Source: Streptomyces sp. V2I9
GTDB lineage: Bacteria; Actinomycetota; Actinomycetes; Streptomycetales; Streptomycetaceae
Direction: 5' to 3'
DNA: 64,000 nt
Assembly: GCF_030817475.1 (NCBI RefSeq)
Contig: NZ_JAUSZJ010000002.1
Coordinates: 2,954,001-3,018,000, forward strand
The translations under genes were made by a program, and so were the position numbers. Position 1 is the first letter of the stretch. The number at the start of each line of letters is the position of its first letter. Of the stretch, positions 1 to 64,000 are shown in pieces. The notes below the pieces were generated by a model that made no database searches, was not told the DNA's origin, and saw only the letters and a list, made by a program, of their open reading frames with translations.

Positions 1-448
1 ACGTAGGGGGTGAGGTCCATGGCTCAACTATGGCACATGAATGGCATCACGTCGAGCCACATTGGCGCAGGTTTCTGAAATGTGCCTCTGACCTGCGAAA
101 AGACACCCGTCACCCCTGCCGCGGCAGCACGAAACCCCTCCCGTTGCCCCACGATGGCACCAAAAGAGCGCCATCTGGCACCACTCGGCATCGGCGTGTG
201 CCACACGGCGCCACCCCAGCCCCTCCCCGGTGCCGCCGCCCGCGCCATCCCGCTCCCGGCACCGGCCTCGGCCCCGCCCCCCGGCACCCGCGTGGCGCAC
301 CCACCGCCGCCGCACGCACGGCGTACAGACTGAGAACGAGCCCCGCCGCACCTGGACCACACCCTCCCGGACCCCACGCCCCGCCCCTCGCGCCCCACAC
401 CCACTCCCGCACCCACGCCCCCCGCATCCCCCACCGTCCGGAGCCCCC
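1..448. other. Upstream stretch with no supported gene
   Basis: I see no convincing gene here. Reading frames exist on both strands, but they have the Pro/Arg/Gly-rich composition of frames antisense or shifted in GC-rich DNA, and none starts behind a ribosome-binding site. Several TGGCAC/GTGCCA words cluster at about 150-215, but they do not form a clear dyad. The stretch may hold the promoter of the following gene. Confidence 0.5.
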
Positions 449-847
449 ATGCCCCCCGCACCCCCGTCACCGAACCCACGGAACCCGCAGGACCCCGAAG
501 ACCCACCGCCCTCCTACCTGGCCCTCTGCTCCCACACCCACCTGTTTCCGGGGGCCCGCTGCCGTCTCCAGGGCCTGCCCCACCCGGAGGCGTTCACCTC
601 CGCCCCGGAGTCCATCGACATCCACCTGCGCTTCTCCGACGGAACGGCCGCCCCCGCCGATCTCCGCACCGGCCCCGGCACCGCCGCGACCCTCACCGTC
701 GCCGCCCACACCACGGCAGCCGGTACGTCCCTCGCCGAAAGCGCCTGGACGGTCAAGGAGTTCACGCCGCGCCGGCACGAGGTGGAACTGACCATCGGCG
801 CCAAGTCCCCGCTGCCCCCACTCCCGCCACCCGGCACCACCGGATAG
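449..847 (+). CDS. Hypothetical protein, 132 aa
   Basis: I do not recognise the family. The N-terminal 20 or so residues are Pro-rich. They are followed by a compact, more ordinary stretch with 'LALCSHTHLFPGARC', 'IDIHLRFSDG' and a C-terminal 'EVELTIGAKSPLPPLPPP'. There is no signal peptide or membrane segment. The ATG at 449 is chosen because the sequence upstream in this frame is low-complexity Pro/Arg; an internal start is possible. A perfect hairpin about 190 bp downstream could end the transcript. Confidence 0.5.
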   Translation: MPPAPPSPNPRNPQDPEDPPPSYLALCSHTHLFPGARCRLQGLPHPEAFTSAPESIDIHLRFSDGTAAPADLRTGPGTAATLTVAAHTTAAGTSLAESAWTVKEFTPRRHEVELTIGAKSPLPPLPPPGTTG

Positions 848-1035
848 CGGCAGCCCCACCCCGTACGCCCTCCGCGCGTCCACGGCGGCGACCGATCCCG
901 GCCGGGCGAACCGAACGGGAAACCCGAAGTAACCCACCCCCGGGCTCAGAGCGCACCCCGGTGGACGGGTTCCTTCGGGTACCGTCCGCCCCGACGCGGC
1001 CGCGACCGCCCTGCGCGGCACCCGGACCGGCGCGA

Positions 1036-1071
1036 CTCCCGGACCGGGCGGAGGTCCGCCCGGTCCGGGAG
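1036..1071. terminator. Perfect 17-bp hairpin, likely bidirectional terminator
   Basis: CTCCCGGACCGGGCGGA and its exact complement are separated by two bases. The hairpin lies between convergent genes (132-aa gene on +, 58-aa gene on -). There is no U-tract, as is common for Streptomyces terminators. Confidence 0.6.
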
Positions 1072-1104
1072 AGGGGCCACCCGCGCCGGGGCGGCTGGGG
1101 CGCT

Positions 1105-1281
1105 TCACTCGACCCAGCGGCCGCCTTCCCTACGGTGGTCGTGGGGCGTCCCGCTCTTGCCGATCTGCTGTTCCTTGGGCTGTTTCGCGGCTTCGGGCAC
1201 CTGCCCGTGGAAGTACACGAGCTTTCCCTGACCCCGAGCCCCCAGTCCGTGGTGCCCCTTCGCCGGTTGCTTCTTCCCCAT
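1105..1281 (-). CDS. Small basic conserved-type protein, 58 aa
   Basis: The protein begins MGKKQPAKGHHGLGARGQGK and ends GGRWVE. It is very hydrophilic and basic, with no membrane segment and no known domain that I can name. The start is chosen because AGGAGG lies about seven bases upstream of this ATG; an in-frame ATG 36 bases further out has no such site. The gene diverges from the baeRF-like gene and converges on the 132-aa gene. Function unknown. Confidence 0.6.
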   Translation of the reverse strand: MGKKQPAKGHHGLGARGQGKLVYFHGQVPEAAKQPKEQQIGKSGTPHDHRREGGRWVE

Positions 1282-1423
1282 GAGCGAGCCTCCTCGCGTG
1301 CAGCGCGTCCAGGCCATGGCGTTCAGAAGTCGACGTCCCTCTCACGGTACTGCGGGGGCGGTGGCGCGGCGACCGGCGGACGCTCGCGGTGCGGAGCGGA
1401 CGGATCGGTGTGATGCTCGCAAA

Positions 1424-2601
1424 GTGCATATCTCTGAACTTACCTCCCACATCCGTACAGAACTGGGAAAGCCGCGGTCGTACCCGGCGATCACGCTGGT
1501 CATGCCGACCGACCCCCGGACTACCGGTTCAACGAGAAGGACCGCATTCTGCTGCGGGACCTGGTGACGGAGGCCAAGCGCCGCTTGGCCGACGATCCGG
1601 GCGTGGAGCGGGAAGCGCGGCTGCAACTGAGGGACCGGCTGCTGGATCCCGAGGTGATCGAGCGGGCGGCCGATCCGGCATCGGACGGTGACGCCATGGT
1701 CGTGTACGTGGCGGCGGACGAGCCGGTGCAGGTCTGGCGCGTGACGTCGCCGCAGGACGTCCGGCCGCGGGTGGAGTTCGCCGACGAGTTCCTCACGCGG
1801 TACCTGGTGGACGCCGAACAGCGTTCCCGGCCGTACCTGGTGCTCGTGCTGGACCAGGAGATGTCCCGGCTCTACCGCGGCTCGGTGCGGAGGCTGACCG
1901 AGGTGACGGAGCACGGCTTCCCCGCCGCGCCGCAGATCCCGTCACCCGAGGACGCCGTACCGGGGCCGATCCCGAACACCGCCCCGTACCGGGGGCACGA
2001 GGAGCGGGTGGAGCAGTACCTGAAGGCGGTCGACGGGCACCTCGGCGGATATCTCGACGCGCACGGCCCGCTGCCGCTGTTCGTCATCGGGGGCACGAAG
2101 ATCCTCTCCTCGTTCGAGGGCGTCACCGCACACGGCAGGTCGGTCGCCGGGACGCTCGCGCTGGCCGGCATGGACAACGACTCCGCACAGAACCTGGCCG
2201 AACGGCTGCGACCGGCCCTCGACGACTTCCACGCCCGGCAGACCGCCGAAGCGGTGTCGGAGCTCGGGGAGGCGCGCGGGCAGGACAAGGTCGCGGACGG
2301 CCCGGAACAGGTGTGGACCGCGGTCGCGGACCGCCGGGTGCGGCGGCTGGTGCTGGAGGAGTCGCTGGTGCTGGCCGGCCGGATCGTCGGCGAGGGCCGC
2401 GAACTGGAGACCACCCCGTTCCCCGAGCCCGTGACCCTGCCGAACCCGGTCCCCGACGTCCGGCCGCCCTCGCCCGGTGTCGCCACCGACATCGTGGAAC
2501 GGCTGGTGGACGGCGCGGTGGCGGCGGAGTCGGAGGTGCTGTTCGTTCCGGACGGCACGCTCCCCGACTCCGGCGGCGTGGCAGCGCTGCTGCGGTACTG
2601 A
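1424..2601 (+). pseudogene. baeRF-family (eRF1-like) protein gene split by a -1 frameshift
   Basis: Two frames together make one protein of the bacterial archaeo-eukaryotic release-factor-like (baeRF) family, thought to act on ribosomes or nucleic acid. The N-terminal part (from GTG 1424: VHISELTSHIRTELGKPRSY..., then PAITLVMPTD) is in one frame. The rest (PDYRFNEKDRILLRDLVTEAKRRLADD... to AALLRY) is in another. The switch lies at about 1510-1518, in GACCCCCGG. One extra C would restore the continuous sequence MPTDPPDYRFNEKD. The C-terminal half carries LFVIGGTKILSSF and a hydrophobic VLFVPDGTLPDSGGVAALL. If translation starts only at GTG 1564, a 345-aa protein lacking the first beta strands remains. 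The break is a sequencing indel or a genuine lesion. Confidence 0.75.
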
Positions 2602-2661
2602 GACCGCACCGGGCCCCGGCACGACCGGCTCCCGCCGTCGCTGCCGCGTCCGCTGACGACA

Positions 2662-2696
2662 GAAGCCCAGGTCAGAGAACATCTGACCTGGGCTTC
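2662..2696. terminator. 14-bp stem terminator
   Basis: GAAGCCCAGGTCAG pairs with CTGACCTGGGCTTC across a 7-base loop. It lies between the baeRF-like gene (+) and the tRNA (-) and can serve both directions. Confidence 0.8.
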
Positions 2697-2702
2697 CCTC
2701 TG

Positions 2703-2776
2703 AGCCCCCTGTCGGATTCGAACCGACGACCTACGCATTACAAGTGCGTTGCTCTGGCCAGCTGAGCTAAGGAGGC
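2703..2776 (-). tRNA. tRNA-Thr (anticodon TGT)
   Basis: Read on the minus strand, the sequence folds as a cloverleaf. The 7-bp acceptor stem is GCCTCCT/AGGGGGC with one T-G pair and discriminator T. The D arm contains AGCTCAGCTGG, the anticodon stem is ACGCA/TGCGT around loop CTTGTAA, and the T arm is GTCGGTTCGAATCCGAC. The anticodon TGT reads ACA. No CCA is encoded. A terminator hairpin follows its 3' end. Confidence 0.95.
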
Positions 2777-2953
2777 GTGCCGGAGCAGTCTAACCAACCC
2801 GCGGGCCCCGGCGTCCGCGGTTTCCGTGTGCTCGGGGCTACTGACAGATCGGGAAACGCCAGGTAGCGTCACGGCAGGTTCGCTCCAGTGGACCAGACCA
2901 CTCCCTACTCGGATCGTCCGGCACGTTCCTGCCGGTTGAGGAGAAGATTCACC

Positions 2954-4090
<1,137 letters not shown>

Positions 4091-4108
4091 CGCGCTTCCG
4101 CCGTACGC

Positions 4109-4152
4109 ACGGCCCCGCCTCCCCGGCGACACTCCGGGGGCGCGGGGCCGTT
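4109..4152 (+). terminator. Terminator of msiK
   Basis: CGGCCCCGC and GCGGGGCCG form a stem about 20 bases after the msiK stop, followed by GTTTGCG. The loop contains a second CCCCGG/CCGGGG pairing. Confidence 0.7.
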
Positions 4153-4322
4153 TGCGTGGTCCCGGTGAGGGGAGGTTTCGGCAGCGGTCGGGGCGAAATA
4201 CCCCGGCACACGGTGCATTTCACCTCGGTTCGTCAACCTCGTATTCGAAAGGACGCGTCGAACCATCCCCCACGAGAGTGACGAATTGTCGTCACGCCAT
4301 CACCGGCCGCTACGCTCGCTGC

Positions 4323-4736
4323 GTGACCCACACCGCGCGCCGCATCGGCCGATCCCTCGCTCTCGTCCTGCCCGTCGTCATGGTTCTGTCCGGGACCCTC
4401 GCGGTCACCACCGTTCCGTGGGCCGCGACGGACCACGACTCCCAGCTGCTTGCCGCCTCCTCGGAGACCGTGTCCAAGCCCGCGAAGCCGCACGCCCCGC
4501 AGGACGTCCTGCGCGAGAAGCTGCTCGTGGAGCTCCAGGAGAAGGACCCGGGCACCGCGCTCACGGGCCTCCAGCGCGCCGTGGAGCAGCGCCCCTCGCT
4601 CGCCCGCCACTGCATGTCGATCGCGCGGGCGCTCGGCAAGGCGGCCGTCGAGCAGTACGGCCCGACCCGTGCGCACCGCTTCTCCCGTCCCGTCTGCGAC
4701 ACCTCCTTCGCCTCCGGCGTCGCGCAGTTCAGCTGA
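4323..4736 (+). CDS. Small secreted or anchored hypothetical protein, 137 aa
   Basis: From GTG 4323 the product begins VTHTARRIGRSLALVLPVVM, a basic stretch followed by a hydrophobic segment typical of a signal peptide or N-terminal anchor. The rest is helical and polar (VLREKLLVELQEKDPGTALTGLQ...). Two Cys residues (in ARHCMSIAR and RPVCDTSFA) could pair outside the cell. I recognise no domain. An ATG at 4380 would remove half of the hydrophobic segment, so the GTG is preferred, although no strong ribosome-binding site precedes it. It lies 63 bases upstream of the nucleotidyltransferase, on the same strand. Confidence 0.65.
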   Translation: MTHTARRIGRSLALVLPVVMVLSGTLAVTTVPWAATDHDSQLLAASSETVSKPAKPHAPQDVLREKLLVELQEKDPGTALTGLQRAVEQRPSLARHCMSIARALGKAAVEQYGPTRAHRFSRPVCDTSFASGVAQFS

Positions 4737-4799
4737 GGCCTCCGGGCGGCCGTACGGAGCGCCGCCCTCCACCGCCGGGCACCGCATATCGTGCCTGGC

Positions 4800-5516
4800 A
4801 TGCATACGTATCCGACGCAGGCCGTGATCCTTGCCGGTGGCCAGGGGTCGCGGCTGCGGCCGTACACCGACGACCGCCCCAAGCCGATGGTCGAGATCCC
4901 CGGAACCGGGACGCCGATCATCGGCCATCAGCTGTCCTGGCTGGCCGCCGAAGGCGTGACCGACGCCGTGGTCTCCTGCGGACACCTCGCCGAGGTGCTC
5001 CAGGAGTGGCTGGAGTCGGCCGAGCTGCCGCTGAAGGTCACCACCGTCGTGGAGACCGAACCCCTGGGGCGCGGCGGCGGGTTGAAGTACGCGGCAGGCC
5101 GGCTGCCCGATCCGGAGCAGCCCTGGTACGCCACCAACGGCGACATCTGGACCCGCTTCTCCCTGCGGGAGATGGCCGCCTTCCACGCGGAGCGCGACGC
5201 CACCGCCACCCTCGCCCTCGCCCGGCCCCGGATTCCCTGGGGCGCGGTGGAGACGGACGCGTTCGGGCACATCACGGACTTCATCGAGTCGCCGCCCTCC
5301 CCGTATCTGATCAACGCCGGGGTGTACGTCTTCTCGCCCGAATTCACGAAGCTGCTGCCGGACCGGGGCGACCACGAGCGGACCACGTTCCCCCGGCTGG
5401 CCCGCGAACGCCGCCTGGCCGGCTATCCGCTGCCGAACGGCGCGTACTGGCGGGCCATCGACACCGCGAAGGACCTCACCGAGGCGGCCCGCGAGCTCGG
5501 CTCCCACCGCGACTGA
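4800..5516 (+). CDS. NDP-sugar pyrophosphorylase-like nucleotidyltransferase
   Basis: Members of this family join a sugar phosphate to an NTP, giving an NDP-sugar and pyrophosphate; the substrate here cannot be told. The N-terminus has the signature AVILAGGQGSRLRPYTDDRPKPMVEI (residues about 8-33), then GTPIIGHQLSWL, the metal-binding NGDIW and GAVETD. At 238 aa it holds the Rossmann-like catalytic domain without a left-handed beta-helix extension, resembling stand-alone RfbA/GlmU-N-type enzymes. ATG 4800 is used; a GTG three codons upstream is an alternative. Neither has a strong ribosome-binding site. Confidence 0.8.
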   Translation: MHTYPTQAVILAGGQGSRLRPYTDDRPKPMVEIPGTGTPIIGHQLSWLAAEGVTDAVVSCGHLAEVLQEWLESAELPLKVTTVVETEPLGRGGGLKYAAGRLPDPEQPWYATNGDIWTRFSLREMAAFHAERDATATLALARPRIPWGAVETDAFGHITDFIESPPSPYLINAGVYVFSPEFTKLLPDRGDHERTTFPRLARERRLAGYPLPNGAYWRAIDTAKDLTEAARELGSHRD

Positions 5517-5658
5517 CGCGCCTCTCCGCGGATCCCGGCCCACCCGCCCCGGTCCGCGCACCTCCGCCCGCGTCTCCGCTCGCCCCCGCCCACATCGCCG
5601 GGCCCTGAGCCGCGCCTGCGGGCCCTGAACCCCATGGCTCCGCCCGTGCCGCGCACAA

Positions 5659-5703
5659 GGGGCGGCCCCCACCCGGATCTTCCGTCCGGACGGGGGCCGC
5701 CCC
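5659..5703. terminator. Bidirectional terminator
   Basis: GGGGCGGCCCCC pairs with GGGGGCCGCCCC across about 21 bases that themselves hold CCGGA/TCCGG. It separates the convergent nucleotidyltransferase (+) and DoxX gene (-). Confidence 0.75.
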
Positions 5704-5760
5704 TTCGTACGGTCGCGGTCGTATGGGCCGGCCGCCCGTGCCCTACGGGTGTCGTACGGG

Positions 5761-7398
5761 TCAGCCGAGGAGGCCCCCGATGGGGTTCCGGCCGCCGCCC
5801 GAGGTCGAGCCCTCGCCCCCGGAGGAGGTCGTGCCGCCGGTGGGCTCCGGTTCGCCGCCACCGGTGGAGCCGCCGGAGGAGCCGTCACCGCCGGTGGAGC
5901 CCGCGGAGGTGGGGCCGGCGGTGGTGGCGGGCGGGGGTTCCTGCGGGGCGGTCTGCTGCGGCGGCGCCTGGCCCGTGCCCTGGGTCTGGCTGGGCTGGGC
6001 GCTGTCCGAACCGGTGCTCTGACCGCCGGTGTCGCGGGTCGCTCCGGGGCCGGTCTGTCCGGCGGTGGGCGTGGTCGCGGTGCCGGAGGGGGTGGGCTGC
6101 GGCTCCTCCCGCCGCTCCGGCGCCCGGGACGGCTCGCGCTCGCCCGTGGATTCCTCGGGCAGCGGCATGCCGGGGAGGCGGTTGGTGGGGTTGTCGTAGC
6201 GGTCGGGAACGGTGACGACCTCGGTGGAGCGGACCGCGCCGCCGAGGATGGAGCCGATGAGCAGCGTGAGGCCGACGACGACCGTGGCGATGACGGTGCC
6301 CCGCCGCAGGACCCGGCGGCGCAGGTCCCAGAGCGCCGAGCGCGGGCCGAGCGTGCGCCAGGCCTCCCCGGCCAGCCGGCCGTCCAGGGAGTAGACCGGG
6401 GCTCCCGCGATGATCAGTGGGGACCAGGCGGCCAGCAGGATGATGTCGGGGGCGTCGTACACCGGGACCGAGCGCCAGCTGACGGTGAGCAGCAGCGCGG
6501 CGGAGACCAGCGCGCCGAACGCGGCGGCGACCCGCTGCCAGAGGCCGAGGACGGTGAGCACGCCGACCACGACCTGGAGGAAGGCGACGGTCAGTCCGGC
6601 GCCGACCGGGTGGGAGAGGGCGAAGTCGCGCAGGGGCTCGGCCACCGCCCACGGGTGCAGGGAGGTCAGCAACCTGACCATCGAGCCGCGCTCGCCGCCG
6701 TCGAAGTAGACGGGGTCGCACAGCTTGCCCATGCCGTCGTAGATGGAGATGAAGCCGAGGAGGACCCGCATGGGGAGCAGGACGACGCCCAGGTTCATCC
6801 GGCGGCCGGGGTAGTAGGCGTGCCGGACGGGGTCGCCCGTCCCGCGCCGGGCCTCGGCCGCCTCGGCGGAGTCCGGGGCGTCGGCGTCCTCGTCGTAGCC
6901 GCCGGGGCCGGTGGAAGCGTCGGCCGGGTCGTCGTAGGCGCCGACCGCCTGCCGCATGGGCGGCAGCAGCGGGCCGGTGCGCTCCGGGGGGTGGGGAGCG
7001 GTCAGTACGGGGTTCGGCTGCGTCTCCTCCAGGAGCGGGATGACCTGGGTCGCGCCCGCTCCGTGCCCGCCTCCGGACGACCCGCCGAGCCCGGCGTCGA
7101 GGTGTCCGGCGGTGGAGTTGCGTACGGCTTGGAGGAGGCCGGTCGCGCCGGGGTCGCCGGGAGCGGACTTCCCGCTCCAGACGACCGGTGCCCGCCTGCG
7201 GCCGCCGCCGGCGCCGCTCATGGCGGGGATGCGGGCCGTCTCCGCGGGGGCACCGCGCAGCCGTGGGCGCTGGCCCGGGGCGAGCTGCACCCGGAAGCTG
7301 GCGTGGTTGACGATGACCTGCGCGGGGTCGCTGTCCACCTTGGTCATGCTCAGGGCGGGTTGCTCGTCGAACCGAGGCGTTCTGGTGTCCACACTCAT
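5761..7398 (-). CDS. DoxX-family membrane protein with long disordered tails
   Basis: 545 aa. Residues 1-200 are hydrophilic, with an acidic stretch (YDEDADAPDSAEAAEA). The DoxX core follows: MNLGVVLLPMRVLLGFISIYDGMGKL, then hydrophobic helices around VAFLQVVVGVLTVLGLW, LVSAALLLTVSW and IILLAAWSPLIIAGA. A further membrane segment (VIATVVVGLTLLIGSILG) comes before a Pro/Gly/Ser/Thr-rich tail of about 150 residues ending in repeated Gly-Gly/Ser runs. DoxX proteins are quinone- or redox-associated membrane proteins; the role of this tailed actinomycete form is not established. The low-complexity tail predicts a flexible region outside or along the membrane. Confidence 0.8.
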   Translation of the reverse strand: MSVDTRTPRFDEQPALSMTKVDSDPAQVIVNHASFRVQLAPGQRPRLRGAPAETARIPAMSGAGGGRRRAPVVWSGKSAPGDPGATGLLQAVRNSTAGHLDAGLGGSSGGGHGAGATQVIPLLEETQPNPVLTAPHPPERTGPLLPPMRQAVGAYDDPADASTGPGGYDEDADAPDSAEAAEARRGTGDPVRHAYYPGRRMNLGVVLLPMRVLLGFISIYDGMGKLCDPVYFDGGERGSMVRLLTSLHPWAVAEPLRDFALSHPVGAGLTVAFLQVVVGVLTVLGLWQRVAAAFGALVSAALLLTVSWRSVPVYDAPDIILLAAWSPLIIAGAPVYSLDGRLAGEAWRTLGPRSALWDLRRRVLRRGTVIATVVVGLTLLIGSILGGAVRSTEVVTVPDRYDNPTNRLPGMPLPEESTGEREPSRAPERREEPQPTPSGTATTPTAGQTGPGATRDTGGQSTGSDSAQPSQTQGTGQAPPQQTAPQEPPPATTAGPTSAGSTGGDGSSGGSTGGGEPEPTGGTTSSGGEGSTSGGGRNPIGGLLG

Positions 7399-7541
7399 CT
7401 AACCGAGTGATGTGTGTTTAGGACACTGCCTCGACCGCACGGAATCTGTCCGAGACCCGTCAAGATCAGGCCAAACTCGGGCATCCTGGATGGGTGTTCG
7501 GCTCTCGCGCGTCAACGCTGGCGGACGGCATGCCCGAGACG

Positions 7542-7583
7542 CCTCCGGGGCCGCCCCGCGAACCCGCGTGACGGCCCCGGAGG
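7542..7583 (-). terminator. Terminator of rlmB
   Basis: CCTCCGGGGCCG and CGGCCCCGGAGG form a 12-bp stem about 80 bases after the rlmB stop, upstream of the DoxX gene start. Confidence 0.65.
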
Positions 7584-7661
7584 GAACGTACGGCTCCACG
7601 TGACGGCCCCGTGAGGAGACGTGAGGCGTACGGGCTGCGCTCGGCGGCCCGTGGGTACGGG

Positions 7662-8618
7662 CTACGCGCGGCGGCGCGCCACCTCGTACAGCACGATGCC
7701 CGCCGCGACACCGGCGTTGAGCGACTCCGCGCCGCCCGGCATCGAGATCCGCACCCGGTAGTCGCAGGTCTCGCCGACGAGCCGGCCGAGTCCCTTGCCC
7801 TCGCTGCCGATGACGATGACGACCGGGCCGTCCAGCTCCTCCAGGTCCTCCACCGTGTGCTCGCCGTCGGCGGCCAGGCCGACGACGGTGAGGCCCGCCT
7901 TCTGGTAGCCCTCCAGCGCGCGGGTGAGGTTGGTGACGCGCGAGACGGGGGTGCGGGCCGCCGTTCCGGCCGAGGACTTCCACGCGCCGGCGGTCATGCC
8001 GGCCGCCCGGCGCTCGGGCACGACGACGCCGTGGCCGCCGAAGGCGGAGACCGAGCGGACGATCGCGCCGAGGTTGCGCGGGTCGGTCACCCCGTCGAGG
8101 GCGACGATCAGCGGGTCCTCGTGGTTCTCGTCGGCGGCGGCGAGCAGGTCGTCCGGGTGGGCGTACTCGTACGGCGGGACCTGGAGGACGAGGCCCTGGT
8201 GGTTCAGGCCGTTCGTCATCCGGTCCAGCTCGGGGCGCGGGGCCTCCATCAGGTTGATGGTGCCGCGGTCGCCCGCGAGCTTGAGCACGTCGCGGACGCG
8301 CTCGTCGTTGTCGATGTACTGCTGGACGTACAGGGTCACGGCGGGCACGCCGTCGCGCAGGGCCTCGTAGACCGGGTTGCGGCCGACGACCATCTCCGAG
8401 GTGCCCTTCACGCCGCCGCGCCGGGGCGCGGGGCGGCGGGCGGCGGCCTGCTTGGCCTGGGCGTTGGCGACGCGGTTCTTCTTGTGTCCCTTGCGGGCGG
8501 ACGCGGGCGGGGTCGGGCCCTTGCCCTCCAGGCCACGGCGTCGCTGGCCACCGCTGCCGACCTGCATGCCCTTCTTGTTGGACGTGCGGCGGTTCCTGCG
8601 CTGGCTGTTCCCGGCCAT
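7662..8618 (-). CDS. rlmB: 23S rRNA 2'-O-ribose methyltransferase (SpoU/TrmH family), RlmB-like
   Basis: SAM-dependent RNA methyltransferase. A basic N-terminal extension of about 75 residues ([17 protein letters not shown]...) precedes the substrate-binding domain ([12 protein letters not shown]) and the SPOUT domain. The three SPOUT motifs are intact: [31 protein letters not shown], and [22 protein letters not shown], the last forming the trefoil-knot SAM site. The basic extension is typical of actinomycete members. It follows cysS on the same strand, with a hairpin between them. RlmB methylates G2251 (E. coli numbering); the exact target here is inferred from the family. Confidence 0.9.
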
Positions 8619-8666
8619 GATCTACCTGTTTCGTTGCTTTCAGACGTGCGTACGTATAGGGAAAGT

Positions 8667-8692
8667 GTGCCGCCCGGATCGCCGGGCGGCAC
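8667..8692 (-). terminator. Terminator of cysS
   Basis: GTGCCGCCCGG and CCGGGCGGCAC form an 11-bp perfect stem around a 4-base loop, 25 bases after the cysS stop. It suggests that rlmB has its own promoter or is reached only by read-through. Confidence 0.75.
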
Positions 8693-8716
8693 ATCTGCGC
8701 TGCTGGGCGACGGTGC

Positions 8717-10117
8717 TCAGCGCGGTCCGAGCGTCCAGCGGGGGCCGCTGGGGCTGTCCTCGATGACGAGGCCGGACTGGTTGAGCTGGTCGCGGATGGC
8801 GTCGGCGGAGGCCCAGTCCTTGCGGTCGCGGGCCGACTGCCGCTGGTCGAGGACGAGGCGCACGAGGGTGTCGACGACGCCGTGCAGGTCCTCGCCCCGG
8901 TCGTTCTCGCCCGCCCAGTGCGGGTCGAGCGGGTCCAGGCCGAGGACGCCGAGCATGGCCCGGACCTCGGCGAGGCGGGCGGCGGCGGCTTCCTTGTCGT
9001 CGGCGGCCAGTGCGCTGTTGCCCTGGCGGACGGTGGTGTGGATGATCGCCAGCGCCTGCGGGACGCCCAGGTCCTCGTCCATCGCCTCGGCGAAGGCGGG
9101 CGGCACCTCGGGGGCGGGGGCGACGGTCTCCCCCACCTTCTCGGTGACGCGCTGGACGAAGCCCTCGATGCGGGCGAACGCGGACTCGGCCTCGCGCAGG
9201 GCCTCCTCGCTGTACTCGATCATCGACCGGTAGTGCGGGGTGCCCAGGTAGTAGCGCAGGACGATCGGGCGCCAGTGCTTGACCATCTCGCTGACGAGGA
9301 CCGAGTTGCCCAGCGACTTCGACATCTTCTCGCCGGACATGGTGACCCAGGCGTTGTGCACCCAGTAATTGGCGAAGGTGTCGCCGTACGCGGTGGCCTG
9401 GGCGATCTCGTTCTCGTGGTGCGGGAAGATCAGGTCGATGCCGCCGCCGTGGATGTCGAACGCGGAGCCCAGGTACTTGTGGGCCATCGCGGAGCACTCC
9501 AGGTGCCAGCCGGGACGGCCGCGGCCCCACGGGGTCTCCCAGCTGGGCTCGCCCGGCTTGGCCGCCTTCCACATGGCGAAGTCGCGCGGGTCGCGCTTGC
9601 CGGTCTCACCCTCGCCGGAGGGCTGGCGCAGATCGTCCAGCTCCTGGTTGGAGAGCTCCAGGTAGCTGGGGAGCGAGCGCACGTCGAAGTAGACGTTGCC
9701 GTCGGCCTCGTAGGCGTGGCCGCGCTCGATCAGGCCGCGCATCATCTCGATCATCTCGGGGATGTGGCCGGTGGCACGGGGCTCGTAGGTGGGCGGCAGG
9801 CAGCCGAGCACGTCGTAGCCGTCGTTGAACGCGCGCTCGTTCTCGTAGCCGATCGACCACCACGGACGCCCCTGCTCGGCGGACTTCGTGATGATCTTGT
9901 CGTCGATGTCGGTGACGTTCCGGATGAACGTGACGTCGTAGCCGCGGTACGCGAACCAGCGGCGCATGATGTCGAAGTTCAGGCCCGAGCGGATGTGGCC
10001 GATGTGCGGAGCCGCCTGGACCGTGGCGCCACAGAGGTAGATCGAGACGCAGCCCGCGGTGAGCGGGACGAAGTCACGGATCTGCCGGGCGTTGGTGTCG
10101 TGCAGGCGAATAGTCAC
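8717..10117 (-). CDS. cysS: Cysteinyl-tRNA synthetase
   Basis: Class I aminoacyl-tRNA synthetase that charges tRNA-Cys. Its 466 aa show the zinc-site Cys in LCGATVQ (C29), the HIGH motif at 38-41 (PHIGHIRSG), the zinc and substrate region [21 protein letters not shown] split by HGGG, and KMSKS in [10 protein letters not shown]. The helical tail has [13 protein letters not shown]. This is the full-length enzyme, not the shorter MshC ligase of mycothiol synthesis, which shares the fold; the DIHGGG and tail anticodon-binding region support that. It has its own terminator. Confidence 0.95.
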
Positions 10118-10146
10118 CCCTCAAGGGTAGTAGGCCGACACCAGTG

Positions 10147-10173
10147 CCCCGCGACCCTTGGGGGATCGCGGGG
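10147..10173 (-). terminator. Terminator downstream of the PPOX gene / upstream of cysS
   Basis: CCCCGCGA...TCGCGGGG stem with inner CCC/GGG pairing, 30 bases upstream of the cysS start. Confidence 0.5.
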
Positions 10174-10320
10174 ACAACTTTCTGGTACCGGGACGGCCGG
10201 ATGGGCTCCGGGGAGCGCTCTCCGGGGCTCCGGCGGTCCTGGTTCGGCCGCTTCCTGCCGCTTCGGTCGCTCCGGCCCGCTCCCCTCCTCCTCCGTTCTC
10301 CCCGCCCCTCCCGGCGGGCC

Positions 10321-10725
10321 TCAGATGCTGCCGACCACCTTGCGCGGGGAGATCCGGACGACGACGCGGGGGGCGTCCTGGGCGGAGTCCGGGTTGAACT
10401 CCGCGTACGGCTTGCCGGTGTACTTCACCGACAGCTCGTCGATCAGTTCCTGTCCGCCCTCGGTCGTCAGGGTGGCCTCGCCCCGGATCTCGGCGTAGCT
10501 GTAGGGGGCGTCGAAGGGCTGGAGGAGCACGGTGACGCGCGGGTCGCGGCGGAGGTTCTTCTCCTTGCGGCGGCCGAGGGTGGTGGAGATCAGCACGTCG
10601 TCGCCGTCGCGCTTGACCCAGACCGGCGAGACCTGGGGGCTGCCGTCGGGCTGGATGGTGGCGATGTTGACGAAGACGGGGGTGTCGAGCAGGTTCCTGA
10701 GCTCGGTGGAGAGTGCGGCGGTCAT
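10321..10725 (-). CDS. PPOX-class F420-dependent oxidoreductase, 134 aa
   Basis: Pyridoxamine-phosphate-oxidase-fold protein of the small split-barrel type that in actinomycetes usually binds F420 (sometimes FMN or heme). Seen: N-terminal LLDTPVFVNIATIQPDGSPQVSPVWVKRDGDDVLISTTLGRRKEKNL (residues about 12-58, here cited in parts), then DPRVTVLLQPFDAPYSYAEIRGEATL, and a C-terminal RVVVRISPRKVVG. ATG 10725 is preceded by AGGAGG. It sits 82 bases downstream of the MFS gene, on the same strand, and may be the last gene of that operon or independent. Confidence 0.8.
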   Translation of the reverse strand: MTAALSTELRNLLDTPVFVNIATIQPDGSPQVSPVWVKRDGDDVLISTTLGRRKEKNLRRDPRVTVLLQPFDAPYSYAEIRGEATLTTEGGQELIDELSVKYTGKPYAEFNPDSAQDAPRVVVRISPRKVVGSI

Positions 10726-10807
10726 GCGGGGCGTCCTCCTGTGTGCTGCGGTTCGGTCGGTACGGGGTCGGGGCCCGGCGGACCGGTCCCGTCGTCCCGT
10801 GCTGCTC

Positions 10808-12136
10808 CTACCCGGCAACCGCGCGCGCTCCCGGTTCCTTCCCCCCGCGTCCCGCCGGAAGGGTGAACGCGAGCGCCGCCCCGGCGAGCGGGACCGCCGC
10901 GAGCGCCGCCCACCGCACGGGCGCGGGCGCGTCGAGCAGGGCGCCGGTCGCCGCGCTGCCCCCGAGGACGGCGATCCCGGACACGGAGGACAGCGCCCCG
11001 GTGGCAAGCCCGAGGTGCCGATCCTCGACCAGGTCCGGCACCAGCCCCCGGGCGGCGGGGACCAGCAGCATCTGGCCCAGGGTCAGCAGGACGACGAACG
11101 CGGCGGCGGGCAGCAGTCCGCCGGGTCCCGCAGGGGTGAGCGGTACGGCGGCGAATCCGGCGGCGACCACCGCGAGTCCGGTGACCAGGGCGGTGCGCGG
11201 GGCGATCCGGCGGGCGGAGAAGCGGGTCAGCGGCACCTGGACGGTGACGACGAGCAGCGAGGACAGCGCGAAGAGCCAGCCGAGCACGGCCTCCGAGCCG
11301 GTGGCCCGCACCACCTCGACGGGCAGCGAGAGGTAGAGCTGGTTGTACGCGACGAGATAGCTGCTGTAGGCGAGGCAGAGCAGCAGGAAGGCCCGGTCGG
11401 TGAACACCGCCCGCCGGGTCGGTCGCCCCGGTCGGGCCGTACGGGTGGTGGCGTCGGCCTCCGCCTCCCGTACGCGGTCGGGGTGCGGCATCAGGCGGGC
11501 GTGGCCGGCCAGGACGCCGGTGAACACGAGGGCCCCGGCGAGGCAGGCGGACCGGAAGCCGCCGCCGAGGAGCAGGAGCAGGGAGCCGAGCAGCGGCCCG
11601 AGGAACGCCCCGGCCTGTCCGGCGGCGGAGAACAGGGCGAGGACGTGGGCGCGCGGGGTGCCGGTGGCGCGTTCGTGCCGGACGGCCTCGCGGGCGGCCT
11701 CGGACTCCACGGCCGGGGAGAACAGCGCGGCGGCGAGGCCGATGAGGAGGACGGCGGCGATGACGGTGGCCGTCGAGCCGGCGAAGGCGAGCCAGCCGAA
11801 CCCGGCGATCCGCAGCGCGCAGCCCGCCAGCACGACGGGGCGGGGTCCGTACCGGTCGGTGAGCGCGCCGCCGACCACGAAGAGGCCCTGCTGGCTGAAG
11901 GTGCGCAGTCCGAGGACGAGTCCGACGAGCCAGCCCGCCATGCCGAGGGCGCTGCCCAGATGGGTGGCCAGGTAGGGCAGGACGGCGTAGAAGCCGGTGT
12001 TGAAGGCGAACTGGGTGGCGGTGAGGAGCCGCAGGTAGGGGGTGGGGGCGCTCGCGAGCCGGGGGCGGCGGCGGACCTCCGTGGCCGGGGTGCGCGCGGG
12101 CGCGTTCGCCGGGCGCCCGTCAGGCCGCGCGGTCAT
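10808..12136 (-). CDS. MFS transporter (exporter-like), 442 aa
   Basis: Twelve hydrophobic segments and the motif A variant GGALTDRYGPRP between TM2 and TM3 mark a major facilitator, with a central loop of about 40 polar residues (HPDRVREAEADATTRTARPG). The start ATG overlaps the permease stop (ATGA, 12133-12136), so the two genes are translationally coupled. In metallophore loci of other bacteria, for example the staphylopine cnt locus, an MFS exporter is paired with a Dpp/Nik-type importer. That this MFS exports a metallophore is inference from the context. A TTT-less, very GC-rich sequence gives no extra clue to substrate. Confidence 0.8.
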   Translation of the reverse strand: MTARPDGRPANAPARTPATEVRRRPRLASAPTPYLRLLTATQFAFNTGFYAVLPYLATHLGSALGMAGWLVGLVLGLRTFSQQGLFVVGGALTDRYGPRPVVLAGCALRIAGFGWLAFAGSTATVIAAVLLIGLAAALFSPAVESEAAREAVRHERATGTPRAHVLALFSAAGQAGAFLGPLLGSLLLLLGGGFRSACLAGALVFTGVLAGHARLMPHPDRVREAEADATTRTARPGRPTRRAVFTDRAFLLLCLAYSSYLVAYNQLYLSLPVEVVRATGSEAVLGWLFALSSLLVVTVQVPLTRFSARRIAPRTALVTGLAVVAAGFAAVPLTPAGPGGLLPAAAFVVLLTLGQMLLVPAARGLVPDLVEDRHLGLATGALSSVSGIAVLGGSAATGALLDAPAPVRWAALAAVPLAGAALAFTLPAGRGGKEPGARAVAG

Positions 12137-13863
12137 CGTGCGCCCTTCGGTCCCGCCGGGGTGCGCCCGCGTACGGCCGCCGAGGTGAGGACGGCCAGGG
12201 CGCCGAGGGCGGCGAGCGCGGCGGCGGGGGCGAGGACGGCCCACGGGGCGCGTTCGGCGTACGGCATGTTCTCCGACAGCATCCGGCCCCACTCCGGCGC
12301 GGGCGGCTGCGTGCCGAGGCCGAGGAAGCCGAGGGAGGCCAGGGCGAGGGCGACGGCCGGGACGCGGAGGAGGGCGTGCCGGGCGACGGGCGGGAGGACC
12401 GCGGGCAGCACGTGGCGGCGCAGCAGGTGGGCCCGGTCCGCGCCGAGGGCGACGGCGGCGGCGAGGTGCGGGGCCGCCTTCTCCTGGGCGTACAGGGCGG
12501 CGGTGTGGGCGGCGAGCGGGGCCCAGGCGACGGCGGCGACGGCGGCGGCCGCGCCCCGGGGGCCCGGTCCGGCGATACCGGCGACGACGAGTCCGGCGAG
12601 GACGGCGGGGAGCGCGTTCGCGGTCTCGGTGAGCGCCCCGGCGCGCAACGCTCCGAGGAGCAGCCCGAGGACCAGGGTGGCGGCCCCGACCGCGACGGCG
12701 GCCAGCGCGGTGCGGGCGGTTCCGTGGCCGAGGCGGGCGAGGACGTCGCGGCCGAGGTGGTCGGCGCCGAAGGGGTGGGCGGCGGAGGGCCCGGCGAGAC
12801 GGGCGGCGGTGTCGACGTGGAGGGGGTCGCGCAGGAGGCCCGCGACGGTGACGGCGATCAGCAGGCCGCCGAGGACGAGCGCGGTGACGGCGAGGGCGCG
12901 GCGGCCGGGCAACCGGGGCGCGACGAGGGCGGGCAGGGCGCGTTCGGTGAGCGCGGGGCCGAGCAGGACGCGGGCGGCGGTGCGGGAGAGGAGGCCCGCC
13001 GCGACCCCGAGGAGGAGCAGCACGAGCACGGCCGCCTGGAGGACGGGCAGGTCCTGGGCGAGGGCGGCGGCCAGGGCCGTACCGCCGAGGCCGGGGATCG
13101 CGTACAGGGTCTCGACGGCGACCGCGCCGCCGGTCAGTCCGACCACGACCAGGCCGAGTTGGGGCAGCAGTCCCGGCAGCGTCCGGCGCAGGGCGTGCCG
13201 GGCGACGATCCGCCCCGGTATCCCGCTCGCGGCGGCGGCCCGCGCCCAGGGTTCGGCGAACGCGCCGGGCAGGGCGTCGTCGAGCAGCCGGCCGAGCAGG
13301 GCTCCGGCCGGGACGCCCATGGCGAGCGCGGGCAGCACCATCTGGTCGGGGGCGCCCCAGCCGAGCGCCGGGAGCCACCCGAGGTGCACGGCGAACACGG
13401 TGGCCAGGACGGCGGCGAGCAGGAACTCCGGGAGGGCTGCGAGAACCGCCGCGCCCACTCCGGCGCGTACGCGGACGATCCGGCGCGCGGCCCCGCGCCG
13501 GAGGGTGGCCGCGCTCAGCGCGAGGGCGAGCAGCACGGCGACGGCGAGGGAGACGCCCATCAGGGTGAGGGAGTTGCCGAGGGCGGCCGCGATGTCCGGT
13601 CCGACGGGCTGCCCGGAGACCCAGGAGGTGCCGAGGCCGCCCCGGAGCAGTCCGCCGAGCCAGTCGCCCAGCACGGGGAGCGGTCCGCCGTCGAGTCCGG
13701 TCTCGGCGCGGATCGCGGCGAGGGTCTCGGGGGTCGGGGCCCGGTCGGCGTACCGGGCGTGGAGGATCGTGCGGGCGGGGTCGGTCCGGGTCAGCCAGGG
13801 CAGCAGCCCGATCACCGCGACGACGGCGAGCAGGGTGCCGAGCCGTCCGGCGAGGTGCTTCAC
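12133..13863 (-). CDS. Fused DppB-DppC-type ABC permease, 576 aa
   Basis: One chain carries both permease halves of a peptide/nickel-type ABC importer. Residues 1-300 are DppB-like (MKHLAGRLGTLLAVVAVIGLLP; EAA-like segment PWARAAAASGIPGRIVARHALRRTLPG cited in part; VETLYAIPGLG). Residues about 310-576 are DppC-like (HPFGADHLGRDVLARLGHGTARTAL; EAA segment AVALGADRAHLLRRHVLP; LGFLGLGTQPPAPEWGRML). In most bacteria these are two genes. It starts 4 bases after the binding-protein stop and overlaps the MFS gene. No ATPase gene is present in the locus, so an ATPase must come from elsewhere. Confidence 0.88.
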   Translation of the reverse strand: MKHLAGRLGTLLAVVAVIGLLPWLTRTDPARTILHARYADRAPTPETLAAIRAETGLDGGPLPVLGDWLGGLLRGGLGTSWVSGQPVGPDIAAALGNSLTLMGVSLAVAVLLALALSAATLRRGAARRIVRVRAGVGAAVLAALPEFLLAAVLATVFAVHLGWLPALGWGAPDQMVLPALAMGVPAGALLGRLLDDALPGAFAEPWARAAAASGIPGRIVARHALRRTLPGLLPQLGLVVVGLTGGAVAVETLYAIPGLGGTALAAALAQDLPVLQAAVLVLLLLGVAAGLLSRTAARVLLGPALTERALPALVAPRLPGRRALAVTALVLGGLLIAVTVAGLLRDPLHVDTAARLAGPSAAHPFGADHLGRDVLARLGHGTARTALAAVAVGAATLVLGLLLGALRAGALTETANALPAVLAGLVVAGIAGPGPRGAAAAVAAVAWAPLAAHTAALYAQEKAAPHLAAAVALGADRAHLLRRHVLPAVLPPVARHALLRVPAVALALASLGFLGLGTQPPAPEWGRMLSENMPYAERAPWAVLAPAAALAALGALAVLTSAAVRGRTPAGPKGAR

Positions 13864-13867
13864 GCGG

Positions 13868-15397
13868 TCACCCGACGCGGGTGTCGGCGGTGATGAGGGT
13901 GCGTTCCATCGGGTCGAGCGCGACGCCCTCGACGCGGGTCTCGTCGTAACCCTGCACGAAGCGTTCGTGGACGAGGGGGACGAGGGCGTCGGTGCCGAGG
14001 ATCGCGGCCTCGGCGGCCATCTCGGCCCGGTGGCGGGCGTCGGTGCCGGCGAGGGAGGCGGCCCGGTCGACGGCGGCGTCGACGGGCTTCGCGCAGAGCT
14101 GGGAGATGTTGAAGCTGCCGTCGCAGGTGAAGTCGGAGGCCAGGTAGGAGACGGGGTCGGCGGTGTCCAGGAGGGTGTTGCGGGCCTGGATGAACGCGTC
14201 GTACTTCCCGGCGAGCGCGTCGGCCTCCAGCTGCGCGTAGTCGCGGACGACCTGCTTGACGGTGAAGCCGCGCTTCTCCAGCTGCTGCTGGACGACGGTG
14301 GCGGCCTCGGGCAGCTCGGGCCGGTTGGTGTAGGTGGCGAGCACGATCTGCGGCGTCTTCCTCACCTCGGCGGGGGCGGCGGCCTTCGCCCGTCCGGCGG
14401 GGGCGGTGCGCAGCTTCGCGGCCCACGGGACACCGGGGCCGAGCAGCCCCCGGGCGGTGTCGGCGCGGCCCTCGTAGACGCCGTCGGCCAGGGCCCCCGC
14501 GTCGATGGACTCGCGGGCGGCGGCGCGCATCGCCGGGTCCGCGAAGACGCCGCGCCGGGTGTTGAGGGAGAGGCCGTTGGTGCGGGCGGAGGGGAACGCG
14601 TGGACCAGGCCGTCCCCGAGCAGCGACGCCTGGGAGATGGGGACGTATTCGGCGATGTCCACGTCCTTGGTCCGCAGCGCGTTGGCGCGGGCGGTGCCGT
14701 CGGCGACGAACCTCACGTCGAGGCCGGGGGCCTCGGCCTCGGCGCCCCAGTAGGCGTCGTTGCGCTCCAGGGTGGCGCTGACCGCGCCGTTGACGTCGGT
14801 GAGGGTGAAGGGGCCGGTGGCGTGTCCGGCCGGGTCCACCGTGCCGCCGTCCCGGTACGCGGCGGCGGCGAGGATGCTCAGCGAGGGGTTGGCGAGCCGC
14901 TGCGGCAGCAGCGGGTCGGGGTCCTTCGTCGTGATCCGTACGGTGTCCGCGCCCTCGGCGGTCGCGGTGAGGGTGATGTCGGAGAGCACCCGTGGCTTCG
15001 GGGACGCCTTCCGGGCGGCGGTCAGCGAGCGGGCCGCGGCGGTGGCATCGAGCTTCGTCCCGTCCTGGAAGACCGTGCCCCGGCGGACGGTGAACACCCA
15101 GGCGCGGTCGCCGTCGCGTTTCCAGGAGGCGGCGAGCGCGGGCTGCACCGCCCCGTTCCGGTCGAGCCGGGTGAGCCCTTCGACGACGGCGAGCCGGCTC
15201 AGGATGACGGCGTCGTCGCCGTACGGGGACATGGCCCGGGCGGGCGGGAAGGCCAGGGCCACCTTCAGCCGCCGGTCCCCGCCCGTGTCGCCGGAGCCGG
15301 AGTCTGCGGACGAGGTGCAGGCGGTGGCGGTGGACACGACGAGCACGGCGGTGGCCAGGGGCAGCGCGGTGCGGCGGAGGCGGCGGGGCGTGGACAT
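13868..15397 (-). CDS. ABC transporter substrate-binding lipoprotein (family 5), 509 aa
   Basis: Extracellular solute-binding lipoprotein of the OppA/DppA/NikA cluster. The signal peptide MSTPRRLRRTALPLATAVLVV ends at a lipobox-like TATAC (Cys 27). The mature part shows the family pattern: ALAFPPARAMSPYGDDAVILSRLAVVEGLTRLDRNGAVQPALAASW (cited as landmark), RAWVFTVRRGTVFQDGTKLDA and LNTRRGVFADPAMRAAARESID. It is the first gene of the operon with the fused permease and MFS transporter. A Fur-family palindrome lies 16 bases upstream of the start, and AAGG lies about 10 bases before the ATG. Metal-chelate uptake is inferred, not seen; dipeptide or nickel substrates are alternatives. Confidence 0.85.
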   Translation of the reverse strand: MSTPRRLRRTALPLATAVLVVSTATACTSSADSGSGDTGGDRRLKVALAFPPARAMSPYGDDAVILSRLAVVEGLTRLDRNGAVQPALAASWKRDGDRAWVFTVRRGTVFQDGTKLDATAAARSLTAARKASPKPRVLSDITLTATAEGADTVRITTKDPDPLLPQRLANPSLSILAAAAYRDGGTVDPAGHATGPFTLTDVNGAVSATLERNDAYWGAEAEAPGLDVRFVADGTARANALRTKDVDIAEYVPISQASLLGDGLVHAFPSARTNGLSLNTRRGVFADPAMRAAARESIDAGALADGVYEGRADTARGLLGPGVPWAAKLRTAPAGRAKAAAPAEVRKTPQIVLATYTNRPELPEAATVVQQQLEKRGFTVKQVVRDYAQLEADALAGKYDAFIQARNTLLDTADPVSYLASDFTCDGSFNISQLCAKPVDAAVDRAASLAGTDARHRAEMAAEAAILGTDALVPLVHERFVQGYDETRVEGVALDPMERTLITADTRVG

Positions 15398-15412
15398 GGG
15401 AGCGACCTTATA

Positions 15413-15427
15413 TGAAAACGATTATCA
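15413..15427 (-). promoter_or_regulatory. Fur/Zur-like operator upstream of the transport operon
   Basis: On the coding strand the sequence is TGATAATCGTTTTCA, an AT-rich near-palindrome within very GC-rich DNA. It matches the general 7-1-7 Fur-family pattern and is close to the actinomycete Zur motif TGAAAATNATTTTCA as I remember it. It lies directly before ATATAAGG and the ATG of the binding-protein gene and touches the 3' end of the GNAT gene. The regulator (Zur, Nur or another Fur homologue) is inferred. Confidence 0.7.
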
Positions 15428-15428
15428 T

Positions 15429-16076
15429 TTAAACGGTGGGGTCGGAGGCCGCATCGAGGACCGGCATCGGCAGCTCGAAGTGGATGATCCCCTGCCCGCC
15501 GCCGGGCAGCGTCCGTTCGTCGCACACCTCGTGGGCCAGCGAACGCCAGAAGGGCTCGGCGCCCGGCACGGCGGGGTCGGTGTGCAGGTACAGCGCCTCG
15601 TACCCCCCGGCCCGTACGGCGAACCCGCCCAGCGCGCGCACCATCCGCCGGGCCAGCCCGTGGCGGCGGTGCTCGGGCCGCACGTAGATCCGGCAGAGCT
15701 GCGCGGTGGTCCCGGAGGGGAAACGGTCGGCGACCCACCGCGGGTTGGGCGGCGCCTGCGGGCCCCGGTCGCGGACGGCCCCGGTGGCGACGATCTCACC
15801 GCGGTGCTCGACGACGAGCAGGGTGCAGCGCTCCGGGCGCAGGTAGGCGGCCTCGGGATCGATGATGTCGGCGTGCCAGCGGGGTACGTAACCGGACCTC
15901 AGGTCGCGGTAGACGGTGTCGAGCATCACGGCGCGCGCCCCGCCGAGGTCGTCGGCGGTCGCGGTGCGCAGGACGTAGCCGGGCTCCCCGGCCCGTGTGC
16001 CGGCTCCGGCGCGCCCGAGGCCCGTGCCGGTCCGGTCGGCCACCGCCCCCGTCGTCACCGTGGTCGCGCTGGCCAC
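15429..16076 (-). CDS. GNAT-family N-acetyltransferase, 215 aa
   Basis: Acetyl-CoA-dependent transferase fold. Seen: YVLRTATADDLGGARAVMLDTVYRDL, the core strand ERCTLLVVEHRGEIVATGAVRD, and the acetyl-CoA loop in LCRIYVRPEHRRHGLARRMVRAL (R-H-G-L-A variant of Q/RxxGxG/A). The C-terminal part ends GIIHFELPMP. GTG 16076 is chosen because GGGCGGGAG lies eight bases upstream and because the long dyad at 16100-16140 would otherwise be inside the gene. The stop abuts the Fur-like operator of the next operon. Substrate unknown. Confidence 0.8.
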   Translation of the reverse strand: MASATTVTTGAVADRTGTGLGRAGAGTRAGEPGYVLRTATADDLGGARAVMLDTVYRDLRSGYVPRWHADIIDPEAAYLRPERCTLLVVEHRGEIVATGAVRDRGPQAPPNPRWVADRFPSGTTAQLCRIYVRPEHRRHGLARRMVRALGGFAVRAGGYEALYLHTDPAVPGAEPFWRSLAHEVCDERTLPGGGQGIIHFELPMPVLDAASDPTV

Positions 16077-16097
16077 CGGTACCACTCCCGCCCCATG

Positions 16098-16142
16098 CCG
16101 CACATCGCTTGCACCTTCAGCGTATGTGCAAGCGATGTGCAA
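16098..16142. promoter_or_regulatory. Long perfect dyad with Nur-box-like half-sites
   Basis: GCACATCGCTTGCAC (16100-16114) and its exact complement GTGCAAGCGATGTGC (16126-16140) flank an 11-base spacer. Inside the right arm, GTGCAA occurs at 16126 and at 16137, spaced GTGCAA-N5-GTGCAA. That fits 10 of 12 positions of the S. coelicolor Nur box (tTGCaa-N5-ttGCAA, from memory). It lies 24 bases upstream of the GNAT start. Operator function is inferred. Confidence 0.6.
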
Positions 16143-16215
16143 CAGGCGGGCCGGGTCCCTGGTCCGTGGCTCCCGTATGCCGGGTCCGGCCGGCCCGCCG
16201 GACCCGTGCGCGGGG

Positions 16216-16731
16216 TCAGCCGGTGCGGTAGACCAGGGCGGTCGCGATCCCGGCGATGCCCTCGCCGCGGCCGGTGAAGCCGAGGCCGTCGGAGGTGGCG
16301 GCGGAGAGCGAGACGGGGGCGCCCACCGCGGCGGAGAGCACCTTCTGGGCCTCGTCGCGCCGCTTGCCGATCTTCGGGCGGAGGCCGACGACCTGGACGG
16401 CGACATTCCCGATCTCGAAGCCCTCGGCGCGCACGATCCGGGCCGCCTCGGTGAGCAGGGTGACGCCCGCCGCCCCGGACCACTCGGGCCGGCCGGTACC
16501 GAAGTGCTGCCCGAGGTCGCCGAGGCCGGCGGCGGAGAAGAGCGCGTTGCAGGCGGCGTGCGCGACGACGTCGGCGTCCGAATGGCCGGCCAGGCCGGGG
16601 CCCTCGCCCTCCCACTTCAGGCCCGCGCACCACAGCTCGCGGCCCTCCTCGAAGGCGTGGATGTCGGTGCCGATCCCGACGAGCGGGATGACGGGGGCGG
16701 CGCTTCCCGCGCCGGGGGCCTCAGAAACCAT
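16216..16731 (-). CDS. ispF: 2-C-methyl-D-erythritol 2,4-cyclodiphosphate synthase
   Basis: Fifth step of the MEP isoprenoid pathway: CDP-methylerythritol 2-phosphate is cyclised with release of CMP. 171 aa with the metal and substrate residues in [13 protein letters not shown] (D-x-H), [32 protein letters not shown] and [20 protein letters not shown]. The N-terminus has a short Ala/Gly-rich extension. It overlaps the ispD stop by 11 bases, so the pair is co-translated. Other MEP genes are not nearby. Confidence 0.95.
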
Positions 16732-17488
16732 CGTGGGCCCTCCTGCGGGCGAGTACCGCCTCGGCCAGCACCAGATCGAGCGGCCGGGTCACCTTGAACG
16801 CCTCCTCGTGGCCGGGGACGACCACCACGGGCGCGCCGAGCCGCTCCACCATGCCCGCGTCGTCCGTGGCGCCCTCTCCCTCGACCGCGACCTCGGCGTG
16901 CGCCCGCTCCAGCGTGGCCCGGTCGAACCCCTGCGGCGTCTGCACCGCGCGCAGCCTGGCCCGTACGGGGGTGGCGAGCACCGGCTCCGGCGCACCGGGC
17001 GACCCGGCGGGCTCGACCTCCTTCACGGTGTCCGCGAGGGGCAGCGCGGGAACGACGGCGGGCGCCCCGTCCCGTACGGCCCCGGCCACCGCGTCCACCG
17101 TGTCGACCGGTACCAGCGGGCGGGCGGCGTCGTGGACCAGGACGACCGCGACGTCCTCGGGCAGCGCCTCGACGCCCAGGCGTACGGACTCCTGGCGGGT
17201 CTCACCGCCCGGCACCACCAGATAGTCGGTGCGCTCGGGCAGCGCGTGCGCGTCGAGGAGGTGCTTCACCTCGGCCGCTCCGTCCGGCGGGGCGACGACC
17301 ACGACGAGGGAGACGGCCCGCGAGGCGGCCATGGCGCGGACGGCGTGGATCAGCATGGGCGTCCCGCCGAGCGCGCGCAGGGCCTTGGGCGTGCCCGGCC
17401 CCAGCCGTACGCCCCGTCCGGCCGCGGGGATCACCGCGGCGGTACGGGGAGGGCGCGGCCGGTCGGTCGGGGGTGGCGTCGATGACAT
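16721..17488 (-). CDS. ispD: 2-C-methyl-D-erythritol 4-phosphate cytidylyltransferase
   Basis: Third MEP-pathway enzyme; joins CTP and methylerythritol 4-phosphate. The nucleotide-binding signature is [26 protein letters not shown] (residues about 16-41, quoted in part: [13 protein letters not shown]). Other landmarks are [34 protein letters not shown] and [16 protein letters not shown] 17488 has GGAG nine bases upstream; longer in-frame readings upstream are Arg-rich and are rejected. The 255-aa length is normal for actinomycetes. Confidence 0.93.
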
Positions 17489-17981
17489 CGGGTGCACTCC
17501 GAGGGGTCCGAGAGGTCGGTAAAGGTCCGGGGGTTCGGCAGGTTTGTTTCCACGACCGACATGGGTAGGGGGCCAAGCGAGCCGGGCGGGACGCCCCGCC
17601 TCGCACCGGGCCCCTTCCGTGACACCCGGTCGAGGACGGGTCGCGCGCAGGGCTCGCAGAGCACCGGGAGCCGCTCCGCATCGGCGGTCCCCGCAACGCG
17701 GATCGCACCACGGGCACGAGGACCACCGGCGTCCGGGCGCCGTACACGGCTCCGGACGACGCGCATCCGCGTGTCCGGCGTCACGGCGTCCGGGGTCGTA
17801 CACGTCACCGCCTCCGTGGCGGTGCGCCGTCTCCGGCACGCCCGTGGGCGCGTGGCGCGCACCGGCATGGCGTACCGAAGCGCATCAGGGTCCGAACATG
17901 CCGCAGCGCCCGACGACGCAGCGTGAAAACGACTGGTCAGCGGGCACCGCAGCACATTCATATGACCGGTGCGATCCGGTT
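17489..17981. other. Intergenic region between carD and ispD, no gene seen
   Basis: 493 bases between the carD stop and the ispD start, both on the minus strand. Reading frames here lack ribosome-binding sites and have Arg/Pro-rich shadow composition. CACCGCCTCCGTGGCGGTG (17809-17827) is a hairpin that could end the carD transcript. No promoter motif is obvious, although ispD needs one here. Confidence 0.5.
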
Positions 17982-18464
17982 TCAGGACGCGAGGACCTCG
18001 TCGAGCAGAGCCTCGGCCTTGTCCTCGTTCGTGTTCTCCGCGAGGGCGAGCTCGCTCACCAGGATCTGGCGGGCCTTGGCGAGCATGCGCTTCTCTCCGG
18101 CGGAGAGACCGCGCTCGCGCTCCCGACGCCACAGGTCACGCACGACTTCCGCGACCTTGATGACATCGCCGGAGGCGAGCTTCTCGAGATTTGCCTTGTA
18201 ACGCCGGGACCAGTTCGTCGGCTCTTCGGCGTACGGCGCGCGCAGCACCTCGAAGACCCGGTCCAGCCCGTCCTGCCCGACCACGTCGCGCACGCCCACG
18301 AACTCCGCATTGTCCGCCGGCACACGAACCGTCAAGTCGCCCTGGGCGACCTTGAGCACCAAGTAGGTCTTGTCCACGCCTTTGATCTGGCGAGTTTCGA
18401 TAGCCTCGATCAGCGCGGCCCCGTGATGGGGATAGACCACGGTGTCGCCAACCTTGAACGTCAT
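17982..18464 (-). CDS. carD: CarD/CdnL-family RNA polymerase-binding regulator
   Basis: Binds the RNA polymerase beta subunit and stabilises open complexes, notably at stable-RNA promoters. 160 aa: the N-terminal Tudor-like RNAP-interaction domain ([42 protein letters not shown]) and a helical DNA-binding C-terminal domain with the conserved Trp in [21 protein letters not shown] and [22 protein letters not shown]. Start ATG 18464 follows GGGGT. In actinomycetes carD is commonly upstream of ispD-ispF, as here. Confidence 0.93.
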
Positions 18465-19353
18465 GTGACAGGTACCCCTTCCGTGGCTATCCAGAGTAAC
18501 ACGAGAATCGCCTCTCCTGAATGGCGTTTTCGCAGGTCAGGGCATATCTCGGGGCTTGACAACAGCAACACGGACGTGCTGCGGAAGGCTTCCGGAGAGC
18601 GGTATTCGCAGGTCGGAGCCGTTGTGCGGCCGAGGCGAAACGTCTGCGCCACACGGCCCGGAAGCCCTACAGAAGACGACGAACGTCCCGTTTTGTCGGG
18701 TTCGCGGCGGTGATCTTTCCGTACTCCGTTCGGTGATCGCTCACCCGTACGGACGAAAGTGTCCGGCCGCTATGAATTGATCAAGCCACATGCCGCCGAC
18801 CTCCTTTCCTGTGGGAAGCCGGGAAAGGGAAGAAGCCGCGGCACGGGCGGACACCGCGTCGCAGATGGGCGCGGCCGGAAGAATTGATCACGCGGAATAG
18901 ATGAACAGCACATGGCGTACTCGCCGGTAGAACACCGCGTGCCCTCGGCCGAAGACGCGTACCCGCCGCGGAAGGTCCGTACGTGCCGGGAAGCCGCCGC
19001 GGGAGGCTCGTACGCGCCCTCGTACGCGCCGGGGGAAGGCGTACGCGTCAGGGCAGGCCCGTACCTCCGTCGCAGAGGGCTCGTACGTGCCGGGGACGCC
19101 GTCCGGACGCCTTCGTGTGGCCGCCCGGCGGACCTCCCCGCTCCCCCGGACGGGGACCCGCCGGGGGTCCTTCGGGGACCCGCCAGGGGTCCGTCGGGGA
19201 AGTGGCGGGGACGTAGGGGCGGGTCGGGTGCGGGGCGGGCGAGGCGGCTCGGTAGCCTAATGCCGCTGACACACCCTTAGGGCGGCTTTACACCACCGCC
19301 CGAGCCCGACGTCCGAAGCCCGCAGTCCGATCGTTCAAGGAGTTGCCGCCGCC
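18465..19353. other. Long intergenic region between carD and the lipoprotein gene
   Basis: About 890 bases with divergent genes on both sides. The first 430 bases are less GC-rich than the flanks (for example 18510-18800) and should hold the carD promoter. GAATTGATCAAG (18774) and GAATTGATCACG (18881) recur 107 bases apart. From about 18940 to 19110, GTACG/CGTAC words recur very often. AAGGAG at about 19337 is the ribosome-binding site of the next gene. I see no supported gene. Confidence 0.5.
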
Positions 19354-20052
19354 GTGAGCCGCAGCCTTCGACACGGCGCTCTCGCCGCCACCGCCACCGC
19401 GTTCTCGATCGTCTCCCTGTCCGCCTGCGCCGCGGGCAACAACGCCGAGACGCTCAAGATCAGGCCGGACAACGCGGCCACCTCGGTGGGCAGCATCAAG
19501 GTCCAGAACGTCAACGTCATCACGCAGCCCGAGGGCGGCGGGAACGGCCCGGCCGTCGTCGCCGCGACGCTCTTCAACGAGGGCACCGAGCGCGAGGTGC
19601 TGGAGGCCATCACGCTGCCCGGCAGCAGCGTCGAGGTGAAGCTCCAGGCCGCCAAGGGCAAGGGTCCGATCGTGGTCCCGGCCGGCGGCCAGGTCACCAT
19701 CGGCGGCAAGGGCAACGCCGCCGCCGTGATCGAGAACGGTGGCGAGGCCGCCCGTAACGGCGACGTCCAGCAGGTCGTCTTCAAGCTCAGCCGCACCGGT
19801 GACGTCGGCCTCGGTGCGAGCGTCTTCCCCGCCGAGGGCTTCTTCAAGGACTTCGGTCCCAGCCCGAAGGCGGAGGCGCCCGCCACGACGCCCAGCGCGA
19901 AGCCGTCGGGCTCCGCCTCCCCCTCCGGCTCCGGTGACACCGCCGGCGAGACGGGGGCCCCCGCCGAGGGCGCCCAGGGCGAGACCGGCACGCAGGGCGA
20001 CGCGGCCACGCAGGGCGCCGGCGCCGCCGCCTCGGCGCCCGCGGCGCACTGA
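19354..20052 (+). CDS. DUF461-like lipoprotein, 232 aa
   Basis: The signal peptide MSRSLRHGALAATATAFSIV ends at lipobox LSAC (Cys 25), so this is a membrane-anchored exported protein. The mature domain (IKVQNVNVITQPEGG, VVAATLFNEGTEREVLEAI, IVVPAGGQVTIGG, VVFKLSRTGDVGL) resembles the DUF461/copper-chaperone PCu(A)C-like beta fold. It lacks the Met/His metal ligands of true PCu(A)C proteins. The last 65 residues are Ala/Ser/Gly/Thr-rich and disordered. GTG 19354 is used, with AAGGAG 11 bases upstream. Convergent with phoP; a strong terminator lies between. Function unknown. Confidence 0.75.
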   Translation: MSRSLRHGALAATATAFSIVSLSACAAGNNAETLKIRPDNAATSVGSIKVQNVNVITQPEGGGNGPAVVAATLFNEGTEREVLEAITLPGSSVEVKLQAAKGKGPIVVPAGGQVTIGGKGNAAAVIENGGEAARNGDVQQVVFKLSRTGDVGLGASVFPAEGFFKDFGPSPKAEAPATTPSAKPSGSASPSGSGDTAGETGAPAEGAQGETGTQGDAATQGAGAAASAPAAH

Positions 20053-20096
20053 CGCGGCGGGCTCCGGCCCCGTAGCCGCGCAGACGGTCTCCGTAC

Positions 20097-20136
20097 GCCG
20101 AAGGGGCGCTTCCCGGCCGGGAAGCGCCCCTTCGGC
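20097..20136. terminator. Perfect 20-bp palindrome, bidirectional terminator
   Basis: GCCGAAGGGGCGCTTCCCGG is followed immediately by its exact complement. It sits midway between the convergent lipoprotein gene and phoP. Confidence 0.85.
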
Positions 20137-20153
20137 GTGTGCTGTGCTTCGGT

Positions 20154-20834
20154 CTACGGCTCGAACTTGTACCCCAGGCCCCGCACGGTGACGAGGTAGC
20201 GCGGCGCGCCGGGGTCGGGCTCGATCTTGGCGCGCAGGCGCTTCACGTGGACGTCGAGGGTCTTGGTGTCGCCGACGTAGTCCGCGCCCCAGACCCGGTC
20301 GATGAGCTGCATCCGGGTCAGCACGCGGCCCGCGTTGCGCAGGAGCATCTCCAGCAGGTCGAACTCCTTGAGCGGGAGATCGACCTTGCCGCCCGAGACG
20401 GTGACCACGTGCCGGTCGACGTCCATCCGGACCGGGCCCGCCTCCAGGGCGGCCGGGGTGACCTCCTCCGGCTCACCGCGGCGGCGCAGGACGGCCCGGA
20501 TGCGGGCGACCAGCTCACGGGAGGAGAAGGGCTTGGTGACGTAGTCGTCGGCTCCTATTTCCAGCCCGACGACCTTGTCGATCTCGCTGTCCTTGGCGGT
20601 CACCATGATCACCGGGACGTTGGAGCGGCTGCGGAGCTGGCGGCACACCTCGGTGCCGGGCAGGCCGGGCAGCATCAGGTCGAGGAGGACCAGATCGGCG
20701 CCGTTGCGCTCGAACTCGTCGAGCCCGTCGGGGCCGGTCGCCGCGATGGCGACCTCGAACCCTTCCTTGCGCAGCATGTAGGACAGGGCGTCGCTGAAGG
20801 ATTCCTCATCCTCGACGACAAGCACTCGGGTCAC
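20154..20834 (-). CDS. phoP: Phosphate response regulator PhoP
   Basis: OmpR/PhoB-type regulator of phosphate starvation and, in Streptomyces, of antibiotic production. Receiver domain 1-115: acidic pair in VVEDEESF, phospho-acceptor Asp 52 in LVLLDLMLPG, Thr 79 and Lys 81 in MVTAKDSE. Winged-helix DNA-binding domain about 130-226: LTRMQLIDRVWGADY, TKTLDVHVKRLRAKI and TVRGLGYKFEP. The ATG overlaps the phoR stop by four bases (ATGA). The divergent phoU and the PHO box upstream of phoR fit the autoregulated phoRP operon of S. coelicolor. Confidence 0.95.
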   Translation of the reverse strand: MTRVLVVEDEESFSDALSYMLRKEGFEVAIAATGPDGLDEFERNGADLVLLDLMLPGLPGTEVCRQLRSRSNVPVIMVTAKDSEIDKVVGLEIGADDYVTKPFSSRELVARIRAVLRRRGEPEEVTPAALEAGPVRMDVDRHVVTVSGGKVDLPLKEFDLLEMLLRNAGRVLTRMQLIDRVWGADYVGDTKTLDVHVKRLRAKIEPDPGAPRYLVTVRGLGYKFEP

Positions 20835-22093
20835 GGAAGAGCCTCCGGGGCGGGGATCGGGTCAAAGGTGTCGGTCTCGTACGGCCCCTCGTCGTCGCCG
20901 TTGACGATAAGCGGTCCGCCGGTGGTGCGCTCCCTCGTGGCACCCGTTTCGGGGAGCCGGAGGGTGAAGGTGGAGCCCTGGCCCTCGGAGCTCCAGACGG
21001 TGACCTCCCCGCCGTGCGAGGCGGCCACGTGCTTGACGATGGCGAGGCCGAGACCGGTGCCACCGGTGGCCCGTGAGCGGGCCGGGTCGACGCGGTAGAA
21101 CCGTTCGAAGACCCGTTCGCGGTCCTTCTCGGAGATGCCGATCCCCTGGTCGGTGACGGCGATCTCGATGAGGTCCCCGCCCTGCGAGGCGAGGCGGCGC
21201 GCGGCGATGCCGACGCGGGTGTGGGCGGGACTGTAGTTGACGGCGTTCTCGACGAGGTTGCCGAGGGCGCCGACGAGCTGGCCGCGGTTGCCCCAGACCG
21301 TGAGGCCCTCGGCCCCCGCGGAGGCCATGGTGATCTGCTTGGAACCGGCCTGCTGGCGGCAGCGGTCGATCGCCTCCGCGACCAGCGTCTCCACCTTGAC
21401 CGGCTCGGCGTCCTCCAGCGGGTCGTCGTTCTGCACCCGCGAGAGGTCGATCAGCTCCTGTACGAGGTTGGTCAGCCGGGTCGCCTCGATCTGCATCCGC
21501 CCGGCGAACCGCTCCACCGCCTCCGGGTCGTCCGAGGCGTCCATGACGGCCTCGGACAGCAGCGAGAGCGCCCCGGTCGGGGTCTTCAGCTCATGGCTGA
21601 CGTTGGCGACGAAGTCGCGTCGCACCGCTTCTATCCGGCGGGCCTCCGTGAGGTCCTCCACCAGCAGCAGCACCAGGCGCGAGCCGAGGGGGGCCACGCG
21701 GGCCGATACGGCGAGGGTGTCCCCCCGGCCCGTGCCGCGCCGGGGCAGATCCAGCTCCACCTGCCGTATCTCGCCGTCGCGCCGGGTGTCCCTGGCCATG
21801 TTGAGCATGGGCTCCACCGCCAGCCGGCCGCCCCGGACCAGTCCCAGGGCGTACGCCGCCGAGCTGGCCTTCACCACGCCGTCGCTCTCGTCGAGGACGA
21901 CGGCGGAGGAGCTGAGGACGGAGAGGACGGTGTCCACTCCGGGAGGAAGGGCCGCGTTGCCGTCCGGCCGCAGCGACGTACGCGTGGGCCGTTTCAGGTC
22001 GCGCTCGCTCCAGCGGAACGCCAGCATGGCGATCACACCGGTACACAGCCCGGCGATCGCTGCTGCTGCGGCGACCGCCGCGTTCACGTCCAT
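20831..22093 (-). CDS. phoR: Phosphate sensor histidine kinase PhoR
   Basis: Membrane sensor kinase for PhoP. 420 aa: one N-terminal membrane helix (AAAAAIAGLCTGVIAMLAFRW, split by Gly), a basic linker, a PAS-like region (about 55-150), then the HisKA domain with His 167 in FVANVSHELKTPTGALSLL. The ATPase domain has NLVENAVNYSP, DQGIGISEKDRE, and GTGLGLAIVKHVAASHGG. There is no large extracellular loop, so it probably senses through the PhoU/Pst complex instead of binding phosphate directly (family knowledge). First gene of the phoR-phoP operon. Confidence 0.95.
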   Translation of the reverse strand: MDVNAAVAAAAAIAGLCTGVIAMLAFRWSERDLKRPTRTSLRPDGNAALPPGVDTVLSVLSSSAVVLDESDGVVKASSAAYALGLVRGGRLAVEPMLNMARDTRRDGEIRQVELDLPRRGTGRGDTLAVSARVAPLGSRLVLLLVEDLTEARRIEAVRRDFVANVSHELKTPTGALSLLSEAVMDASDDPEAVERFAGRMQIEATRLTNLVQELIDLSRVQNDDPLEDAEPVKVETLVAEAIDRCRQQAGSKQITMASAGAEGLTVWGNRGQLVGALGNLVENAVNYSPAHTRVGIAARRLASQGGDLIEIAVTDQGIGISEKDRERVFERFYRVDPARSRATGGTGLGLAIVKHVAASHGGEVTVWSSEGQGSTFTLRLPETGATRERTTGGPLIVNGDDEGPYETDTFDPIPAPEALP

Positions 22094-22166
22094 GCTTCCA
22101 GGTTATGCGCGTGCGACGCATCCCTCCCAGCCGTCCGAGTGCCATCTCGAACACTCGTCGCCCAGA

Positions 22167-22199
22167 GTTCACCGAGGGGTGGGGGCCGGTTCACTTAGG
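22167..22199. promoter_or_regulatory. PHO box in the phoRP-phoU divergent promoter
   Basis: Three 11-base direct units in register: GTTCACCGAGG (22167), GGTGGGGGCCG (22178) and GTTCACTTAGG (22189). The outer two carry the GTTCA core of PhoP-binding direct-repeat units. The box lies between the phoR start (22093) and the phoU start (22292), as in the S. coelicolor bidirectional phoRP-phoU promoter. Confidence 0.85.
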
Positions 22200-22291
22200 A
22201 GGCCGGATCCGGACGCGTTGCGCCCTCACCGTGGCACCGTGGGGGTCGGTCCGAGACCCCGGCCTCAGTTGGAACTGGAGAGGGACTTCCC

Positions 22292-22969
22292 ATGCGCGAC
22301 GCTTACCACGAGGAACTCGATTCGATCGGAGAGGGCCTGGTCGAGATGGCCCGGCTGGTCGGCTCGGCGATCGGCCGGGCGACCACGTCCATGCTCGACG
22401 CCGACCTGACGCTGGCGGAGAACGTGATCGCCGGCGACCAGAAGGTCGATGACCTCCAGCACGACCTGGAGGCCCGCGCCATCGCGCTCCTGGCCCGCCA
22501 GCAGCCGGTGGCGACCGACCTGCGCATCGTGGTGACCTCGCTGCGGATGAGCGCCGACCTGGAGCGCTCGGGCGACCTGGCCCAGCACGTGGCGAAGCTG
22601 GCCCGGCTGCGCTTCCCGCAGTCGGCGGTCCCGCACGACCTGCACGCCACCATCCTGGAGATGGGCCAGCTCGCCCAGCGCCTGATGGCGAAGGCGGCCG
22701 AGGTCATCATCACCAAGGACGTCGATCTGGCCCTCCAGCTGGAGCAGGACGACGACGAGATGGACCAGCTGCACCGCACGCTGTTCCAGCACCTGATGGA
22801 CGACCGCTGGAAGCACGGCATCGAGACGGCGGTCGACGTGACGCTGCTGGGCCGCTACTACGAGCGCTTCGCGGACCACGCGGTGTCGGTGGCCAAGCGC
22901 GTGGTCTACCTGGTGACGGGCGAGCACGCGGACGAGCTCCAGGCGACGGCGCCGGTCGAGGGGGCGTAG
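22292..22969 (+). CDS. phoU: Phosphate transport system regulatory protein PhoU
   Basis: Cytoplasmic negative regulator linking Pst phosphate transport to PhoR. 225 aa made of two similar three-helix bundles: the first around MRDAYHEELDSIGEGLVEMARLVGSAIGRA, AENVIAGDQKVDDLQHDLEA and VVTSLRMSADLERSGDLAQHVAKLAR (quoted as landmarks). The second has DQLHRTLFQHLMDD and VTLLGRYYERFADHAVSVAKRVVYLVTG. The two E/DR..D(L/H)..(H/N)(V/I)AK metal-binding helices typical of PhoU are both present. ATG 22292 follows AGAGGG. Confidence 0.95.
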   Translation: MRDAYHEELDSIGEGLVEMARLVGSAIGRATTSMLDADLTLAENVIAGDQKVDDLQHDLEARAIALLARQQPVATDLRIVVTSLRMSADLERSGDLAQHVAKLARLRFPQSAVPHDLHATILEMGQLAQRLMAKAAEVIITKDVDLALQLEQDDDEMDQLHRTLFQHLMDDRWKHGIETAVDVTLLGRYYERFADHAVSVAKRVVYLVTGEHADELQATAPVEGA

Positions 22970-23269
22970 GGCGGTTCGCGGGGCGTCGGACGCCGGGAGG
23001 GCGTCGGGGCGCAGGGGCCGGTACGGGGGTCACCGGGAGAACGACGGGGCGTACGGCCGGGAGCCGGGCCTCCGACGCCGTACCGCGTACCGCTGGTCGC
23101 ACCGCCCACCCCACCCCGTACCCCCGGCGCATCACCGGCGTACGCGCGTCGCACATACGTTCCTGCGCGTGTGCGCCGTTGATGCGCCCGCCGGGATGGG
23201 CATGCAATGGGGCGGGGGCGGCGCTCCATGCCGACGGCCGCCCCAGCCGTACGCCCCCGAGGAGGGACC
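22970..23269. other. Intergenic, no gene seen except leader of the Cys-rich gene
   Basis: About 300 very GC-rich bases. The frames are shadow-like. GAGGAGGGACC just before 23270 is the ribosome-binding site of the next small gene. Confidence 0.5.
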
Positions 23270-23419
23270 ATGGCCGATTCCCCCATGACCGAACCCCAGC
23301 AGGAGACCCCGACCGAAGTGGTGCACCTGACCGTGCTCGGCGCCTGCGGCTGCGGCTCGGGCTGCGGGTGCGGCTGCCAGTCCGGTGCCCCGTGCCAGTG
23401 CGGCGGCTGCTGCGGCTGA
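23270..23419 (+). CDS. Cys-rich micro-protein, 49 aa, metallothionein-like
   Basis: MADSPMTEPQQETPTEVVHL is followed by a C-terminal half in which nine of about 24 residues are Cys (pattern CGCGSGCGCGCQ then CQCGGCCG). The excellent ribosome-binding site (GAGGAGGG), the own terminator just downstream and a non-shadow N-terminus make it a real gene. Cys-Gly-Cys pairs of this density could hold several soft metal ions (Zn, Cu, Cd) or a metal cluster. I know of no named family with this exact pattern, and it differs from mycobacterial MymT. No neighbour indicates the metal. Function is inferred only. Confidence 0.8.
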   Translation: MADSPMTEPQQETPTEVVHLTVLGACGCGSGCGCGCQSGAPCQCGGCCG

Positions 23420-23440
23420 CCCGCACCGCGTAGGCAACGG

Positions 23441-23476
23441 ACGGCGCCCGCCCGGAGAGATCCGGACGGGCGCCGT
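23441..23476. terminator. Terminator between the Cys-rich gene and the MFS gene
   Basis: ACGGCGCCCG (23441) pairs with CGGGCGCCGT (23467-23476); inner CCGGA/TCCGG also pairs. Lies between convergent genes. Confidence 0.8.
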
Positions 23477-23575
23477 CGCCGTACGCGGGGGCGGGGAGCG
23501 CGGGGCTGGGGGTGCTGAGCGGTCGGGGGCGTCGGGCAGGCCAGGGGTGCCGGTCGGGCGGTCGGGCGGTCGGGC

Positions 23576-24904
23576 TCAGCCGGCCCGTTCCACCGACGCC
23601 GCGGGAGCGGCCTGCGGCTCGGCCTGGTCGGGGCGCGCCTCGGCCGGTACCGGCGCGGGCTCCGGCAGGGCGTCCACCGCGGCCTGCTCCTCGCGCGGCA
23701 GGTTGCGCATCAGCAGCCAGTAGCCGAGGCCGGCGACGGTGCCGATCACGGCGCAGGCGCCCCAGAGCCAGGCGGCGCCGTAGTGGTCGATGACGAAGCC
23801 GGACATCAGCGGTGCGACGAGCGCGGCCACCGACCAGGACATCGTGTACATGCCCTGGTAGCGCCCCCGGCCCCGCGCGGGCGACAGCTGCACGACCAGC
23901 CCGGTCTGGGTCGGCGCGTTCACGATCTCGGCCAGGGTCCAGACACACACGGTGAGGGCGTACACGGCGACCGAACCGGCGAAGGCGGTCAGCCCGAAGC
24001 CGTACCCGGCGAGCAGCGAGGAGACGATCAGCAGCCTGCGCGGGTCGCGGTCCTGGATGAAGCGGGTGACGGGGATCTGGAGGACCACGATCAGCACACC
24101 GTTGACGGCGATGGCGGTACCGAAGTCCGAGCTGGAGAGCCCGTCCGCGCCCATGGCCACCGGCAGCGCCACGTACCCCTGCTGGAAGATCAGCGACACC
24201 AGGAACGAGAGCCCCACCACGCCCATGAAGCGTCCGTCGCGCAGGACGGTCGTCAGCCGCACCTCGTCCTGGGGGCGCTTGCCTCCGACGGACTTCACGA
24301 CCGCTTCCTCGGGCCGCGACTCCGGCACCTTCACGAAGACGAGGACGGCGCAGACGAGCGTCATCAGGGCCTCGCCCAGGAAGCCGGCGAGGTAGCTGTA
24401 CTCGGCGATGAACCCGGCTCCGGCGGAGGAGATCGCGAACCCGAGGTTGATGGCCCAGTAGTTGAGCGAGAAGGCCCGGACGCGGTCCTTCGGGGGCACG
24501 ATGTCCGCCATCATCGCCTGGACGGCGGGGCGCGAGGCGTTGCTCGCCATCCCGACGAAGAACGCGACGGCGGCGATGGCGAACGGGTGCTGCATGAACC
24601 CGAGCACCGCCACCGACACGGCCGTCGACGTCTGCGCGATCAGCATGGTGGGCCGCCGCCCGAGCCGGTCGGTCATGACGCCCGCGCCGAGCGAGGAGAT
24701 GACCCCGCCGAGGCCGTGGAGCGCGGCGACGAGCCCGGCATACGAGGCGGAGTAGCCGCGGTCCAGGGTCAGGTAGAGGGCCATGAAGGTAGCGACGAAC
24801 GCTCCCAGGCGGTTGATCAGGGTGCTGGTCCACAGCCACCAGAACTCGCGGGGCATCCCGGAGACGGTCTCGCGGGCGGCTCTTCTCAGACCGGCGACGG
24901 ACAT
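23576..24904 (-). CDS. MFS transporter, 442 aa
   Basis: Twelve-helix major facilitator. Landmarks: LWTSTLINRLGAFVATFMALYL in TM1, motif A in GAGVMTDRLGRRPTM, the central loop with KSVGGKRPQDEVRLTTVLRD, and the motif-A-like repeat FIQDRDPRRLL in the second half. The C-terminal 40 residues are Ala/Pro/Glu-rich and cytoplasmic. The closest resemblance is to drug/proton antiporters of the MDR type; the substrate cannot be named. ATG 24904 follows GGGGGGAA at good spacing. It stands alone between the Cys-rich gene and gpmA. Confidence 0.85.
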   Translation of the reverse strand: MSVAGLRRAARETVSGMPREFWWLWTSTLINRLGAFVATFMALYLTLDRGYSASYAGLVAALHGLGGVISSLGAGVMTDRLGRRPTMLIAQTSTAVSVAVLGFMQHPFAIAAVAFFVGMASNASRPAVQAMMADIVPPKDRVRAFSLNYWAINLGFAISSAGAGFIAEYSYLAGFLGEALMTLVCAVLVFVKVPESRPEEAVVKSVGGKRPQDEVRLTTVLRDGRFMGVVGLSFLVSLIFQQGYVALPVAMGADGLSSSDFGTAIAVNGVLIVVLQIPVTRFIQDRDPRRLLIVSSLLAGYGFGLTAFAGSVAVYALTVCVWTLAEIVNAPTQTGLVVQLSPARGRGRYQGMYTMSWSVAALVAPLMSGFVIDHYGAAWLWGACAVIGTVAGLGYWLLMRNLPREEQAAVDALPEPAPVPAEARPDQAEPQAAPAASVERAG

Positions 24905-25230
24905 AAGGATTCCCCCCACGGGACGTACGGACGGATGCGGGACTGCGGTGACGTGACTGCGGATACGGGACCGCGGCTACGGGACTGCGGGGACGGACGG
25001 GTCTCGGGTAACACCCCTGGCGCAGTAAGAGACATTACGAAGCCCAGCTCCTCGATCGCCACCGGATTGACGCGTACCGTCAATCGACCGCAGCCCGAGC
25101 CCTCCCCGGAGCACCGCCGCGCCGCCCCGGACTCGCCCGCCGGACACTCCTGACCGGGGCGTATCCCCGCCCCCGTCCGCGTTCCGGGCGGGCGCGCGGA
25201 GGTCGCACGGGTTCGATTACGCTCGGACTC
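24905..25230. other. Divergent intergenic region with short imperfect repeats
   Basis: 326 bases between the MFS gene and gpmA. GGGACTGCGG/GGGACCGCGG-type words recur about every 16-20 bases from 24935 to 24990. GACGGACGGGTCTCGGGTAA and the less GC-rich ACATTACGAAGCCC (25033) are possible promoter parts. No gene is seen. Confidence 0.5.
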
Positions 25231-25992
25231 ATGGCCGACACACCGTACAAGCTGATCCTCCTCCGCCACGGCGAGAGCGAATGGAACGCGAAGAACCTGT
25301 TCACCGGTTGGGTGGACGTCAACCTCACCGAGAAGGGCGAGAAGGAAGCGGTCCGGGGCGGTGAGCTGCTCAAGGACGCCGGTCTGCTCCCCGACGTCCT
25401 GCACACCTCCCTCCAGCGCCGCGCGGTCCGCACCGCGCAGCTCGCCCTGGAGTCCGCCGACCGCCTCTGGATTCCGGTCCGCCGCTCCTGGCGCCTGAAC
25501 GAGCGCCACTACGGCGCGCTCCAGGGCAAGGACAAGGCGCAGACGCTCGCCGAGTTCGGCGAGGAGCAGTTCATGCTGTGGCGCCGCTCGTACGACACCC
25601 CGCCGCCGCCGCTGGCCCGCGACGCCGAGTACAGCCAGTTCGACGACCCGCGCTACGCGACCCTCCCGCCGGAGCTGCGCCCGGACACGGAGTGCCTGAA
25701 GGACGTCGTCGTCCGCATGCTCCCGTACTGGTTCGACAACATCGTCCCGGACCTCCTCACCGGCCGCACGGTCCTGGTCGCCGCCCACGGCAACAGCCTC
25801 CGCGCCCTGGTGAAGCACCTGGACGGCATCTCGGACGAGGACATCGCGGGCCTCAACATCCCCACCGGCATCCCGCTCTCCTACGAGCTGGACGCCGACT
25901 TCAAGCCGCTGAAGCCGGGCGGCACGTACCTCGACCCGGACGCGGCGAAGGCCGCCATCGAGGCCGTGAAGAACCAGGGCAAGAAGAAGTAG
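25231..25992 (+). CDS. gpmA: 2,3-bisphosphoglycerate-dependent phosphoglycerate mutase
   Basis: Glycolytic interconversion of 3- and 2-phosphoglycerate through a phosphohistidine. 253 aa with the RHGES motif at 12-16 (catalytic His 13 in [10 protein letters not shown]), [13 protein letters not shown], catalytic Glu in [11 protein letters not shown], and the second His in [11 protein letters not shown]. The C-terminus GKKK is typical of actinomycete forms. It is monocistronic, with a clear terminator downstream. Confidence 0.95.
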
Positions 25993-26003
25993 GTTCCCTG
26001 ATC

Positions 26004-26046
26004 ATGCCCCCGACCTGCGCATACGGCGCGGGGCGGGGGCATTTTC
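26004..26046 (+). terminator. Terminator of gpmA with T-tract
   Basis: ATGCCCCC and GGGGGCAT close a hairpin followed by TTTT, 12 bases after the stop. From here to 26296 there is no further gene that I can support. Confidence 0.85.
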
Positions 26047-26296
26047 ACCATCTGGGCCCACTGCGGGACCTCCACGCGGCGAATCCTGCGGCGGCCGGAG
26101 TGGCTGCCCGAGCGCCTTCCGGGTCCGGTCCCGGCCGCTCGGCATGAGGTGGGCGTACGCCTTCACCGGCCGTCCGGGGGGGGCTCCGTCACGTTCCGTG
26201 GATGTGTGGGTGGTCGGCGATCGGGGCCGGTAGCGGCGCAGGCGCGGGGGTTCGTGATCAACACCCCCGACCCGCAGGGAACTCGACCCAACCCTG

Positions 26297-27664
26297 TCAC
26301 CCCACCGGGTAGCCGAACCGGCCCGGCCGGTACTCGGTGAAGTTCGCGCTGCCGAGGCCGAGTGCGGACGCCGACCGCTGGAGGGCCCGGACAGTGGCCA
26401 GTCCGGCCCACTTCCCCCGGTCGATGCGCCGGGCGAGCGCCAGTACGGCGGCGACGAGTTCGGCCGGCGTGAACTCGGTGTGCCCGGCCCGGCCCACGTA
26501 CGCCTGCCGCAGCAGTTTTCCCCGCCCGGCGGCGCGTATGCGGGTGGCGTAGGCGTGCTCGTGCTCGGCCGGGATCGCCTCGTCCGCGACAACATGCACA
26601 CTCAGGTGAGGAACCGGGAGTTCGGCGATGACGTCGGAGGTCCGTTGCAGCCGGCTCCGGGCGGAGGCGTCACCGGACACGGTGGCGGCGGCACTCAGAC
26701 GGCCGAGGTCGGAGTCCAGGTCGAGCCCTGCGGACCGGTACAGCGCGCGTACCCGGTGCCGTCCGTCCAGGCCCGCGAGGAGCCGGGCGTAGTCGGTACC
26801 GGCATTGCGGGCGACGATCCCGCCGGCCTGCTCCTCCATGTCCACGCGGGAGGCGAAGAACTGCGTCAGCAGGCCCTCGCGCACGTACTTCGCCTGCCTG
26901 TGGGTCTGCGCGAGGTGATCGGGCTTCGGGTCGGGGCGGTCGGTCCAGGTCGGCAGGTGGTAGAGCGCGGCGGCGAGGGCGAAGCGAGCGAGGCCGGTGG
27001 GGTTGTCCAGCGCGGACACGGCCGCCTCCGTGTACGTCTCGGCCGCGGCTTTCGCCTCCTCGAGTTCCGTGAACCCGACGATCCGGGGCCGGTCCTCGCC
27101 CTCGATCAGCAGTTCGCGCAGGGCGCTGTCGCCGTGGAGTTGGTTGTCGACGATGCCGACGCCGCCGGCCAGCGCGCCGCACGCGGTGAGCGCGCCGTCG
27201 AATCCGCCGCGCGCGACCAGGCGGGAGGTGACGATCCCGCCCATCGAGGTGCCGAACGCGATGCGGACCCGTGGGGGGCCGATGAGCTCCTCGACGGCGG
27301 CCATCATGGCGAGTTGGTCGCGCACAGCAGTGTCCATGACCCAGCCGAGGCGGGAGTACGAGGACCCGGCGAGCGCGTAGCCGCGGTCCAGCAGCGCCTT
27401 GAGCACTTCGGGGCTCGGCGCGTTCTGCGCCTCGTTGGTGTCGAAGAAGGCCGGCGGCCGGTATCCGTGGCTGTAGACGACGAGGGTGCCGTTCCACCTC
27501 CGCGGCACGTCGGCGACCCAGGTGGCACCGTTCTTCAGGGTCCCGGTGTGCCGTCCGGGGCGGGGTGCGGCCGGCACCGCCGGGCTCCGGCCGACGCCGC
27601 AGCCGCCGCTCGCGGTGACGGCTGCGAGGGAGGTGGCGGCTTTCACGAGACTTCGTCGCTTCAT
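26297..27664 (-). CDS. Exported alpha/beta hydrolase, 455 aa
   Basis: The N-terminus MKRRSLVKAATSLAAVTASG is a short basic/hydrophobic export signal, Tat-like with KRRS. Cys 22 may be a lipidation site, but the lipobox is not canonical. The hydrolase core has LVVYSHGY (oxyanion strand), nucleophile Ser 140 in IAFGTSMGGIVTS, and a likely catalytic His in GRAGHTEF near the C-terminus. The long middle region (residues about 190-330) forms a large cap. It diverges from a TetR gene with twin operators between, suggesting TetR control. Substrate unknown; ester or peptide hydrolysis is likely. Confidence 0.8.
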   Translation of the reverse strand: MKRRSLVKAATSLAAVTASGGCGVGRSPAVPAAPRPGRHTGTLKNGATWVADVPRRWNGTLVVYSHGYRPPAFFDTNEAQNAPSPEVLKALLDRGYALAGSSYSRLGWVMDTAVRDQLAMMAAVEELIGPPRVRIAFGTSMGGIVTSRLVARGGFDGALTACGALAGGVGIVDNQLHGDSALRELLIEGEDRPRIVGFTELEEAKAAAETYTEAAVSALDNPTGLARFALAAALYHLPTWTDRPDPKPDHLAQTHRQAKYVREGLLTQFFASRVDMEEQAGGIVARNAGTDYARLLAGLDGRHRVRALYRSAGLDLDSDLGRLSAAATVSGDASARSRLQRTSDVIAELPVPHLSVHVVADEAIPAEHEHAYATRIRAAGRGKLLRQAYVGRAGHTEFTPAELVAAVLALARRIDRGKWAGLATVRALQRSASALGLGSANFTEYRPGRFGYPVG

Positions 27665-27826
27665 CTGGGCTCCCTTGAGTGGACGGCTGCGCTGCCGAGT
27701 TCATCCGGGCCGGTTCGGGCGGGACGAGGACGCGGATCCTCGTGGCTACGGGCAGGGCGGCCCTCAGCGCGGGGACGGGGGATCCTAGGGGTTGCCCCCG
27801 CTGGGGAGAAGCGTCCGCCAGAGGCT

Positions 27827-27863
27827 CTCTAACCTCGTTAGAGGCCCTCTAATGAAGTTAGAG
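27827..27863. promoter_or_regulatory. Twin TetR-type operators
   Basis: CTCTAACCTCGTTAGAG (27827-27843) and CTCTAATGAAGTTAGAG (27847-27863) are 17-bp palindromes with 7-base arms, their centres 20 bp apart. They end 10 bases before the TetR start. They are AT-rich compared with the flanks. Two bound dimers on the same helix side would be expected; that they serve the adjacent TetR is inferred. Confidence 0.85.
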
Positions 27864-27873
27864 TGCTGAGGTC

Positions 27874-28512
27874 ATGGCCGTCAACCGGAAACAAGTAGTC
27901 CAGGTCGCGCTCTCCCTCCTCGATGAGACGGGTCTGGAGGGGCTGACCCTGAAACGGATCGCCGACGAGCTGGGCGTGCGTACGCCGACGCTGTACTGGC
28001 ACGTCAGCAGCAAGCAGGCGCTTCTCGACGAGATGGCCACCGCGATGGTCCGCGAGTTCGCGTGGCCGGCCACTCCGGCCGGCGACTGGCGGGAGTGGCT
28101 GACCGCAGTGGCGGGCGCGCTGCGCGGGACGCTGCTGCGCTACCGCGACGGGGCCCGGGTCCTCAGCGGCAGACACCTGACCGACGACTCCGCCCTGACC
28201 ATGCTGGAGGTCCCGCTGCGCACCCTGGCCGACGCCGGGTTCGCCACCGACGAGGCCGCTCGGGCCTGGGGGATCCTCTACGCCTACGTCGTCGGCTTCA
28301 CGATCGAGGAGCAGGCCGTACACCCGGCCTCCGGCGACCGGGACCCGCGATACGCCCCCGAGACCCGGGCGGAACGGATCGACCCCGAGAGCCACCCGCT
28401 CACCCGGAAGGCCGGAACGGTCCTCCTGGGTGACTTCGACCGCCGCTTCGAGCACGGGGTCCGGGTTCTCGTGACGGGGCTCGACGTCGTACGCGGGGGT
28501 GCGGAGGGGTGA
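27874..28512 (+). CDS. TetR-family regulator, TetR(class) type, 212 aa
   Basis: N-terminal helix-turn-helix at about 5-60: VVQVALSLLDETGLEGLTLKRIADELGVRTPTLYWHVSSKQALLDEM (cited as landmarks), very close to classical TetR (PTLYWHVKNK). The C-terminal domain, with LRGTLLRYRDGARVLSG and AWGILYAYVVGFTIEEQA, is TetR_C-like, so a small-molecule ligand is likely. Probable target: its own promoter and the divergent exported hydrolase. Confidence 0.9.
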   Translation: MAVNRKQVVQVALSLLDETGLEGLTLKRIADELGVRTPTLYWHVSSKQALLDEMATAMVREFAWPATPAGDWREWLTAVAGALRGTLLRYRDGARVLSGRHLTDDSALTMLEVPLRTLADAGFATDEAARAWGILYAYVVGFTIEEQAVHPASGDRDPRYAPETRAERIDPESHPLTRKAGTVLLGDFDRRFEHGVRVLVTGLDVVRGGAEG

Positions 28513-28519
28513 GGCCCGC

Positions 28520-28666
28520 CGGACCCGGGGCGAGCCCGTCCGGCGGGAGCCCCCCGACGGGCCGCCCGAGGCCCGCGGCCATCACGGCGAGAGTCCACAC
28601 GACCGGGTAGCGGCCCGGGAACGCCGGCCGCCCGGCCACGCCCCGTTCCGGTGCGCCGGCGCTCAC
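28520..28666 (-). pseudogene. Truncated arsenite permease (Acr3) remnant
   Basis: A GTG at 28666 overlaps the arsR stop (GTGA). Downstream the frame reads SAGAPERGVAGRP, then FPGRYPVVWTLAVMAAGLG, then RPVGGL. This resembles the start of Acr3 permeases (LDRYLPVWIxxAMAAGLxLGRLxPGL, from memory). After about 50 residues the similarity dissolves into Pro/Arg-rich sequence, and the TetR gene ends at 28512. It is probably the stump of an arsR-acr3 operon lost by deletion. Similarity is by eye only. Confidence 0.4.
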
Positions 28667-29070
28667 GAGGCGTCGTCCGGCGCCGCCGGGGAAGCGGCCG
28701 GCGCGGTGTCGCCGGGGCGGGTCAGGATGTCCGCCAGGCGATCGGTCGCCTCCGGCAGCAGCCGGTAATGGACCCACGTGCCGCGCCGCTCGCCGTCGAT
28801 CAGACCGGCCTGCCGCAGCAGCTCGAGGTGGTGCGAGATCGTCGGCTGCGACAGGTCGAACGCCGGGGTCAGGTCGCATACGCAGACCTCGCCGCCCGCG
28901 CGCGAGGCGATCATGGACAGCAGCCGCAGGCGCACCGGATCCCCGAGCGCCTTGAAGACCTTCGCCAGTTCGACGGCCTGTCCATCGTCCAACGGGGTGG
29001 TCAGCAGCCGCGGGCAGCACGCGTCGGCCTCGCCGGGTCGCCCCAGCGCCGCAAGCCCTTGTTTCGACAT
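28663..29070 (-). CDS. arsR: ArsR-family metalloregulator, 135 aa
   Basis: Arsenic-responsive repressor. Winged helix: VFKALGDPVRLRLLSMIA, the metal-site strand GEVCVCDL (CVC motif in the alpha-3 region), recognition helix FDLSQPTISHHLELLRQAGLI, and wing RGTWVHYRL. An N-terminal Cys pair (DACCPRLL) may supply a third thiolate, and the C-terminal tail is disordered. It is divergent from arsI with a shared inverted repeat between. Downstream lies only the stump of a permease gene. Confidence 0.9.
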   Translation of the reverse strand: MSKQGLAALGRPGEADACCPRLLTTPLDDGQAVELAKVFKALGDPVRLRLLSMIASRAGGEVCVCDLTPAFDLSQPTISHHLELLRQAGLIDGERRGTWVHYRLLPEATDRLADILTRPGDTAPAASPAAPDDAS

Positions 29071-29079
29071 CCCTCTATG

Positions 29080-29126
29080 TTGACATTCGTCGATTCAGCG
29101 CGCAGTATGGCATCGACGGACATCAA
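29080..29126. promoter_or_regulatory. Candidate ArsR operator between arsR and arsI
   Basis: TTGACATTCGTCGA (29080-29093) and TCGACGGACATCAA (29113-29126) form an imperfect inverted repeat, 11 of 14 positions matching, centred in the divergent promoter. TTGACA may also be a -35 for arsI. Confidence 0.6.
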
Positions 29127-29149
29127 TACAAGCGAAGGGGAGTACCACC

Positions 29150-29632
29150 ATGTCTCGCGCTCAGCTCGCCCTGCGTGTCAGCGACCTGGAGGCGTCGATC
29201 ACCTTCTACTCGAAGCTGTTCGGCACCGAACCGGCCAAGCGGCGCGAGGGGTACGCCAACTTCGCCCTCACGGAGCCCCCGCTCAAGCTGGTCCTCATCG
29301 AGGGCGAGCCGGGGCAGGAGACCCGGCTCGACCACCTCGGCGTCGAGGTGGAGTCCACCGACCAGGTGACGGCGGCCACCGGCCGCCTCAAGGACGCCGG
29401 ACTGGCGACGTTCGAGGAGAACGACACGTCCTGTTGTTACGCCCTCCAGGACAAGGTCTGGGTCCACGGCCCCGGCCGGGAGCCCTGGGAGGTGTACGTG
29501 GTCAAGGCCGACGCCGACACCCTCGGCAAGAGCGCCCTGGCCGGAAGCGGCGACGGCGGCGACGGCTGCTGTGCCGCGGAGGTCCCGGCGAACGAGGCTC
29601 CCGCCACCGGGACTTCGTGCGGCTGCGGTTGA
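29150..29632 (+). CDS. arsI: ArsI-type C-As lyase (vicinal-oxygen-chelate dioxygenase)
   Basis: Fe(II) dioxygenase that splits the carbon-arsenic bond of trivalent organoarsenicals. 160 aa, glyoxalase-like fold. Expected metal ligands are present at Gln 5 (RAQLAL), His 62 (RLDHLGVEV) and Glu 114 (EPWEVYVV). The vicinal cysteine pair Cys 95-Cys 96 (NDTSCCYAL) binds As(III). The Cys-rich tail (GCCAAEV, TSCGCG) could scavenge arsenite. AAGGGGAG precedes ATG 29150. CadI-type cadmium-induced proteins are close relatives, but the CC pair and ArsR neighbour favour ArsI. Confidence 0.88.
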   Translation: MSRAQLALRVSDLEASITFYSKLFGTEPAKRREGYANFALTEPPLKLVLIEGEPGQETRLDHLGVEVESTDQVTAATGRLKDAGLATFEENDTSCCYALQDKVWVHGPGREPWEVYVVKADADTLGKSALAGSGDGGDGCCAAEVPANEAPATGTSCGCG

Positions 29633-29671
29633 TCACCGCGGAACCGCACACGGGTGTGCTGGATCGAGCGG

Positions 29672-29825
29672 GCCCGAACCGTGGGACCTGGAGTCGCAGC
29701 CCCTCTCCCGGCTCGGCCTCCCGCTCGACCTCGACCAGAACCGCCACACCGCGTTCCAGAGCCGCCTGAAGGAGTTGCGGGCCCAGGCGCGCGGCCGGGC
29801 GCGGGAGGTGCCCATCAGCGCGTAG
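29672..29825 (+). pseudogene. Possible 3' remnant of an unknown gene
   Basis: Directly after arsI, in a different frame, a protein-like stretch reads PEPWDLESQPLSRLGLPLDL, then QNRHTAFQSRLKELRAQARG, and ends REVPISA before a stop. The sequence looks coding (amphipathic helix, mixed composition) but has no start of its own outside the arsI frame. I do not recognise it. It could be a degraded gene end or chance. Confidence 0.25.
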
Positions 29826-29860
29826 GCCGCCGCGGGCCGACGGAGACCGGGCTGTCGCCC

Positions 29861-30601
29861 TCACACCACCGGCTTGCGCCAGACCGAGATGTGCTTGGCC
29901 GAGTCGTCCGTGAACGGCGAGCCGTCCCAGTCCCCCACACGCTCCTCCAGGTCGAGGCCGGCGATACGGGCCATCAGGTCCAGCTCCGCCGGCCAGGCGT
30001 AGCGGTGGCGCGATGTGCCACGGCGGTAGCGGCCGTCCTCGTCGCGGGTGAAGTGGTGCGATACCAGGTGCTGTCGGACCAGCTCGAAGGTGTCGAAGCC
30101 CAGGTGCCGGTCGGAGACGTCGAACGGGACCGCGACCTGGCCGGGCGGCAGGAACCTCAGCGGGGGCACGGTGAGTTCGATGACGAAACGGCCGCCGGGG
30201 GCCAGGTGGCGGGCCGCGTTCTCGAAGCAGGCGACCTGTTCATCCTGGGTGAGCAGGTTGGAGATGGTGTTGTAGACGAGGTAGACGAGGGTGAAGTCAC
30301 CGGGGACGGCCGTGGTGGCCATGTCTCCGATCACCACCGGGAGGGTCTCCTCGTCGGCCTTGGTGCGGAGCACGTCCGCCATCGGCTCGGACAGTTCGAT
30401 GCCCGTCACCGGTACGCCGCGCTCCCGGAGCGGCACGCCCACGCGGCCGGTTCCGACGGCGAACTCCAGGGCCCGGCCGTCCCCGGCGAGCCGGGCGAGG
30501 AAGTCGAGGGTGGGGTCGAGGACGGCGGGTGAGGAGTTATCGGCCTCCTCGGCGTCGTAGCGGTCGGCGGTCTCTCGGGTCCACAGTTCGCTGCTCGTCA
30601 C
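29861..30601 (-). CDS. Class I SAM-dependent methyltransferase, 246 aa
   Basis: Motif I is LEFAVGTGRVGVPLRERG (residues about 44-61), with the acidic end of strand 2 in VTGIELSEPM, motif II region VIGDMATTAVPGDFTLVYLV, and motif III LAPGGRFVIELTVP. The N-terminus, ELWTRETADRYDAEEAD, is typical of small-molecule methyltransferases. The substrate cannot be named. ATG 30601 is used. It is separated from the arsenic genes by the possible remnant. Confidence 0.85.
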   Translation of the reverse strand: MTSSELWTRETADRYDAEEADNSSPAVLDPTLDFLARLAGDGRALEFAVGTGRVGVPLRERGVPVTGIELSEPMADVLRTKADEETLPVVIGDMATTAVPGDFTLVYLVYNTISNLLTQDEQVACFENAARHLAPGGRFVIELTVPPLRFLPPGQVAVPFDVSDRHLGFDTFELVRQHLVSHHFTRDEDGRYRRGTSRHRYAWPAELDLMARIAGLDLEERVGDWDGSPFTDDSAKHISVWRKPVV

Positions 30602-30772
30602 GGGCGACCACTCTGCCGCGTGGCCGGGGCTCTGTCGACGCGATTACGGGGAGGGCGTTCGGGGCCCCGCGCTCCCCTGCCGTACGTGACCGTCGCCGTC
30701 GATCGCGGGGCACATGCGACCATCGGCTCGGACAGCGGGACGAGCGAGGCGGGGCGGGGAGGGGGGTGGGCG

Positions 30773-31006
30773 GTGGCCGAGAAACGGTCGTACCTCGACA
30801 CACCCGCGTACCTGGCATTCCTGACGGTCGTGGCGTTCTGGGCGGCGGCGAGTACGGGAAACGCGCGCCACGCACGGGTGTGGGCGGGCATCTGCGCGGT
30901 CGGCACTGCCGTGAACCTCGCCCTCGTCCTGGCCAGGCGGCGGCGCGACCGACGTACCGCCGCCGGTGGGCCACCGGGTTCGGCCGCCTCAGCGGTCGAC
31001 AACTGA
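30773..31006 (+). CDS. Small two-helix membrane protein, 77 aa
   Basis: VAEKRSYLDTPAYLAFLTVV begins a first membrane helix (AYLAFLTVVAFWAAAS). A short polar turn and a second helix (WAGICAVGTAVNLALVLA) follow, then an Arg-rich cytoplasmic tail (RRRRDRRT). GGGGAGGGG lies before GTG 30773. I do not recognise the family. The IS110 element starts about 30 bases after its stop. Confidence 0.6.
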   Translation: MAEKRSYLDTPAYLAFLTVVAFWAAASTGNARHARVWAGICAVGTAVNLALVLARRRRDRRTAAGGPPGSAASAVDN

Positions 31007-31037
31007 TGCGGAGACCCGCCACCGGCACCGCACTGAT

Positions 31038-32350
31038 GCTCCTATTGCTGTCAAGCGGCTTGAAGCCAGTCGCGGTAGGAGTGGGCGAGGTCGTCGTCCC
31101 TGCTGAGTCCTCGTTCAAGTCTGGAGATAGTGGTTGGCCAGACTCCGAAGTGCTGGGCGACGGCGGTGAGGGTGACGTTCCTGGCCTGCCGCATGGGCCG
31201 CAGATCGGCTATGCCCGGGATGGTGACCGTGCTGGTGAGGCAGCGGAACATCTCCCGGGCGATGGCCCGTTTCAGCATCCGGATGATTTCCTTCTTCGTC
31301 CTTCCGGCAGCGGTCTGTCGCGCAACGTAGGCGCGGGTCCGGGCGTCGCCGGACATGCGGACCAGGGCGATGCGGTAGAGGGCTGCGTTGGCCGCTCGGT
31401 CGCCGCCCCGGGAGAGTCGGTGCCGGTTGGTTCTGCCGCTGGAAGCAGGGACCGGGGCAGCCCCGCACAGCGCTGCGAAGGACGCCTCGGTCCGCATCCG
31501 TTCGGGGTTGCCGCCCGCGGTGATCAGCAGTCGTGCGGCGGTGTCGGGGCCGACACCGTAGGCGGCCCGCAGGCCCGGGTTGTGGGTGGTGACCTCGGCA
31601 TCCAGGGCCCGCGTCAGTGTTTCGTGCTCGGCGGTGAGCTCCTTGACCCGGCGGGCGAGGCTCTTCAACGCGGTCAGCACGGCGATGTGGAGGGCGTCAC
31701 CGGCCGGCCGCAGCCGGGCCAGGGCCTCGGTGCGATCGGTGCCCTTGAGCTGCCCGTACTTCGCGCGGATGGCTTCCGGGGCAGTGATGAGGACGTTGCC
31801 GATCTGATTGAGCGCGGCGGTGCGGGCCTTGACGGCGGAGCGGGCTGCGTTGTGCAGGGCACGTATCCCGGCGACCGTGTCGTCCTTGGGGGAACTGGAG
31901 GCTCTGCCGGACAGGGCGGCGCGGGCGGCGGCGTAGGCGTCGATCGGGTCGGACTTGCCGGTGCGGCGCCGTTCGGCCTTGTCGGGGCGGTTGACCTCGA
32001 CAACCTGGTGCCCGTGGGAGCGGGCGGTCCGCGTGAAACCGGCCCCGTAGGACGAGGTGCCTTCCACCCCGATCGAGACCACACGCCCGTGCGCGGCCAG
32101 GAAGGCCAGGGCTGCCGCGTATCCAGCGGCGGTGGTGGAGAACTCCGCATCCGCGAGATGACCGCCGTTTTCGCTGATCACAGCGACGTGGACGGTGTCA
32201 GCGTGGGAATCGACCCCACCGAACACATCCTGGTCCACGGTGTCCGCCGCAACCTCTGATGCCATGCTGATACTGCCTTCCCAGCCGAAGGTGGGCGCCG
32301 GCCGGGTGGCGCAGACAGGACATTGAAGGGGCTTCTGACCAAGCTCCTAT
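31038..32350 (-). mobile_element. IS110-family insertion sequence
   Basis: The element carries one transposase gene and is bounded by the 8-bp direct repeat GCTCCTAT (31038-31045 and 32343-32350). The right end after the transposase stop is very short, as in IS110 relatives. The non-coding side upstream of the transposase is 77 bases up to the repeat and 245 bases up to the next gene. There are no terminal inverted repeats, as expected for the family. The limits are provisional: the true left end could extend toward 32500. Confidence 0.6.
31051..32265 (-). CDS. IS110-family transposase (DEDD + serine type), 404 aa
   Basis: Bridge-RNA-type recombinase family. The RuvC-like DEDD tetrad is at Asp 19 (GGVDSHADTVHVAV), Glu 68 (SIGVEGTSSYG), Asp 106 and Asp 109 (GKSDPIDAYAAARAA). 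The C-terminal Tnp domain contains AAYGVGPDTAARLLITAGGNPERM (in parts), CGAAPVPASSGRTNRHRLSRGGDRAANAAL with the catalytic-serine region, and AYVARQTAAGRTKKEIIRMLKR. An extra C-terminal stretch, LTAVAQHFGVWPTTISRLERG, looks like an added helix-turn-helix. It is intact, full length and presumably active. Confidence 0.93.
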   Translation of the reverse strand: MASEVAADTVDQDVFGGVDSHADTVHVAVISENGGHLADAEFSTTAAGYAAALAFLAAHGRVVSIGVEGTSSYGAGFTRTARSHGHQVVEVNRPDKAERRRTGKSDPIDAYAAARAALSGRASSSPKDDTVAGIRALHNAARSAVKARTAALNQIGNVLITAPEAIRAKYGQLKGTDRTEALARLRPAGDALHIAVLTALKSLARRVKELTAEHETLTRALDAEVTTHNPGLRAAYGVGPDTAARLLITAGGNPERMRTEASFAALCGAAPVPASSGRTNRHRLSRGGDRAANAALYRIALVRMSGDARTRAYVARQTAAGRTKKEIIRMLKRAIAREMFRCLTSTVTIPGIADLRPMRQARNVTLTAVAQHFGVWPTTISRLERGLSRDDDLAHSYRDWLQAA

Positions 32351-32510
32351 CAGGTCATGTTCCGCCCGGCCGGAGCCATGAGAACGAGCTCCGGCAGCCG
32401 GACAGAACAGCGCGAAGACAGCCCAGCAGGGCGTCAGTCAGTGCCCGAGTCACGACCGCCGGAACCCGAGTATCAGCATCAATGTCGGTGCCCCCTGCCA
32501 CGATGACGCC

Positions 32511-32912
32511 ATGACGATCCATCTCCTCACCGACATCGAGCAGGCCGTACGCAGCAGTTGGAGCGCCGAGACCTGCACCCCGGAGTACCGGGACCGCTGG
32601 AGTCCGGACCATCCGGCGCGGGACCAGTGCGGGGTGACCGCCATGGTGCTCAACGACCTGCTCGGCGGGGAGTTGATCCGGGGCGAGGTCCACGTCGACG
32701 GGGTGCGCACCGATTTCCACTGGTGGAACCGCCTGGGCAGGGGCGTGGAGATCGACCTGACCCGCGAGCAGTTCGGGCCCGAGGAGACCGTCGTCGGCGG
32801 TGACGTCATCGTCCGGCCGCCCGCCGCCGAGTGGAAGCGGCTGCGGGCGGAGTACGAGCTGCTGCGCGACCGTGTCACGGAGAAGCTCGGGGTGGGGCCG
32901 GGCGTGTCGTAG
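32511..32912 (+). CDS. YunG-like protein, 133 aa
   Basis: The pattern SSWSAETC....RWSPDHPARDQCGVTAMVLNDLLGGELIRGE....DFHWWNRLGRGVEIDLTREQF matches the YunG family, whose conserved Cys (in DQCGVTA) and His (FHWWN) suggest a papain-like or transglutaminase-like site; the biochemical role is not known. ATG 32511 is used. It lies downstream of the insertion sequence, which may have displaced or replaced its promoter. Confidence 0.7.
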   Translation: MTIHLLTDIEQAVRSSWSAETCTPEYRDRWSPDHPARDQCGVTAMVLNDLLGGELIRGEVHVDGVRTDFHWWNRLGRGVEIDLTREQFGPEETVVGGDVIVRPPAAEWKRLRAEYELLRDRVTEKLGVGPGVS

Positions 32913-33085
32913 CTGATCCGTGGCCGATCCGTGCCCGGTCGAACCGGCCGAAGTCTCCCTCGTACGCACTACGGTGAGCCCATGCCGTCATACCGCCACC
33001 GCACGCGTGGCGGTCCCGTCGGTGCCGCGGGGCGCGCGCGGCCGACGCACCATCTTCCAGGGCGAGGAGAGCGGGGAGAACGACC

Positions 33086-33334
33086 ATGGGTGAGTCTCTG
33101 AAGACCTTCGTCGGCGGTACCGAGGTCGAGGTGCCCAACAGCATCCCGGACATCCGGGCCGCGCTGCCCGACGAGAGACGCGAGGAGTTCGACCTCGCCA
33201 TCAACGAGGCCGGTGTGCACGAGATCCAGGCCGTGATGCGGCACTGGATGCTGGAGGCCGTCCCCGACCCCGAGGCCGAGAAGATCCTCGACCGGCTGGC
33301 GCGGGACGAGGCCGAGAGGCGGAGCGTCGCTTGA
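33086..33334 (+). CDS. Antitoxin-like protein (DUF6247-type), 82 aa
   Basis: MGESLKTFVGGTEVEVPNSI is followed by PDIRAALPDERREEFDLAIN and HEIQAVMRHWMLEA, resembling the DUF6247 proteins that often precede small RelE/ParE-like genes in actinomycetes. It is acidic and predicted helical. GGGGAGAACGACC precedes ATG 33086. Its stop overlaps the next start (TTGA), so the two are coupled. The toxin-antitoxin reading rests on gene arrangement and size. Confidence 0.6.
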   Translation: MGESLKTFVGGTEVEVPNSIPDIRAALPDERREEFDLAINEAGVHEIQAVMRHWMLEAVPDPEAEKILDRLARDEAERRSVA

Positions 33335-33573
33335 GTTTCCGTATCTCCTACGCACCGCCCGCCGACGACACCCTGGCCAAGATGCGCGACGGCGAGACGT
33401 TCCGGGACGCGATGGCCCGCACGCTCGGCGAGGAGCCGTACGGCCACGCCTCCTCCGCCGTCAAGCGCGAGCAGGACCGGCGCGAGGCGACCGTCGCCGG
33501 GGCCATCGTCCTCTACTACGTCTCCCGGTCCGTCCTGACCGTCACCGTGGTCCGGCTCGTGCCCCTGCCCTGA
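33331..33573 (+). CDS. RelE/ParE-like toxin candidate, 80 aa
   Basis: Starts with TTG inside the previous stop. The profile is a short strand (SFRISYAPP), two helices (DDTLAKMRDGETFRDAMART, SAVKREQDRRE) and two to three C-terminal strands (ATVAGAIVLYYVSRSVLTVTVVRLV). This beta-alpha-alpha-beta-beta order is that of RelE/ParE toxins. Catalytic residues cannot be assigned. A terminator follows. It could also be a non-toxic partner of a regulatory pair. Confidence 0.5.
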   Translation: MSFRISYAPPADDTLAKMRDGETFRDAMARTLGEEPYGHASSAVKREQDRREATVAGAIVLYYVSRSVLTVTVVRLVPLP

Positions 33574-33623
33574 CCGACCCGCCACCGGAGCCCGCGCCCC
33601 TCGACCCCCCGGCCCGCACGTGT

Positions 33624-33658
33624 GTCCCCCGGCCCGGAAACCGTTCCGGCCGGGGGCA
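33624..33658. terminator. Bidirectional terminator
   Basis: GTCCCCCGGCCCGGAA and TTCCGGCCGGGGGCAC pair with one bulge. It lies between the convergent toxin-like gene and lipoprotein gene. Confidence 0.75.
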
Positions 33659-33675
33659 CGCGTCCCTGTGCCGGG

Positions 33676-34485
33676 TCAGGCGAGCTTCTTGTCCTGCGCC
33701 GCCACGACCTCCGCCGGCACCTCGAACGTCACGTCGCCGCCGGCCGCCGCCAGGTTGAAGGCGAAGAACGTGGCGACCGTGTTCCCCTTGCGCAGCGCCA
33801 CCAGCTTGAACGGGGCCTTCTCGCCGTCGTCCTCGGACGTGACGGTCCACGCCGCGGACTCGTCGCCGCCGGTGACCTTCTCCTCGGCGACCGAGACGAC
33901 CTCCGTCGGTGTACCGGCGACCGTGGCGGTGAAGCCGCCCGCGCAGTCCGCCGCCGCCTTCTTCAGCGCGCCGAACGCGTCGGCGCCCGCAGTCCCCTCG
34001 TAGGAGTGCAGCGCGACGAACGTGGACGTCAGGTCGAACGCGTCCTTGAACGCGTCCTCGGCGCCGCCCTCCGCCAGTTCCTCCAGCGACTTCTTCTTGC
34101 CGTCGGCCTTCGGCTCGTCGATCACCTTGCGCTTCGCGCTCGCGGCCGAACCTTCCTGCGCCACGCCGTACATGGCGTGGGCGACCGGCAGGCATTCCTT
34201 CTTGTCGACGGTGACACCGTCCGCCGGGACCTCGTCGGCCGCACCGGCCTTGGTGATCTTGGTGCCCTTCACGTCCCCCTGGGCGAGGGCGGCCTTCTCC
34301 AACTCATCGGCGCTGAGCGCCTCGGCCGGGGCCTTCGGGGCCGAGGAGGACCCGGCCGCACCGGCCCTGTCGTTCTTTCCGGCCTTGCCGTCGGTGTCCG
34401 ACGACCCGCTGCAGGCCGTGGCCAGCAGGGTGAGGGCGGCCGCGGAGGCGGCGAGGGCGGTACGGCGTACGGCGGTGGCGCGCAT
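33676..34485 (-). CDS. Hypothetical lipoprotein, 269 aa
   Basis: Signal peptide MRATAVRRTALAASAAALTL with lipobox LLATAC (Cys 25) and a Ser/Gly/Asp-rich linker. The mature domain begins ADELEKAALAQGDVKGTKI. It contains two Cys (KKECLPVAHAMYG and AAADCAGGFTATVAG) that could form a disulfide, and ends with strands LVALRKGNTVATFFAFNLA. The arrangement resembles actinomycete sensor-like lipoproteins (PknH extracellular-domain type), but I cannot assign a family. Exported and membrane anchored. Confidence 0.75.
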   Translation of the reverse strand: MRATAVRRTALAASAAALTLLATACSGSSDTDGKAGKNDRAGAAGSSSAPKAPAEALSADELEKAALAQGDVKGTKITKAGAADEVPADGVTVDKKECLPVAHAMYGVAQEGSAASAKRKVIDEPKADGKKKSLEELAEGGAEDAFKDAFDLTSTFVALHSYEGTAGADAFGALKKAAADCAGGFTATVAGTPTEVVSVAEEKVTGGDESAAWTVTSEDDGEKAPFKLVALRKGNTVATFFAFNLAAAGGDVTFEVPAEVVAAQDKKLA

Positions 34486-34711
34486 GGTTCATCTCTCCGG
34501 TTTCGAGGGCAACCGCCCTTCCACCGTGCGGCACTTCGACGCCGTCTGGACGGGCCGTCGCAGTGGTCCACACTCTACGATCGAACCCGTGAGCGATAAC
34601 CGGCCCCGCAGGGCCCCCCGGACATCGTGATTCTGATGTGATCATCCTGTGAACGCACGGTGCGGAACAGCCCTCCGACCCCATGGGCCGGACCGCATAC
34701 GGTCGGCGGGG

Positions 34712-35224
34712 TCAGCCCTCGGCCGGGCGCTCGGTCAGGTGCCGGAACGCGTCCAGGTTCCGGGTGGACTCGCCACGCGCCACCCGCCAGGCGTACTCCT
34801 TGCGGATCGAGCCGGCGAACCCCAGCTCCAGCAGGGTGTTGAACGCCCCGTCCGCCGCTTCGAGCACCACGCCGAGCAGCCGGTCCAACTCCTCGGGGGT
34901 GACCACCGACAGCGGGAGCTTGCCGACCAGATAGACGTCGCCGAGCGAGTCGATCGCGTAACTCACTCCGAACAGGCGGAGGTTGCGTTCCAGGAGCCAG
35001 CGGTGCACCTCGGCGTCGTTCTCGTCGGGGTGCCGCACGACGAACGCGTTGAGGGAGAGGGAGTGCTTGCCGACGATCAGCGAGCAGGTCGTCGACAGCT
35101 TGCGGGTGCCGGGCAGCGTCACGACGTAGTTCCCGCGCTTCGGGCTCTCCCATGTGAGCCCGGCGTCGTTCAGCGTCGCCTCGATGACCTGGGCCGCTGT
35201 GGTTTCGTCCGGTGCGTCAGCCAT
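34712..35224 (-). CDS. YbjN-domain protein, 170 aa
   Basis: Type III secretion chaperone-like fold (YbjN). Landmarks: ETTAAQVIEATLNDAGLTWE, the strand GNYVVTLPGTRKLSTTCSLIVG, FVVRHPDENDAEVHRWLLERN and VYLVGKLPLSVVTPEELDRLLG. In actinomycetes such genes often sit next to mshA, as here. Function undefined; a chaperone or sensory role has been suggested for the family. The start is followed upstream by the mshA stop, 74 bases away. Confidence 0.85.
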   Translation of the reverse strand: MADAPDETTAAQVIEATLNDAGLTWESPKRGNYVVTLPGTRKLSTTCSLIVGKHSLSLNAFVVRHPDENDAEVHRWLLERNLRLFGVSYAIDSLGDVYLVGKLPLSVVTPEELDRLLGVVLEAADGAFNTLLELGFAGSIRKEYAWRVARGESTRNLDAFRHLTERPAEG

Positions 35225-35298
35225 GCCGCGAGCCTACGACAGCGCGGGGCGGGCGGCAGGAGCGGCCTCGGCCCCGGCCGTGGGCGGCAGGAGCGGCC

Positions 35299-36651
35299 TC
35301 AGCCGTGGTGGGTACGGGCCCGGCGGCGGTGGTCGCAGAGCGCGGCCGTGTACACGTCGGCGGTGGCGGAGGCGGCGGTGTCCCAGCCGAACGACCGGGC
35401 GTGGGCGGCCGCGGCCGCCCCCATTCTCCCGACCAGCTCCGGCGCTTCCGCGAACCGCCCGAGCGCGCGGGCGTACGCCTCCGGGTCGTGCCCCCGCACC
35501 AGGAAGCCGCTGGCCCCGTCGCGCACAGCCACCGGAAGCCCGCCCACGGCGGCGGCGACGACCGGGGTCCCGGCCGCCTGGGCCTCTATGGCGACCAGCC
35601 CGAAGGACTCGCTGTACGACGGCATGACCAGCACCGACGCCGCCCGGAACCAGTCGGCCAGTTGGTCCTGCCCCACCGGCGGGTGGAACCGTACGACGTC
35701 GGCGATGCCGAGGCGGGCGGCCAGCTTCTGCAGGCCCTCGGGCTTCGCGAGCCCGCTGCCGCTCGGGCCGCCGACCACCGGCACGACGATGCGGGAGCGC
35801 AGGGCCGGGTCCCGGTCCAGCAGCACGGCCACCGCGCGCAGCAGCACGTCAGGAGCCTTCAGCGGCTGGATGCGGCCGGCGAAGAGCGGGATCAGGGCGT
35901 CCTGCGGCAGCCCCAGCCGGGCCCGTGCGGCGGCGCGGCCGTCCGCCGGGCGGAAGCGGTCCAGGTTGACGCCGGGGTGGACGACGGCGACGGCGGCGGG
36001 GTCCGCGTCGTAGAAGCGGACGAGTTCGTCGGCCTCCTCGGCGGTGTTGGCGATCAGCCGGTCGGAGGCGTTCACGATCTGGGTCTCACCGATGACGCGG
36101 GCGGCCGGTTCGGGGGTGTCCCCCTCGGCCAGGGCGGCGTTCTTGACCTTGGCCATGGTGTGCATGGCGTGGACGAGCGGGACGCCCCAGCGCTGGGCGG
36201 CGAGCCAGCCGACCTGGCCGGAGAGCCAGTAGTGGGAGTGGACGAGGTCGTAGTAGCCGGGGCGCTGACCGGCCCATGCCTGCATCACGCCGTGCGTGAA
36301 GGCGCAGAGCTGGGCGGGCAGGTCCTCCTTGGCGAGACCTTCGTACGGCCCCGCGTCCACGTGCCGGACCAGGACGCCGGGGGCCAGGTCCACCGCCGGG
36401 GCCAGCGAGCCGGTGGTGGCGCGGGTGAATATCTCGACCTCGATGTCGATCGCGGCGAGGCGTCTGGCCAGCTCGACGATGTAGACGTTCATTCCGCCCG
36501 CGTCGCCCGTACCGGGCTGGTGGAGGGGGGACGTGTGCACGGAGAGCATCGCGATGCGGCGCGGCTTGCGGGACGCCCCGGAGAATCCTCCGGGGAACCT
36601 CAGACGCGCGGCCGTCCGGGTGGAGCCGAGCCGGGAGACGTACTGGCTCAC
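35299..36651 (-). CDS. mshA: D-inositol-3-phosphate glycosyltransferase (mycothiol synthesis)
   Basis: First step of mycothiol synthesis: transfers GlcNAc from UDP-GlcNAc to 1L-myo-inositol 1-phosphate. GT-B fold: [23 protein letters not shown] and [10 protein letters not shown] (N-domain, acceptor loop), [23 protein letters not shown]. The C-domain has [30 protein letters not shown] and the donor-binding [22 protein letters not shown] 36651 (MSQYVSRLG) is chosen because it follows AGGAGG and matches the S. coelicolor MshA start as I remember it; a longer ATG reading at 36747 lacks this support. Confidence 0.93.
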
Positions 36652-36866
36652 CTCGTCGGTCCTCCTCGATCGGGGCGGGCTGGGCAGGCTGCGGAAGAGG
36701 GCGCGGGCGTCCTCCGAGGGCGGGAACAGCGGAACGACGCCTTTCATTTCCGTTTTGCCAAATCATTACGCGCCGTGCGGCGCGGCGCGCGGTGGGGGTG
36801 GCGCTCGACAGGCACCCGCCAGGGCCGCCGCCCGCCGGGTCCGGCCAGGTCGCATACGCTCGACCC

Positions 36867-37652
36867 ATGCGCCAGCGCCCCATCGGCACCGCCACCCGCG
36901 GGACCACCAACCCGAACCGGCTGCGCCGCATGGACCGCTGGATCGCCGACGCCCACGGCCCCGCCCTGCGCCGCGCCGGGACGCCGGTGGCCGTCGATCT
37001 CGGGTACGGGGCGGCCCCCTGGACCGCCGTGGAGCTGTTGGACCGGCTGCGTGCCGCCGAGCCGCGCGCCCGAGTGGCGGGGATCGAGATCGACCCGGAG
37101 CGGGTCGCCGCCGCGCGGCCGTACGAGCGCGAAGGGCTCACCTTCGTCCACGGCGGTTTCGAGATCCCGCTGGACGTCCGTCCGCTGCTGATCCGGGCGG
37201 CCAACGTGCTGCGCCAGTACGACGAGGACCAGGTCGCCGAGGTCTGGGCGCGGCTGTGCGCCCGCCTCGCCCCGGACGGGCTGCTGGTGGAGGGGACCTG
37301 TGACGAGATCGGGCGGCGGCACGTCTGGGTGGCGCTGGGGCCCCGGGGGCCACGCACGGTCACCTTCGCGGCCCGGCTCGGTTCGCTGGAGCGCCCGTCC
37401 GACCTGGCGGAACGGCTGCCGAAGGCGCTGATCCACCGCAATGTGCCGGGCGAGCCGGTCCACGCGTTCCTGCGGGACTTCGACCGGGCCTGGGCGGCGG
37501 CCTCCCCGTACGCCTCGCTCGGCGCGCGGCAGCGCTGGATCACCGCGGTACGCGCGGTGGCGGCCGACTGGCCGGTGACGGACGGGGTGCGGCGGTGGCG
37601 GCAGGGAGAGGTCACGGTGGAGTGGGACGCCCTGCGCCCCCGCCACCCCTGA
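36867..37652 (+). CDS. Class I SAM-dependent methyltransferase, 261 aa
   Basis: MRQRPIGTATRGTTNPNRLR precedes DRWIADAHGPAL. Motif I is PVAVDLGYGAAPWTAVELLDRL, the acidic strand-2 end is VAGIEIDPERV, and motif III region is RLAPDGLLVEGTCDEIGRRHVWVAL. The DLGYGAxPxT pattern is characteristic of a conserved actinomycete family next to mshA. The substrate is unknown. The ATG at 36867 is preferred. It diverges from mshA. Confidence 0.85.
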   Translation: MRQRPIGTATRGTTNPNRLRRMDRWIADAHGPALRRAGTPVAVDLGYGAAPWTAVELLDRLRAAEPRARVAGIEIDPERVAAARPYEREGLTFVHGGFEIPLDVRPLLIRAANVLRQYDEDQVAEVWARLCARLAPDGLLVEGTCDEIGRRHVWVALGPRGPRTVTFAARLGSLERPSDLAERLPKALIHRNVPGEPVHAFLRDFDRAWAAASPYASLGARQRWITAVRAVAADWPVTDGVRRWRQGEVTVEWDALRPRHP

Positions 37653-38208
37653 CCCCCGCGGCGACCCCCTCCACCCCTGACCCCCACGCCCCCAACCGCC
37701 CCTGCCGACCGCGGCCGGGTGACCCCTGCCCCCGCAGCCGGGCGGCCCATGACCCCCGCGGCCCGGCGGCCGTCCTTCCGGACGGTCGCCCGGAAGGACG
37801 GAACCTCTTCACTCCGGGAACGCCTCGGGGGCATCGTTCGTCCCTGTGGGTGGGAACGGGGACGGGACGGTCGTGCGACCGGCGGGGACGAGCGGGGGCG
37901 GCGCGGAACGGAGCGCCGCGCGTCGGGGGGAATCATGGCGAAGTGGCCGCATGGGGGCGGTATGTGATGCGCCAGGTGCCGTCGGGCCCTGTTGCTTTGG
38001 CGGACGACATGGCACGATCTCGACGTTGCGAGAAAGTTACTGACGGTAAGTCAGAAATACCTTACCCGCCGTCTATTGCTTTTCTCGCATACGCCCCGTA
38101 TTCGCCGCATCCATCGCTTACCTCATTGATGTCGCTTACCTGGCGTACATCGTCTGTGCCGCCTTCGTCCCGAGGCGGGCCCGGAGTGACCACCCGGAGG
38201 GGGAGTTC
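37653..38208. other. Intergenic region upstream of the NlpC/P60 gene
   Basis: 556 bases. The first 200 are Pro/Arg-coding shadow with repeated CCCCTGACCCCC words. From about 38020 to 38150 the DNA is markedly AT-richer (AAAGTTACTGACGGTAAGTC; CCTTACCCGCC), with TTACC/GGTAA words recurring at 38039-38150, and likely holds a regulated promoter for the hydrolase. I looked for a c-di-AMP (ydaO) riboswitch, frequent before such genes, and saw no recognisable core. No gene is supported. Confidence 0.5.
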
Positions 38209-39291
38209 GTGAACCGACGCCACTGCGCCACTGCCGCCATCACGCTGGTCTGTGCACTGGCCCTGCTGACGTCCACCGGCCAGGCCGCGGCCGCCCCGGT
38301 TCCGGACCCCGCGCCCACCGCTTCCTCCCCCGCCGGGCCGCCGCCCCGCTACACCAACGCGGAGCTGGAGACGGTCCGCGAGCAGATCGAGACGCTGTAC
38401 CGGAAGGCGGGCGCGGCGACGGACGCGTACAACCTCGCCGAGGAACAGGCGAAGAAGCAGTCCGGCGAGATCGTGAAGCTGGCCAGGGCGATCGCCGACG
38501 GTCAGGCGCGGATCGCCGCGCTCAAGGACCGGGCCGGCGCCCAGGCCCGCGAGCAGTACCGCAACGGCGGTCTGCCGCCCGGTGCCCAGCTGGCGCTCAG
38601 CAACGACCCGAAGCTCTTCCTGGACGGGATCAACCAGGTCCGCCAGAGCCAGCAGGCGTCCAAGTCGCTGCTGGCCGAACTGAAGCAGACGCAGCAGGAC
38701 CTGGAGACGTACACCCAGGACGCCAGCGCCCACTGGGAGAAGCTGGAGACCGACCGGGTCAAGCAGGCCAAGGCCAAGAAGAAGATCAACGCCCGGATCA
38801 AGGCGGCGGAGAAGCTCGAGTCGCGGCTGGAGAAGGAGGAGCGCGAACGGCTCCGCCGGCTGGAGGCGGCCGCCGCCGCGGAGGCGCAGACGGCGTGGCT
38901 CTCCTCCGGTGCGATCAGGGACGTCAGCGGCGAGGCGAGCGCGGCCGGGGCGGTGGCGGTGGCCTTCGCCACGGCGCAGATCGGCAAGCCGTACGTCTGG
39001 GGGGCCGAGGGCCCCGGTTCGTACGACTGCTCCGGGCTGACCTCGCAGGCGTGGCTGGCGGCGAAGCGCCCGATCCCGCGCACCTCGCAGGAGCAGTGGC
39101 GGCTGCTGCCCCGCATCGACATCCAGGACATGCGCCCCGGCGACCTGATCATCTACCACGCCGACGCCAGCCATGTCGGGATGTACGTGGGCGACGGCAC
39201 GATCGTCCACGCCCCTCGCCCCGGCCGCGATGTGACCCTGGCGGGCGCGGGCTCGATGAAGATCCTCGGCGTGGTCCGCCCGGACAAGTAG
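38209..39291 (+). CDS. Secreted NlpC/P60 peptidoglycan endopeptidase, 360 aa
   Basis: RipA-like cell-wall hydrolase. Signal peptide 1-30 (ITLVCALALLTSTGQAAAA). A long coiled coil, about 50-225 (YTNAELETVREQIETLYRKA to LEKEERERLRRLEA), may keep the enzyme inactive or tether it. The NlpC/P60 domain is at 240-360, with catalytic Cys 274 (SYDCSGL), His 322 (ASHVGMYVG) and a polar third residue near His 334 (IVHAP). GTG 38209 follows GGAGGGGGAG. It cleaves stem peptides between D-Glu and the diamino acid (family knowledge). Confidence 0.92.
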   Translation: MNRRHCATAAITLVCALALLTSTGQAAAAPVPDPAPTASSPAGPPPRYTNAELETVREQIETLYRKAGAATDAYNLAEEQAKKQSGEIVKLARAIADGQARIAALKDRAGAQAREQYRNGGLPPGAQLALSNDPKLFLDGINQVRQSQQASKSLLAELKQTQQDLETYTQDASAHWEKLETDRVKQAKAKKKINARIKAAEKLESRLEKEERERLRRLEAAAAAEAQTAWLSSGAIRDVSGEASAAGAVAVAFATAQIGKPYVWGAEGPGSYDCSGLTSQAWLAAKRPIPRTSQEQWRLLPRIDIQDMRPGDLIIYHADASHVGMYVGDGTIVHAPRPGRDVTLAGAGSMKILGVVRPDK

Positions 39292-39320
39292 CCCGCCCGG
39301 CAGCGGGGTGGCGGGCGAGG

Positions 39321-39424
39321 GAGCCCTGCGGGCAGCTCGCGCGCCCGGGTGATCGGGCTGCGGAGCCCTGCGGGAAGCTCGCGCCCGCGGGTGATCGGGC
39401 GAGGGAGCCCTGCGGGAAGCTCGG
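39321..39424. repeat. 42-bp tandem repeat, about 2.5 copies
   Basis: GAGCCCTGCGGG starts at 39321, 39363 and 39405, each followed by AAGCTCG or CAGCTCG and then CGGGTGATCGGGC. The array lies in the 480-base gap between the NlpC/P60 gene and the PP2C gene; CCTGCGGGCGGGG words continue to 39481. No gene is otherwise seen in this gap. Confidence 0.85.
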
Positions 39425-39772
39425 CCATCTCTGCGATGCGGGCGGGGTGTCCTGCGGGCGGGGGTGCCCTGCGGGCGGGGGGCGCTCGCTCTGCGTGAAC
39501 GGGCCCGTGCGAGCGTGGGGTGCGCTTCCTGTGAGCGGGGCCACGCGGCCGGTCCCGGACGCGTGATGTTTGTCATGCGCCCTTCCTCGCCACGACGGCG
39601 GCCCAGCGCGCCGGATCCGTGCCGGGACGCGGCTTATGACGGCGCATATGACAGGGGCCGGTTCTCCTGCGCCATTCCGTTCCCCCGCCACGGACCGCTA
39701 TCGTCCCCGACTGGCGGACCGTCGATCGGCGACCCGTCGCGCCCTCGGGGGGAGGGAAGGAAACCCGAACCG

Positions 39773-41140
39773 ATGCCCGTACCCGTATCGCAGCAGCGAT
39801 CCGTTCCCGCTGCGGCGACCTCGCACGGCGACCTCACCCTGCTGGTGATCGAGGACGACCCGGCGGGCACCACCATCACCGTCCCCGAGCTCTCGGCGGC
39901 GGCCGGGACCCGCGTCCGGGTCCGAACCGCACGCAACCTCACCGAGGCCGCGCGGCTGCTCACCGACGACGTCGACTGCATCCTGCTGGACCTCGCCCTG
40001 CCGGTCACCGGCACCGGGACCGGTCCGGAGGAGGAGCACGCCTCCGCGCGGGCCGACGAGCTGGCGGCTCTCACCCATGTGCTCCGCCTCGCCCCGCTGC
40101 ACGCGGTCCTCGCGCTGACCGCGCAGGACGACACGGAACTGGCGGCCGAGGCCGTACGCGTCGGGGCGCAGGACTACCTCTTCCGGAGCGAGCTGGACGC
40201 GCGCGTCCTGAGCCGCGCCATCCGGTACGCCGTGGAGCGCAAGCGGGCCGACACCGCCCAGCACCAGCTCACCGAGTCCCGGCTGCGCGCCCAGGAGAAC
40301 GCCCGCCTGGAGCGCGGCCTGCTCCCCACCCCGCTGCTGGACGGCTCCGGCCTGAGCTTCGCCGCCCGCTACCGTCCCGGCCGCAGCCGTGCCCTCCTCG
40401 GCGGCGACTTCTACGACGTCGTCCGCACCCCCGACGGCACGGTGCACGCGATGATCGGCGACGTCTGCGGCCACGGCCCGGACGAGGCCGCGCTCGGGGT
40501 CGAGCTGCGGATCGCCTGGCGTGCGCTGACCCTGGCGGGGCTGTGCGGGGACGATCTGCTCGCCACGCTCCAGCAGGTGCTGGAGCACGAGCGGCAGAGC
40601 GAGGAGATCTTCGCGACGCTCTGCACGGTGGACATCGCGGCGGACGGGCGGCGGGCGGGGCTCTACCTCGCCGGGCACCCGGCGCCGCTGCTGGCCCGCC
40701 ACGGACAGCCCGCACGGCTGCTCCCGTACGAGGACGGCGGCCCGGCCCTGGGGCTCCTGCCGCGGGCCCGCTGGCCGCGCCGCCAGGTCGAGCTGGGCGG
40801 CGCCTGGAGCCTGATGCTGTACACGGACGGGCTCATCGAGGGGCGGGTGGGGACCGGCGGCAGCGAACGGCTGGGCCAGGACGGCATGGCCGCGATGGTC
40901 AACAGCCGGCTGGAACAGGGGCTGGCGGGCGAGGAGCTGCTGGAGGCGGCGGTCGCCGAGGTGCGGGAGCTGAACGGCGGCGAGCTGACCGACGACGTGG
41001 CCGTCCTGCTGCTGGGCCGCGATCCGGAGCGGATACGACAATGGGGTGGCAGCGCACCGCGCTCCCACCCCGCGTCCGTCGACCGGCCGCCGTCGTCGCC
41101 GCCCGCGAGGGCGGCGGGGGCTCAGCGCCCGCCGTTGTAG
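39773..41140 (+). CDS. Receiver-like domain fused to PP2C/SpoIIE phosphatase, 455 aa
   Basis: N-terminal response-regulator-like domain (LTLLVIEDDPAGTT; possible phospho-acceptor Asp 73 in CILLDLALPVTG; VLALTAQDDTE). A coiled linker (RADTAQHQLTESRLRAQENA) leads to a PPM-type phosphatase with GGDFYDVVR, IGDVCGHGPDEA, LYLAGHPAPLL, LMLYTDGLIEGR and LTDDVAVLLL. It probably dephosphorylates an anti-sigma-factor antagonist (RsbU/SpoIIE role, inferred). The 40-residue Pro/Ser tail overlaps the convergent DUF2516 gene by 19 bases. GGAGGGAAGG precedes the ATG. Confidence 0.9.
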   Translation: MPVPVSQQRSVPAAATSHGDLTLLVIEDDPAGTTITVPELSAAAGTRVRVRTARNLTEAARLLTDDVDCILLDLALPVTGTGTGPEEEHASARADELAALTHVLRLAPLHAVLALTAQDDTELAAEAVRVGAQDYLFRSELDARVLSRAIRYAVERKRADTAQHQLTESRLRAQENARLERGLLPTPLLDGSGLSFAARYRPGRSRALLGGDFYDVVRTPDGTVHAMIGDVCGHGPDEAALGVELRIAWRALTLAGLCGDDLLATLQQVLEHERQSEEIFATLCTVDIAADGRRAGLYLAGHPAPLLARHGQPARLLPYEDGGPALGLLPRARWPRRQVELGGAWSLMLYTDGLIEGRVGTGGSERLGQDGMAAMVNSRLEQGLAGEELLEAAVAEVRELNGGELTDDVAVLLLGRDPERIRQWGGSAPRSHPASVDRPPSSPPARAAGAQRPPL

Positions 41141-41457
41141 GGCCCGTACGGGCCGTCGCTGCTGGAGCCGCCCCTGCGGCCGCCGCCGCCCGAGACCGCC
41201 TTGAGCGCGGGACGCACGTCGACCATGAACACGATCGACGCGACCACGCCCGCGAGCTGGAGGAAGAGCATCGGGATGAGCAGGTTCACGGCGACGGCGA
41301 CGCCCAGGATCACCAGCCAGAAGGACTTCTGCTTCTTGTCGGCGGCCCGGTAGGCGTCCTCACGCGCGGTCGCCGCGAAGACGAACGCGACCACGGCCAG
41401 CACCAGCATCGCCAGATAGAGCAGCTGGAGGAGCGAGCCGAACGCTGAGAGCAACAT
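41122..41457 (-). CDS. DUF2516 membrane protein, 111 aa
   Basis: Three predicted membrane helices: LLQLLYLAMLVLAVVAFVFAA, FWLVILGVAVAVNLLIPML (with FLQ) and LAGVVASIVFMVDVRPAL. The tail is Gly/Arg/Ser-rich. The DKKQKSFWLVIL signature fits DUF2516, a function-unknown actinomycete family found next to HbhA-like and XRE genes, as here. It overlaps the 3' end of the phosphatase gene. Confidence 0.85.
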   Translation of the reverse strand: MLLSAFGSLLQLLYLAMLVLAVVAFVFAATAREDAYRAADKKQKSFWLVILGVAVAVNLLIPMLFLQLAGVVASIVFMVDVRPALKAVSGGGGRRGGSSSDGPYGPYNGGR

Positions 41458-41608
41458 GGTGTGTACCGCCTAGTGAGTCGAGGAGCGCCCTGCGGCCGAG
41501 AGGGCCAAGGTACCGGGACAACGAACCGGCCACCCGACATGGTGCCCGCCCCGCGTCCCGGTCACGCGTACCGCGCCCCGCGCAGAACCCTGATGGACCC
41601 CGTAGGGG

Positions 41609-42292
41609 TCACGCGCCGGCGGGCGGCGTGGTCTTCCTGGCCGCGGGCTTGCGCGGCGCGGGGGCCTTCTTCGCGGGTGCGGCCTTGGCTTCGGCGGCCT
41701 TCGCCGGGGCGGCGGGAGCGGCCTTCGCCGCAGCGGGCTTCGCGGTCGCGGGCCTGGTGGAGCCGCCGGCCGTGGGAGCGGTCCCGGCCGCACCCCCGGG
41801 GGCCGCCTTCGGGGACGTCTTCGGCTCGCTCTTCGGGTCGGCCTCGATGACGGCGGCGATCTCGACGATCTCGTCGGCCGTCTCACCGCGCCAGGTGCGC
41901 ACGGTCTGCTCGCCGTGCTCGGCGACCTTCTCGTACGTCTCGCGGGCCTTGATCGCGTACTCGGCGGCCACGCCCACGCTGCGCAGCGCCAGGTCCTGGG
42001 CGCTCTCGCCCAGCTTCTTCAGGTCGGCGGCGTCGAACGAGCCGAACACCTCGGTGACCTTCGCCTGCACGGTGGCCTGGGCCTCCTTGGCCTGGGTGGC
42101 CACCTTCTCCTGCACGACCTTGGGGTCGGTGTTGCGCACGGCGTCGATCCGCTCGGGCGCCTCGGCCCGCAGCTGCTCGATCAGCGCCGGGATCTTGAGC
42201 GCCTGCTGCACGGCCAGGTCGGCCGTACCGGCGGCGAAGTAGAGGGGGGTGGGGTCGGTGAGGGTCTTGCGCAGGTCATCGGTGATGGCCAT
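41609..42292 (-). CDS. HbhA-like coiled-coil protein with Ala/Lys/Pro tail, 227 aa
   Basis: MAITDDLRKTLTDPTPLYFA AGTADLAVQQALK resembles the N-terminus of heparin-binding hemagglutinin homologues (mycobacterial HbhA; the space marks two quoted segments). Residues 30-140 form a long coiled coil (VVQEKVATQAKEAQATVQAK). The tail, from about 155, has repeats rich in Ala, Lys and Pro (AAAKAAPAAPAKAAEAK). In saprophytic Streptomyces the role is probably structural or envelope/DNA-associated instead of adhesion. It is downstream of the XRE gene on the same strand. Confidence 0.82.
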   Translation of the reverse strand: MAITDDLRKTLTDPTPLYFAAGTADLAVQQALKIPALIEQLRAEAPERIDAVRNTDPKVVQEKVATQAKEAQATVQAKVTEVFGSFDAADLKKLGESAQDLALRSVGVAAEYAIKARETYEKVAEHGEQTVRTWRGETADEIVEIAAVIEADPKSEPKTSPKAAPGGAAGTAPTAGGSTRPATAKPAAAKAAPAAPAKAAEAKAAPAKKAPAPRKPAARKTTPPAGA

Positions 42293-42328
42293 GACTGTGG
42301 TCCTCCCGGATCATCGAACCAGCTGCTG

Positions 42329-42778
42329 TCAGCTGTGAGGGTCGTGGTCTTCCTTGGCGTCCGCACCGGGCGTGGCGCCCGTGTCGGGCCCGGCGTCCCC
42401 GTCGGGGCCGGCCTGCTCGTCGGGCCCCGGGGCGTACCCGTTCTCGCGGCGGAAGGAGTCGTAGATCTGCAGCAGAACGCTCTTCTGCCGCTCGTTGATC
42501 GACGGATCGGCCAGGATGACCGCCCGCGTCTCCAGCTCCTCCCGCTCCCGCTCGTCCAGAATCCCCGCACGTACGTACAGGGTCTCGGCCGAGATCCGCA
42601 GCGCCTTGGCGACCTGCTGGAGCACGTCCGCGCTGGGCTTGCGCAGACCGCGCTCGATCTGGCTGAGATACGGGTTCGACACCCCGGTGGCATCGGCGAG
42701 CTGCCGCAACGAGAGCTGCGCCGCGCGACGCTGCTCCCGCAGGTACTCCCCGAGATTGCCGACGTTGAGTGATGCCAT
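42329..42778 (-). CDS. XRE-family regulator, 149 aa
   Basis: The lambda-repressor-like helix-turn-helix fills residues about 8-65: LGEYLREQRRAAQLSLRQLA, DATGVSNPYLSQIERGLRKP and SADVLQQVAKALRISAETLY. A dimerisation helix region (EREELETRAVILADPSINERQKSVLLQIYDSF, quoted in part) and an acidic disordered tail rich in Gly/Asp/Pro follow. ATG 42778 is chosen because a cluster of palindromic TTGCAA sites, probably operator and promoter, lies 20-60 bases upstream. It is probably co-transcribed with the HbhA-like gene, 36 bases downstream. Confidence 0.9.
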   Translation of the reverse strand: MASLNVGNLGEYLREQRRAAQLSLRQLADATGVSNPYLSQIERGLRKPSADVLQQVAKALRISAETLYVRAGILDEREREELETRAVILADPSINERQKSVLLQIYDSFRRENGYAPGPDEQAGPDGDAGPDTGATPGADAKEDHDPHS

Positions 42779-42798
42779 GACCCGATGGTGCACCACTC

Positions 42799-42839
42799 TT
42801 GCTAACAATTGCAAGCAGGCGCTTGCAAAAGTGTTGCGC
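42799..42839 (-). promoter_or_regulatory. Cluster of TTGCAA half-sites upstream of the XRE gene
   Basis: TTGCTA (42799), TTGCAA (42809), TTGCAA (42823) and TTGCGC (42834). The middle pair sits in the palindrome TTGCAAGC-AGGC-GCTTGCAA (42809-42828). The last pair is TTGCAA-N5-TTGCGC, similar to a Nur box (10 of 12). On the minus strand TTGCAA-17 bp-TTAGCA can serve as -35/-10. Autoregulation by the XRE protein is the simplest reading. Confidence 0.55.
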
Positions 42840-42966
42840 ACCACGTCGCGCGGCGGGGGTGAGGTGCACCGTGATCGACTCCGCACGTCGCGGACGAGGG
42901 CGCGCGGTCGAACCCTCCCGGACCCCGGCCCCTTGTTCCGATGATCGTTCTGTTGGAGGGTGAGGC

Positions 42967-43839
42967 ATGCAGAAACCGCCGACTTTCGTCCTTGTCCACG
43001 GAGCCTTCGCGAACTCCTTCTCGTTCGCGCCACTACAGGCCGAACTCGCCCTGCTCGGGCATCGATCGGCCGCGGTCGACCTTCCCGGCCACGGCTTCGC
43101 GGCCACCTTCCCCGTCGCGTACCAGACCCCTCAGGACCTCGCCGCCCTCGCCGCGGAACCGGGGGGCATCAAGGGGGTCACGCTCGCGGACAACGTCGCC
43201 CGAGTGATCGAGACCCTGGAGAGGGCGAAGCGGCACGGGCCCACCGTCCTGGTCGCCCACAGCCGGGGCGGTGTCACCGCCACCGCCGTCGCCAACGCGC
43301 GGCCCGACCTGATCGACCGGATCGTGTACGTCTCCGCCTGGTGTCCCGTCGAGCTGGACGTGGCCGGCTACTACGCCGAGCCGGAGATGGCGGACGTCGA
43401 CGCGGGCGCCTTCGCCACCGCGCTCCTCGGGAACCCCGGCGAACTCGGTCTCCTGCGGGTCAACTTCCGTACCGCCGGCGCGACGGCGCTCGCCGCCTTC
43501 CGGCAGGCGTTCGCCGCCGACCTCACCGACGACGAGTTCCGCGCCTTCCTCAACACCTTCCAGCCCGACGAGAACCTCGACGCCGGTACGTCCACCGACC
43601 GGGCGCAGGCCGCGACCTGGGGCACGGTGCCCCGGACCTATGTGCGCCTCGCCGCCGACGCCAGCCTGCCGCCCGCCGTGCAGGACCGCATGATCCGGGA
43701 AGCCGACGCGCTCACGCCCGACAACCCCTTCGACGTGCACACCCTCGACGGCAGCCACCTGCGCTGGCTCGTCCACCCGAAGCCCGCCGCGGAACTACTG
43801 GCCGGCCTCGCGGACCCCGCGGGCCCTGCAGCCTCCTGA
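42967..43839 (+). CDS. Alpha/beta hydrolase, 290 aa
   Basis: Cytoplasmic hydrolase: oxyanion strand FVLVHGAFANSFSF, nucleophile Ser in VLVAHSRGGVTATAVA (AHSRG, a common G-x-S-x-G variant), acidic residue near DNPFDVH, and catalytic His in LDGSHLRWL. It resembles esterase/haloalkane-type EstC or salicylate-esterase-like proteins. TGGAGGGTGAGGC precedes ATG 42967. It diverges from the XRE regulator, so XRE control is possible. A terminator hairpin follows. Confidence 0.85.
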   Translation: MQKPPTFVLVHGAFANSFSFAPLQAELALLGHRSAAVDLPGHGFAATFPVAYQTPQDLAALAAEPGGIKGVTLADNVARVIETLERAKRHGPTVLVAHSRGGVTATAVANARPDLIDRIVYVSAWCPVELDVAGYYAEPEMADVDAGAFATALLGNPGELGLLRVNFRTAGATALAAFRQAFAADLTDDEFRAFLNTFQPDENLDAGTSTDRAQAATWGTVPRTYVRLAADASLPPAVQDRMIREADALTPDNPFDVHTLDGSHLRWLVHPKPAAELLAGLADPAGPAAS

Positions 43840-43855
43840 CGGCCGCGCCTCTGTC

Positions 43856-43894
43856 CCGCCCGGCCCGGTGCGCACCTGCGCGGCGGCCGGGCGG
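43856..43894. terminator. Terminator after the hydrolase gene
   Basis: CGCCCGGCC pairs with GGCCGGGCG, with inner GTGCGCAC. Lies between convergent genes. Confidence 0.6.
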
Positions 43895-43947
43895 AGGTGC
43901 GACCGGCGGGCCGGGCTGAACGACGGGCCGCTCAACCCGCCGAAGCG

Positions 43948-44280
43948 TCACGGCACTTCGGGGAGTACCAGGGCCCGCGCGTACGGCACTCCCGCCCGCT
44001 CCGCGTACGCCATGCGCTCGCGTACCTCGGACAGCGTGCGGGGGCGGTAGCCCTGACCGCCGCAGCAGCCCTGATGGAAGCGGATGCCCGCGTTCAGCAG
44101 GACCGAGAGCGTCCGCCAGGCCGCCCGGTCACGACGCGGCGGCGCGGCGAACGCCGATCCCACGTGGGTCAGCGCCCCCGTGCAGCGCGGACAGACCCGC
44201 TCGCGCCGCGAGCGGTCGTAGGACTGCTTGTACGAGGCCCGGCAGGGCAGACAGACGTACGAGGTCTTCGAGGGCGGCAT
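43948..44280 (-). CDS. Zinc-ribbon-like small protein, 110 aa
   Basis: MPPSKTSYVCLPCRASYKQS followed by YDRSRRERVCPRCTGALTHV gives two CxxC knuckles (CLPC, CPRC) spaced as in a zinc ribbon. A further Cys pair (FHQGCCGGQGYRPRTL) lies in the second half. This is a conserved-looking Streptomyces protein of unknown role, probably nucleic-acid- or metal-binding. ATG 44280 is used because the upstream in-frame sequence belongs to a tandem-repeat region. Confidence 0.75.
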   Translation of the reverse strand: MPPSKTSYVCLPCRASYKQSYDRSRRERVCPRCTGALTHVGSAFAAPPRRDRAAWRTLSVLLNAGIRFHQGCCGGQGYRPRTLSEVRERMAYAERAGVPYARALVLPEVP

Positions 44281-44340
44281 CCGGCGATCGTAGGCGGCGG
44301 TCCGGGGCCGGCCCCACCGGATTTCGCCCGCCGCGCCCCG

Positions 44341-44481
44341 ATCACCGCCCCCCGTCCTACGGCACACCGATCACCGCCCTCGTCCTACGGCACACCGGCC
44401 ACCGCCCTCGTCGTACGGCACACCCATACCGCCCCGCCGTCCGGGCGCACCGGCGACCGCCCTCGTCGTGCGGCACACCGG
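44341..44481. repeat. 28-bp tandem repeat, five copies
   Basis: Unit starts are 44341 (29 bp), 44370, 44398, 44426 and 44454; the core is ACCGCCCTCGTC.TACGGCACACC. The first three and the fifth are nearly identical, and the fourth is diverged. The rest of the 388-base gap between the zinc-ribbon gene and the peptidase gene (44482-44669) holds only the promoter and ribosome-binding site (GAGGGAG) of the latter. Confidence 0.9.
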
Positions 44482-44669
44482 TCCCCGTTGGGCCCTCCCC
44501 CGGGCCCCGGCTGGGCCCGTCGTGGGTCTGCGGGCCCCTGACAGACCCGCCTGCCACACCTAGCGTCTATGCGGGTAGACCCTCCGTACCCGACTCGCCG
44601 CATCGCAGCATCGCCAACTCGCCAACTCGCCGGCCTGCCCACGCGCCCGAACGCTTCGAGGGAGTCACC

Positions 44670-45699
44670 ATGTGCCGATCCTGTGCGACCACCGCCGCCC
44701 CGAACGACCTGCCCGATGACGCAGCGGGCCCGCTCCGCCCGTTCCCGAGCCTGTCCCGTCGCGGACTGCTGACCGGTCTCGGCCTCGCCGCGCTCACCGT
44801 GAACCTGTCGGCCGGAACCTCCGCGGCGGCGGGAACGCAGACCACGGAGGGGGCGGAGGCCGCGGCGGCGGTGATGGCGGCCAGGAACGGGGCATGGGCC
44901 TGCCCGGCCCTGGGACGGTTCCCGGCCGGAGGTCACTACGGCGCACCCCGTGGCGGCGCGTCCCACGCCGGGCAGGACGTCAGCAACTCCACCGGCACCG
45001 CGGTCTACGCGGCCGCCGCCGGTACCGTCATCCGGCGGTCGTGGGGAGGCGGGCTTCCCGGCCGGACCGGCAACGCCCTCGTGATCGCGCACGGCGGCGG
45101 CCAGTACACCTACTACGGGCACCTCAGCGCCTACCGCGTCGGGCTGAACGCCACGGTCAGGGCCGGTCAGCGCATCGCCGACATGGGGGCCACCGGCAAC
45201 GTCACCGGCCCCCACCTCCACTTCGAGACCCACACCGGGGGCCTCGGCTCCACGGCCAACCCGGTCTCCTTCCTGGCCGCGCGGGGCGTGGACCTGGCCG
45301 GCGGCTGGTCGCGGATCGATCCGGGCGCGAAGGGCGCGACGGTGGTCGTGATCCAGCACCTGATGAACCGGCGCGGTTACGGGCTGGCCGTCGACGGTGC
45401 GTACGGTTCCGTCTCCGTCGACGCCGTGAAGCGGTTCCAGCGCTCCAAGGGGCTGACGGCCGACGGCCAGGTCGGCCCGGCCACCTGGCCGAAGCTGGTG
45501 TACACGCTGCGCCAGGGGCGGCAGCGGCTCCCACGTCCGGGCGCTCCAGGCCGCGCTGAACAAGCGCGGGGCCGCTCTGGCGGTCGACGGCGGGTTCGGC
45601 TCCGTCACCACGACCGCCGTACGCGCCTACCAGAGCGTCAACCGCCTGGCGGTCGACGGCGAGGCGGGACCGGTGACCTGGCGGGCGCTGACCGGCTGA
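44670..45699 (+). pseudogene. Exported M23 peptidase with two PG-binding domains, split by a +1 frameshift
   Basis: Cell-wall endopeptidase. Tat signal LSRRGLLTGLGLAALTVNLS (RR at 30-31); LytM/M23 domain with zinc ligands in HAGQD (99-103), YGHLS, and PHLHFE (His 182, His 184); then a peptidoglycan-binding domain (VIQHLMNRRGYGLAVDGAYG, VDAVKRFQRSKGL). After KLVYTLRQG the frame is lost in GGGG (45515-45518). In the +1 frame a second PG-binding domain continues (HVRALQAALNKRGAALAVDG, FGSVTTTAVRAYQSVN) to a stop at 45697. Removing one G restores it. Either a sequencing indel or a true mutation; the catalytic domain is unaffected. Confidence 0.85.
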
Positions 45700-45863
45700 A
45701 CCGCCGACAGGTGTGGGGCCCACGGTGACGCGTGACGCCTCGCGGGCCGCCCGGCAGGGCGGCAGTGGTCGGCCATGAACGGTCCGGCGGCCCTTTATGG
45801 TCGACCACGTCCCCCGCACCACCGGCACCGGCTCCACGCGCCGGCCACCGCAGGAGTTCAGCC

Positions 45864-46664
45864 ATGAGTACGCGTACGGGCCGCGCCGCCGGCGACGCCC
45901 ACCACACCCCGGCCACCACCGCCCCGCATGCCACCCCCGCCGCCACTGCCGCGCCCGTCTCCGCACCCGCCTCCGGTTCCGCCTCCGGTTCCGGAACCGC
46001 GTCCGGGACCGCTTCCGGACGCACCGGCCGCGCCTTCGACGCCGTGCTCTGCGATCTCGACAACGTCGTCCGCTTCTACGACACCGCCCCGCTGGCCGCC
46101 CTGGAGCGGGCCGCCGGACTGCCGGTGGGCACCACGGAGGACATCGCGTACGCGCCCGAGGTCGATCTCCCCCTGCTGCTGGGCCGGATCACCCCGGACG
46201 CCTGGGTGGAGTCCATCACCGCGGCGCTCGCGGGCCGGGTGGGTGAGGACCGGGCGCGCGAACTGGGCCGGGCCCTCGCGGACGCGCCGTTCCGGGCGGA
46301 CGGGGAGGTGGTGGCGCTGCTGCGCCGGGCCAGGACCCATGTGCCCCTGGTTCTCGTCACCAATGCGACCCTGCGACTGGACGACGACCTCGCCCTGTTG
46401 GGCCTGGACGATCTGGCCGACGCGGTGGTGAGCAGCGCCGTGGAGCAGGTGGCCAAGCCCGACCCGGCCATCTACCGCATCGCGGCCGACCGGGCGGGCG
46501 TACCGCTGGACCGTTGCCTGTTCGTGGACGACCGGCAGGAGAACGTCGACGCGGCGGTCGCCCTGGGCATGACCGGCGTACTCCACCGCGAACCGGCGGA
46601 CCTCCGGCGGGCGTTGGGCCCGTGCGCGGAGGCGGCGCCCCCGCGCACCGGCCGGGCGGGCTGA
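45864..46664 (+). CDS. HAD-superfamily hydrolase, 266 aa
   Basis: Phosphatase-type HAD fold: motif I AVLCDLDNVVRFYD with nucleophile Asp 64 and Asp 66, motif II VLVTNAT, motif III Lys in AKPDPAIYRIA, and motif IV CLFVDDRQENVDAA. A small helical cap lies between motifs I and II. The first 55 residues are Ala/Ser/Gly/Thr repeats with no visible function. CAGGAG precedes ATG 45864. The substrate is probably a small phosphate ester; this cannot be narrowed further. Confidence 0.88.
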   Translation: MSTRTGRAAGDAHHTPATTAPHATPAATAAPVSAPASGSASGSGTASGTASGRTGRAFDAVLCDLDNVVRFYDTAPLAALERAAGLPVGTTEDIAYAPEVDLPLLLGRITPDAWVESITAALAGRVGEDRARELGRALADAPFRADGEVVALLRRARTHVPLVLVTNATLRLDDDLALLGLDDLADAVVSSAVEQVAKPDPAIYRIAADRAGVPLDRCLFVDDRQENVDAAVALGMTGVLHREPADLRRALGPCAEAAPPRTGRAG

Positions 46665-46717
46665 GCCCCGCGGGCCCCGACTCCCCGGCCCTCGGCCTGC
46701 GGCCTGCGGCCTGCGGC

Positions 46718-47515
46718 TCAACCGTGTCGTGGCGCGGGCTCCAGCCCCGTCCGCAGTTGGACGAACGCCTCGTCCGCCGCCCGTACCGCGCCCGCGTGGA
46801 CCTGGTCCGCGCTCTCCCCCGCGTCGATCCGCCGCCAGTTCTCCAGGGCCAGGATGCGCAGGGCCGCGACGATCTGCCCGGCCGCGAGCCGTTCGGGCAG
46901 TCCGCCGCCGAGGGCCCCGGCCAGGGCCGTCTCGGAGCGCCCCTGGTAGGCGTACATCCGGGCGACCAGAGCGGGTGTTCCGTACAACAGCCGGAGAAAC
47001 GCCAGCACTTCGGGGGCATCGCAGAGGCCGGTCACCGGGTCGCGGCGGTCCAGGCCGTCGAGGAAGTGGCGGTGCAGGGCGTCCAGCGGGCTCTCCCCGG
47101 CGGTCCGTGCGGCGACCACCCGGGCGGACTCGTCCTCGTGGTCGGCGAACCGGTGCAGGACCAGGTCCTCCTTGGCGGGGAAGTACCGGAACAGCGTCGG
47201 CTTGGAGATGTCCGCCGCGGCGGCCACCTCCGCCACGGACACCTTGTCGAAGCCGCGTTCCAGGAACAGCGCGATGGCGGCGTCGGAGACCGCCTGGTAC
47301 GTCAGCCGCTTCTTGCGCTCCCGCAGTCCGAGCGGTCCGGGGGACCGCTCCCGCGCACGACCGAAACCGTGCCCGCCGGAATCCTGCTGACCGGATGCAT
47401 GCCGACCGGCGGCCCGAGCGCCGGGAGCCCGGACGGCGGCGCCATCGTCGCTCCCGGCCCCGATTCCGGTTCCGGTTCCGCCCCCGCTCCCGCTTCCGGC
47501 GTTCTCTCCGTTCAT
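46718..47515 (-). CDS. TetR-family regulator, 265 aa
   Basis: Residues 1-65 are a Gly/Ser/Ala-rich tail. The DNA-binding domain follows: RKKRLTYQAVSDAAIALFLE, GFDKVSVAEVAAAADISKPT and LFRYFPAKEDLVLHRF. A helical ligand domain contains LRILALENWRRIDAG. ATG 47515 is one of two adjacent Met codons. The true start could be nearer the helix-turn-helix, at an internal GTG/ATG, because the N-terminal tail is atypical. It is downstream of, and on the same strand as, a second TetR gene. Target unknown. Confidence 0.82.
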   Translation of the reverse strand: MNGENAGSGSGGGTGTGIGAGSDDGAAVRAPGARAAGRHASGQQDSGGHGFGRARERSPGPLGLRERKKRLTYQAVSDAAIALFLERGFDKVSVAEVAAAADISKPTLFRYFPAKEDLVLHRFADHEDESARVVAARTAGESPLDALHRHFLDGLDRRDPVTGLCDAPEVLAFLRLLYGTPALVARMYAYQGRSETALAGALGGGLPERLAAGQIVAALRILALENWRRIDAGESADQVHAGAVRAADEAFVQLRTGLEPAPRHG

Positions 47516-47540
47516 GACCACGAAGAGTACGCCCTTGGCG

Positions 47541-48353
47541 TCAAGCGGACTTGACCTCGCCGACCTCGCCGTCCCGGCCGCCGGCGCCCTCCGCCGTCCT
47601 CCGGATCAGCGCCGCCACCCCGTCCAGCAGCACCCCCATGCCGAAGGTGAACTCGTACTCCGGATCGTCCGGCTCGCTCATCACCCCGGATTCCAGTTGC
47701 CGGGCGATTCCGGGGTGCCGCTCGGGGTCGACGAGCCGCTTGAGGGTGCGTTCGTGGGACGCCATCAGCTCCTCGGACGACACCCCGCGGGCGAGCACTG
47801 CTGCCGCCAGGTCGCTCATCATCGCCGCCTCGCTGCGGATGAAGTTGGAGACCAGCAGGATCACCGAGGTCTTGTCGCCCTCGCCGAGGCCGCTGTCCTC
47901 CAGCGCCTGGAGCCCCTGCTCCCACCACGCGATCGAGTTCGGGGAGGCCGGCGGGCCACCGATCGGGATGCGGAGCGCCCAGAGGTGGGCGTGGTAGCGG
48001 CTGCGCTGGGCGGCCGCCCACTCGGTGAGAGCCGCCCGCCAGCCCGCGCCGTTCGCCAGGGCCGCCAGCGGCTCCGGTGCGCCGAGGGCCGCCTCCTGCA
48101 TCAGGACGTACAGCTCGTCCTTGGCGGAGACGTACCGGTACAGGGACATCGTGGACACGCCCAGGTGCTGGGCGACCTTGCCCATGGACACGGCGGCGAT
48201 CCCGTCCGCCGCCGCGATGCCCACCGCCGCCGCCACGATCCGCTCCAGGCTCAGACCGGGCTTCGGCCCCTTCGCCGGGCGGTTCCGCAGACCCCAGGCC
48301 GCCTCCAGGCTGGCCGGCAGATCACCGGTGCCCGAGCCGTTCTTGTCCGTCAC
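47541..48353 (-). CDS. TetR-family regulator divergent from the DrrAB exporter, 270 aa
   Basis: Helix-turn-helix: LERIVAAAVGIAAADGIAAVSMGKVAQHLGVSTMSLYRYVSAKDEL (landmarks; STMSLYRYV recognition helix). The C-terminal domain is of the TetR_C_1 type seen in repressors of drug exporters (WRAALTEWAAAQRSRYHAHL). GTG 48353 is preferred; an ATG at 48434 would start only nine bases from the operator. Twin palindromes lie between this gene and the exporter, fitting the classic repressor-exporter arrangement. Confidence 0.88.
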   Translation of the reverse strand: MTDKNGSGTGDLPASLEAAWGLRNRPAKGPKPGLSLERIVAAAVGIAAADGIAAVSMGKVAQHLGVSTMSLYRYVSAKDELYVLMQEAALGAPEPLAALANGAGWRAALTEWAAAQRSRYHAHLWALRIPIGGPPASPNSIAWWEQGLQALEDSGLGEGDKTSVILLVSNFIRSEAAMMSDLAAAVLARGVSSEELMASHERTLKRLVDPERHPGIARQLESGVMSEPDDPEYEFTFGMGVLLDGVAALIRRTAEGAGGRDGEVGEVKSA

Positions 48354-48442
48354 CGCAACGTCACCGCATCCCTTCGCCCCGCATCCCGGCCCGTGCCGGC
48401 TCCTTGCCCCGCGCCCCGTACGCCTTGACCCCATCCTAGAGA

Positions 48443-48479
48443 TGCGTAATGCTTACGCAGTAACGCGTATGCCATACGC
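48443..48479. promoter_or_regulatory. Twin palindromic operators of the DrrAB locus
   Basis: TGCGTAATGCTTACGCA (48443-48459) is a perfect 7-3-7 palindrome, and GCGTATGCCATACGC (48465-48479) is a perfect 7-1-7 palindrome. Their centres are 21 bp apart. Both are AT-rich against the flanks and lie 17 bases upstream of the ATPase start. Binding by the divergent TetR is inferred. Confidence 0.85.
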
Positions 48480-48495
48480 AGAAAGGGGTTCGGGG

Positions 48496-49598
48496 ATGAC
48501 CGAGCCGATCCGGCCCAGCGGGCACGCACCCGCCACGACCGTCACCACCACCACCGGGACGACCGCCGCCGGCCCCGCCGCCATCGAGGCGTACGGCCTC
48601 ACCAAGTCCTACGGAAAGCCCGCCGTCCGCGTGCTCGACGGTCTCGACCTCCGGGTCGAGCACGGCACCGTCTTCTCCCTCCTCGGACCGAACGGGGCAG
48701 GCAAGACCACCACCGTCCGCATCCTCACGACACTGACCGAGGCCGACTCCGGCACCGCCCGCGTCGCCGGCCACGACGTCGTCGCCGCACGGAGCGCGGT
48801 ACGCCGGTCGATCAGCCTCACCGGCCAGTTCGCCGCCGTCGACGAGGCCCAGACGGGCGAGGAGAATCTGCGGATGATGGCCCGGCTCACCGGCCTGTCC
48901 CGCCCGGCCGCCCGCCGCAGGGCCGTGGAGCTGCTGGAACGCTTCGCCCTCACCGGGGCCGCCCGCCGCCGCGTGGGGACGTACTCCGGGGGGATGCGCC
49001 GCCGCCTCGACCTGGCCGCCGGGCTGGTCGGTTCACCGGAGCCGGGGGTGTTCTTCCTGGACGAGCCGACCACCGGCCTCGACCCGCGCAGCCGCCAGGA
49101 GCTGTGGGACGTCGTCCGCGAGCTGGCGGCGCGCGGCGCGACCGTGCTCCTCACCACCCAGTACCTGGAGGAGGCCGACCGCCTCGCCGACCGGATCGCC
49201 CTGCTGAACCAGGGCCGGATCGCCGCCGAGGGCACCGCCGCCGACCTCAAGTCCCGCGTCGGCGGCCACCGCCTCGACCTGGAGCTCACCAGCCGCGAGG
49301 ACTACCTGCGGCTCGTGACGCGGGCCGTCCACCACTCCCCCGAGACGCTGACCTCGGCCTCCCCACCGACGGCTCGGCGGCACAGGTACGCGCCCTCCTG
49401 GACGAGATCGACCCCGACGGGCGGGCCGTCCGGCGCTTCAGCCTGCACACCGCGACCCTCGACGACGTCTTCCTGGCCCTGACCTCGACCGGCCCCACGG
49501 GCCCGCCCACGGCCGCCACGACGGCCTGCCCCACCGGCCGGAACGCGTCCACCGGCGGGAACACGTCCACCGCTCCGGAGGCATCCACCCATGTCTGA
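48496..49598 (+). pseudogene. DrrA-type ABC exporter ATPase, split by a -1 frameshift near its 3' end
   Basis: ATPase of a drug-resistance ABC exporter. Intact in the first frame: Walker A GPNGAGKT (64-71), Q-loop LTGQFAAVDEAQTG, signature TYSGGMRRRLDLA, Walker B GVFFLDEPTTGLD, and switch LLTTQYLEEADRLAD. After HHSPETLT (about 49350) the frame is lost. The adjacent frame continues with the expected tail (LGLPTDGSAAQVRALLDEID; LHTATLDDVFLALT) to a stop at 49596 that overlaps the permease start. One missing base at 49337-49354 explains it. Without repair the last 110 or so residues are wrong, though the ATPase core is complete. Confidence 0.85.
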
Positions 49599-50424
49599 CA
49601 CCGCCGTCCGGCGCCGGAGCACCCCGGTCCGCCCCGCCGGCACATCCGCCGGAGCCCACGGGCCCGGCCCGCTCACCCACACCGCCGTCATGACCGCCCG
49701 CGCCCTGCGCCTCAGCAGCCGCACCGTCGACGCGCTGATCACGTCCCTGGCCCTGCCGATCATGCTGATGCTGATCTTCGTCTACTTCTTCGGCGGGGCG
49801 ATCGACACCGGGACGGAGTACGACTCGTACGTCATGTACGTCGTTCCGGGCGTCCTGCTCCTGTCCGCCGGCTTCGGCGCGGCGACGACCGCCACCGCCG
49901 TCAGCGAGGACATGAAAGGCGGCGTCATCGACCGCTTCCGGTCCCTGGACGTGGGCGGTACGCCCGTGCTCGCCGGGCATGCGGCGGCCAGCACCGTCCG
50001 CAACCTCTGTGCTACCGCCCTGGTCTTCGGCGTCGCGCTGCTGATCGGCTTCCGCCCCGCCGCCACCTGGCGGGGCTGGCTCCTGGCGGCCGTCGTGCTG
50101 ATCGCCTACATCGTGGCGCTGTCCTGGATCTCGGCGGCGATCGGCCTGCTCGCCCGGACCCCGGAGGCGGCGAGCGGCTTCACGTTCTTCATGTCGTTCC
50201 TGCCCTACCCGAGCAGCGCCTTCGTCCGGACCGAGTCGATGCCGGGCTGGCTGCACGGATTCGCCGACCACCAGCCGATCACCCCGGCCATCGAGTCGCT
50301 GCGCGGGCTGCTGCTCGGCGAGGAGATGGGCGGCACGCCCTGGATCGCGCTCGCCTGGGCCGCGGGGATGCTCGCCGTGGCGATCGCCGCGTCCGGGCCC
50401 CTGTTCCGCATCCGGACGCGCTGA
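49591..50424 (+). CDS. DrrB-type ABC exporter permease, 277 aa
   Basis: Six-helix ABC-2 permease: VDALITSLALPIMLMLIFVY, FFGGAIDTGTEYDSYVMYVV, VPGVLLLSAGFGAATTATAV, the conserved SEDMKGGVIDRFRSL, LVFGVALLIGF, LLARTPEAASGFTFFMSFLP and DHQPITPAIESLRGLL. The first 30 residues are a polar cytoplasmic tail. The start overlaps the ATPase stop by eight bases. It forms an exporter with the preceding ATPase, probably for a hydrophobic drug, controlled by the divergent TetR. Confidence 0.9.
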   Translation: MSDTAVRRRSTPVRPAGTSAGAHGPGPLTHTAVMTARALRLSSRTVDALITSLALPIMLMLIFVYFFGGAIDTGTEYDSYVMYVVPGVLLLSAGFGAATTATAVSEDMKGGVIDRFRSLDVGGTPVLAGHAAASTVRNLCATALVFGVALLIGFRPAATWRGWLLAAVVLIAYIVALSWISAAIGLLARTPEAASGFTFFMSFLPYPSSAFVRTESMPGWLHGFADHQPITPAIESLRGLLLGEEMGGTPWIALAWAAGMLAVAIAASGPLFRIRTR

Positions 50425-50496
50425 CCCGCACGGCGGACCGCACGGCCGGGCGGTCCGGCTCACCGCACGTCCGCGGACGCGACCGGGCGGTCCGGC

Positions 50497-51750
50497 TCAG
50501 AACACGTCCGGGCACCACGGCAGCCGCCCCGTGCGGAACACCGCGTCCGCCGTCGTCGCCGCACCCGCCCGCAGCTCCTCCGCCCGGCCCAGGTCCATCA
50601 GCCGCCGCACCGATTCGTCGCCCAGGTACAGCGTGGCCAACTCCGCCACGCCCAGGGCGAGATCGGCGCTCCGGGTGGTCGGGGCGCAGCGCGCGCCGCC
50701 GTCCGACGCCTCCAGCAGGAAACGGCCCCCGGCCAGACCCGCCGCGTCCCGGACCTCCAGGACGAGCGACGCCTCGACGGCGTAGGTCCGGGCCTCCAGC
50801 GTGCGCGGCACGTCCAGCAGCCGCAGCCACAGCCAGTCCGTGCTGGTGACCACGCGGGCCGCACGGGGATCGGGGAGCAGCAGCGGGAGCAGGTCGTCGG
50901 GGGCGCGGTAGCCCGAGCGGACCGCGGCGATCCAGTCGACCGAGCAGAGGTAGTGCCACAGGGCCCGCTCCGCCGCCGGGTTCAGCGCGATCATGTCCCG
51001 TACGGAGGCGGTGTTCCGCGGCTGCTTGGCGTCGTCCCACGTGTCGTCCACGCCGTAGGTCATCAGGCCGTCGATCTCGCCGCCGGCGTCGCGGTGCACC
51101 ACGTAGAACGGCTCCGTCCACGTCTCGTGCGGTGCGCGGGGCGAGACGCCGGTGCTCTTCCGCCACCAGCGTTCGTTGCGGCTGACCACGCCGGGCTGCC
51201 GGGCCGCCAGCGCCGCGTGCACCTCGGGCCCGATCTCGCGGACGTCCGCGCCGTCCACCATCTCGATCCGGCCGCCGTCCGCCGGCTGCCCGGAGCGGCG
51301 GGGGTCGAGCCCGGCCCGGTGGACGGAGACCTCCCACTGGGTGGCCCGCGCCGCGGGGCCGAAGCCGTACCGCCCGTAGATCGGGTACTCGGCGGCGATC
51401 AGCGAGGCGACCGCCTCGCCGCGCTCCTTGGCCGCCGCCAGGTCCGTGGCCATCATCCGGCTGAGCAGTCCGCGGCGGCGGTGCGTGGGCGCCACGGTCA
51501 CCCCGCTGATCGCGTCGGCCTCGACGGCGGCTCCGCCGACCACGGTCAGCTGCTGCGCGAACGAACGGAACGTCGCCACGCAGCGCCCGGCGTCGAAGAC
51601 GCCCTGCACCCGTGAGAGGTCGGCGTCGGCGAGCCGCTCCGCGACCAGCTCCTCGTCCGGCATCCCGGTGGGGGTCAGGAAACCGGCCCTCACCGCCCTC
51701 ATCCAGTCGGGGAACTCGGACGCGGTGACGGTGCGGACATCGAGGCTCAT
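50497..51750 (-). CDS. Eis-like GNAT acetyltransferase, 417 aa
   Basis: Three-part architecture of the enhanced intracellular survival (Eis) family: the N-terminal GNAT domain with acetyl-CoA loop in [21 protein letters not shown] and catalytic-region Tyr in [13 protein letters not shown], a second GNAT-like domain ([20 protein letters not shown]), and a C-terminal sterol-carrier-like domain ending in the essential C-terminal carboxylate (CPDVF). Some members acetylate aminoglycosides at several amines; this one's substrate is unknown. It follows the exporter but on the other strand. Confidence 0.9.
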
Positions 51751-51774
51751 TCCTCCACGCTAGGCAGGCGCGGC

Positions 51775-52761
51775 TCAGAATGTCGCGCGGATTTCTCCCA
51801 CCTCGGCCGCCCCGCCGAGCAGCGGGGACCGTCCGATCCGGGCGACCACCGGGGCGTCCACGTCCAGCAGCTCCAGGGCACGGGCGAGCACCGGGCCGAG
51901 CGCGCGGGCCGAACCGTCGTCGATCTTGAAGGCGAGGGCCCGGCCGTCCGCCAGGGCCACCGCCTGGACCGCCTCGGCGCCCATCTTGGACAGCGTCCCC
52001 GGCACCTCGCGCATCAGCCAGGTGTCCGGGCGCCGGGTGCCCGCGACGTACTCCGGGTGGGCCCGCATCGCGTCCGCGACCCGGCGTTCGGCGCTCCCCG
52101 GCTCCGCCAGTACGAAGGACCGGAAGGCGCGGGCCAGACCGGTCAGGCCGATCGCCATCAGCGGGGCCCCGCAGCCGTCCGTGCCGATCGCGGCGACCGG
52201 CTCGCCCGCCGCCTCGGCGACGACCTCGCCGACCAGCCGCTGGAGCGGGTGGCCGGGGTCGAGGTAGGAGACGGTGTCCCAGCCGTTGCGGACGCAGACG
52301 GCGAGCATGGCCGCGTGCTTGCCGGAGCAGTTCATCGTGATGCGCTCGCGTACATTCCCGCCCGCGAGGTAGGTCTCCGCCTCCACCGGGTCCAGCGGCA
52401 GGTCCGGCGGGGTCTGGAGGTCGGCGGTGCTCAGCCCGTGCTCGGCGAGCATCATGCGCGCGAGGTCGAGGTGGAAGGGCTCCCCGGAGTGGCTCGCGGC
52501 GGCCAGCGCCAGCCGCTCGCCCGACAGGTCGAGTCCGGCCCGCAGGATCGCGGCGGCCTGCATCGGCTTGTTGGAGGAGCGGGGGAAGACCGGCGCCGCC
52601 GGGTCCCCGATCGTCCGCTCCACGCTGCCGTCGGCGGCCAGCAGGACCAGTGAACCCCGGTGTCGTCCCTCCGTGAACCCGGAGCGCACGACCTCGGCCA
52701 GGACGGGCGGGGCGGGAGCCGGGTCGGTCGATATGGCGGACGGGGCGTCGGTCGACGTCAT
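51775..52761 (-). CDS. Asparaginase (Rhizobium etli type II family), 328 aa
   Basis: Hydrolyses L-asparagine to aspartate and ammonia; this family is unrelated to the bacterial ansA/ansB type. Landmarks: VVRSGFTEGRHRGSLVLL, the SxxK-like active site FPRSSNKPMQAAAILRAG, AAASHSGEPFHLD, the Cys-containing ITMNCSGKHAAMLAVC, GTDGCGAPLMAIGLTGLA and GTLSKMGAEAVQAVAL. It is 24 bases upstream of the Eis-like gene and on the same strand, so the two may be co-transcribed. Confidence 0.9.
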   Translation of the reverse strand: MTSTDAPSAISTDPAPAPPVLAEVVRSGFTEGRHRGSLVLLAADGSVERTIGDPAAPVFPRSSNKPMQAAAILRAGLDLSGERLALAAASHSGEPFHLDLARMMLAEHGLSTADLQTPPDLPLDPVEAETYLAGGNVRERITMNCSGKHAAMLAVCVRNGWDTVSYLDPGHPLQRLVGEVVAEAAGEPVAAIGTDGCGAPLMAIGLTGLARAFRSFVLAEPGSAERRVADAMRAHPEYVAGTRRPDTWLMREVPGTLSKMGAEAVQAVALADGRALAFKIDDGSARALGPVLARALELLDVDAPVVARIGRSPLLGGAAEVGEIRATF

Positions 52762-52811
52762 GGTGGCCTTCCGGGGACGGGGGTGCGGGACCCGCGCCCG
52801 GAAGGGTCGCT

Positions 52812-53462
52812 TCAGGCGAGCAGGTCGTCTACTTGTGCTTCCCCGTCACGGTACCTGCGGGCGATCTCCGCGCCGCAATCGTCGGCGGTGCGCTGGAGTT
52901 CGTGACGGCGGCGGGACACCTGCTGCTCGTAGCGGACGAGGCGGCCCATCGCCGTGTGCAGTTCCTCGTCCGTCCGGGCGTCCAGGTCGGAGAGCTCGAC
53001 CTCGGCCAGCGTCTCGGCGGCGAGCCGCCGGAACTCGTCGCCGCGCGGCGTCGTCAGCGTGACGTGCCGGGCGGAGGTGCGGTGCCGGGACGGGGTGTCG
53101 GCGAGGATCTCCGAGAGCCGCCTCACCACCGCCACGTCCTCCACCGGGGTCTCCGGGTCCCGGCGGCGGGCCAGTTCGGCGCGCAGGATGTCGATCCGGC
53201 CCTGCACCAGGCGCCGTACGTAACTGAGATCGGCCTCGTCCCGCTGGGCGTCCCGGCGCAGCGTCCGCAGCTCCGGCAGCCGCAGCGCGCCGAAGCCGGG
53301 GTCGCCGCCGGCCTGCTCGGGCACGGTGGCGGTTGCGGTGGCGGGCGGCAGTACGGGAACCTGTCCCGGCAGACTGCGCTGTACGGGTGACCGCAGGGTG
53401 CTGGCGCTGGTACGGGCCCCCGGTACGGCACCGGGAGATTGTCCGGCTCCATAGGTACTCAT
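52812..53462 (-). CDS. rsiG: RsiG, c-di-GMP-dependent anti-sigma factor of WhiG
   Basis: Holds the sporulation sigma factor WhiG inactive when bound to c-di-GMP. 216 aa: a disordered Pro/Ala N-terminus (1-55), then an antiparallel coiled coil. Both E(X)3S(X)2R(X)3Q(X)3D signatures are perfect: Glu 76-Ser 80-Arg 83-Gln 87-Asp 91 ([16 protein letters not shown]), and Glu 179-Ser 183-Arg 186-Gln 190-Asp 194 ([16 protein letters not shown]). The ATG at 53462 is chosen because the sequence upstream is Pro/Arg shadow. The location, divergent from dtd, is as I recall for S. coelicolor. Confidence 0.93.
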
Positions 53463-53577
53463 GCTGTTCCGTCCCCTCGACCGGTGCGTCGGCACACCGA
53501 CATCGTGCATCGTGCCACCCATCCCCGTGTCCCCGCTGACGTCTTGTACCCGTTCAGCCCAAGATAGGTTGGTCTGT

Positions 53578-54027
53578 ATGCGTGCAGTGGTACAGAGAGT
53601 GGAGGGCGCGAGCGTCTCCGTCGCCGGTGCGGCGGACGACCCGTCGGCGCCCGGAGTCATCGGGGAGATCGTCGGCGAGGGCCTGTGTGTGCTGGTCGGG
53701 GTGACCCATGACGACACCCCGGCGAAGGCGGCACAGCTGGCCCGCAAGCTCTGGTCGGTGCGCATCCTGGAGGGCGAGAAGTCCTGTTCGGATGTGAACG
53801 CCCCCCTTCTGGTGATTTCTCAGTTCACTCTCTACGGGGACGCCCGCAAGGGCCGCCGTCCCACGTGGAACGCGGCGGCGCCGGGCGAGGTCGCCGAGCC
53901 GCTCGTGGACGAGGTGGTGGCGCGGCTGCGGGCGCTGGGAGCGCACGTGGAGACGGGCCGGTTCGGAGCGGACATGCGGGTCTCGCTCACGAACCACGGC
54001 CCGTTCACGGTGATCATCGAGGTGTAG
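53578..54027 (+). CDS. dtd: D-aminoacyl-tRNA deacylase
   Basis: Removes D-amino acids (and glycine mischarged on tRNA-Ala) from tRNA. 149 aa with [17 protein letters not shown], the LVGVTHDDT segment, [17 protein letters not shown] (the SQxxL motif), and the chiral-proofreading loop [12 protein letters not shown], where most homologues read N(D/S)GPVT; His and Phe here are mild variants. Start ATG 53578. It diverges from rsiG. Confidence 0.95.
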
Positions 54028-54060
54028 CCGTACGCCCCGGAGCAGGGCTGGACAGGACCC

Positions 54061-55026
54061 CTACGGCTCGACGACCGGCTCCTGGGCGGCGGCCGTGTCC
54101 CCGGCGAGCAGTTCCGCGTCCACGGGAACGTTCCTCTTGACCAGGGCCAGGGCGATCGGGCCAAGCTCGTGGTGGCGGGCCGAGGTGGTCACGAAGCCGA
54201 GCTGGCGGCCCTCCCCGCCGTCCGCGGCCAGCCGTACCGGGGTGCCGTGGCCGGGCAGGTGCACCTCGCTGCCGTCCAGGTGCAGGAAGACGAGCCGACG
54301 CGGCGGCTTCCCCAGGTTGTGGACGCGGGCGACGGTCTCCTGGCCCCGGTAGCAGCCCTTCTGGAGGTGGACGGCGGTGCCGATCCAGCCCAGCTCGTGC
54401 GGGATCGTGCGGTGGTCGGTCTCGAAGCCGACGCGCGGCCGGTGGCCCTCGACGCGCAGCGCCTCGTACGCCAGGATTCCGGCGGCGGGCCCGTGGGCGG
54501 CGGCGAACGCCTCCAGGTCGGCGCGGGGCAGGAACAGGTCCCGGCCCTGCGGGGTCTCCCGTACGGTCGCTCCGTCCGGGGCCTCCGCGATCGAGCCGGC
54601 CGGGAGGTGCACGAGGGCGATGTCCCCGGTGCGGTCGGCGACCTCGACCCGGTAGAAGAACTTCATCGACTCCAGGTAGGCGATCAGAGCGTCCTGGCTG
54701 TCCGGTTCGACGTGCATCCACACCGTCGCACCGTCGTCCACCAGGTACATCGCGTGCTCGATGTGTCCGTTGGCGGAGAGGATCAGGGCCTCGGTGGCCC
54801 GGTGCGGGGCGAGGTCGCTGACGTGCTGGGTGAGCAGCAGGTGCAGCCAGCTCAGCCGGTCCTCACCGGTGACGGTGACGATGCCCCGGTGGGAGAGGTC
54901 GACGAAGCCGTTGCCGTCGGCGAGGGCGCGTTGCTCGCGGAACAGGTCGCCGTAGTGCGCGGCGACACCTTCGTCGCGGCCTTCGGCGGGTACGGCGCCG
55001 GGCAGGGACAGCAGGGGGCTCTTCAT
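54061..55026 (-). CDS. ygfZ: YgfZ/GcvT-domain folate-binding protein, 321 aa
   Basis: Tetrahydrofolate-dependent factor that helps Fe-S cluster assembly and repair. The GcvT-like fold shows FVDLSHRGIVTVTGEDRLSWLHLLLTQHVS (in parts), the conserved signature KGCYRGQETVARVHNLGKPPRRLV (K-G-C-Y-x-G-Q-E with its Cys), and a C-terminal barrel with GFVTTSARHHELGPIALALVKRN. The start is 10 bases from the stop of the Fur-family gene upstream, so the pair is probably one transcript. Confidence 0.9.
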   Translation of the reverse strand: MKSPLLSLPGAVPAEGRDEGVAAHYGDLFREQRALADGNGFVDLSHRGIVTVTGEDRLSWLHLLLTQHVSDLAPHRATEALILSANGHIEHAMYLVDDGATVWMHVEPDSQDALIAYLESMKFFYRVEVADRTGDIALVHLPAGSIAEAPDGATVRETPQGRDLFLPRADLEAFAAAHGPAAGILAYEALRVEGHRPRVGFETDHRTIPHELGWIGTAVHLQKGCYRGQETVARVHNLGKPPRRLVFLHLDGSEVHLPGHGTPVRLAADGGEGRQLGFVTTSARHHELGPIALALVKRNVPVDAELLAGDTAAAQEPVVEP

Positions 55027-55035
55027 GCGCCCAGC

Positions 55036-55536
55036 CTACGACTTGGCGGGGGCGTCCTTCGCGGCCGTCTGGTCGGCCGCCTTCGTGACCGTCCTCCCGG
55101 CCGTCTTCCCGCTCGCCCGCACGGCCGTGCACTCCGCGCAGCGGCCGAAGATCGCGAAGTGCTTCATGTCGGTCTCGAAGCCGAAGTCCGCGCGCAGCTT
55201 CTCCGTGAAGTCGGTGACGACGGAGAGGTCCGCCTCGATGACGTCCTTGCAGTCCCGGCAGACCAGGTGGATGTGGTGGTGCCGGTCGGCCAGGTGGTAC
55301 GTGGGAGCGCCGTGGCCGAGGTGGGCGTGGCTGACCAGACCCAGCTCCTCCAGGAGCTCCAAGGTCCGGTACACCGTGGAGATGTTCACCCCGGAGGCGG
55401 TCCTGCGCACCTCGCAGAGGATGTCGTCCGGCGTCGCGTGCTCCAGGGCGTCGACCGCCTCCAGGACGAGCTGCCGCTGGGGCGTCAGCCGGTAGCCGCG
55501 CCGGCGAAGGTCGGTCTTCCAGTCGGTGGTCACCAC
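55036..55536 (-). CDS. nur: Fur-family regulator, Nur (nickel) type
   Basis: Nearly identical, as I remember it, to S. coelicolor Nur, the Ni-responsive repressor of nickel uptake and Fe-superoxide dismutase. Winged helix: RRRGYRLTPQRQLVLEAVDA, LEHATPDDILCEVRRTASGV and NISTVYRTLELLEELGLVSH. The His-rich metal site is in HGAPTYHLADRHHHIHLVCRDC; structural Cys pairs are CRDC and CAEC (GRCAECTAV). The C-terminal tail (ASGKTAGRTVTKAADQ) is longer and Ala/Lys/Thr-rich compared with the version I remember. It could control the Nur-like sites noted elsewhere in the window. Confidence 0.88.
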   Translation of the reverse strand: MVTTDWKTDLRRRGYRLTPQRQLVLEAVDALEHATPDDILCEVRRTASGVNISTVYRTLELLEELGLVSHAHLGHGAPTYHLADRHHHIHLVCRDCKDVIEADLSVVTDFTEKLRADFGFETDMKHFAIFGRCAECTAVRASGKTAGRTVTKAADQTAAKDAPAKS

Positions 55537-55612
55537 ACGCCCAGTCTAGGACGTGTGGTCAAACACCGAACGGGCCTGCCGGGCGGGGCCCGCGTGAAGA
55601 CGTGGACCCGCT

Positions 55613-55679
55613 GGACGGCCTGCGTGAAGGAGGGGGACCCGCCCGACGGCCTGCGTGAAGCCCGACGGCCTACTTGAAG
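55613..55679. repeat. Degenerate 17-bp repeats overlapping the nitrobindin stop
   Basis: GACGGCCTGCGTGAAG occurs from 55614 and 55645, and GACGGCCTACTTGAAG from 55664; the last contains the stop codon of the nitrobindin-like gene. They look like partial duplications of that gene's 3' end. Confidence 0.7.
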
Positions 55680-56242
55680 AAGGCGATGCCGTCGTCGGGC
55701 ATGTCCTCGAGGTTCCGCGCCATCTCGGCGACCTCCTCGGGGGTGACGACCTTCTTCAGGTGCGCCGACATGTACGGGCGCAGCTCGACGTCGGGGGTGG
55801 CCTTCTCGCCGACCCACATGAGGTCGCTGTTGACGTACCCGTAGAGCCGCTTGCCACCGCTGTACGGGCCGGAGGCCGCCGTCCGGGCCACCGCGTCGGT
55901 GACCAGGTCGATCTGCGGCTTCTGGTCGGCGAGCTCGCCGTACCAGATCTCGATGACGCCCTGGTCGCGGGCCATGACGACCTCGACCTTGCGGTCCTTG
56001 TCGATGCGCCAGTAACCGGACTCGGTCTCCAGCGGGCGGACCTGGTTGCCCTCGTCGTCGAGGACCCAGGTGTGGGAGACGTACTCCAGGAAGTCCCGGC
56101 CGTCGTGGCTGAAGGTCACTTCCTGGCCGAAGTTGCACTTCTCGGCACCGGGGAAGTCGGACACGCCCGCGCCCGCCCAGTTACCGAGGAGGAAGGCCAG
56201 CGGGACGAGGTCAGGGTGAAGGTCTGACGGAATCTCGATCAT
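55670..56242 (-). CDS. Nitrobindin-like (FABP/THAP4) heme protein, 190 aa
   Basis: Small beta-barrel that in homologues binds heme and isomerises peroxynitrite. Signature GxWxGxG at 20-26 (LLGNWAGAGVSDFPG). Strands follow in KCNFGQEVTFSHDGRDFLEY, VSHTWVLDDEGNQVRPLETE, SGYWRI and VEVVMARDQGVIEIWYG. A His near the C-terminus (YMSAHLKKV) is the probable heme ligand. The acidic C-terminal helix (EEVAEMARNLEDMPDDG) is typical of actinomycete members. Start ATG 56242. Confidence 0.88.
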   Translation of the reverse strand: MIEIPSDLHPDLVPLAFLLGNWAGAGVSDFPGAEKCNFGQEVTFSHDGRDFLEYVSHTWVLDDEGNQVRPLETESGYWRIDKDRKVEVVMARDQGVIEIWYGELADQKPQIDLVTDAVARTAASGPYSGGKRLYGYVNSDLMWVGEKATPDVELRPYMSAHLKKVVTPEEVAEMARNLEDMPDDGIAFFK

Positions 56243-56300
56243 GAGCGGCTCAGGCGATCTGTGAGGGTACGGGGGGGTGGAGAACCGGGGGCGGCGAAGG

Positions 56301-56402
56301 TCAGCGCTGACCCTGGTACAGCTTCTTCACGGTGAGCGCGGCGAAGGCGGTGACGCCCACGCAGACCAGGACCAGCAGGGCGGTGAAGAATGCCTCAAGC
56401 AC
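56301..56402 (-). CDS. 33-aa single-helix membrane peptide
   Basis: Starts at GTG 56402 with GAGGAG eight bases upstream. The product is MLEAFFTALLVLVCVGVTAF then AALTVKKLYQGQR. Residues 4-24 form one membrane helix, with a short basic cytoplasmic tail. It is upstream of the nitrobindin-like gene, same strand, 58 bases apart. I do not know a named family. The good ribosome-binding site and the clean helix-plus-tail design support a real gene. Confidence 0.6.
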   Translation of the reverse strand: MLEAFFTALLVLVCVGVTAFAALTVKKLYQGQR

Positions 56403-56576
56403 AGGGGGCTCCTCGTGACGAGCGGGTTGCGGCGGTGACAGGGCCGGGCCCCCAGCCTAATAGGTGAGGGCCCGGCCTTCTCGTTCAGGTGGCGGCTCGG
56501 ACGGGGCCCGGACCTGCGGGCCCCGGCGCCGTCGGCCCCGGATGAGGTTGCCTCCCGGACGATTACAGTTCGGCAC

Positions 56577-56939
56577 ATGGCGAAGAAGCTTGTGATCAAG
56601 GTGACTGCCGGACCCGAGGCCGCCGAGCGCTGCTCGCAGGCGTTCACCGTGGCGGCCGTGGGCGTCGCCAGCGGGGTCGAGGTCTCGCTCTGGCTGACCG
56701 GGGAGTCCTCGTGGTTCGCCCTGCCGGGCCGGGCCGCCGAGTTCGACCTCCCGCACGCCGCCCCGCTGCCGGACCTGCTGGACTCGCTCCTGGCGGGCGG
56801 CCGGGTCACCCTGTGCACCCAGTGCGCGGCCCGGCGCGACATCACGGAGAAGGACGTACTGGAGGGCGTACGCATCGCGGGCGCGCAGGTCTTCGTGCAG
56901 GAGGCCATGGCGGACGACGCCCGCGCGCTCGTCTACTGA
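56577..56939 (+). CDS. DsrE-family protein, 120 aa
   Basis: MAKKLVIKVTAGPEAAERCS followed by QAFTVAAVGVASGVEVSLWL TGES (two segments) shows the DsrE fold. Cys residues at the switch loop (RVTLCTQCAARRDI) resemble the sulfur-carrying CxxC position of DsrE/TusD proteins. It probably takes part in sulfur or redox handling; the partner genes of the Tus pathway are absent here, but a sulfurtransferase operon lies 800 bases away. Start ATG 56577. Confidence 0.85.
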   Translation: MAKKLVIKVTAGPEAAERCSQAFTVAAVGVASGVEVSLWLTGESSWFALPGRAAEFDLPHAAPLPDLLDSLLAGGRVTLCTQCAARRDITEKDVLEGVRIAGAQVFVQEAMADDARALVY

Positions 56940-56998
56940 TCCGCCGGACCGGCCGGACCGGACCGGCCGGCGCGGGCCCCGGCACGCGTGCCCGTACG

Positions 56999-57256
56999 TC
57001 AGCGGCGTCTTCTGCCGTCCAGCTCGTCCCACCACGCGTCGGACTGCGGGTCCCCCGACGGGTCGTCCCACCAACGGTCGTCCGGGCCGCGCCGGTCGGC
57101 GATCACCGCCGCGACCGGCGGGATGACCATGGCGACCACGCACATGCCGACGGCGACGGGCAGGGACCACAGGCGCACGACGGCCCACGCGGACACGAAG
57201 AGAACGACGCATCCGCCCATCATCAGGAAGTAGTTCCGCCTGCGTCGGGCGTACAT
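56999..57256 (-). CDS. DUF3099 membrane protein, 85 aa
   Basis: The N-terminus MYARRRRNYFLMMGGCVVLF starts a basic stretch and the first of two membrane helices. The second is VAVGMCVVAMVIPPVAAVIA. The tail is acidic and Trp-rich (DDRWWDDPSGDPQSDAWWDEL). The family is actinomycete-specific and of unknown function. A strong terminator separates it from the sulfurtransferase operon. Confidence 0.85.
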   Translation of the reverse strand: MYARRRRNYFLMMGGCVVLFVSAWAVVRLWSLPVAVGMCVVAMVIPPVAAVIADRRGPDDRWWDDPSGDPQSDAWWDELDGRRRR

Positions 57257-57291
57257 GTCTCCAGCGTAGAACTCCCGGTCCCGGACGGCAC

Positions 57292-57345
57292 GAAGGGCCG
57301 CACCCCGCGTCAGGTGGCGTCCAACCCCCTGGGGTGCGGCCCTTC
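57292..57345 (-). terminator. Terminator of the sulfurtransferase operon
   Basis: GAAGGGCCGCACCCC (57292-57306) pairs perfectly with GGGGTGCGGCCCTTC (57331-57345), 57 bases after the DUF1416 stop. Confidence 0.85.
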
Positions 57346-57402
57346 GGCCGATCTGTGTTCCGTACGGGACGGCGGCTGCCGCGCCGGACGGCGTGCCGTG
57401 GA

Positions 57403-57690
57403 TCAGACGGCGATGGCGACCTCGGAGAGTCCGCCGGTCTCCGCGACGACCGTGCGGTCGGCGCTGCCGCCCGGAACCAGGGCGCGGAGCGTCCAGGTGC
57501 CCTCGGCGGCGTAGAAGCGGAACTGACCGGTCGCCGAGGTCGGGACCTCCGCGGTGAACTCGCCGGTCGAGTCCAGGAGGCGCACGTAGCCGGTGACGGG
57601 CTCGCCGTCGCGGGTCACGCTGCCCTGGATGGTGGTCTCACCGGGCTTGATCGTCGAGGCGTCGGGGCCGCCGGCCTGTGCTCCACACAT
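57403..57690 (-). CDS. DUF1416 protein, 95 aa
   Basis: MCGAQAGGPDASTIKPGETT followed by IQGSVTRDGEPVTGYVRLLD, FTAEVPTSATGQFRFYAAEG and TWTLRALVPGG: an immunoglobulin/transthyretin-like small beta domain. Members sit directly downstream of sulfurtransferase genes (here 42 bases), so a role in sulfur transfer is suspected; the N-terminal MCGA Cys may be the carrier. This linkage is the only functional clue. Confidence 0.88.
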   Translation of the reverse strand: MCGAQAGGPDASTIKPGETTIQGSVTRDGEPVTGYVRLLDSTGEFTAEVPTSATGQFRFYAAEGTWTLRALVPGGSADRTVVAETGGLSEVAIAV

Positions 57691-57732
57691 GGTGTTCTGT
57701 CCTTCGGGTCGAAGCGGTGCTGGTCGGGCGGG

Positions 57733-58572
57733 TTACTTGGCGGGGCCGAGCTCGATCGGCACGCCGACGAGGGAGCCGTACTCGGTCCAGGAGCCGTCGT
57801 AGTTCTTGACGTTCTCCTGGTCCAGCAGCTCGTGGAGCACGAACCAGGTGAGCGCGGAACGCTCACCGATGCGGCAGTAGGCGATGGTGTCCTTCGACAG
57901 GTCCACCTGCTCGGCCTCGTAGAGGGCCTTCAGCTCGTCGTCCGACTTGAAGGTGCCGTCGTCGTTGGCGTTCTTCGACCACGGGATGTTGCGGGCGCTC
58001 GGCACGTGGCCGGGGCGCTGCGACTGCTCCTGCGGGAGGTGGGCCGGGGCGAGCAGCTTGCCGCTGAACTCGTCGGGCGAGCGCACGTCGACCAGGTTCT
58101 GGTTGCCGATGGCCTTGACGACGTCGTCGCGGTAGGCGCGGATCGACTCGTCCTGCGGCTTGGCCGTGTACTGGGTCGCCGGGCGCGTGGGGACGACGTC
58201 GGTCAGATCGCGGGAGTCCAGCTCCCACTTCTTGCGGCCGCCGTCGAGGAGCTTCACGTTCTCGTGGCCGTACAGCTTGAAGTACCAGTAGGCGTACGAG
58301 GCGAACCAGTTGTTGTTGCCGCCGTAGAGGACGACCAGCGTGTCGTTGCCGATGCCCTTCTCACTGAGCAGCTTCTCGAAACCGGCCTGGTCGACGAAGT
58401 CACGGCGGACCGGGTCCTGGAGGTCCTTCGTCCAGTCGATCCGGATCGCGTTCTTGATGTGGTTCTTCTCGTAGGCCGAGGTGTCCTCGTCCACCTCGAC
58501 GATCGCGATCTGCGGGTCGTCGATGTGGGCCTCGACCCAGTCGGCGTCTACCAGGACGTCGCTGCGGCTCAT
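57733..58572 (-). CDS. sseA: Thiosulfate sulfurtransferase (SseA/CysA-type rhodanese)
   Basis: Two-domain rhodanese, 279 aa. N-terminal inactive domain (VLVDADWVEAHIDDPQIAIV, VVLYGGNNNWFASYAYWYFK) and C-terminal active domain (LVDVRSPDEFSGK, GHVPSARNIPWSKN). The catalytic Cys lies in the CRIGER loop (IAYCRIGERSALTWFVL). It transfers sulfur from thiosulfate to cyanide or thiol acceptors. A cysteine-containing leader peptide lies upstream (58756-58836), suggesting control by cysteine supply. Confidence 0.93.
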   Translation of the reverse strand: MSRSDVLVDADWVEAHIDDPQIAIVEVDEDTSAYEKNHIKNAIRIDWTKDLQDPVRRDFVDQAGFEKLLSEKGIGNDTLVVLYGGNNNWFASYAYWYFKLYGHENVKLLDGGRKKWELDSRDLTDVVPTRPATQYTAKPQDESIRAYRDDVVKAIGNQNLVDVRSPDEFSGKLLAPAHLPQEQSQRPGHVPSARNIPWSKNANDDGTFKSDDELKALYEAEQVDLSKDTIAYCRIGERSALTWFVLHELLDQENVKNYDGSWTEYGSLVGVPIELGPAK

Positions 58573-58755
58573 GCTGTTCTCCTCCGGGGCAGTCTGCGGC
58601 GGGGTGGTGCGAGATGCGGAGTTGCGGGTGCGGATGTACGCGCGGAGGCACGGAACGCGGCACGTACGGGCACGGGGCCGACCCCGGGTGACGGTCGGGA
58701 CGACGGTCGGAGGGGCCGGGGAAACGGGGTGGCTGCGGCGGTGCGAGCGCCCCGC

Positions 58756-58836
58756 TCAGAGCGCGCGACAGAGCATGGCGGCGACGCGGCACAGGTCTAC
58801 TGCCCGCCGCTTCGTGAGATCCGCCTGTCGCTTCAT
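58756..58836 (-). CDS. Putative cysteine leader peptide, 26 aa
   Basis: MKRQADLTKRRAVDLCRVAA then MLCRAL. The LCRVAA(x)LCR pattern is that of the short 'putative leader peptides' found before sulfur-assimilation genes in Streptomyces. It lies 183 bases upstream of the sulfurtransferase gene on the same strand. It begins about seven bases from a -10-like TACGAT, so it is probably translated leaderlessly. Two Cys codons could sense Cys-tRNA supply. Attenuation is inferred; I do not see a clear alternative hairpin pair. Confidence 0.75.
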   Translation of the reverse strand: MKRQADLTKRRAVDLCRVAAMLCRAL

Positions 58837-58843
58837 GCGTCCG

Positions 58844-58873
58844 ATCGTAGGGAGGTACGGACGGGGATGTCAC
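58844..58873 (-). promoter_or_regulatory. Promoter of the leader peptide-sulfurtransferase transcript
   Basis: On the minus strand, GTGACA (-35) and TACGAT (-10) are 18 bp apart. The -10 ends seven bases before the leader ATG. Confidence 0.55.
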
Positions 58874-59047
58874 CGTCGTGTCGAATCGTGAGACACGATC
58901 ATCCGTGATGCGAGACAGAAGCCGAGCCGGAGACCCCTCCGCCCGGTGCCGGAACCCGTGGAGCCCTCCTCTCATCTGAGGACCGGACGCGGGTGTCTCA
59001 CTATCCGGATCGGCCGGACTCCGGGTGGCCGCCGGGCGGCTCGGAGA

Positions 59048-59737
59048 TCAACCGGCCAACGAGACGTTCGAGCCGGTCACCGAGATCTCCAGGCCCTTCT
59101 CGGTCACCTTGACCTCGCGGAGCTCCAGCCCCTCGGGCAGCCCGTCGATGTCACCCTCGAAGTCGGTCTTCTTGCGGACCAGCTCCTCGATGCCGGGGAT
59201 GCCCTCGCCCGGCACCTTGTCCGCGCGCACCGTGATCGTGTTGCCGTCGGCACGGGTCACGGTGGACAGCACGCTGCGCGAGATCGGGCGGCCGAACACC
59301 TCGGCCGTGCCGGTGACCTTGGCCTTGCCCTTGCCGCCGTACTCCACGACGACGCCGTCGCTGGCCGCCGCCGTCAGGTCCTTGTAGGAGACGAGCGCGG
59401 TGCCGGTGGCGCGGGCGGCCGTGGCGCTGCGGTAGCCGGAGCCGAGCTTCACGTCGTGGAGCTGGGCCCGGACCTCGCCGACCCGCACCGCGCGGCCCCC
59501 GGCGCTGGTCCTCATCCCGGTGAGGTGGAGGTCGACCCGGTCGAGCCGCGACGCGGCGAGCTGGGTGAGGAAGGGGAAGCCCTTGATCGAGATATCGGTC
59601 GACGCCGTGCCGTCCGCGTCGATCGTGACCCGGTCCTCGGCCTCGGACTCGGCGAAGTAGACCGCCGCGCGGTCCACCGCGAGGAAGAGACCGCCGAGCA
59701 CCACCACCAGGACCAGCAGTATTCGCAGTGCGCGCAT
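59048..59737 (-). CDS. DUF2993 (LmeA-like) exported protein, 229 aa
   Basis: N-terminal membrane anchor or signal MRALRILLVLVVVLGGLFLA followed by the DUF2993 domain: ISIKGFPFLTQLAASRLDRV (cited to 20), DLHLTGMRTSAGGRAVRVGE, and ALVSYKDLTAAASDGVVVEY. Relatives such as mycobacterial LmeA bind phospholipids or mannosylated lipids in the periplasm. A role in envelope lipid handling is inferred. ATG 59737 is used; the gene stands alone. Confidence 0.88.
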   Translation of the reverse strand: MRALRILLVLVVVLGGLFLAVDRAAVYFAESEAEDRVTIDADGTASTDISIKGFPFLTQLAASRLDRVDLHLTGMRTSAGGRAVRVGEVRAQLHDVKLGSGYRSATAARATGTALVSYKDLTAAASDGVVVEYGGKGKAKVTGTAEVFGRPISRSVLSTVTRADGNTITVRADKVPGEGIPGIEELVRKKTDFEGDIDGLPEGLELREVKVTEKGLEISVTGSNVSLAG

Positions 59738-59863
59738 GTGTGTCGTTCTCCCACCCTGAGCCGTCGGTCCCTGGCGACCGTGAAGCCTACTGCGGCTGGA
59801 GTGGACGCCCCTGGTGACCGACGAGCGACGGCCCCCCGGTGGTTCCCGAGGAGCCGTCAGCCG

Positions 59864-59924
59864 TGCGGTGCGGTGCCGTGTGCCGTCCCGTGCCGTCCCG
59901 TGCGGTCGGTCGGTCGGTCGGTCA
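59864..59924. repeat. Simple repeats: GTGCCGTCCC and GGTC runs
   Basis: GTGCCGTCCC occurs in tandem, followed by GGTC repeated five times, ending at the 3' end of the membrane-protein gene. Confidence 0.7.
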
Positions 59925-61505
59925 GAGGAGCGTGCGGCCGAGCAGGTGGACGGCCGGGGCCGCCAGGGTCAGCGGCAGCGCCACGCCTGCGGTCATGTGG
60001 ACGAACCGGGACGGGTAGTCGTAGCTCGCCACCCGCAGCCCGATGACCGCGCACCCGCCCGCCGCGAGGCCGAGCAGCGCGCCCTTCGCGCCGACGTCGG
60101 TCAGTCCACCGACCGCGAGGCCCGCGCCCGCGCCCACGAGGAGGGCCGCCCCGACGGAGACCGGGCCGGGCAGGGGGAGCGCGCGGACGAGGGTGGCCGC
60201 CGCGACGGCCACCCCGCCGGCCACCACCGCGTCCGGGGCCGCCATGAGGTGTCCGCCCGCGAGGACCGCGAGGGACGCGGAGACGACCGTGGCCATCAGG
60301 CCGTACATGCGCTCGTCGGCCCCCGCGTGGCTGCGGAGCTGGAGGACCACGGTGAGCAGCACCCAGACGCCCAGGGTGCCCAGCAGCGCGGCGGCACCGT
60401 GCTCCCGGCCCGCCGCGAGGAGGACGACGTCGGCGACCAGGCCCCCGGCGAAGGCGAGCGCGATGCCCTGGCGGGCGGGCCACATGCCGTTGAGCCGGAA
60501 CCAGCCGGCGGCCGTCACCGCCTGGAGCAGCACCACGGGGACGAGCAGGGCGTACGTCCCGATCGCCGCGCCCCCCGCGAGCAGCAGGCCCAGCACGGCG
60601 GTGAGCGCGGCGGGCTGCATCCCCGGCGCGATGATCGGCGAGCGCCCCTCGGCGCGGGCCCGCTGGGCGTCGGTGATGCGGGCGTTACCCAGCGTGGTGG
60701 GCGCGCTGTAGTCCGCGTCGCCGGACCCGGCCCGCGCGGCGGTGCCCCCGGACGCGGACACGGAAGCGACCGGCGCGGCCGGCACGACGGGCGGTACCGG
60801 GGCGGCGGGGGCGACCGGCGCGGCCGGGACCTCGGGCGGCAGCGGCAGCGAGGCCGAGGCCCCCTGCGCCGGGAGATACGCGGTGTCGGCCGCCGCAGGG
60901 GCGGGGGCGGGGGCCGGGTACGGCTGCTGGGGCCGTACCTGCGGCTCCTGATACGGCTGAGGCTCCTGGTACGGCTGGGGTTGCTGCCCCTCGTACGGCT
61001 GCTGAGGCTGGTACCCATGGGGGTCCTGCGGCTTCTGCGGCTCCTGGTACGGCTGCTGGTGCTGGGGGGGCTCCTGCGGCGTCTCGTACCGTCCGGCGGG
61101 CGACTGCTGCCCGTACACCTGTGCGTGCGGCTGCTGCCCGTACGGCTGCGCTTGCGGCCGGGACGTCCCGTACGAGCCGGGCTGCTGCGTCCCGTGGCCG
61201 TCCGGCCCCTGCGGTCCGCCCAGTCCCTGCCCACCGTGCGGGTCCCCGTCCCGGCGGATCGTCGGCTGGTACTGCGTGTCCCAGGTCGGGGCCTGCCACG
61301 TCTGCGCCGCGCCCTGGTCGAAGGCGCCCGGCTCCCCGTGGCCCACGGACTGCCCAGCCGTCCCGTCGGGCCACTGCGGCACCGGCGGCGGCCGCTCCGC
61401 GTCGTACGGCCGGCGTTCGGCGTCGTACGCCTGCGGCTCGGCACCGTACGGCGACCGCTCGGGGTCGTACGGATACGGATACTGCTGATCGTTGCTGCTG
61501 CTCAT
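59922..61505 (-). CDS. Large membrane protein with Gln/Pro/Tyr-rich cytoplasmic tail, 527 aa
   Basis: Residues 1-215 are low-complexity with repeated QPYQEP/QPYGQQ units (EGQQPQPYQEPQPYQEPQ), then an Ala/Pro/Val stretch. From about 300 there are nine or so membrane helices (LTAVLGLLLAGGAAIGTYAL, VVLLQAVTAAGWF, FAGGLVADVVLLAAG, LLGTLGVWVLLTVVLQL). The membrane part has the spacing of small-permease or CdsA-like proteins, but I see no catalytic motif. It is 10 bases downstream of the MoaD-like gene, probably co-transcribed. Function unknown. Confidence 0.75.
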   Translation of the reverse strand: MSSSNDQQYPYPYDPERSPYGAEPQAYDAERRPYDAERPPPVPQWPDGTAGQSVGHGEPGAFDQGAAQTWQAPTWDTQYQPTIRRDGDPHGGQGLGGPQGPDGHGTQQPGSYGTSRPQAQPYGQQPHAQVYGQQSPAGRYETPQEPPQHQQPYQEPQKPQDPHGYQPQQPYEGQQPQPYQEPQPYQEPQVRPQQPYPAPAPAPAAADTAYLPAQGASASLPLPPEVPAAPVAPAAPVPPVVPAAPVASVSASGGTAARAGSGDADYSAPTTLGNARITDAQRARAEGRSPIIAPGMQPAALTAVLGLLLAGGAAIGTYALLVPVVLLQAVTAAGWFRLNGMWPARQGIALAFAGGLVADVVLLAAGREHGAAALLGTLGVWVLLTVVLQLRSHAGADERMYGLMATVVSASLAVLAGGHLMAAPDAVVAGGVAVAAATLVRALPLPGPVSVGAALLVGAGAGLAVGGLTDVGAKGALLGLAAGGCAVIGLRVASYDYPSRFVHMTAGVALPLTLAAPAVHLLGRTLL

Positions 61506-61515
61506 GGCCTGCGGT

Positions 61516-61770
61516 TCACCCTCCTGCGAACGGCGGGAGCACCTCGACCGTGCCGCCCTCGGCAAGGCGTACGGTCTCATGTCCGCGGGACCCCACGGGA
61601 TTCCCGTCGACGAGGAACGAGCACCGCCGGAGCACCTGGCTCAGCTCTCCGGGGTGCCGTTCGCGCACCGCGGCGAGCGCCTCGGCGAGGGTCGCCGCCG
61701 CGTACGGTTCCTCCGCGGTGCCCGCGGCTGCCTTGGCCGCAGCCCAGTAGCGGATCGTCCCCGCTGCCAT
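61516..61770 (-). CDS. MoaD/ThiS-like sulfur-carrier protein, 84 aa
   Basis: Beta-grasp fold: GTIRYWAAAKAAAGTAEEPY, AEALAAVRERHPGELSQVLR, CSFLVDGNPVGSRGHETVRL, and the C-terminal diglycine PPFAGG that would be adenylated and thiocarboxylated. AAGGAG precedes ATG 61770. No MoaE or ThiG partner is adjacent, so the acceptor pathway (molybdopterin, thiamine or other) is open. Upstream lies the alpha/beta hydrolase, downstream the membrane protein, all on one strand. Confidence 0.85.
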   Translation of the reverse strand: MAAGTIRYWAAAKAAAGTAEEPYAAATLAEALAAVRERHPGELSQVLRRCSFLVDGNPVGSRGHETVRLAEGGTVEVLPPFAGG

Positions 61771-61844
61771 GGCGCCACTCCTTCGGTCGGTTCGTCGGTT
61801 CGTCGGGGCCTCGGCCGCCCCGTGCGTCAGCTCTCCATGATGGG

Positions 61845-62864
61845 TCACGCGGCCGGCACGGCCGTCGCCCACGCGGCGACGCGGGCCAGCAGGGCGTCGT
61901 CCGCCGCGTTCTCCGCGTGGCCCATCCCCCGTTCGAGCCACAGTTCGGCGCCGCCCGGACCGGCCGCCTCCGCCAGCATCCTCGGGTGGTCCAGCGGGAA
62001 GTACGGGTCCCGGTCGCCGTGGACGAGGAGCAGCGGGGCCGGGGCGATGCGCGGGACCGCGGCGACCGGGGAGAGCGGGACGGGGTCCCAGTCCTCGGTG
62101 GCGATCCGGGTCCGGAATCCGTACCGCCCGACGAGCCGGCCCGAGGGTCGGGTGACCACCCAGTGCAGCCGGCGCATCGGGGCCGTACCCCGGTAGTACC
62201 AGCGCGCCGGCGCGCTGACGGAGACCACCGCGTCCGCATGCGCGCCCGCACCCGTGCGCACCGCGCCCCCCGACGCCCCCACGCCCTGCGCGCGCCCCTC
62301 GTGCCCCTCGTGCCCCGGCACCCGAACAGCCGTATACGAGCCGTCCCGCCGATCCGAGCGGTGCCGGACCTCCGGGCCCCGCGTGCCCTCCCGCCCGTCC
62401 GAGCGGTACAGGGCACCGTGCCGGAGCACCACCGAGCCGCCCATGGAGAACCCGACCGTCACCACCCGCGTGTGCCCGAGCTCCCGCGCCCAGGCCACCG
62501 CCGCCGCGAGGTCCAGCACCTCGCGGTCGCCCACCGTGGACCGTCCGCCGGACCGCCCGTGACCCCGGAAGGAGAACGTGATCACGGCCGCACGCTGGGC
62601 GAACACCCGCGCGGCACGGCGTACGGCGGGTCGGTCGACGGACCCGGTGAAGCCGTGCGCGACGACGATCGCGGTGGTGGTCGCCGGGGCCGGTGCGGGG
62701 GGCGTGGCCGCGCCCCCGTCCCGCGTCCCGCAACGCGCCGTACACGGCTGGTACACCGCCTCGACCGGTACGCCGTCATCCGTCAGCAACGTCACGGATT
62801 GTGGGGGTGGCGTGAGCAAGAGAACAGAAGAACTCGGGAATCGGCCCTCGGACACGGATCTCAT
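61845..62864 (-). CDS. Alpha/beta hydrolase, 339 aa
   Basis: Core motifs: oxyanion AIVVAHGFTGSVDRP, VITFSFRGHGRSGG, nucleophile Ser in VVTVGFSMGGSVVLRHG, the acid in LLLVHGDRDPYFPLDHPR, and His in ERGMGHAEN. A polar insertion of about 55 residues (YRSDGREGTRGPEVRHRSDR...) splits the core after the nucleophile elbow. The N-terminal 20 residues are uncertain; a start near MRSVSEGR (ATG 62864) is used. First gene of the three-gene run with the MoaD-like and membrane proteins. Confidence 0.82.
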   Translation of the reverse strand: MRSVSEGRFPSSSVLLLTPPPQSVTLLTDDGVPVEAVYQPCTARCGTRDGGAATPPAPAPATTTAIVVAHGFTGSVDRPAVRRAARVFAQRAAVITFSFRGHGRSGGRSTVGDREVLDLAAAVAWARELGHTRVVTVGFSMGGSVVLRHGALYRSDGREGTRGPEVRHRSDRRDGSYTAVRVPGHEGHEGRAQGVGASGGAVRTGAGAHADAVVSVSAPARWYYRGTAPMRRLHWVVTRPSGRLVGRYGFRTRIATEDWDPVPLSPVAAVPRIAPAPLLLVHGDRDPYFPLDHPRMLAEAAGPGGAELWLERGMGHAENAADDALLARVAAWATAVPAA

Positions 62865-62885
62865 GTGGGCTATTCTGCTGCGAAG

Positions 62886-62918
62886 AGGATCCGGGCAAGG
62901 CAGCCCCCGGATCCTTTT
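62886..62918 (+). terminator. Strong intrinsic terminator upstream of glnR
   Basis: AGGATCCGGG and CCCGGATCCT form a perfect 10-bp stem around a 10-base loop, followed by TTTG. The T-tract orients it to the + strand, although no + strand gene precedes it, so a short transcript or attenuator is suggested. Confidence 0.65.
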
Positions 62919-63026
62919 GTGCTTTACCGGCGTTGTTACGGCGACGTTTCCACAAGCTCAGCGATTCCGGGGCGCGGAAGCTCATCACGACGACGCAGGA
63001 CGATCGACGCAGGATGTCCGAAGCTT

Positions 63027-63054
63027 GACGCACCACGCAGGACGCACCACGCAG
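63027..63054. repeat. Two 14-bp tandem copies of GACGCACCACGCAG
   Basis: Perfect tandem copies in the glnR leader region, with related GACGCAGGA words at 62994-63016. The rest of the 326-base gap before glnR shows only the terminator at 62886 and no gene. Confidence 0.75.
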
Positions 63055-63190
63055 GACGTACGAAGCAGTGCCGCACACTCCCCCGAGGTCCGACCTCGGG
63101 AGTGCCCCTCTCGCAGGGAACGAGGAGGACCGACGTAATGGGCGAGCGAACCGTGCCAGACGATCGACCGAACCGGGCAGGTGGGCGGCG

Positions 63191-64000
63191 ATGAGTTCAC
63201 TGCTGCTTCTGACGAACGCACTCCAGCCGTCGACGGAGGTGCTCCCCGCCCTCGGGCTGCTGCTCCACAGCGTGCGGGTCGCCCCCGCCGAGGGCCCGGC
63301 CCTCGTGAACACTCCGGGCGCCGACGTGATCCTCATCGACGGGCGGCGCGACCTTCCGCAGGTCCGCTCGCTCTGTCAGCTGCTGCGGTCCACGGGCCCC
63401 GGCTGTCCGCTGATCCTCGTGGTCACCGAGGGCGGCCTCGCGGCCGTCACCGCCGACTGGGGCGTCGACGACGTCCTGCTGGACACGGCGGGCCCGGCGG
63501 AGGTCGAGGCGCGGCTGCGGCTGGCGACGGGCCGCCGCCAGGTCACGTCCGACGACTCCCCGATGGAGATCCGCAACGGTGATCTTTCCGTCGACGAGGC
63601 GACGTACAGCGCGAAACTCAAGGGCAGGGTCCTGGACCTGACCTTCAAGGAATTCGAACTGCTGAAATACCTGGCCCAGCATCCGGGCCGGGTATTCACC
63701 CGCGCCCAGCTCCTCCAGGAGGTCTGGGGCTACGACTACTTCGGCGGTACGCGGACGGTGGACGTCCATGTACGGCGGCTGCGCGCCAAGCTCGGCCCCG
63801 AGCACGAGTCGCTGATCGGCACCGTGCGCAACGTCGGCTACCGCTTCGTCACGCCGGAGAAGCCGGAGAAGTCCGAGCGCGCGGCCGAGAAGGCGAAGGA
63901 GCGGGCCGCGACCCGGCGGGAACCGGCCGACCCCGCCACCCGTTCGGAGCAGCCCTCTCCGGCCGCGGCGACGGAAGAAGCCCCGGTGGAGGCTGCCAAG
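63191..64000 (+). CDS. glnR: Nitrogen regulator GlnR, 5' part (runs off the window)
   Basis: OmpR-type orphan regulator of nitrogen assimilation genes (glnA, amtB and others). 270 codons are visible. The atypical receiver ([60 protein letters not shown]) lacks the usual acidic pair, as in known GlnR. The winged helix is intact: [54 protein letters not shown] and [12 protein letters not shown]. After it comes a Lys/Glu/Ala-rich tail that continues past 64000. ATG 63191 has GGTGGGCGG upstream. Confidence 0.92.

Follow-up and report, generated by a model that had tools for sequence, protein, structure and literature searches.

The window, a stretch of 64,000 nucleotides from Streptomyces sp. V2I9, contains on its forward strand a small gene for a Cys-rich peptide, located 3′ of phoU. 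By position and family, this gene is the ortholog of mtpA (SCO4227). The features of the locus are as follows.

22167–22199, + strand: two PHO-box-like GTTCAC units at 22167 and 22189, 22 nt apart, in the gap between phoR and phoU, seen in a looser look.
22292–22969, + strand: phoU, the conserved 5′ neighbor (Pfam PF01895, E = 1e-36; TIGR02135, E = 9.9e-58).
23171–23210, + strand: candidate promoter-type element GTGCGCCGTTGATGCGCCC-N-GGGCATGCAATGG, with TTGATG at 23179 and TGCAAT at 23203, from the alignment of upstream regions.
23259–23269, + strand: ribosome-binding site (RBS) GAGGAGGG and a 3-nt spacer, with similar sites in the 20 loci compared.
23270–23419, + strand: the mtpA ortholog, encoding a metallothionein-like peptide of 49 residues, assigned from its open reading frame, conservation, synteny and printed name.
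23345–23413, + strand: Cys domain CGCGSGCGCGCQSGAPCQCGGCC, comprising the seven family-wide cysteines and two optional ones, from the alignment of relatives.
23441–23476, + strand: 3′ hairpin lacking a T-run, a probable terminator detected by folding and negative in the terminator scanner.

The nine cysteines of the window peptide lie at residues 26–48 in a Cys/Gly domain, and the peptide contains no Phe, Trp or Tyr and a single His. In agreement with the initial annotation, which described a 49-residue peptide with nine cysteines in its last 24 residues, this is the densest Cys stretch of the whole window, whose six frames hold 939 stop-to-stop segments of 24 residues or longer (9 cysteines per 24 residues; runners-up 8, 7 and 6). 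The segment ranking second is 160 residues long, lies at 61006 on the + strand and has 8 cysteines in 24 residues. The strong RBS described earlier is likewise present, with GAGGAGGG ending 3 nt ahead of the mtpA ATG. The ATG lies 300 nt 3′ of the end of phoU, and the next gene 3′ of mtpA, on the opposite strand, encodes an MFS transporter. No signal sequence was evident by eye in the window peptide, suggesting that MtpA is probably cytosolic; the N-terminal half of the peptide is probably disordered. The closest named peptide matches came from Streptomyces sp. WZ.A104, S. globisporus and S. rubiginosohelvolus.

Conservation of mtpA and its cysteine signature

Used alone as the query, the window peptide found matches in 32 of 41 genomes, its own genome counted. 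A profile of 20 members matched 270 of 293 genomes sampled from the order and 53 of 394 sampled from the class; 16 of the genomes matching in the class search belonged to other orders, and a single family (f19) accounted for 13 of these. A phylum-wide search matched nine of 296 genomes, all of the window's genus, a count that does not show absence elsewhere because at most 23 candidates were scored per genome. Fourteen Streptomyces genomes lacked a first match. A wider profile revealed a diverged gene in ten of these (11 peptides) and no credible mtpA in the other four (G060, G068, G108 and G167), indicating that the gene is not universal in Streptomyces. No relative was detected in a plasmid collection of 72,556 records, where the low-complexity filter of BLAST may hide some.

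mtpA is a conserved protein-coding gene. The core pattern fits 137 of 138 streptomycete loci, with synonymous variation in the Cys, Gly, Ser and Pro codons; this pattern fixes seven cysteines, and their constancy in the 138-locus table is therefore by construction. Although TGC/GGC repeats in GC-rich DNA can yield Cys/Gly runs, and several open frames overlap mtpA at the locus, the probability that the reading frame is non-coding or a chance frame is negligible, given the matches across the order, the RBS present across the 20 loci compared, the synonymous codon changes among loci and the identical Cys spacing in diverged members. One genome (G158) carries two mtpA-like genes (L195 and L205), one of which lies beside phoU in the stretches compared.

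The signature C-x-C-x3-C-x-C-x-C-x5-C-x-C was found in 131 distinct peptides from streptomycetes, 12 from family f19 and four from a further family (f3). Intervening residues vary while the spacing of the seven cysteines stays, and zero to two extra cysteines occur beyond the signature, the eighth and ninth being optional. The motif used to collect these 147 peptides fixes the first five cysteines, which leaves the sixth and seventh as the free test; both are in place in 147 of 147. More generally, the collecting motifs fix seven cysteines in the 138-locus table, three in the 20-locus set and five in the 147-peptide set, and these sets are not independent tests. An independent test is provided by the 11 diverged peptides, which were found by profile without the motif and all keep the seven-Cys spacing. 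The initial annotation had named beforehand the lack of a conserved Cys pattern in orthologs as a refuting result, and by these motif-free peptides the pattern held. Three of the first 180 loci (L039, L040 and L111) escape the motif; in L039 and L040 the spacing is intact and the changes affect other residues.

The Cys part is conserved among members, whereas the sequence N-terminal to it varies or is almost missing. The shortest members have ~27 residues when translation is assumed to start at the nearest ATG, which points to the Cys domain as the functional portion of the peptide. No His occurs in the Cys domain of 129 of the 131 streptomycete peptides, and some homologs carry a Phe ahead of it.

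The relatives in f19 and f3, two further actinomycete families, lie in different gene contexts. For f19, 12 of the 13 matching genomes were compared; the peptides have 34–37 residues, apart from one of 65 by the script's start choice, and cydA–cydB (cytochrome bd) lie near the gene in eight of the 12 loci. For f3, the gene lies 5′ of a thiolase-like gene in the four loci compared, with peptides of 62–63 residues. Neighboring genes were called by a rough GC3 script, and their ends are approximate. The Streptomyces upstream element was not seen by eye before the f19 and f3 relatives.

Genomic setting and identity of the gene

In the first set, phoU lies upstream of mtpA in 20 of 20 loci. Of the 138 streptomycete loci, 136 have phoU 5′ of mtpA and in the same orientation, at a median of 184 nt from mtpA (range, 94–3222 nt). 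The adjacency to phoU reported for the window, where phoU is directly 5′, is thus shared by nearly all streptomycete loci compared. In the remaining two loci, phoU is on the other side and faces mtpA, and the upstream element is still present, as if the mtpA unit had been inverted as a whole. Reversed units that retain the element suggest that mtpA is an autonomous transcription unit. Reversal of the unit relative to phoU was recorded in L063, L065 and also L194; the element is kept in L063 and, with one base different, in L065. Of the genes for the 11 diverged peptides, nine have phoU upstream and one has it facing; the 3.1-kb locus of the last contains no phoU.

In 23 of the 138 loci, mtpA is followed in the same orientation by an open frame for an 82-residue ortholog of SCO4226, at most ~0.7 kb from the mtpA start. 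Pfam assigns one of these proteins to "Nickel responsive protein SCO4226-like" (E = 8e-26); another has just one relative of solved structure at E up to 0.001, the nickel responsive protein 4OI3/4OI6, which we take to be SCO4226 itself. The stretches compared at the other 115 loci, including the window, contain no SCO4226 relative. A PF14026 scan of the window's own genome also gave no match, which shows little, as the control genomes gave none either. SCO4226 is described as nickel-binding and nickel-induced (PMC4186839), and the available text of that paper mentions neither mtpA, SCO4227 nor phoU.

We identify the window gene as SCO4227/mtpA because it lies 3′ of phoU, because a SCO4226 ortholog follows in the 23 loci, and because the gene numbers in the excerpt of PMC4991794 give the order SCO4226–SCO4227–phoU (SCO4228). 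The MtpA/SCO4227 genes of S. lividans and S. coelicolor, whose product is called a metallothionein in print, likewise lie 3′ of phoU and beside phoR–phoP; the 61 named loci compared here include no record from either species. The window differs from the MtpA/SCO4227 locus in that the opposite-strand MFS transporter gene, not SCO4226, comes next. SCO4227 is tabulated as "Metallothionein protein (mtpA)" in the part of PMC2267785 available. The peptide is thus already named and in print, and the statement of the initial annotation that it matches no named metallothionein and may be new fails against PMC2267785 and the accessible portion of PMC3282765. The remark that the gene is placed away from metal genes describes the window correctly, where the MFS transporter gene is next, but not the 23 loci in which the ortholog of nickel-binding SCO4226 follows.

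Neither Pfam nor NCBIfam contains a model that matches the window peptide, and no usable family emerged when 21 diverse members were scanned. Annotation pipelines that use these collections may therefore miss the peptide or leave it unnamed.

Transcription signals around mtpA

Alignment of 130 streptomycete upstream regions revealed a strongly conserved block consisting of GTGCGCCGTTGATGCGCCC, a variable middle and GGGCATGCAATGG, with the core of the left half present in 120 of the 130. In the window, TTGATG and TGCAAT are separated by 18 nt, resembling a −35/−10 pair, and the element at 23171–23210 would act as a promoter. Over the 138 loci, the spacing between the halves is N22 in 71, N23–24 in 22, N30 in one and N12–13 in 17, with no fit in 27; the N12–13 class is probably an artefact of the pattern ending at an inner GATGG, as in the window, and N22, which occurs in at least 71 of 138 and is also the spacing of the window element, is the commonest. 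The window's own genome contains a single copy of the exact bipartite pattern, and looser matches there to the left half are at control level (27 and 23 vs 26 and 24).

The hairpin 3′ of mtpA is real. It dominates a 71-nt stretch with a folding energy of −43.6 kcal/mol (z = −4.86), and none of 200 shuffles was as stable. Stable folding is also recurrent: the 80 nt past the stop codon reached z < −2 at 104 of the 131 loci with distinct peptides, compared with three of 60 control stretches taken 500 nt ahead of the start. The claim that the gene has its own terminator is supported in so far as the hairpin is stable and recurrent; against it, there is no T-run, and the terminator pattern scanner, which needs one, found no terminator 3′ of mtpA. 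The hairpin probably terminates transcription. Collectively, these features suggest that mtpA is transcribed independently, from a conserved promoter of its own and with a hairpin at its 3′ end.

Compared with the GTTCAC pair ahead of phoU, the phoU–mtpA gap contains a lone GGTCAC-type unit, at 23028. These units were recognized by likeness to the general PHO-box consensus; a strict scan for two adjacent units gave no match even before phoU and thus has no power. No metal-responsive operator was recognized at mtpA, and Rfam gave no match at gathering level between 22000 and 24000. Published accounts conflict on the dependence of mtpA/SCO4227 on PhoP: in the passages available, PMC3282765 reports that mtpA is induced under phosphate limitation independently of PhoP, whereas PMC4991794 places SCO4226 and SCO4227 under PhoRP regulation. 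The private element and the lone GGTCAC-type unit would fit PhoP-independent expression better than PhoRP regulation.

Function of the peptide

The general sequence features of metallothioneins are present, namely very small size, Cys richness, CxC motifs and, in the window peptide, the lack of aromatic residues. Judged from sequence, mtpA of this Streptomyces is likely to encode a cytosolic metallothionein-like thiolate metal buffer expressed in phosphate starvation. In the proposed mechanism, the domain of seven to nine cysteines would wrap soft metal ions as a metal–thiolate cluster, and MtpA, which would be expressed in phosphate-starved mycelium, would buffer Cu(I), Zn or Ni and perhaps scavenge oxidants as well. 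The initial annotation had suggested a new metal-buffering peptide; with the conserved Cys pattern, metal buffering is the best reading and metal binding is predicted, while the novelty is lost to the existing name. As to the metal, the SCO4226 gene present at a minority of loci hints at nickel, a likeness to short fungal Cu(I) metallothioneins hints at copper, and zinc enters by default; the literature searched yielded no metal-binding measurement or bound metal for MtpA.

The fungal proteins in question are the Neurospora-type Cu(I)-metallothioneins, which have about 25 residues and seven cysteines in CxC pairs. The shortest mtpA relatives, at ~27 residues, resemble them, without a claim of common descent, and the fungal proteins did not come up in a profile search against solved structures. 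The single match of that search, the hypothetical protein AQ_1857 (E = 0.014), was taken as chance. Pfam Metallothio_5 (PF02067) weakly matched two of the 21 diverse relatives (best E = 0.0015), none of eight that were rescanned and not the window peptide; the likeness is probably one of shared Cys composition. Among bacterial metallothioneins, the SmtA/BmtA profile PF02069 had no match in the window's own genome and did match the positive control, Synechococcus elongatus. SmtA/BmtA are small and Cys-rich like MtpA, with a proposed thiolate cluster, and SmtA-type proteins have His clusters and a zinc finger. MymT is actinobacterial and Cys-rich, as MtpA is, with cysteines more widely spaced than those of MtpA. 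The His-containing clusters of the SmtA type (PMC7387436) distinguish it from MtpA, whose Cys domain is almost without His. According to the excerpt of the same article, the mycobacterial MymT is crucial for copper detoxification, and SmtA and MymT were the only two bacterial metallothioneins functionally investigated by 2020.

A mainly redox function is an unlikely alternative, in which the thiols, with or without Zn, would scavenge oxidants or form a Zn/redox switch with PhoU and phosphate signalling, and metal storage would be secondary. A review hypothesises, in the part available, a role for PhoU and the mtpA product in sensing or resisting oxidative stress (PMC7866108), and the cytochrome bd genes near the f19 relatives are consistent with such a role. 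The mtpA cluster also responds to the HbpS–SenS–SenR redox system. However, the excerpt describing this response reports that SCO4226–SCO4230 is lowered, not raised, under oxidative stress in the wild type, in an HbpS–SenS–SenR-dependent manner (PMC4991794), and a simple antioxidant role therefore fits poorly. In addition, the tight, fixed spacing of the seven cysteines argues for a metal cluster over loose thiols.

A role for MtpA as a metallochaperone that delivers one metal, for example Ni or Cu, to SCO4226 or another partner is improbable. The SCO4226 orthologs encoded 3′ of mtpA on the same strand (23 of 138 loci), and the nickel binding and nickel induction of SCO4226, point in this direction, but no SCO4226 relative is found in the compared stretch of the other 115, window included, and chaperones usually carry one or two metal-binding Cys pairs as opposed to the seven to nine cysteines seen here. 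Even less probable is the precursor of a ribosomally made modified peptide, with the Cys part as core, which the initial annotation had offered as another option. The small size, distinct N-terminal region and Cys-rich C terminus would suit a precursor; however, such peptides usually have a conserved leader and a variable core. Here it is the supposed core that is conserved and the N-terminal part that varies, being nearly absent in the ~27-residue members (nearest-ATG starts), and no enzyme gene is a constant neighbor among the loci compared, which together make a precursor unlikely.

With MtpA taken as a metallothionein-like metal buffer, a broader reading can be put forward, tentatively. 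MtpA and its relatives may constitute a class of bacterial metallothioneins in their own right, very short (as few as ~27 residues), marked by the seven-Cys signature and lacking a Pfam or NCBIfam model. In Streptomyces, a dedicated promoter, its exact form present once in the genome, and a PhoP-bypassing phosphate-starvation signal would raise metal buffering as phosphate ligands run out, with the same module placed in a cytochrome bd setting in another actinomycete family. The PhoRP regulation reported in the excerpt of PMC4991794 lowers its odds. The additions made here are modest: a conserved private element ahead of mtpA, the spacing signature of the cysteines, and the cytochrome bd context of the f19 relatives. 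The retention of mtpA beside phoU, with its own conserved element, in most Streptomyces genomes searched would tie metal or redox buffering to phosphate starvation, a condition with a bearing on antibiotic production.

In family f19, a further gene accompanies the Cys-rich one. A protein of 112–193 residues, one member of which was scanned and matched no Pfam family, is encoded 3′ of the Cys-rich gene in ten of the 12 loci (L101, L102, L104–L110 and L119) and carries cysteines near its C terminus.
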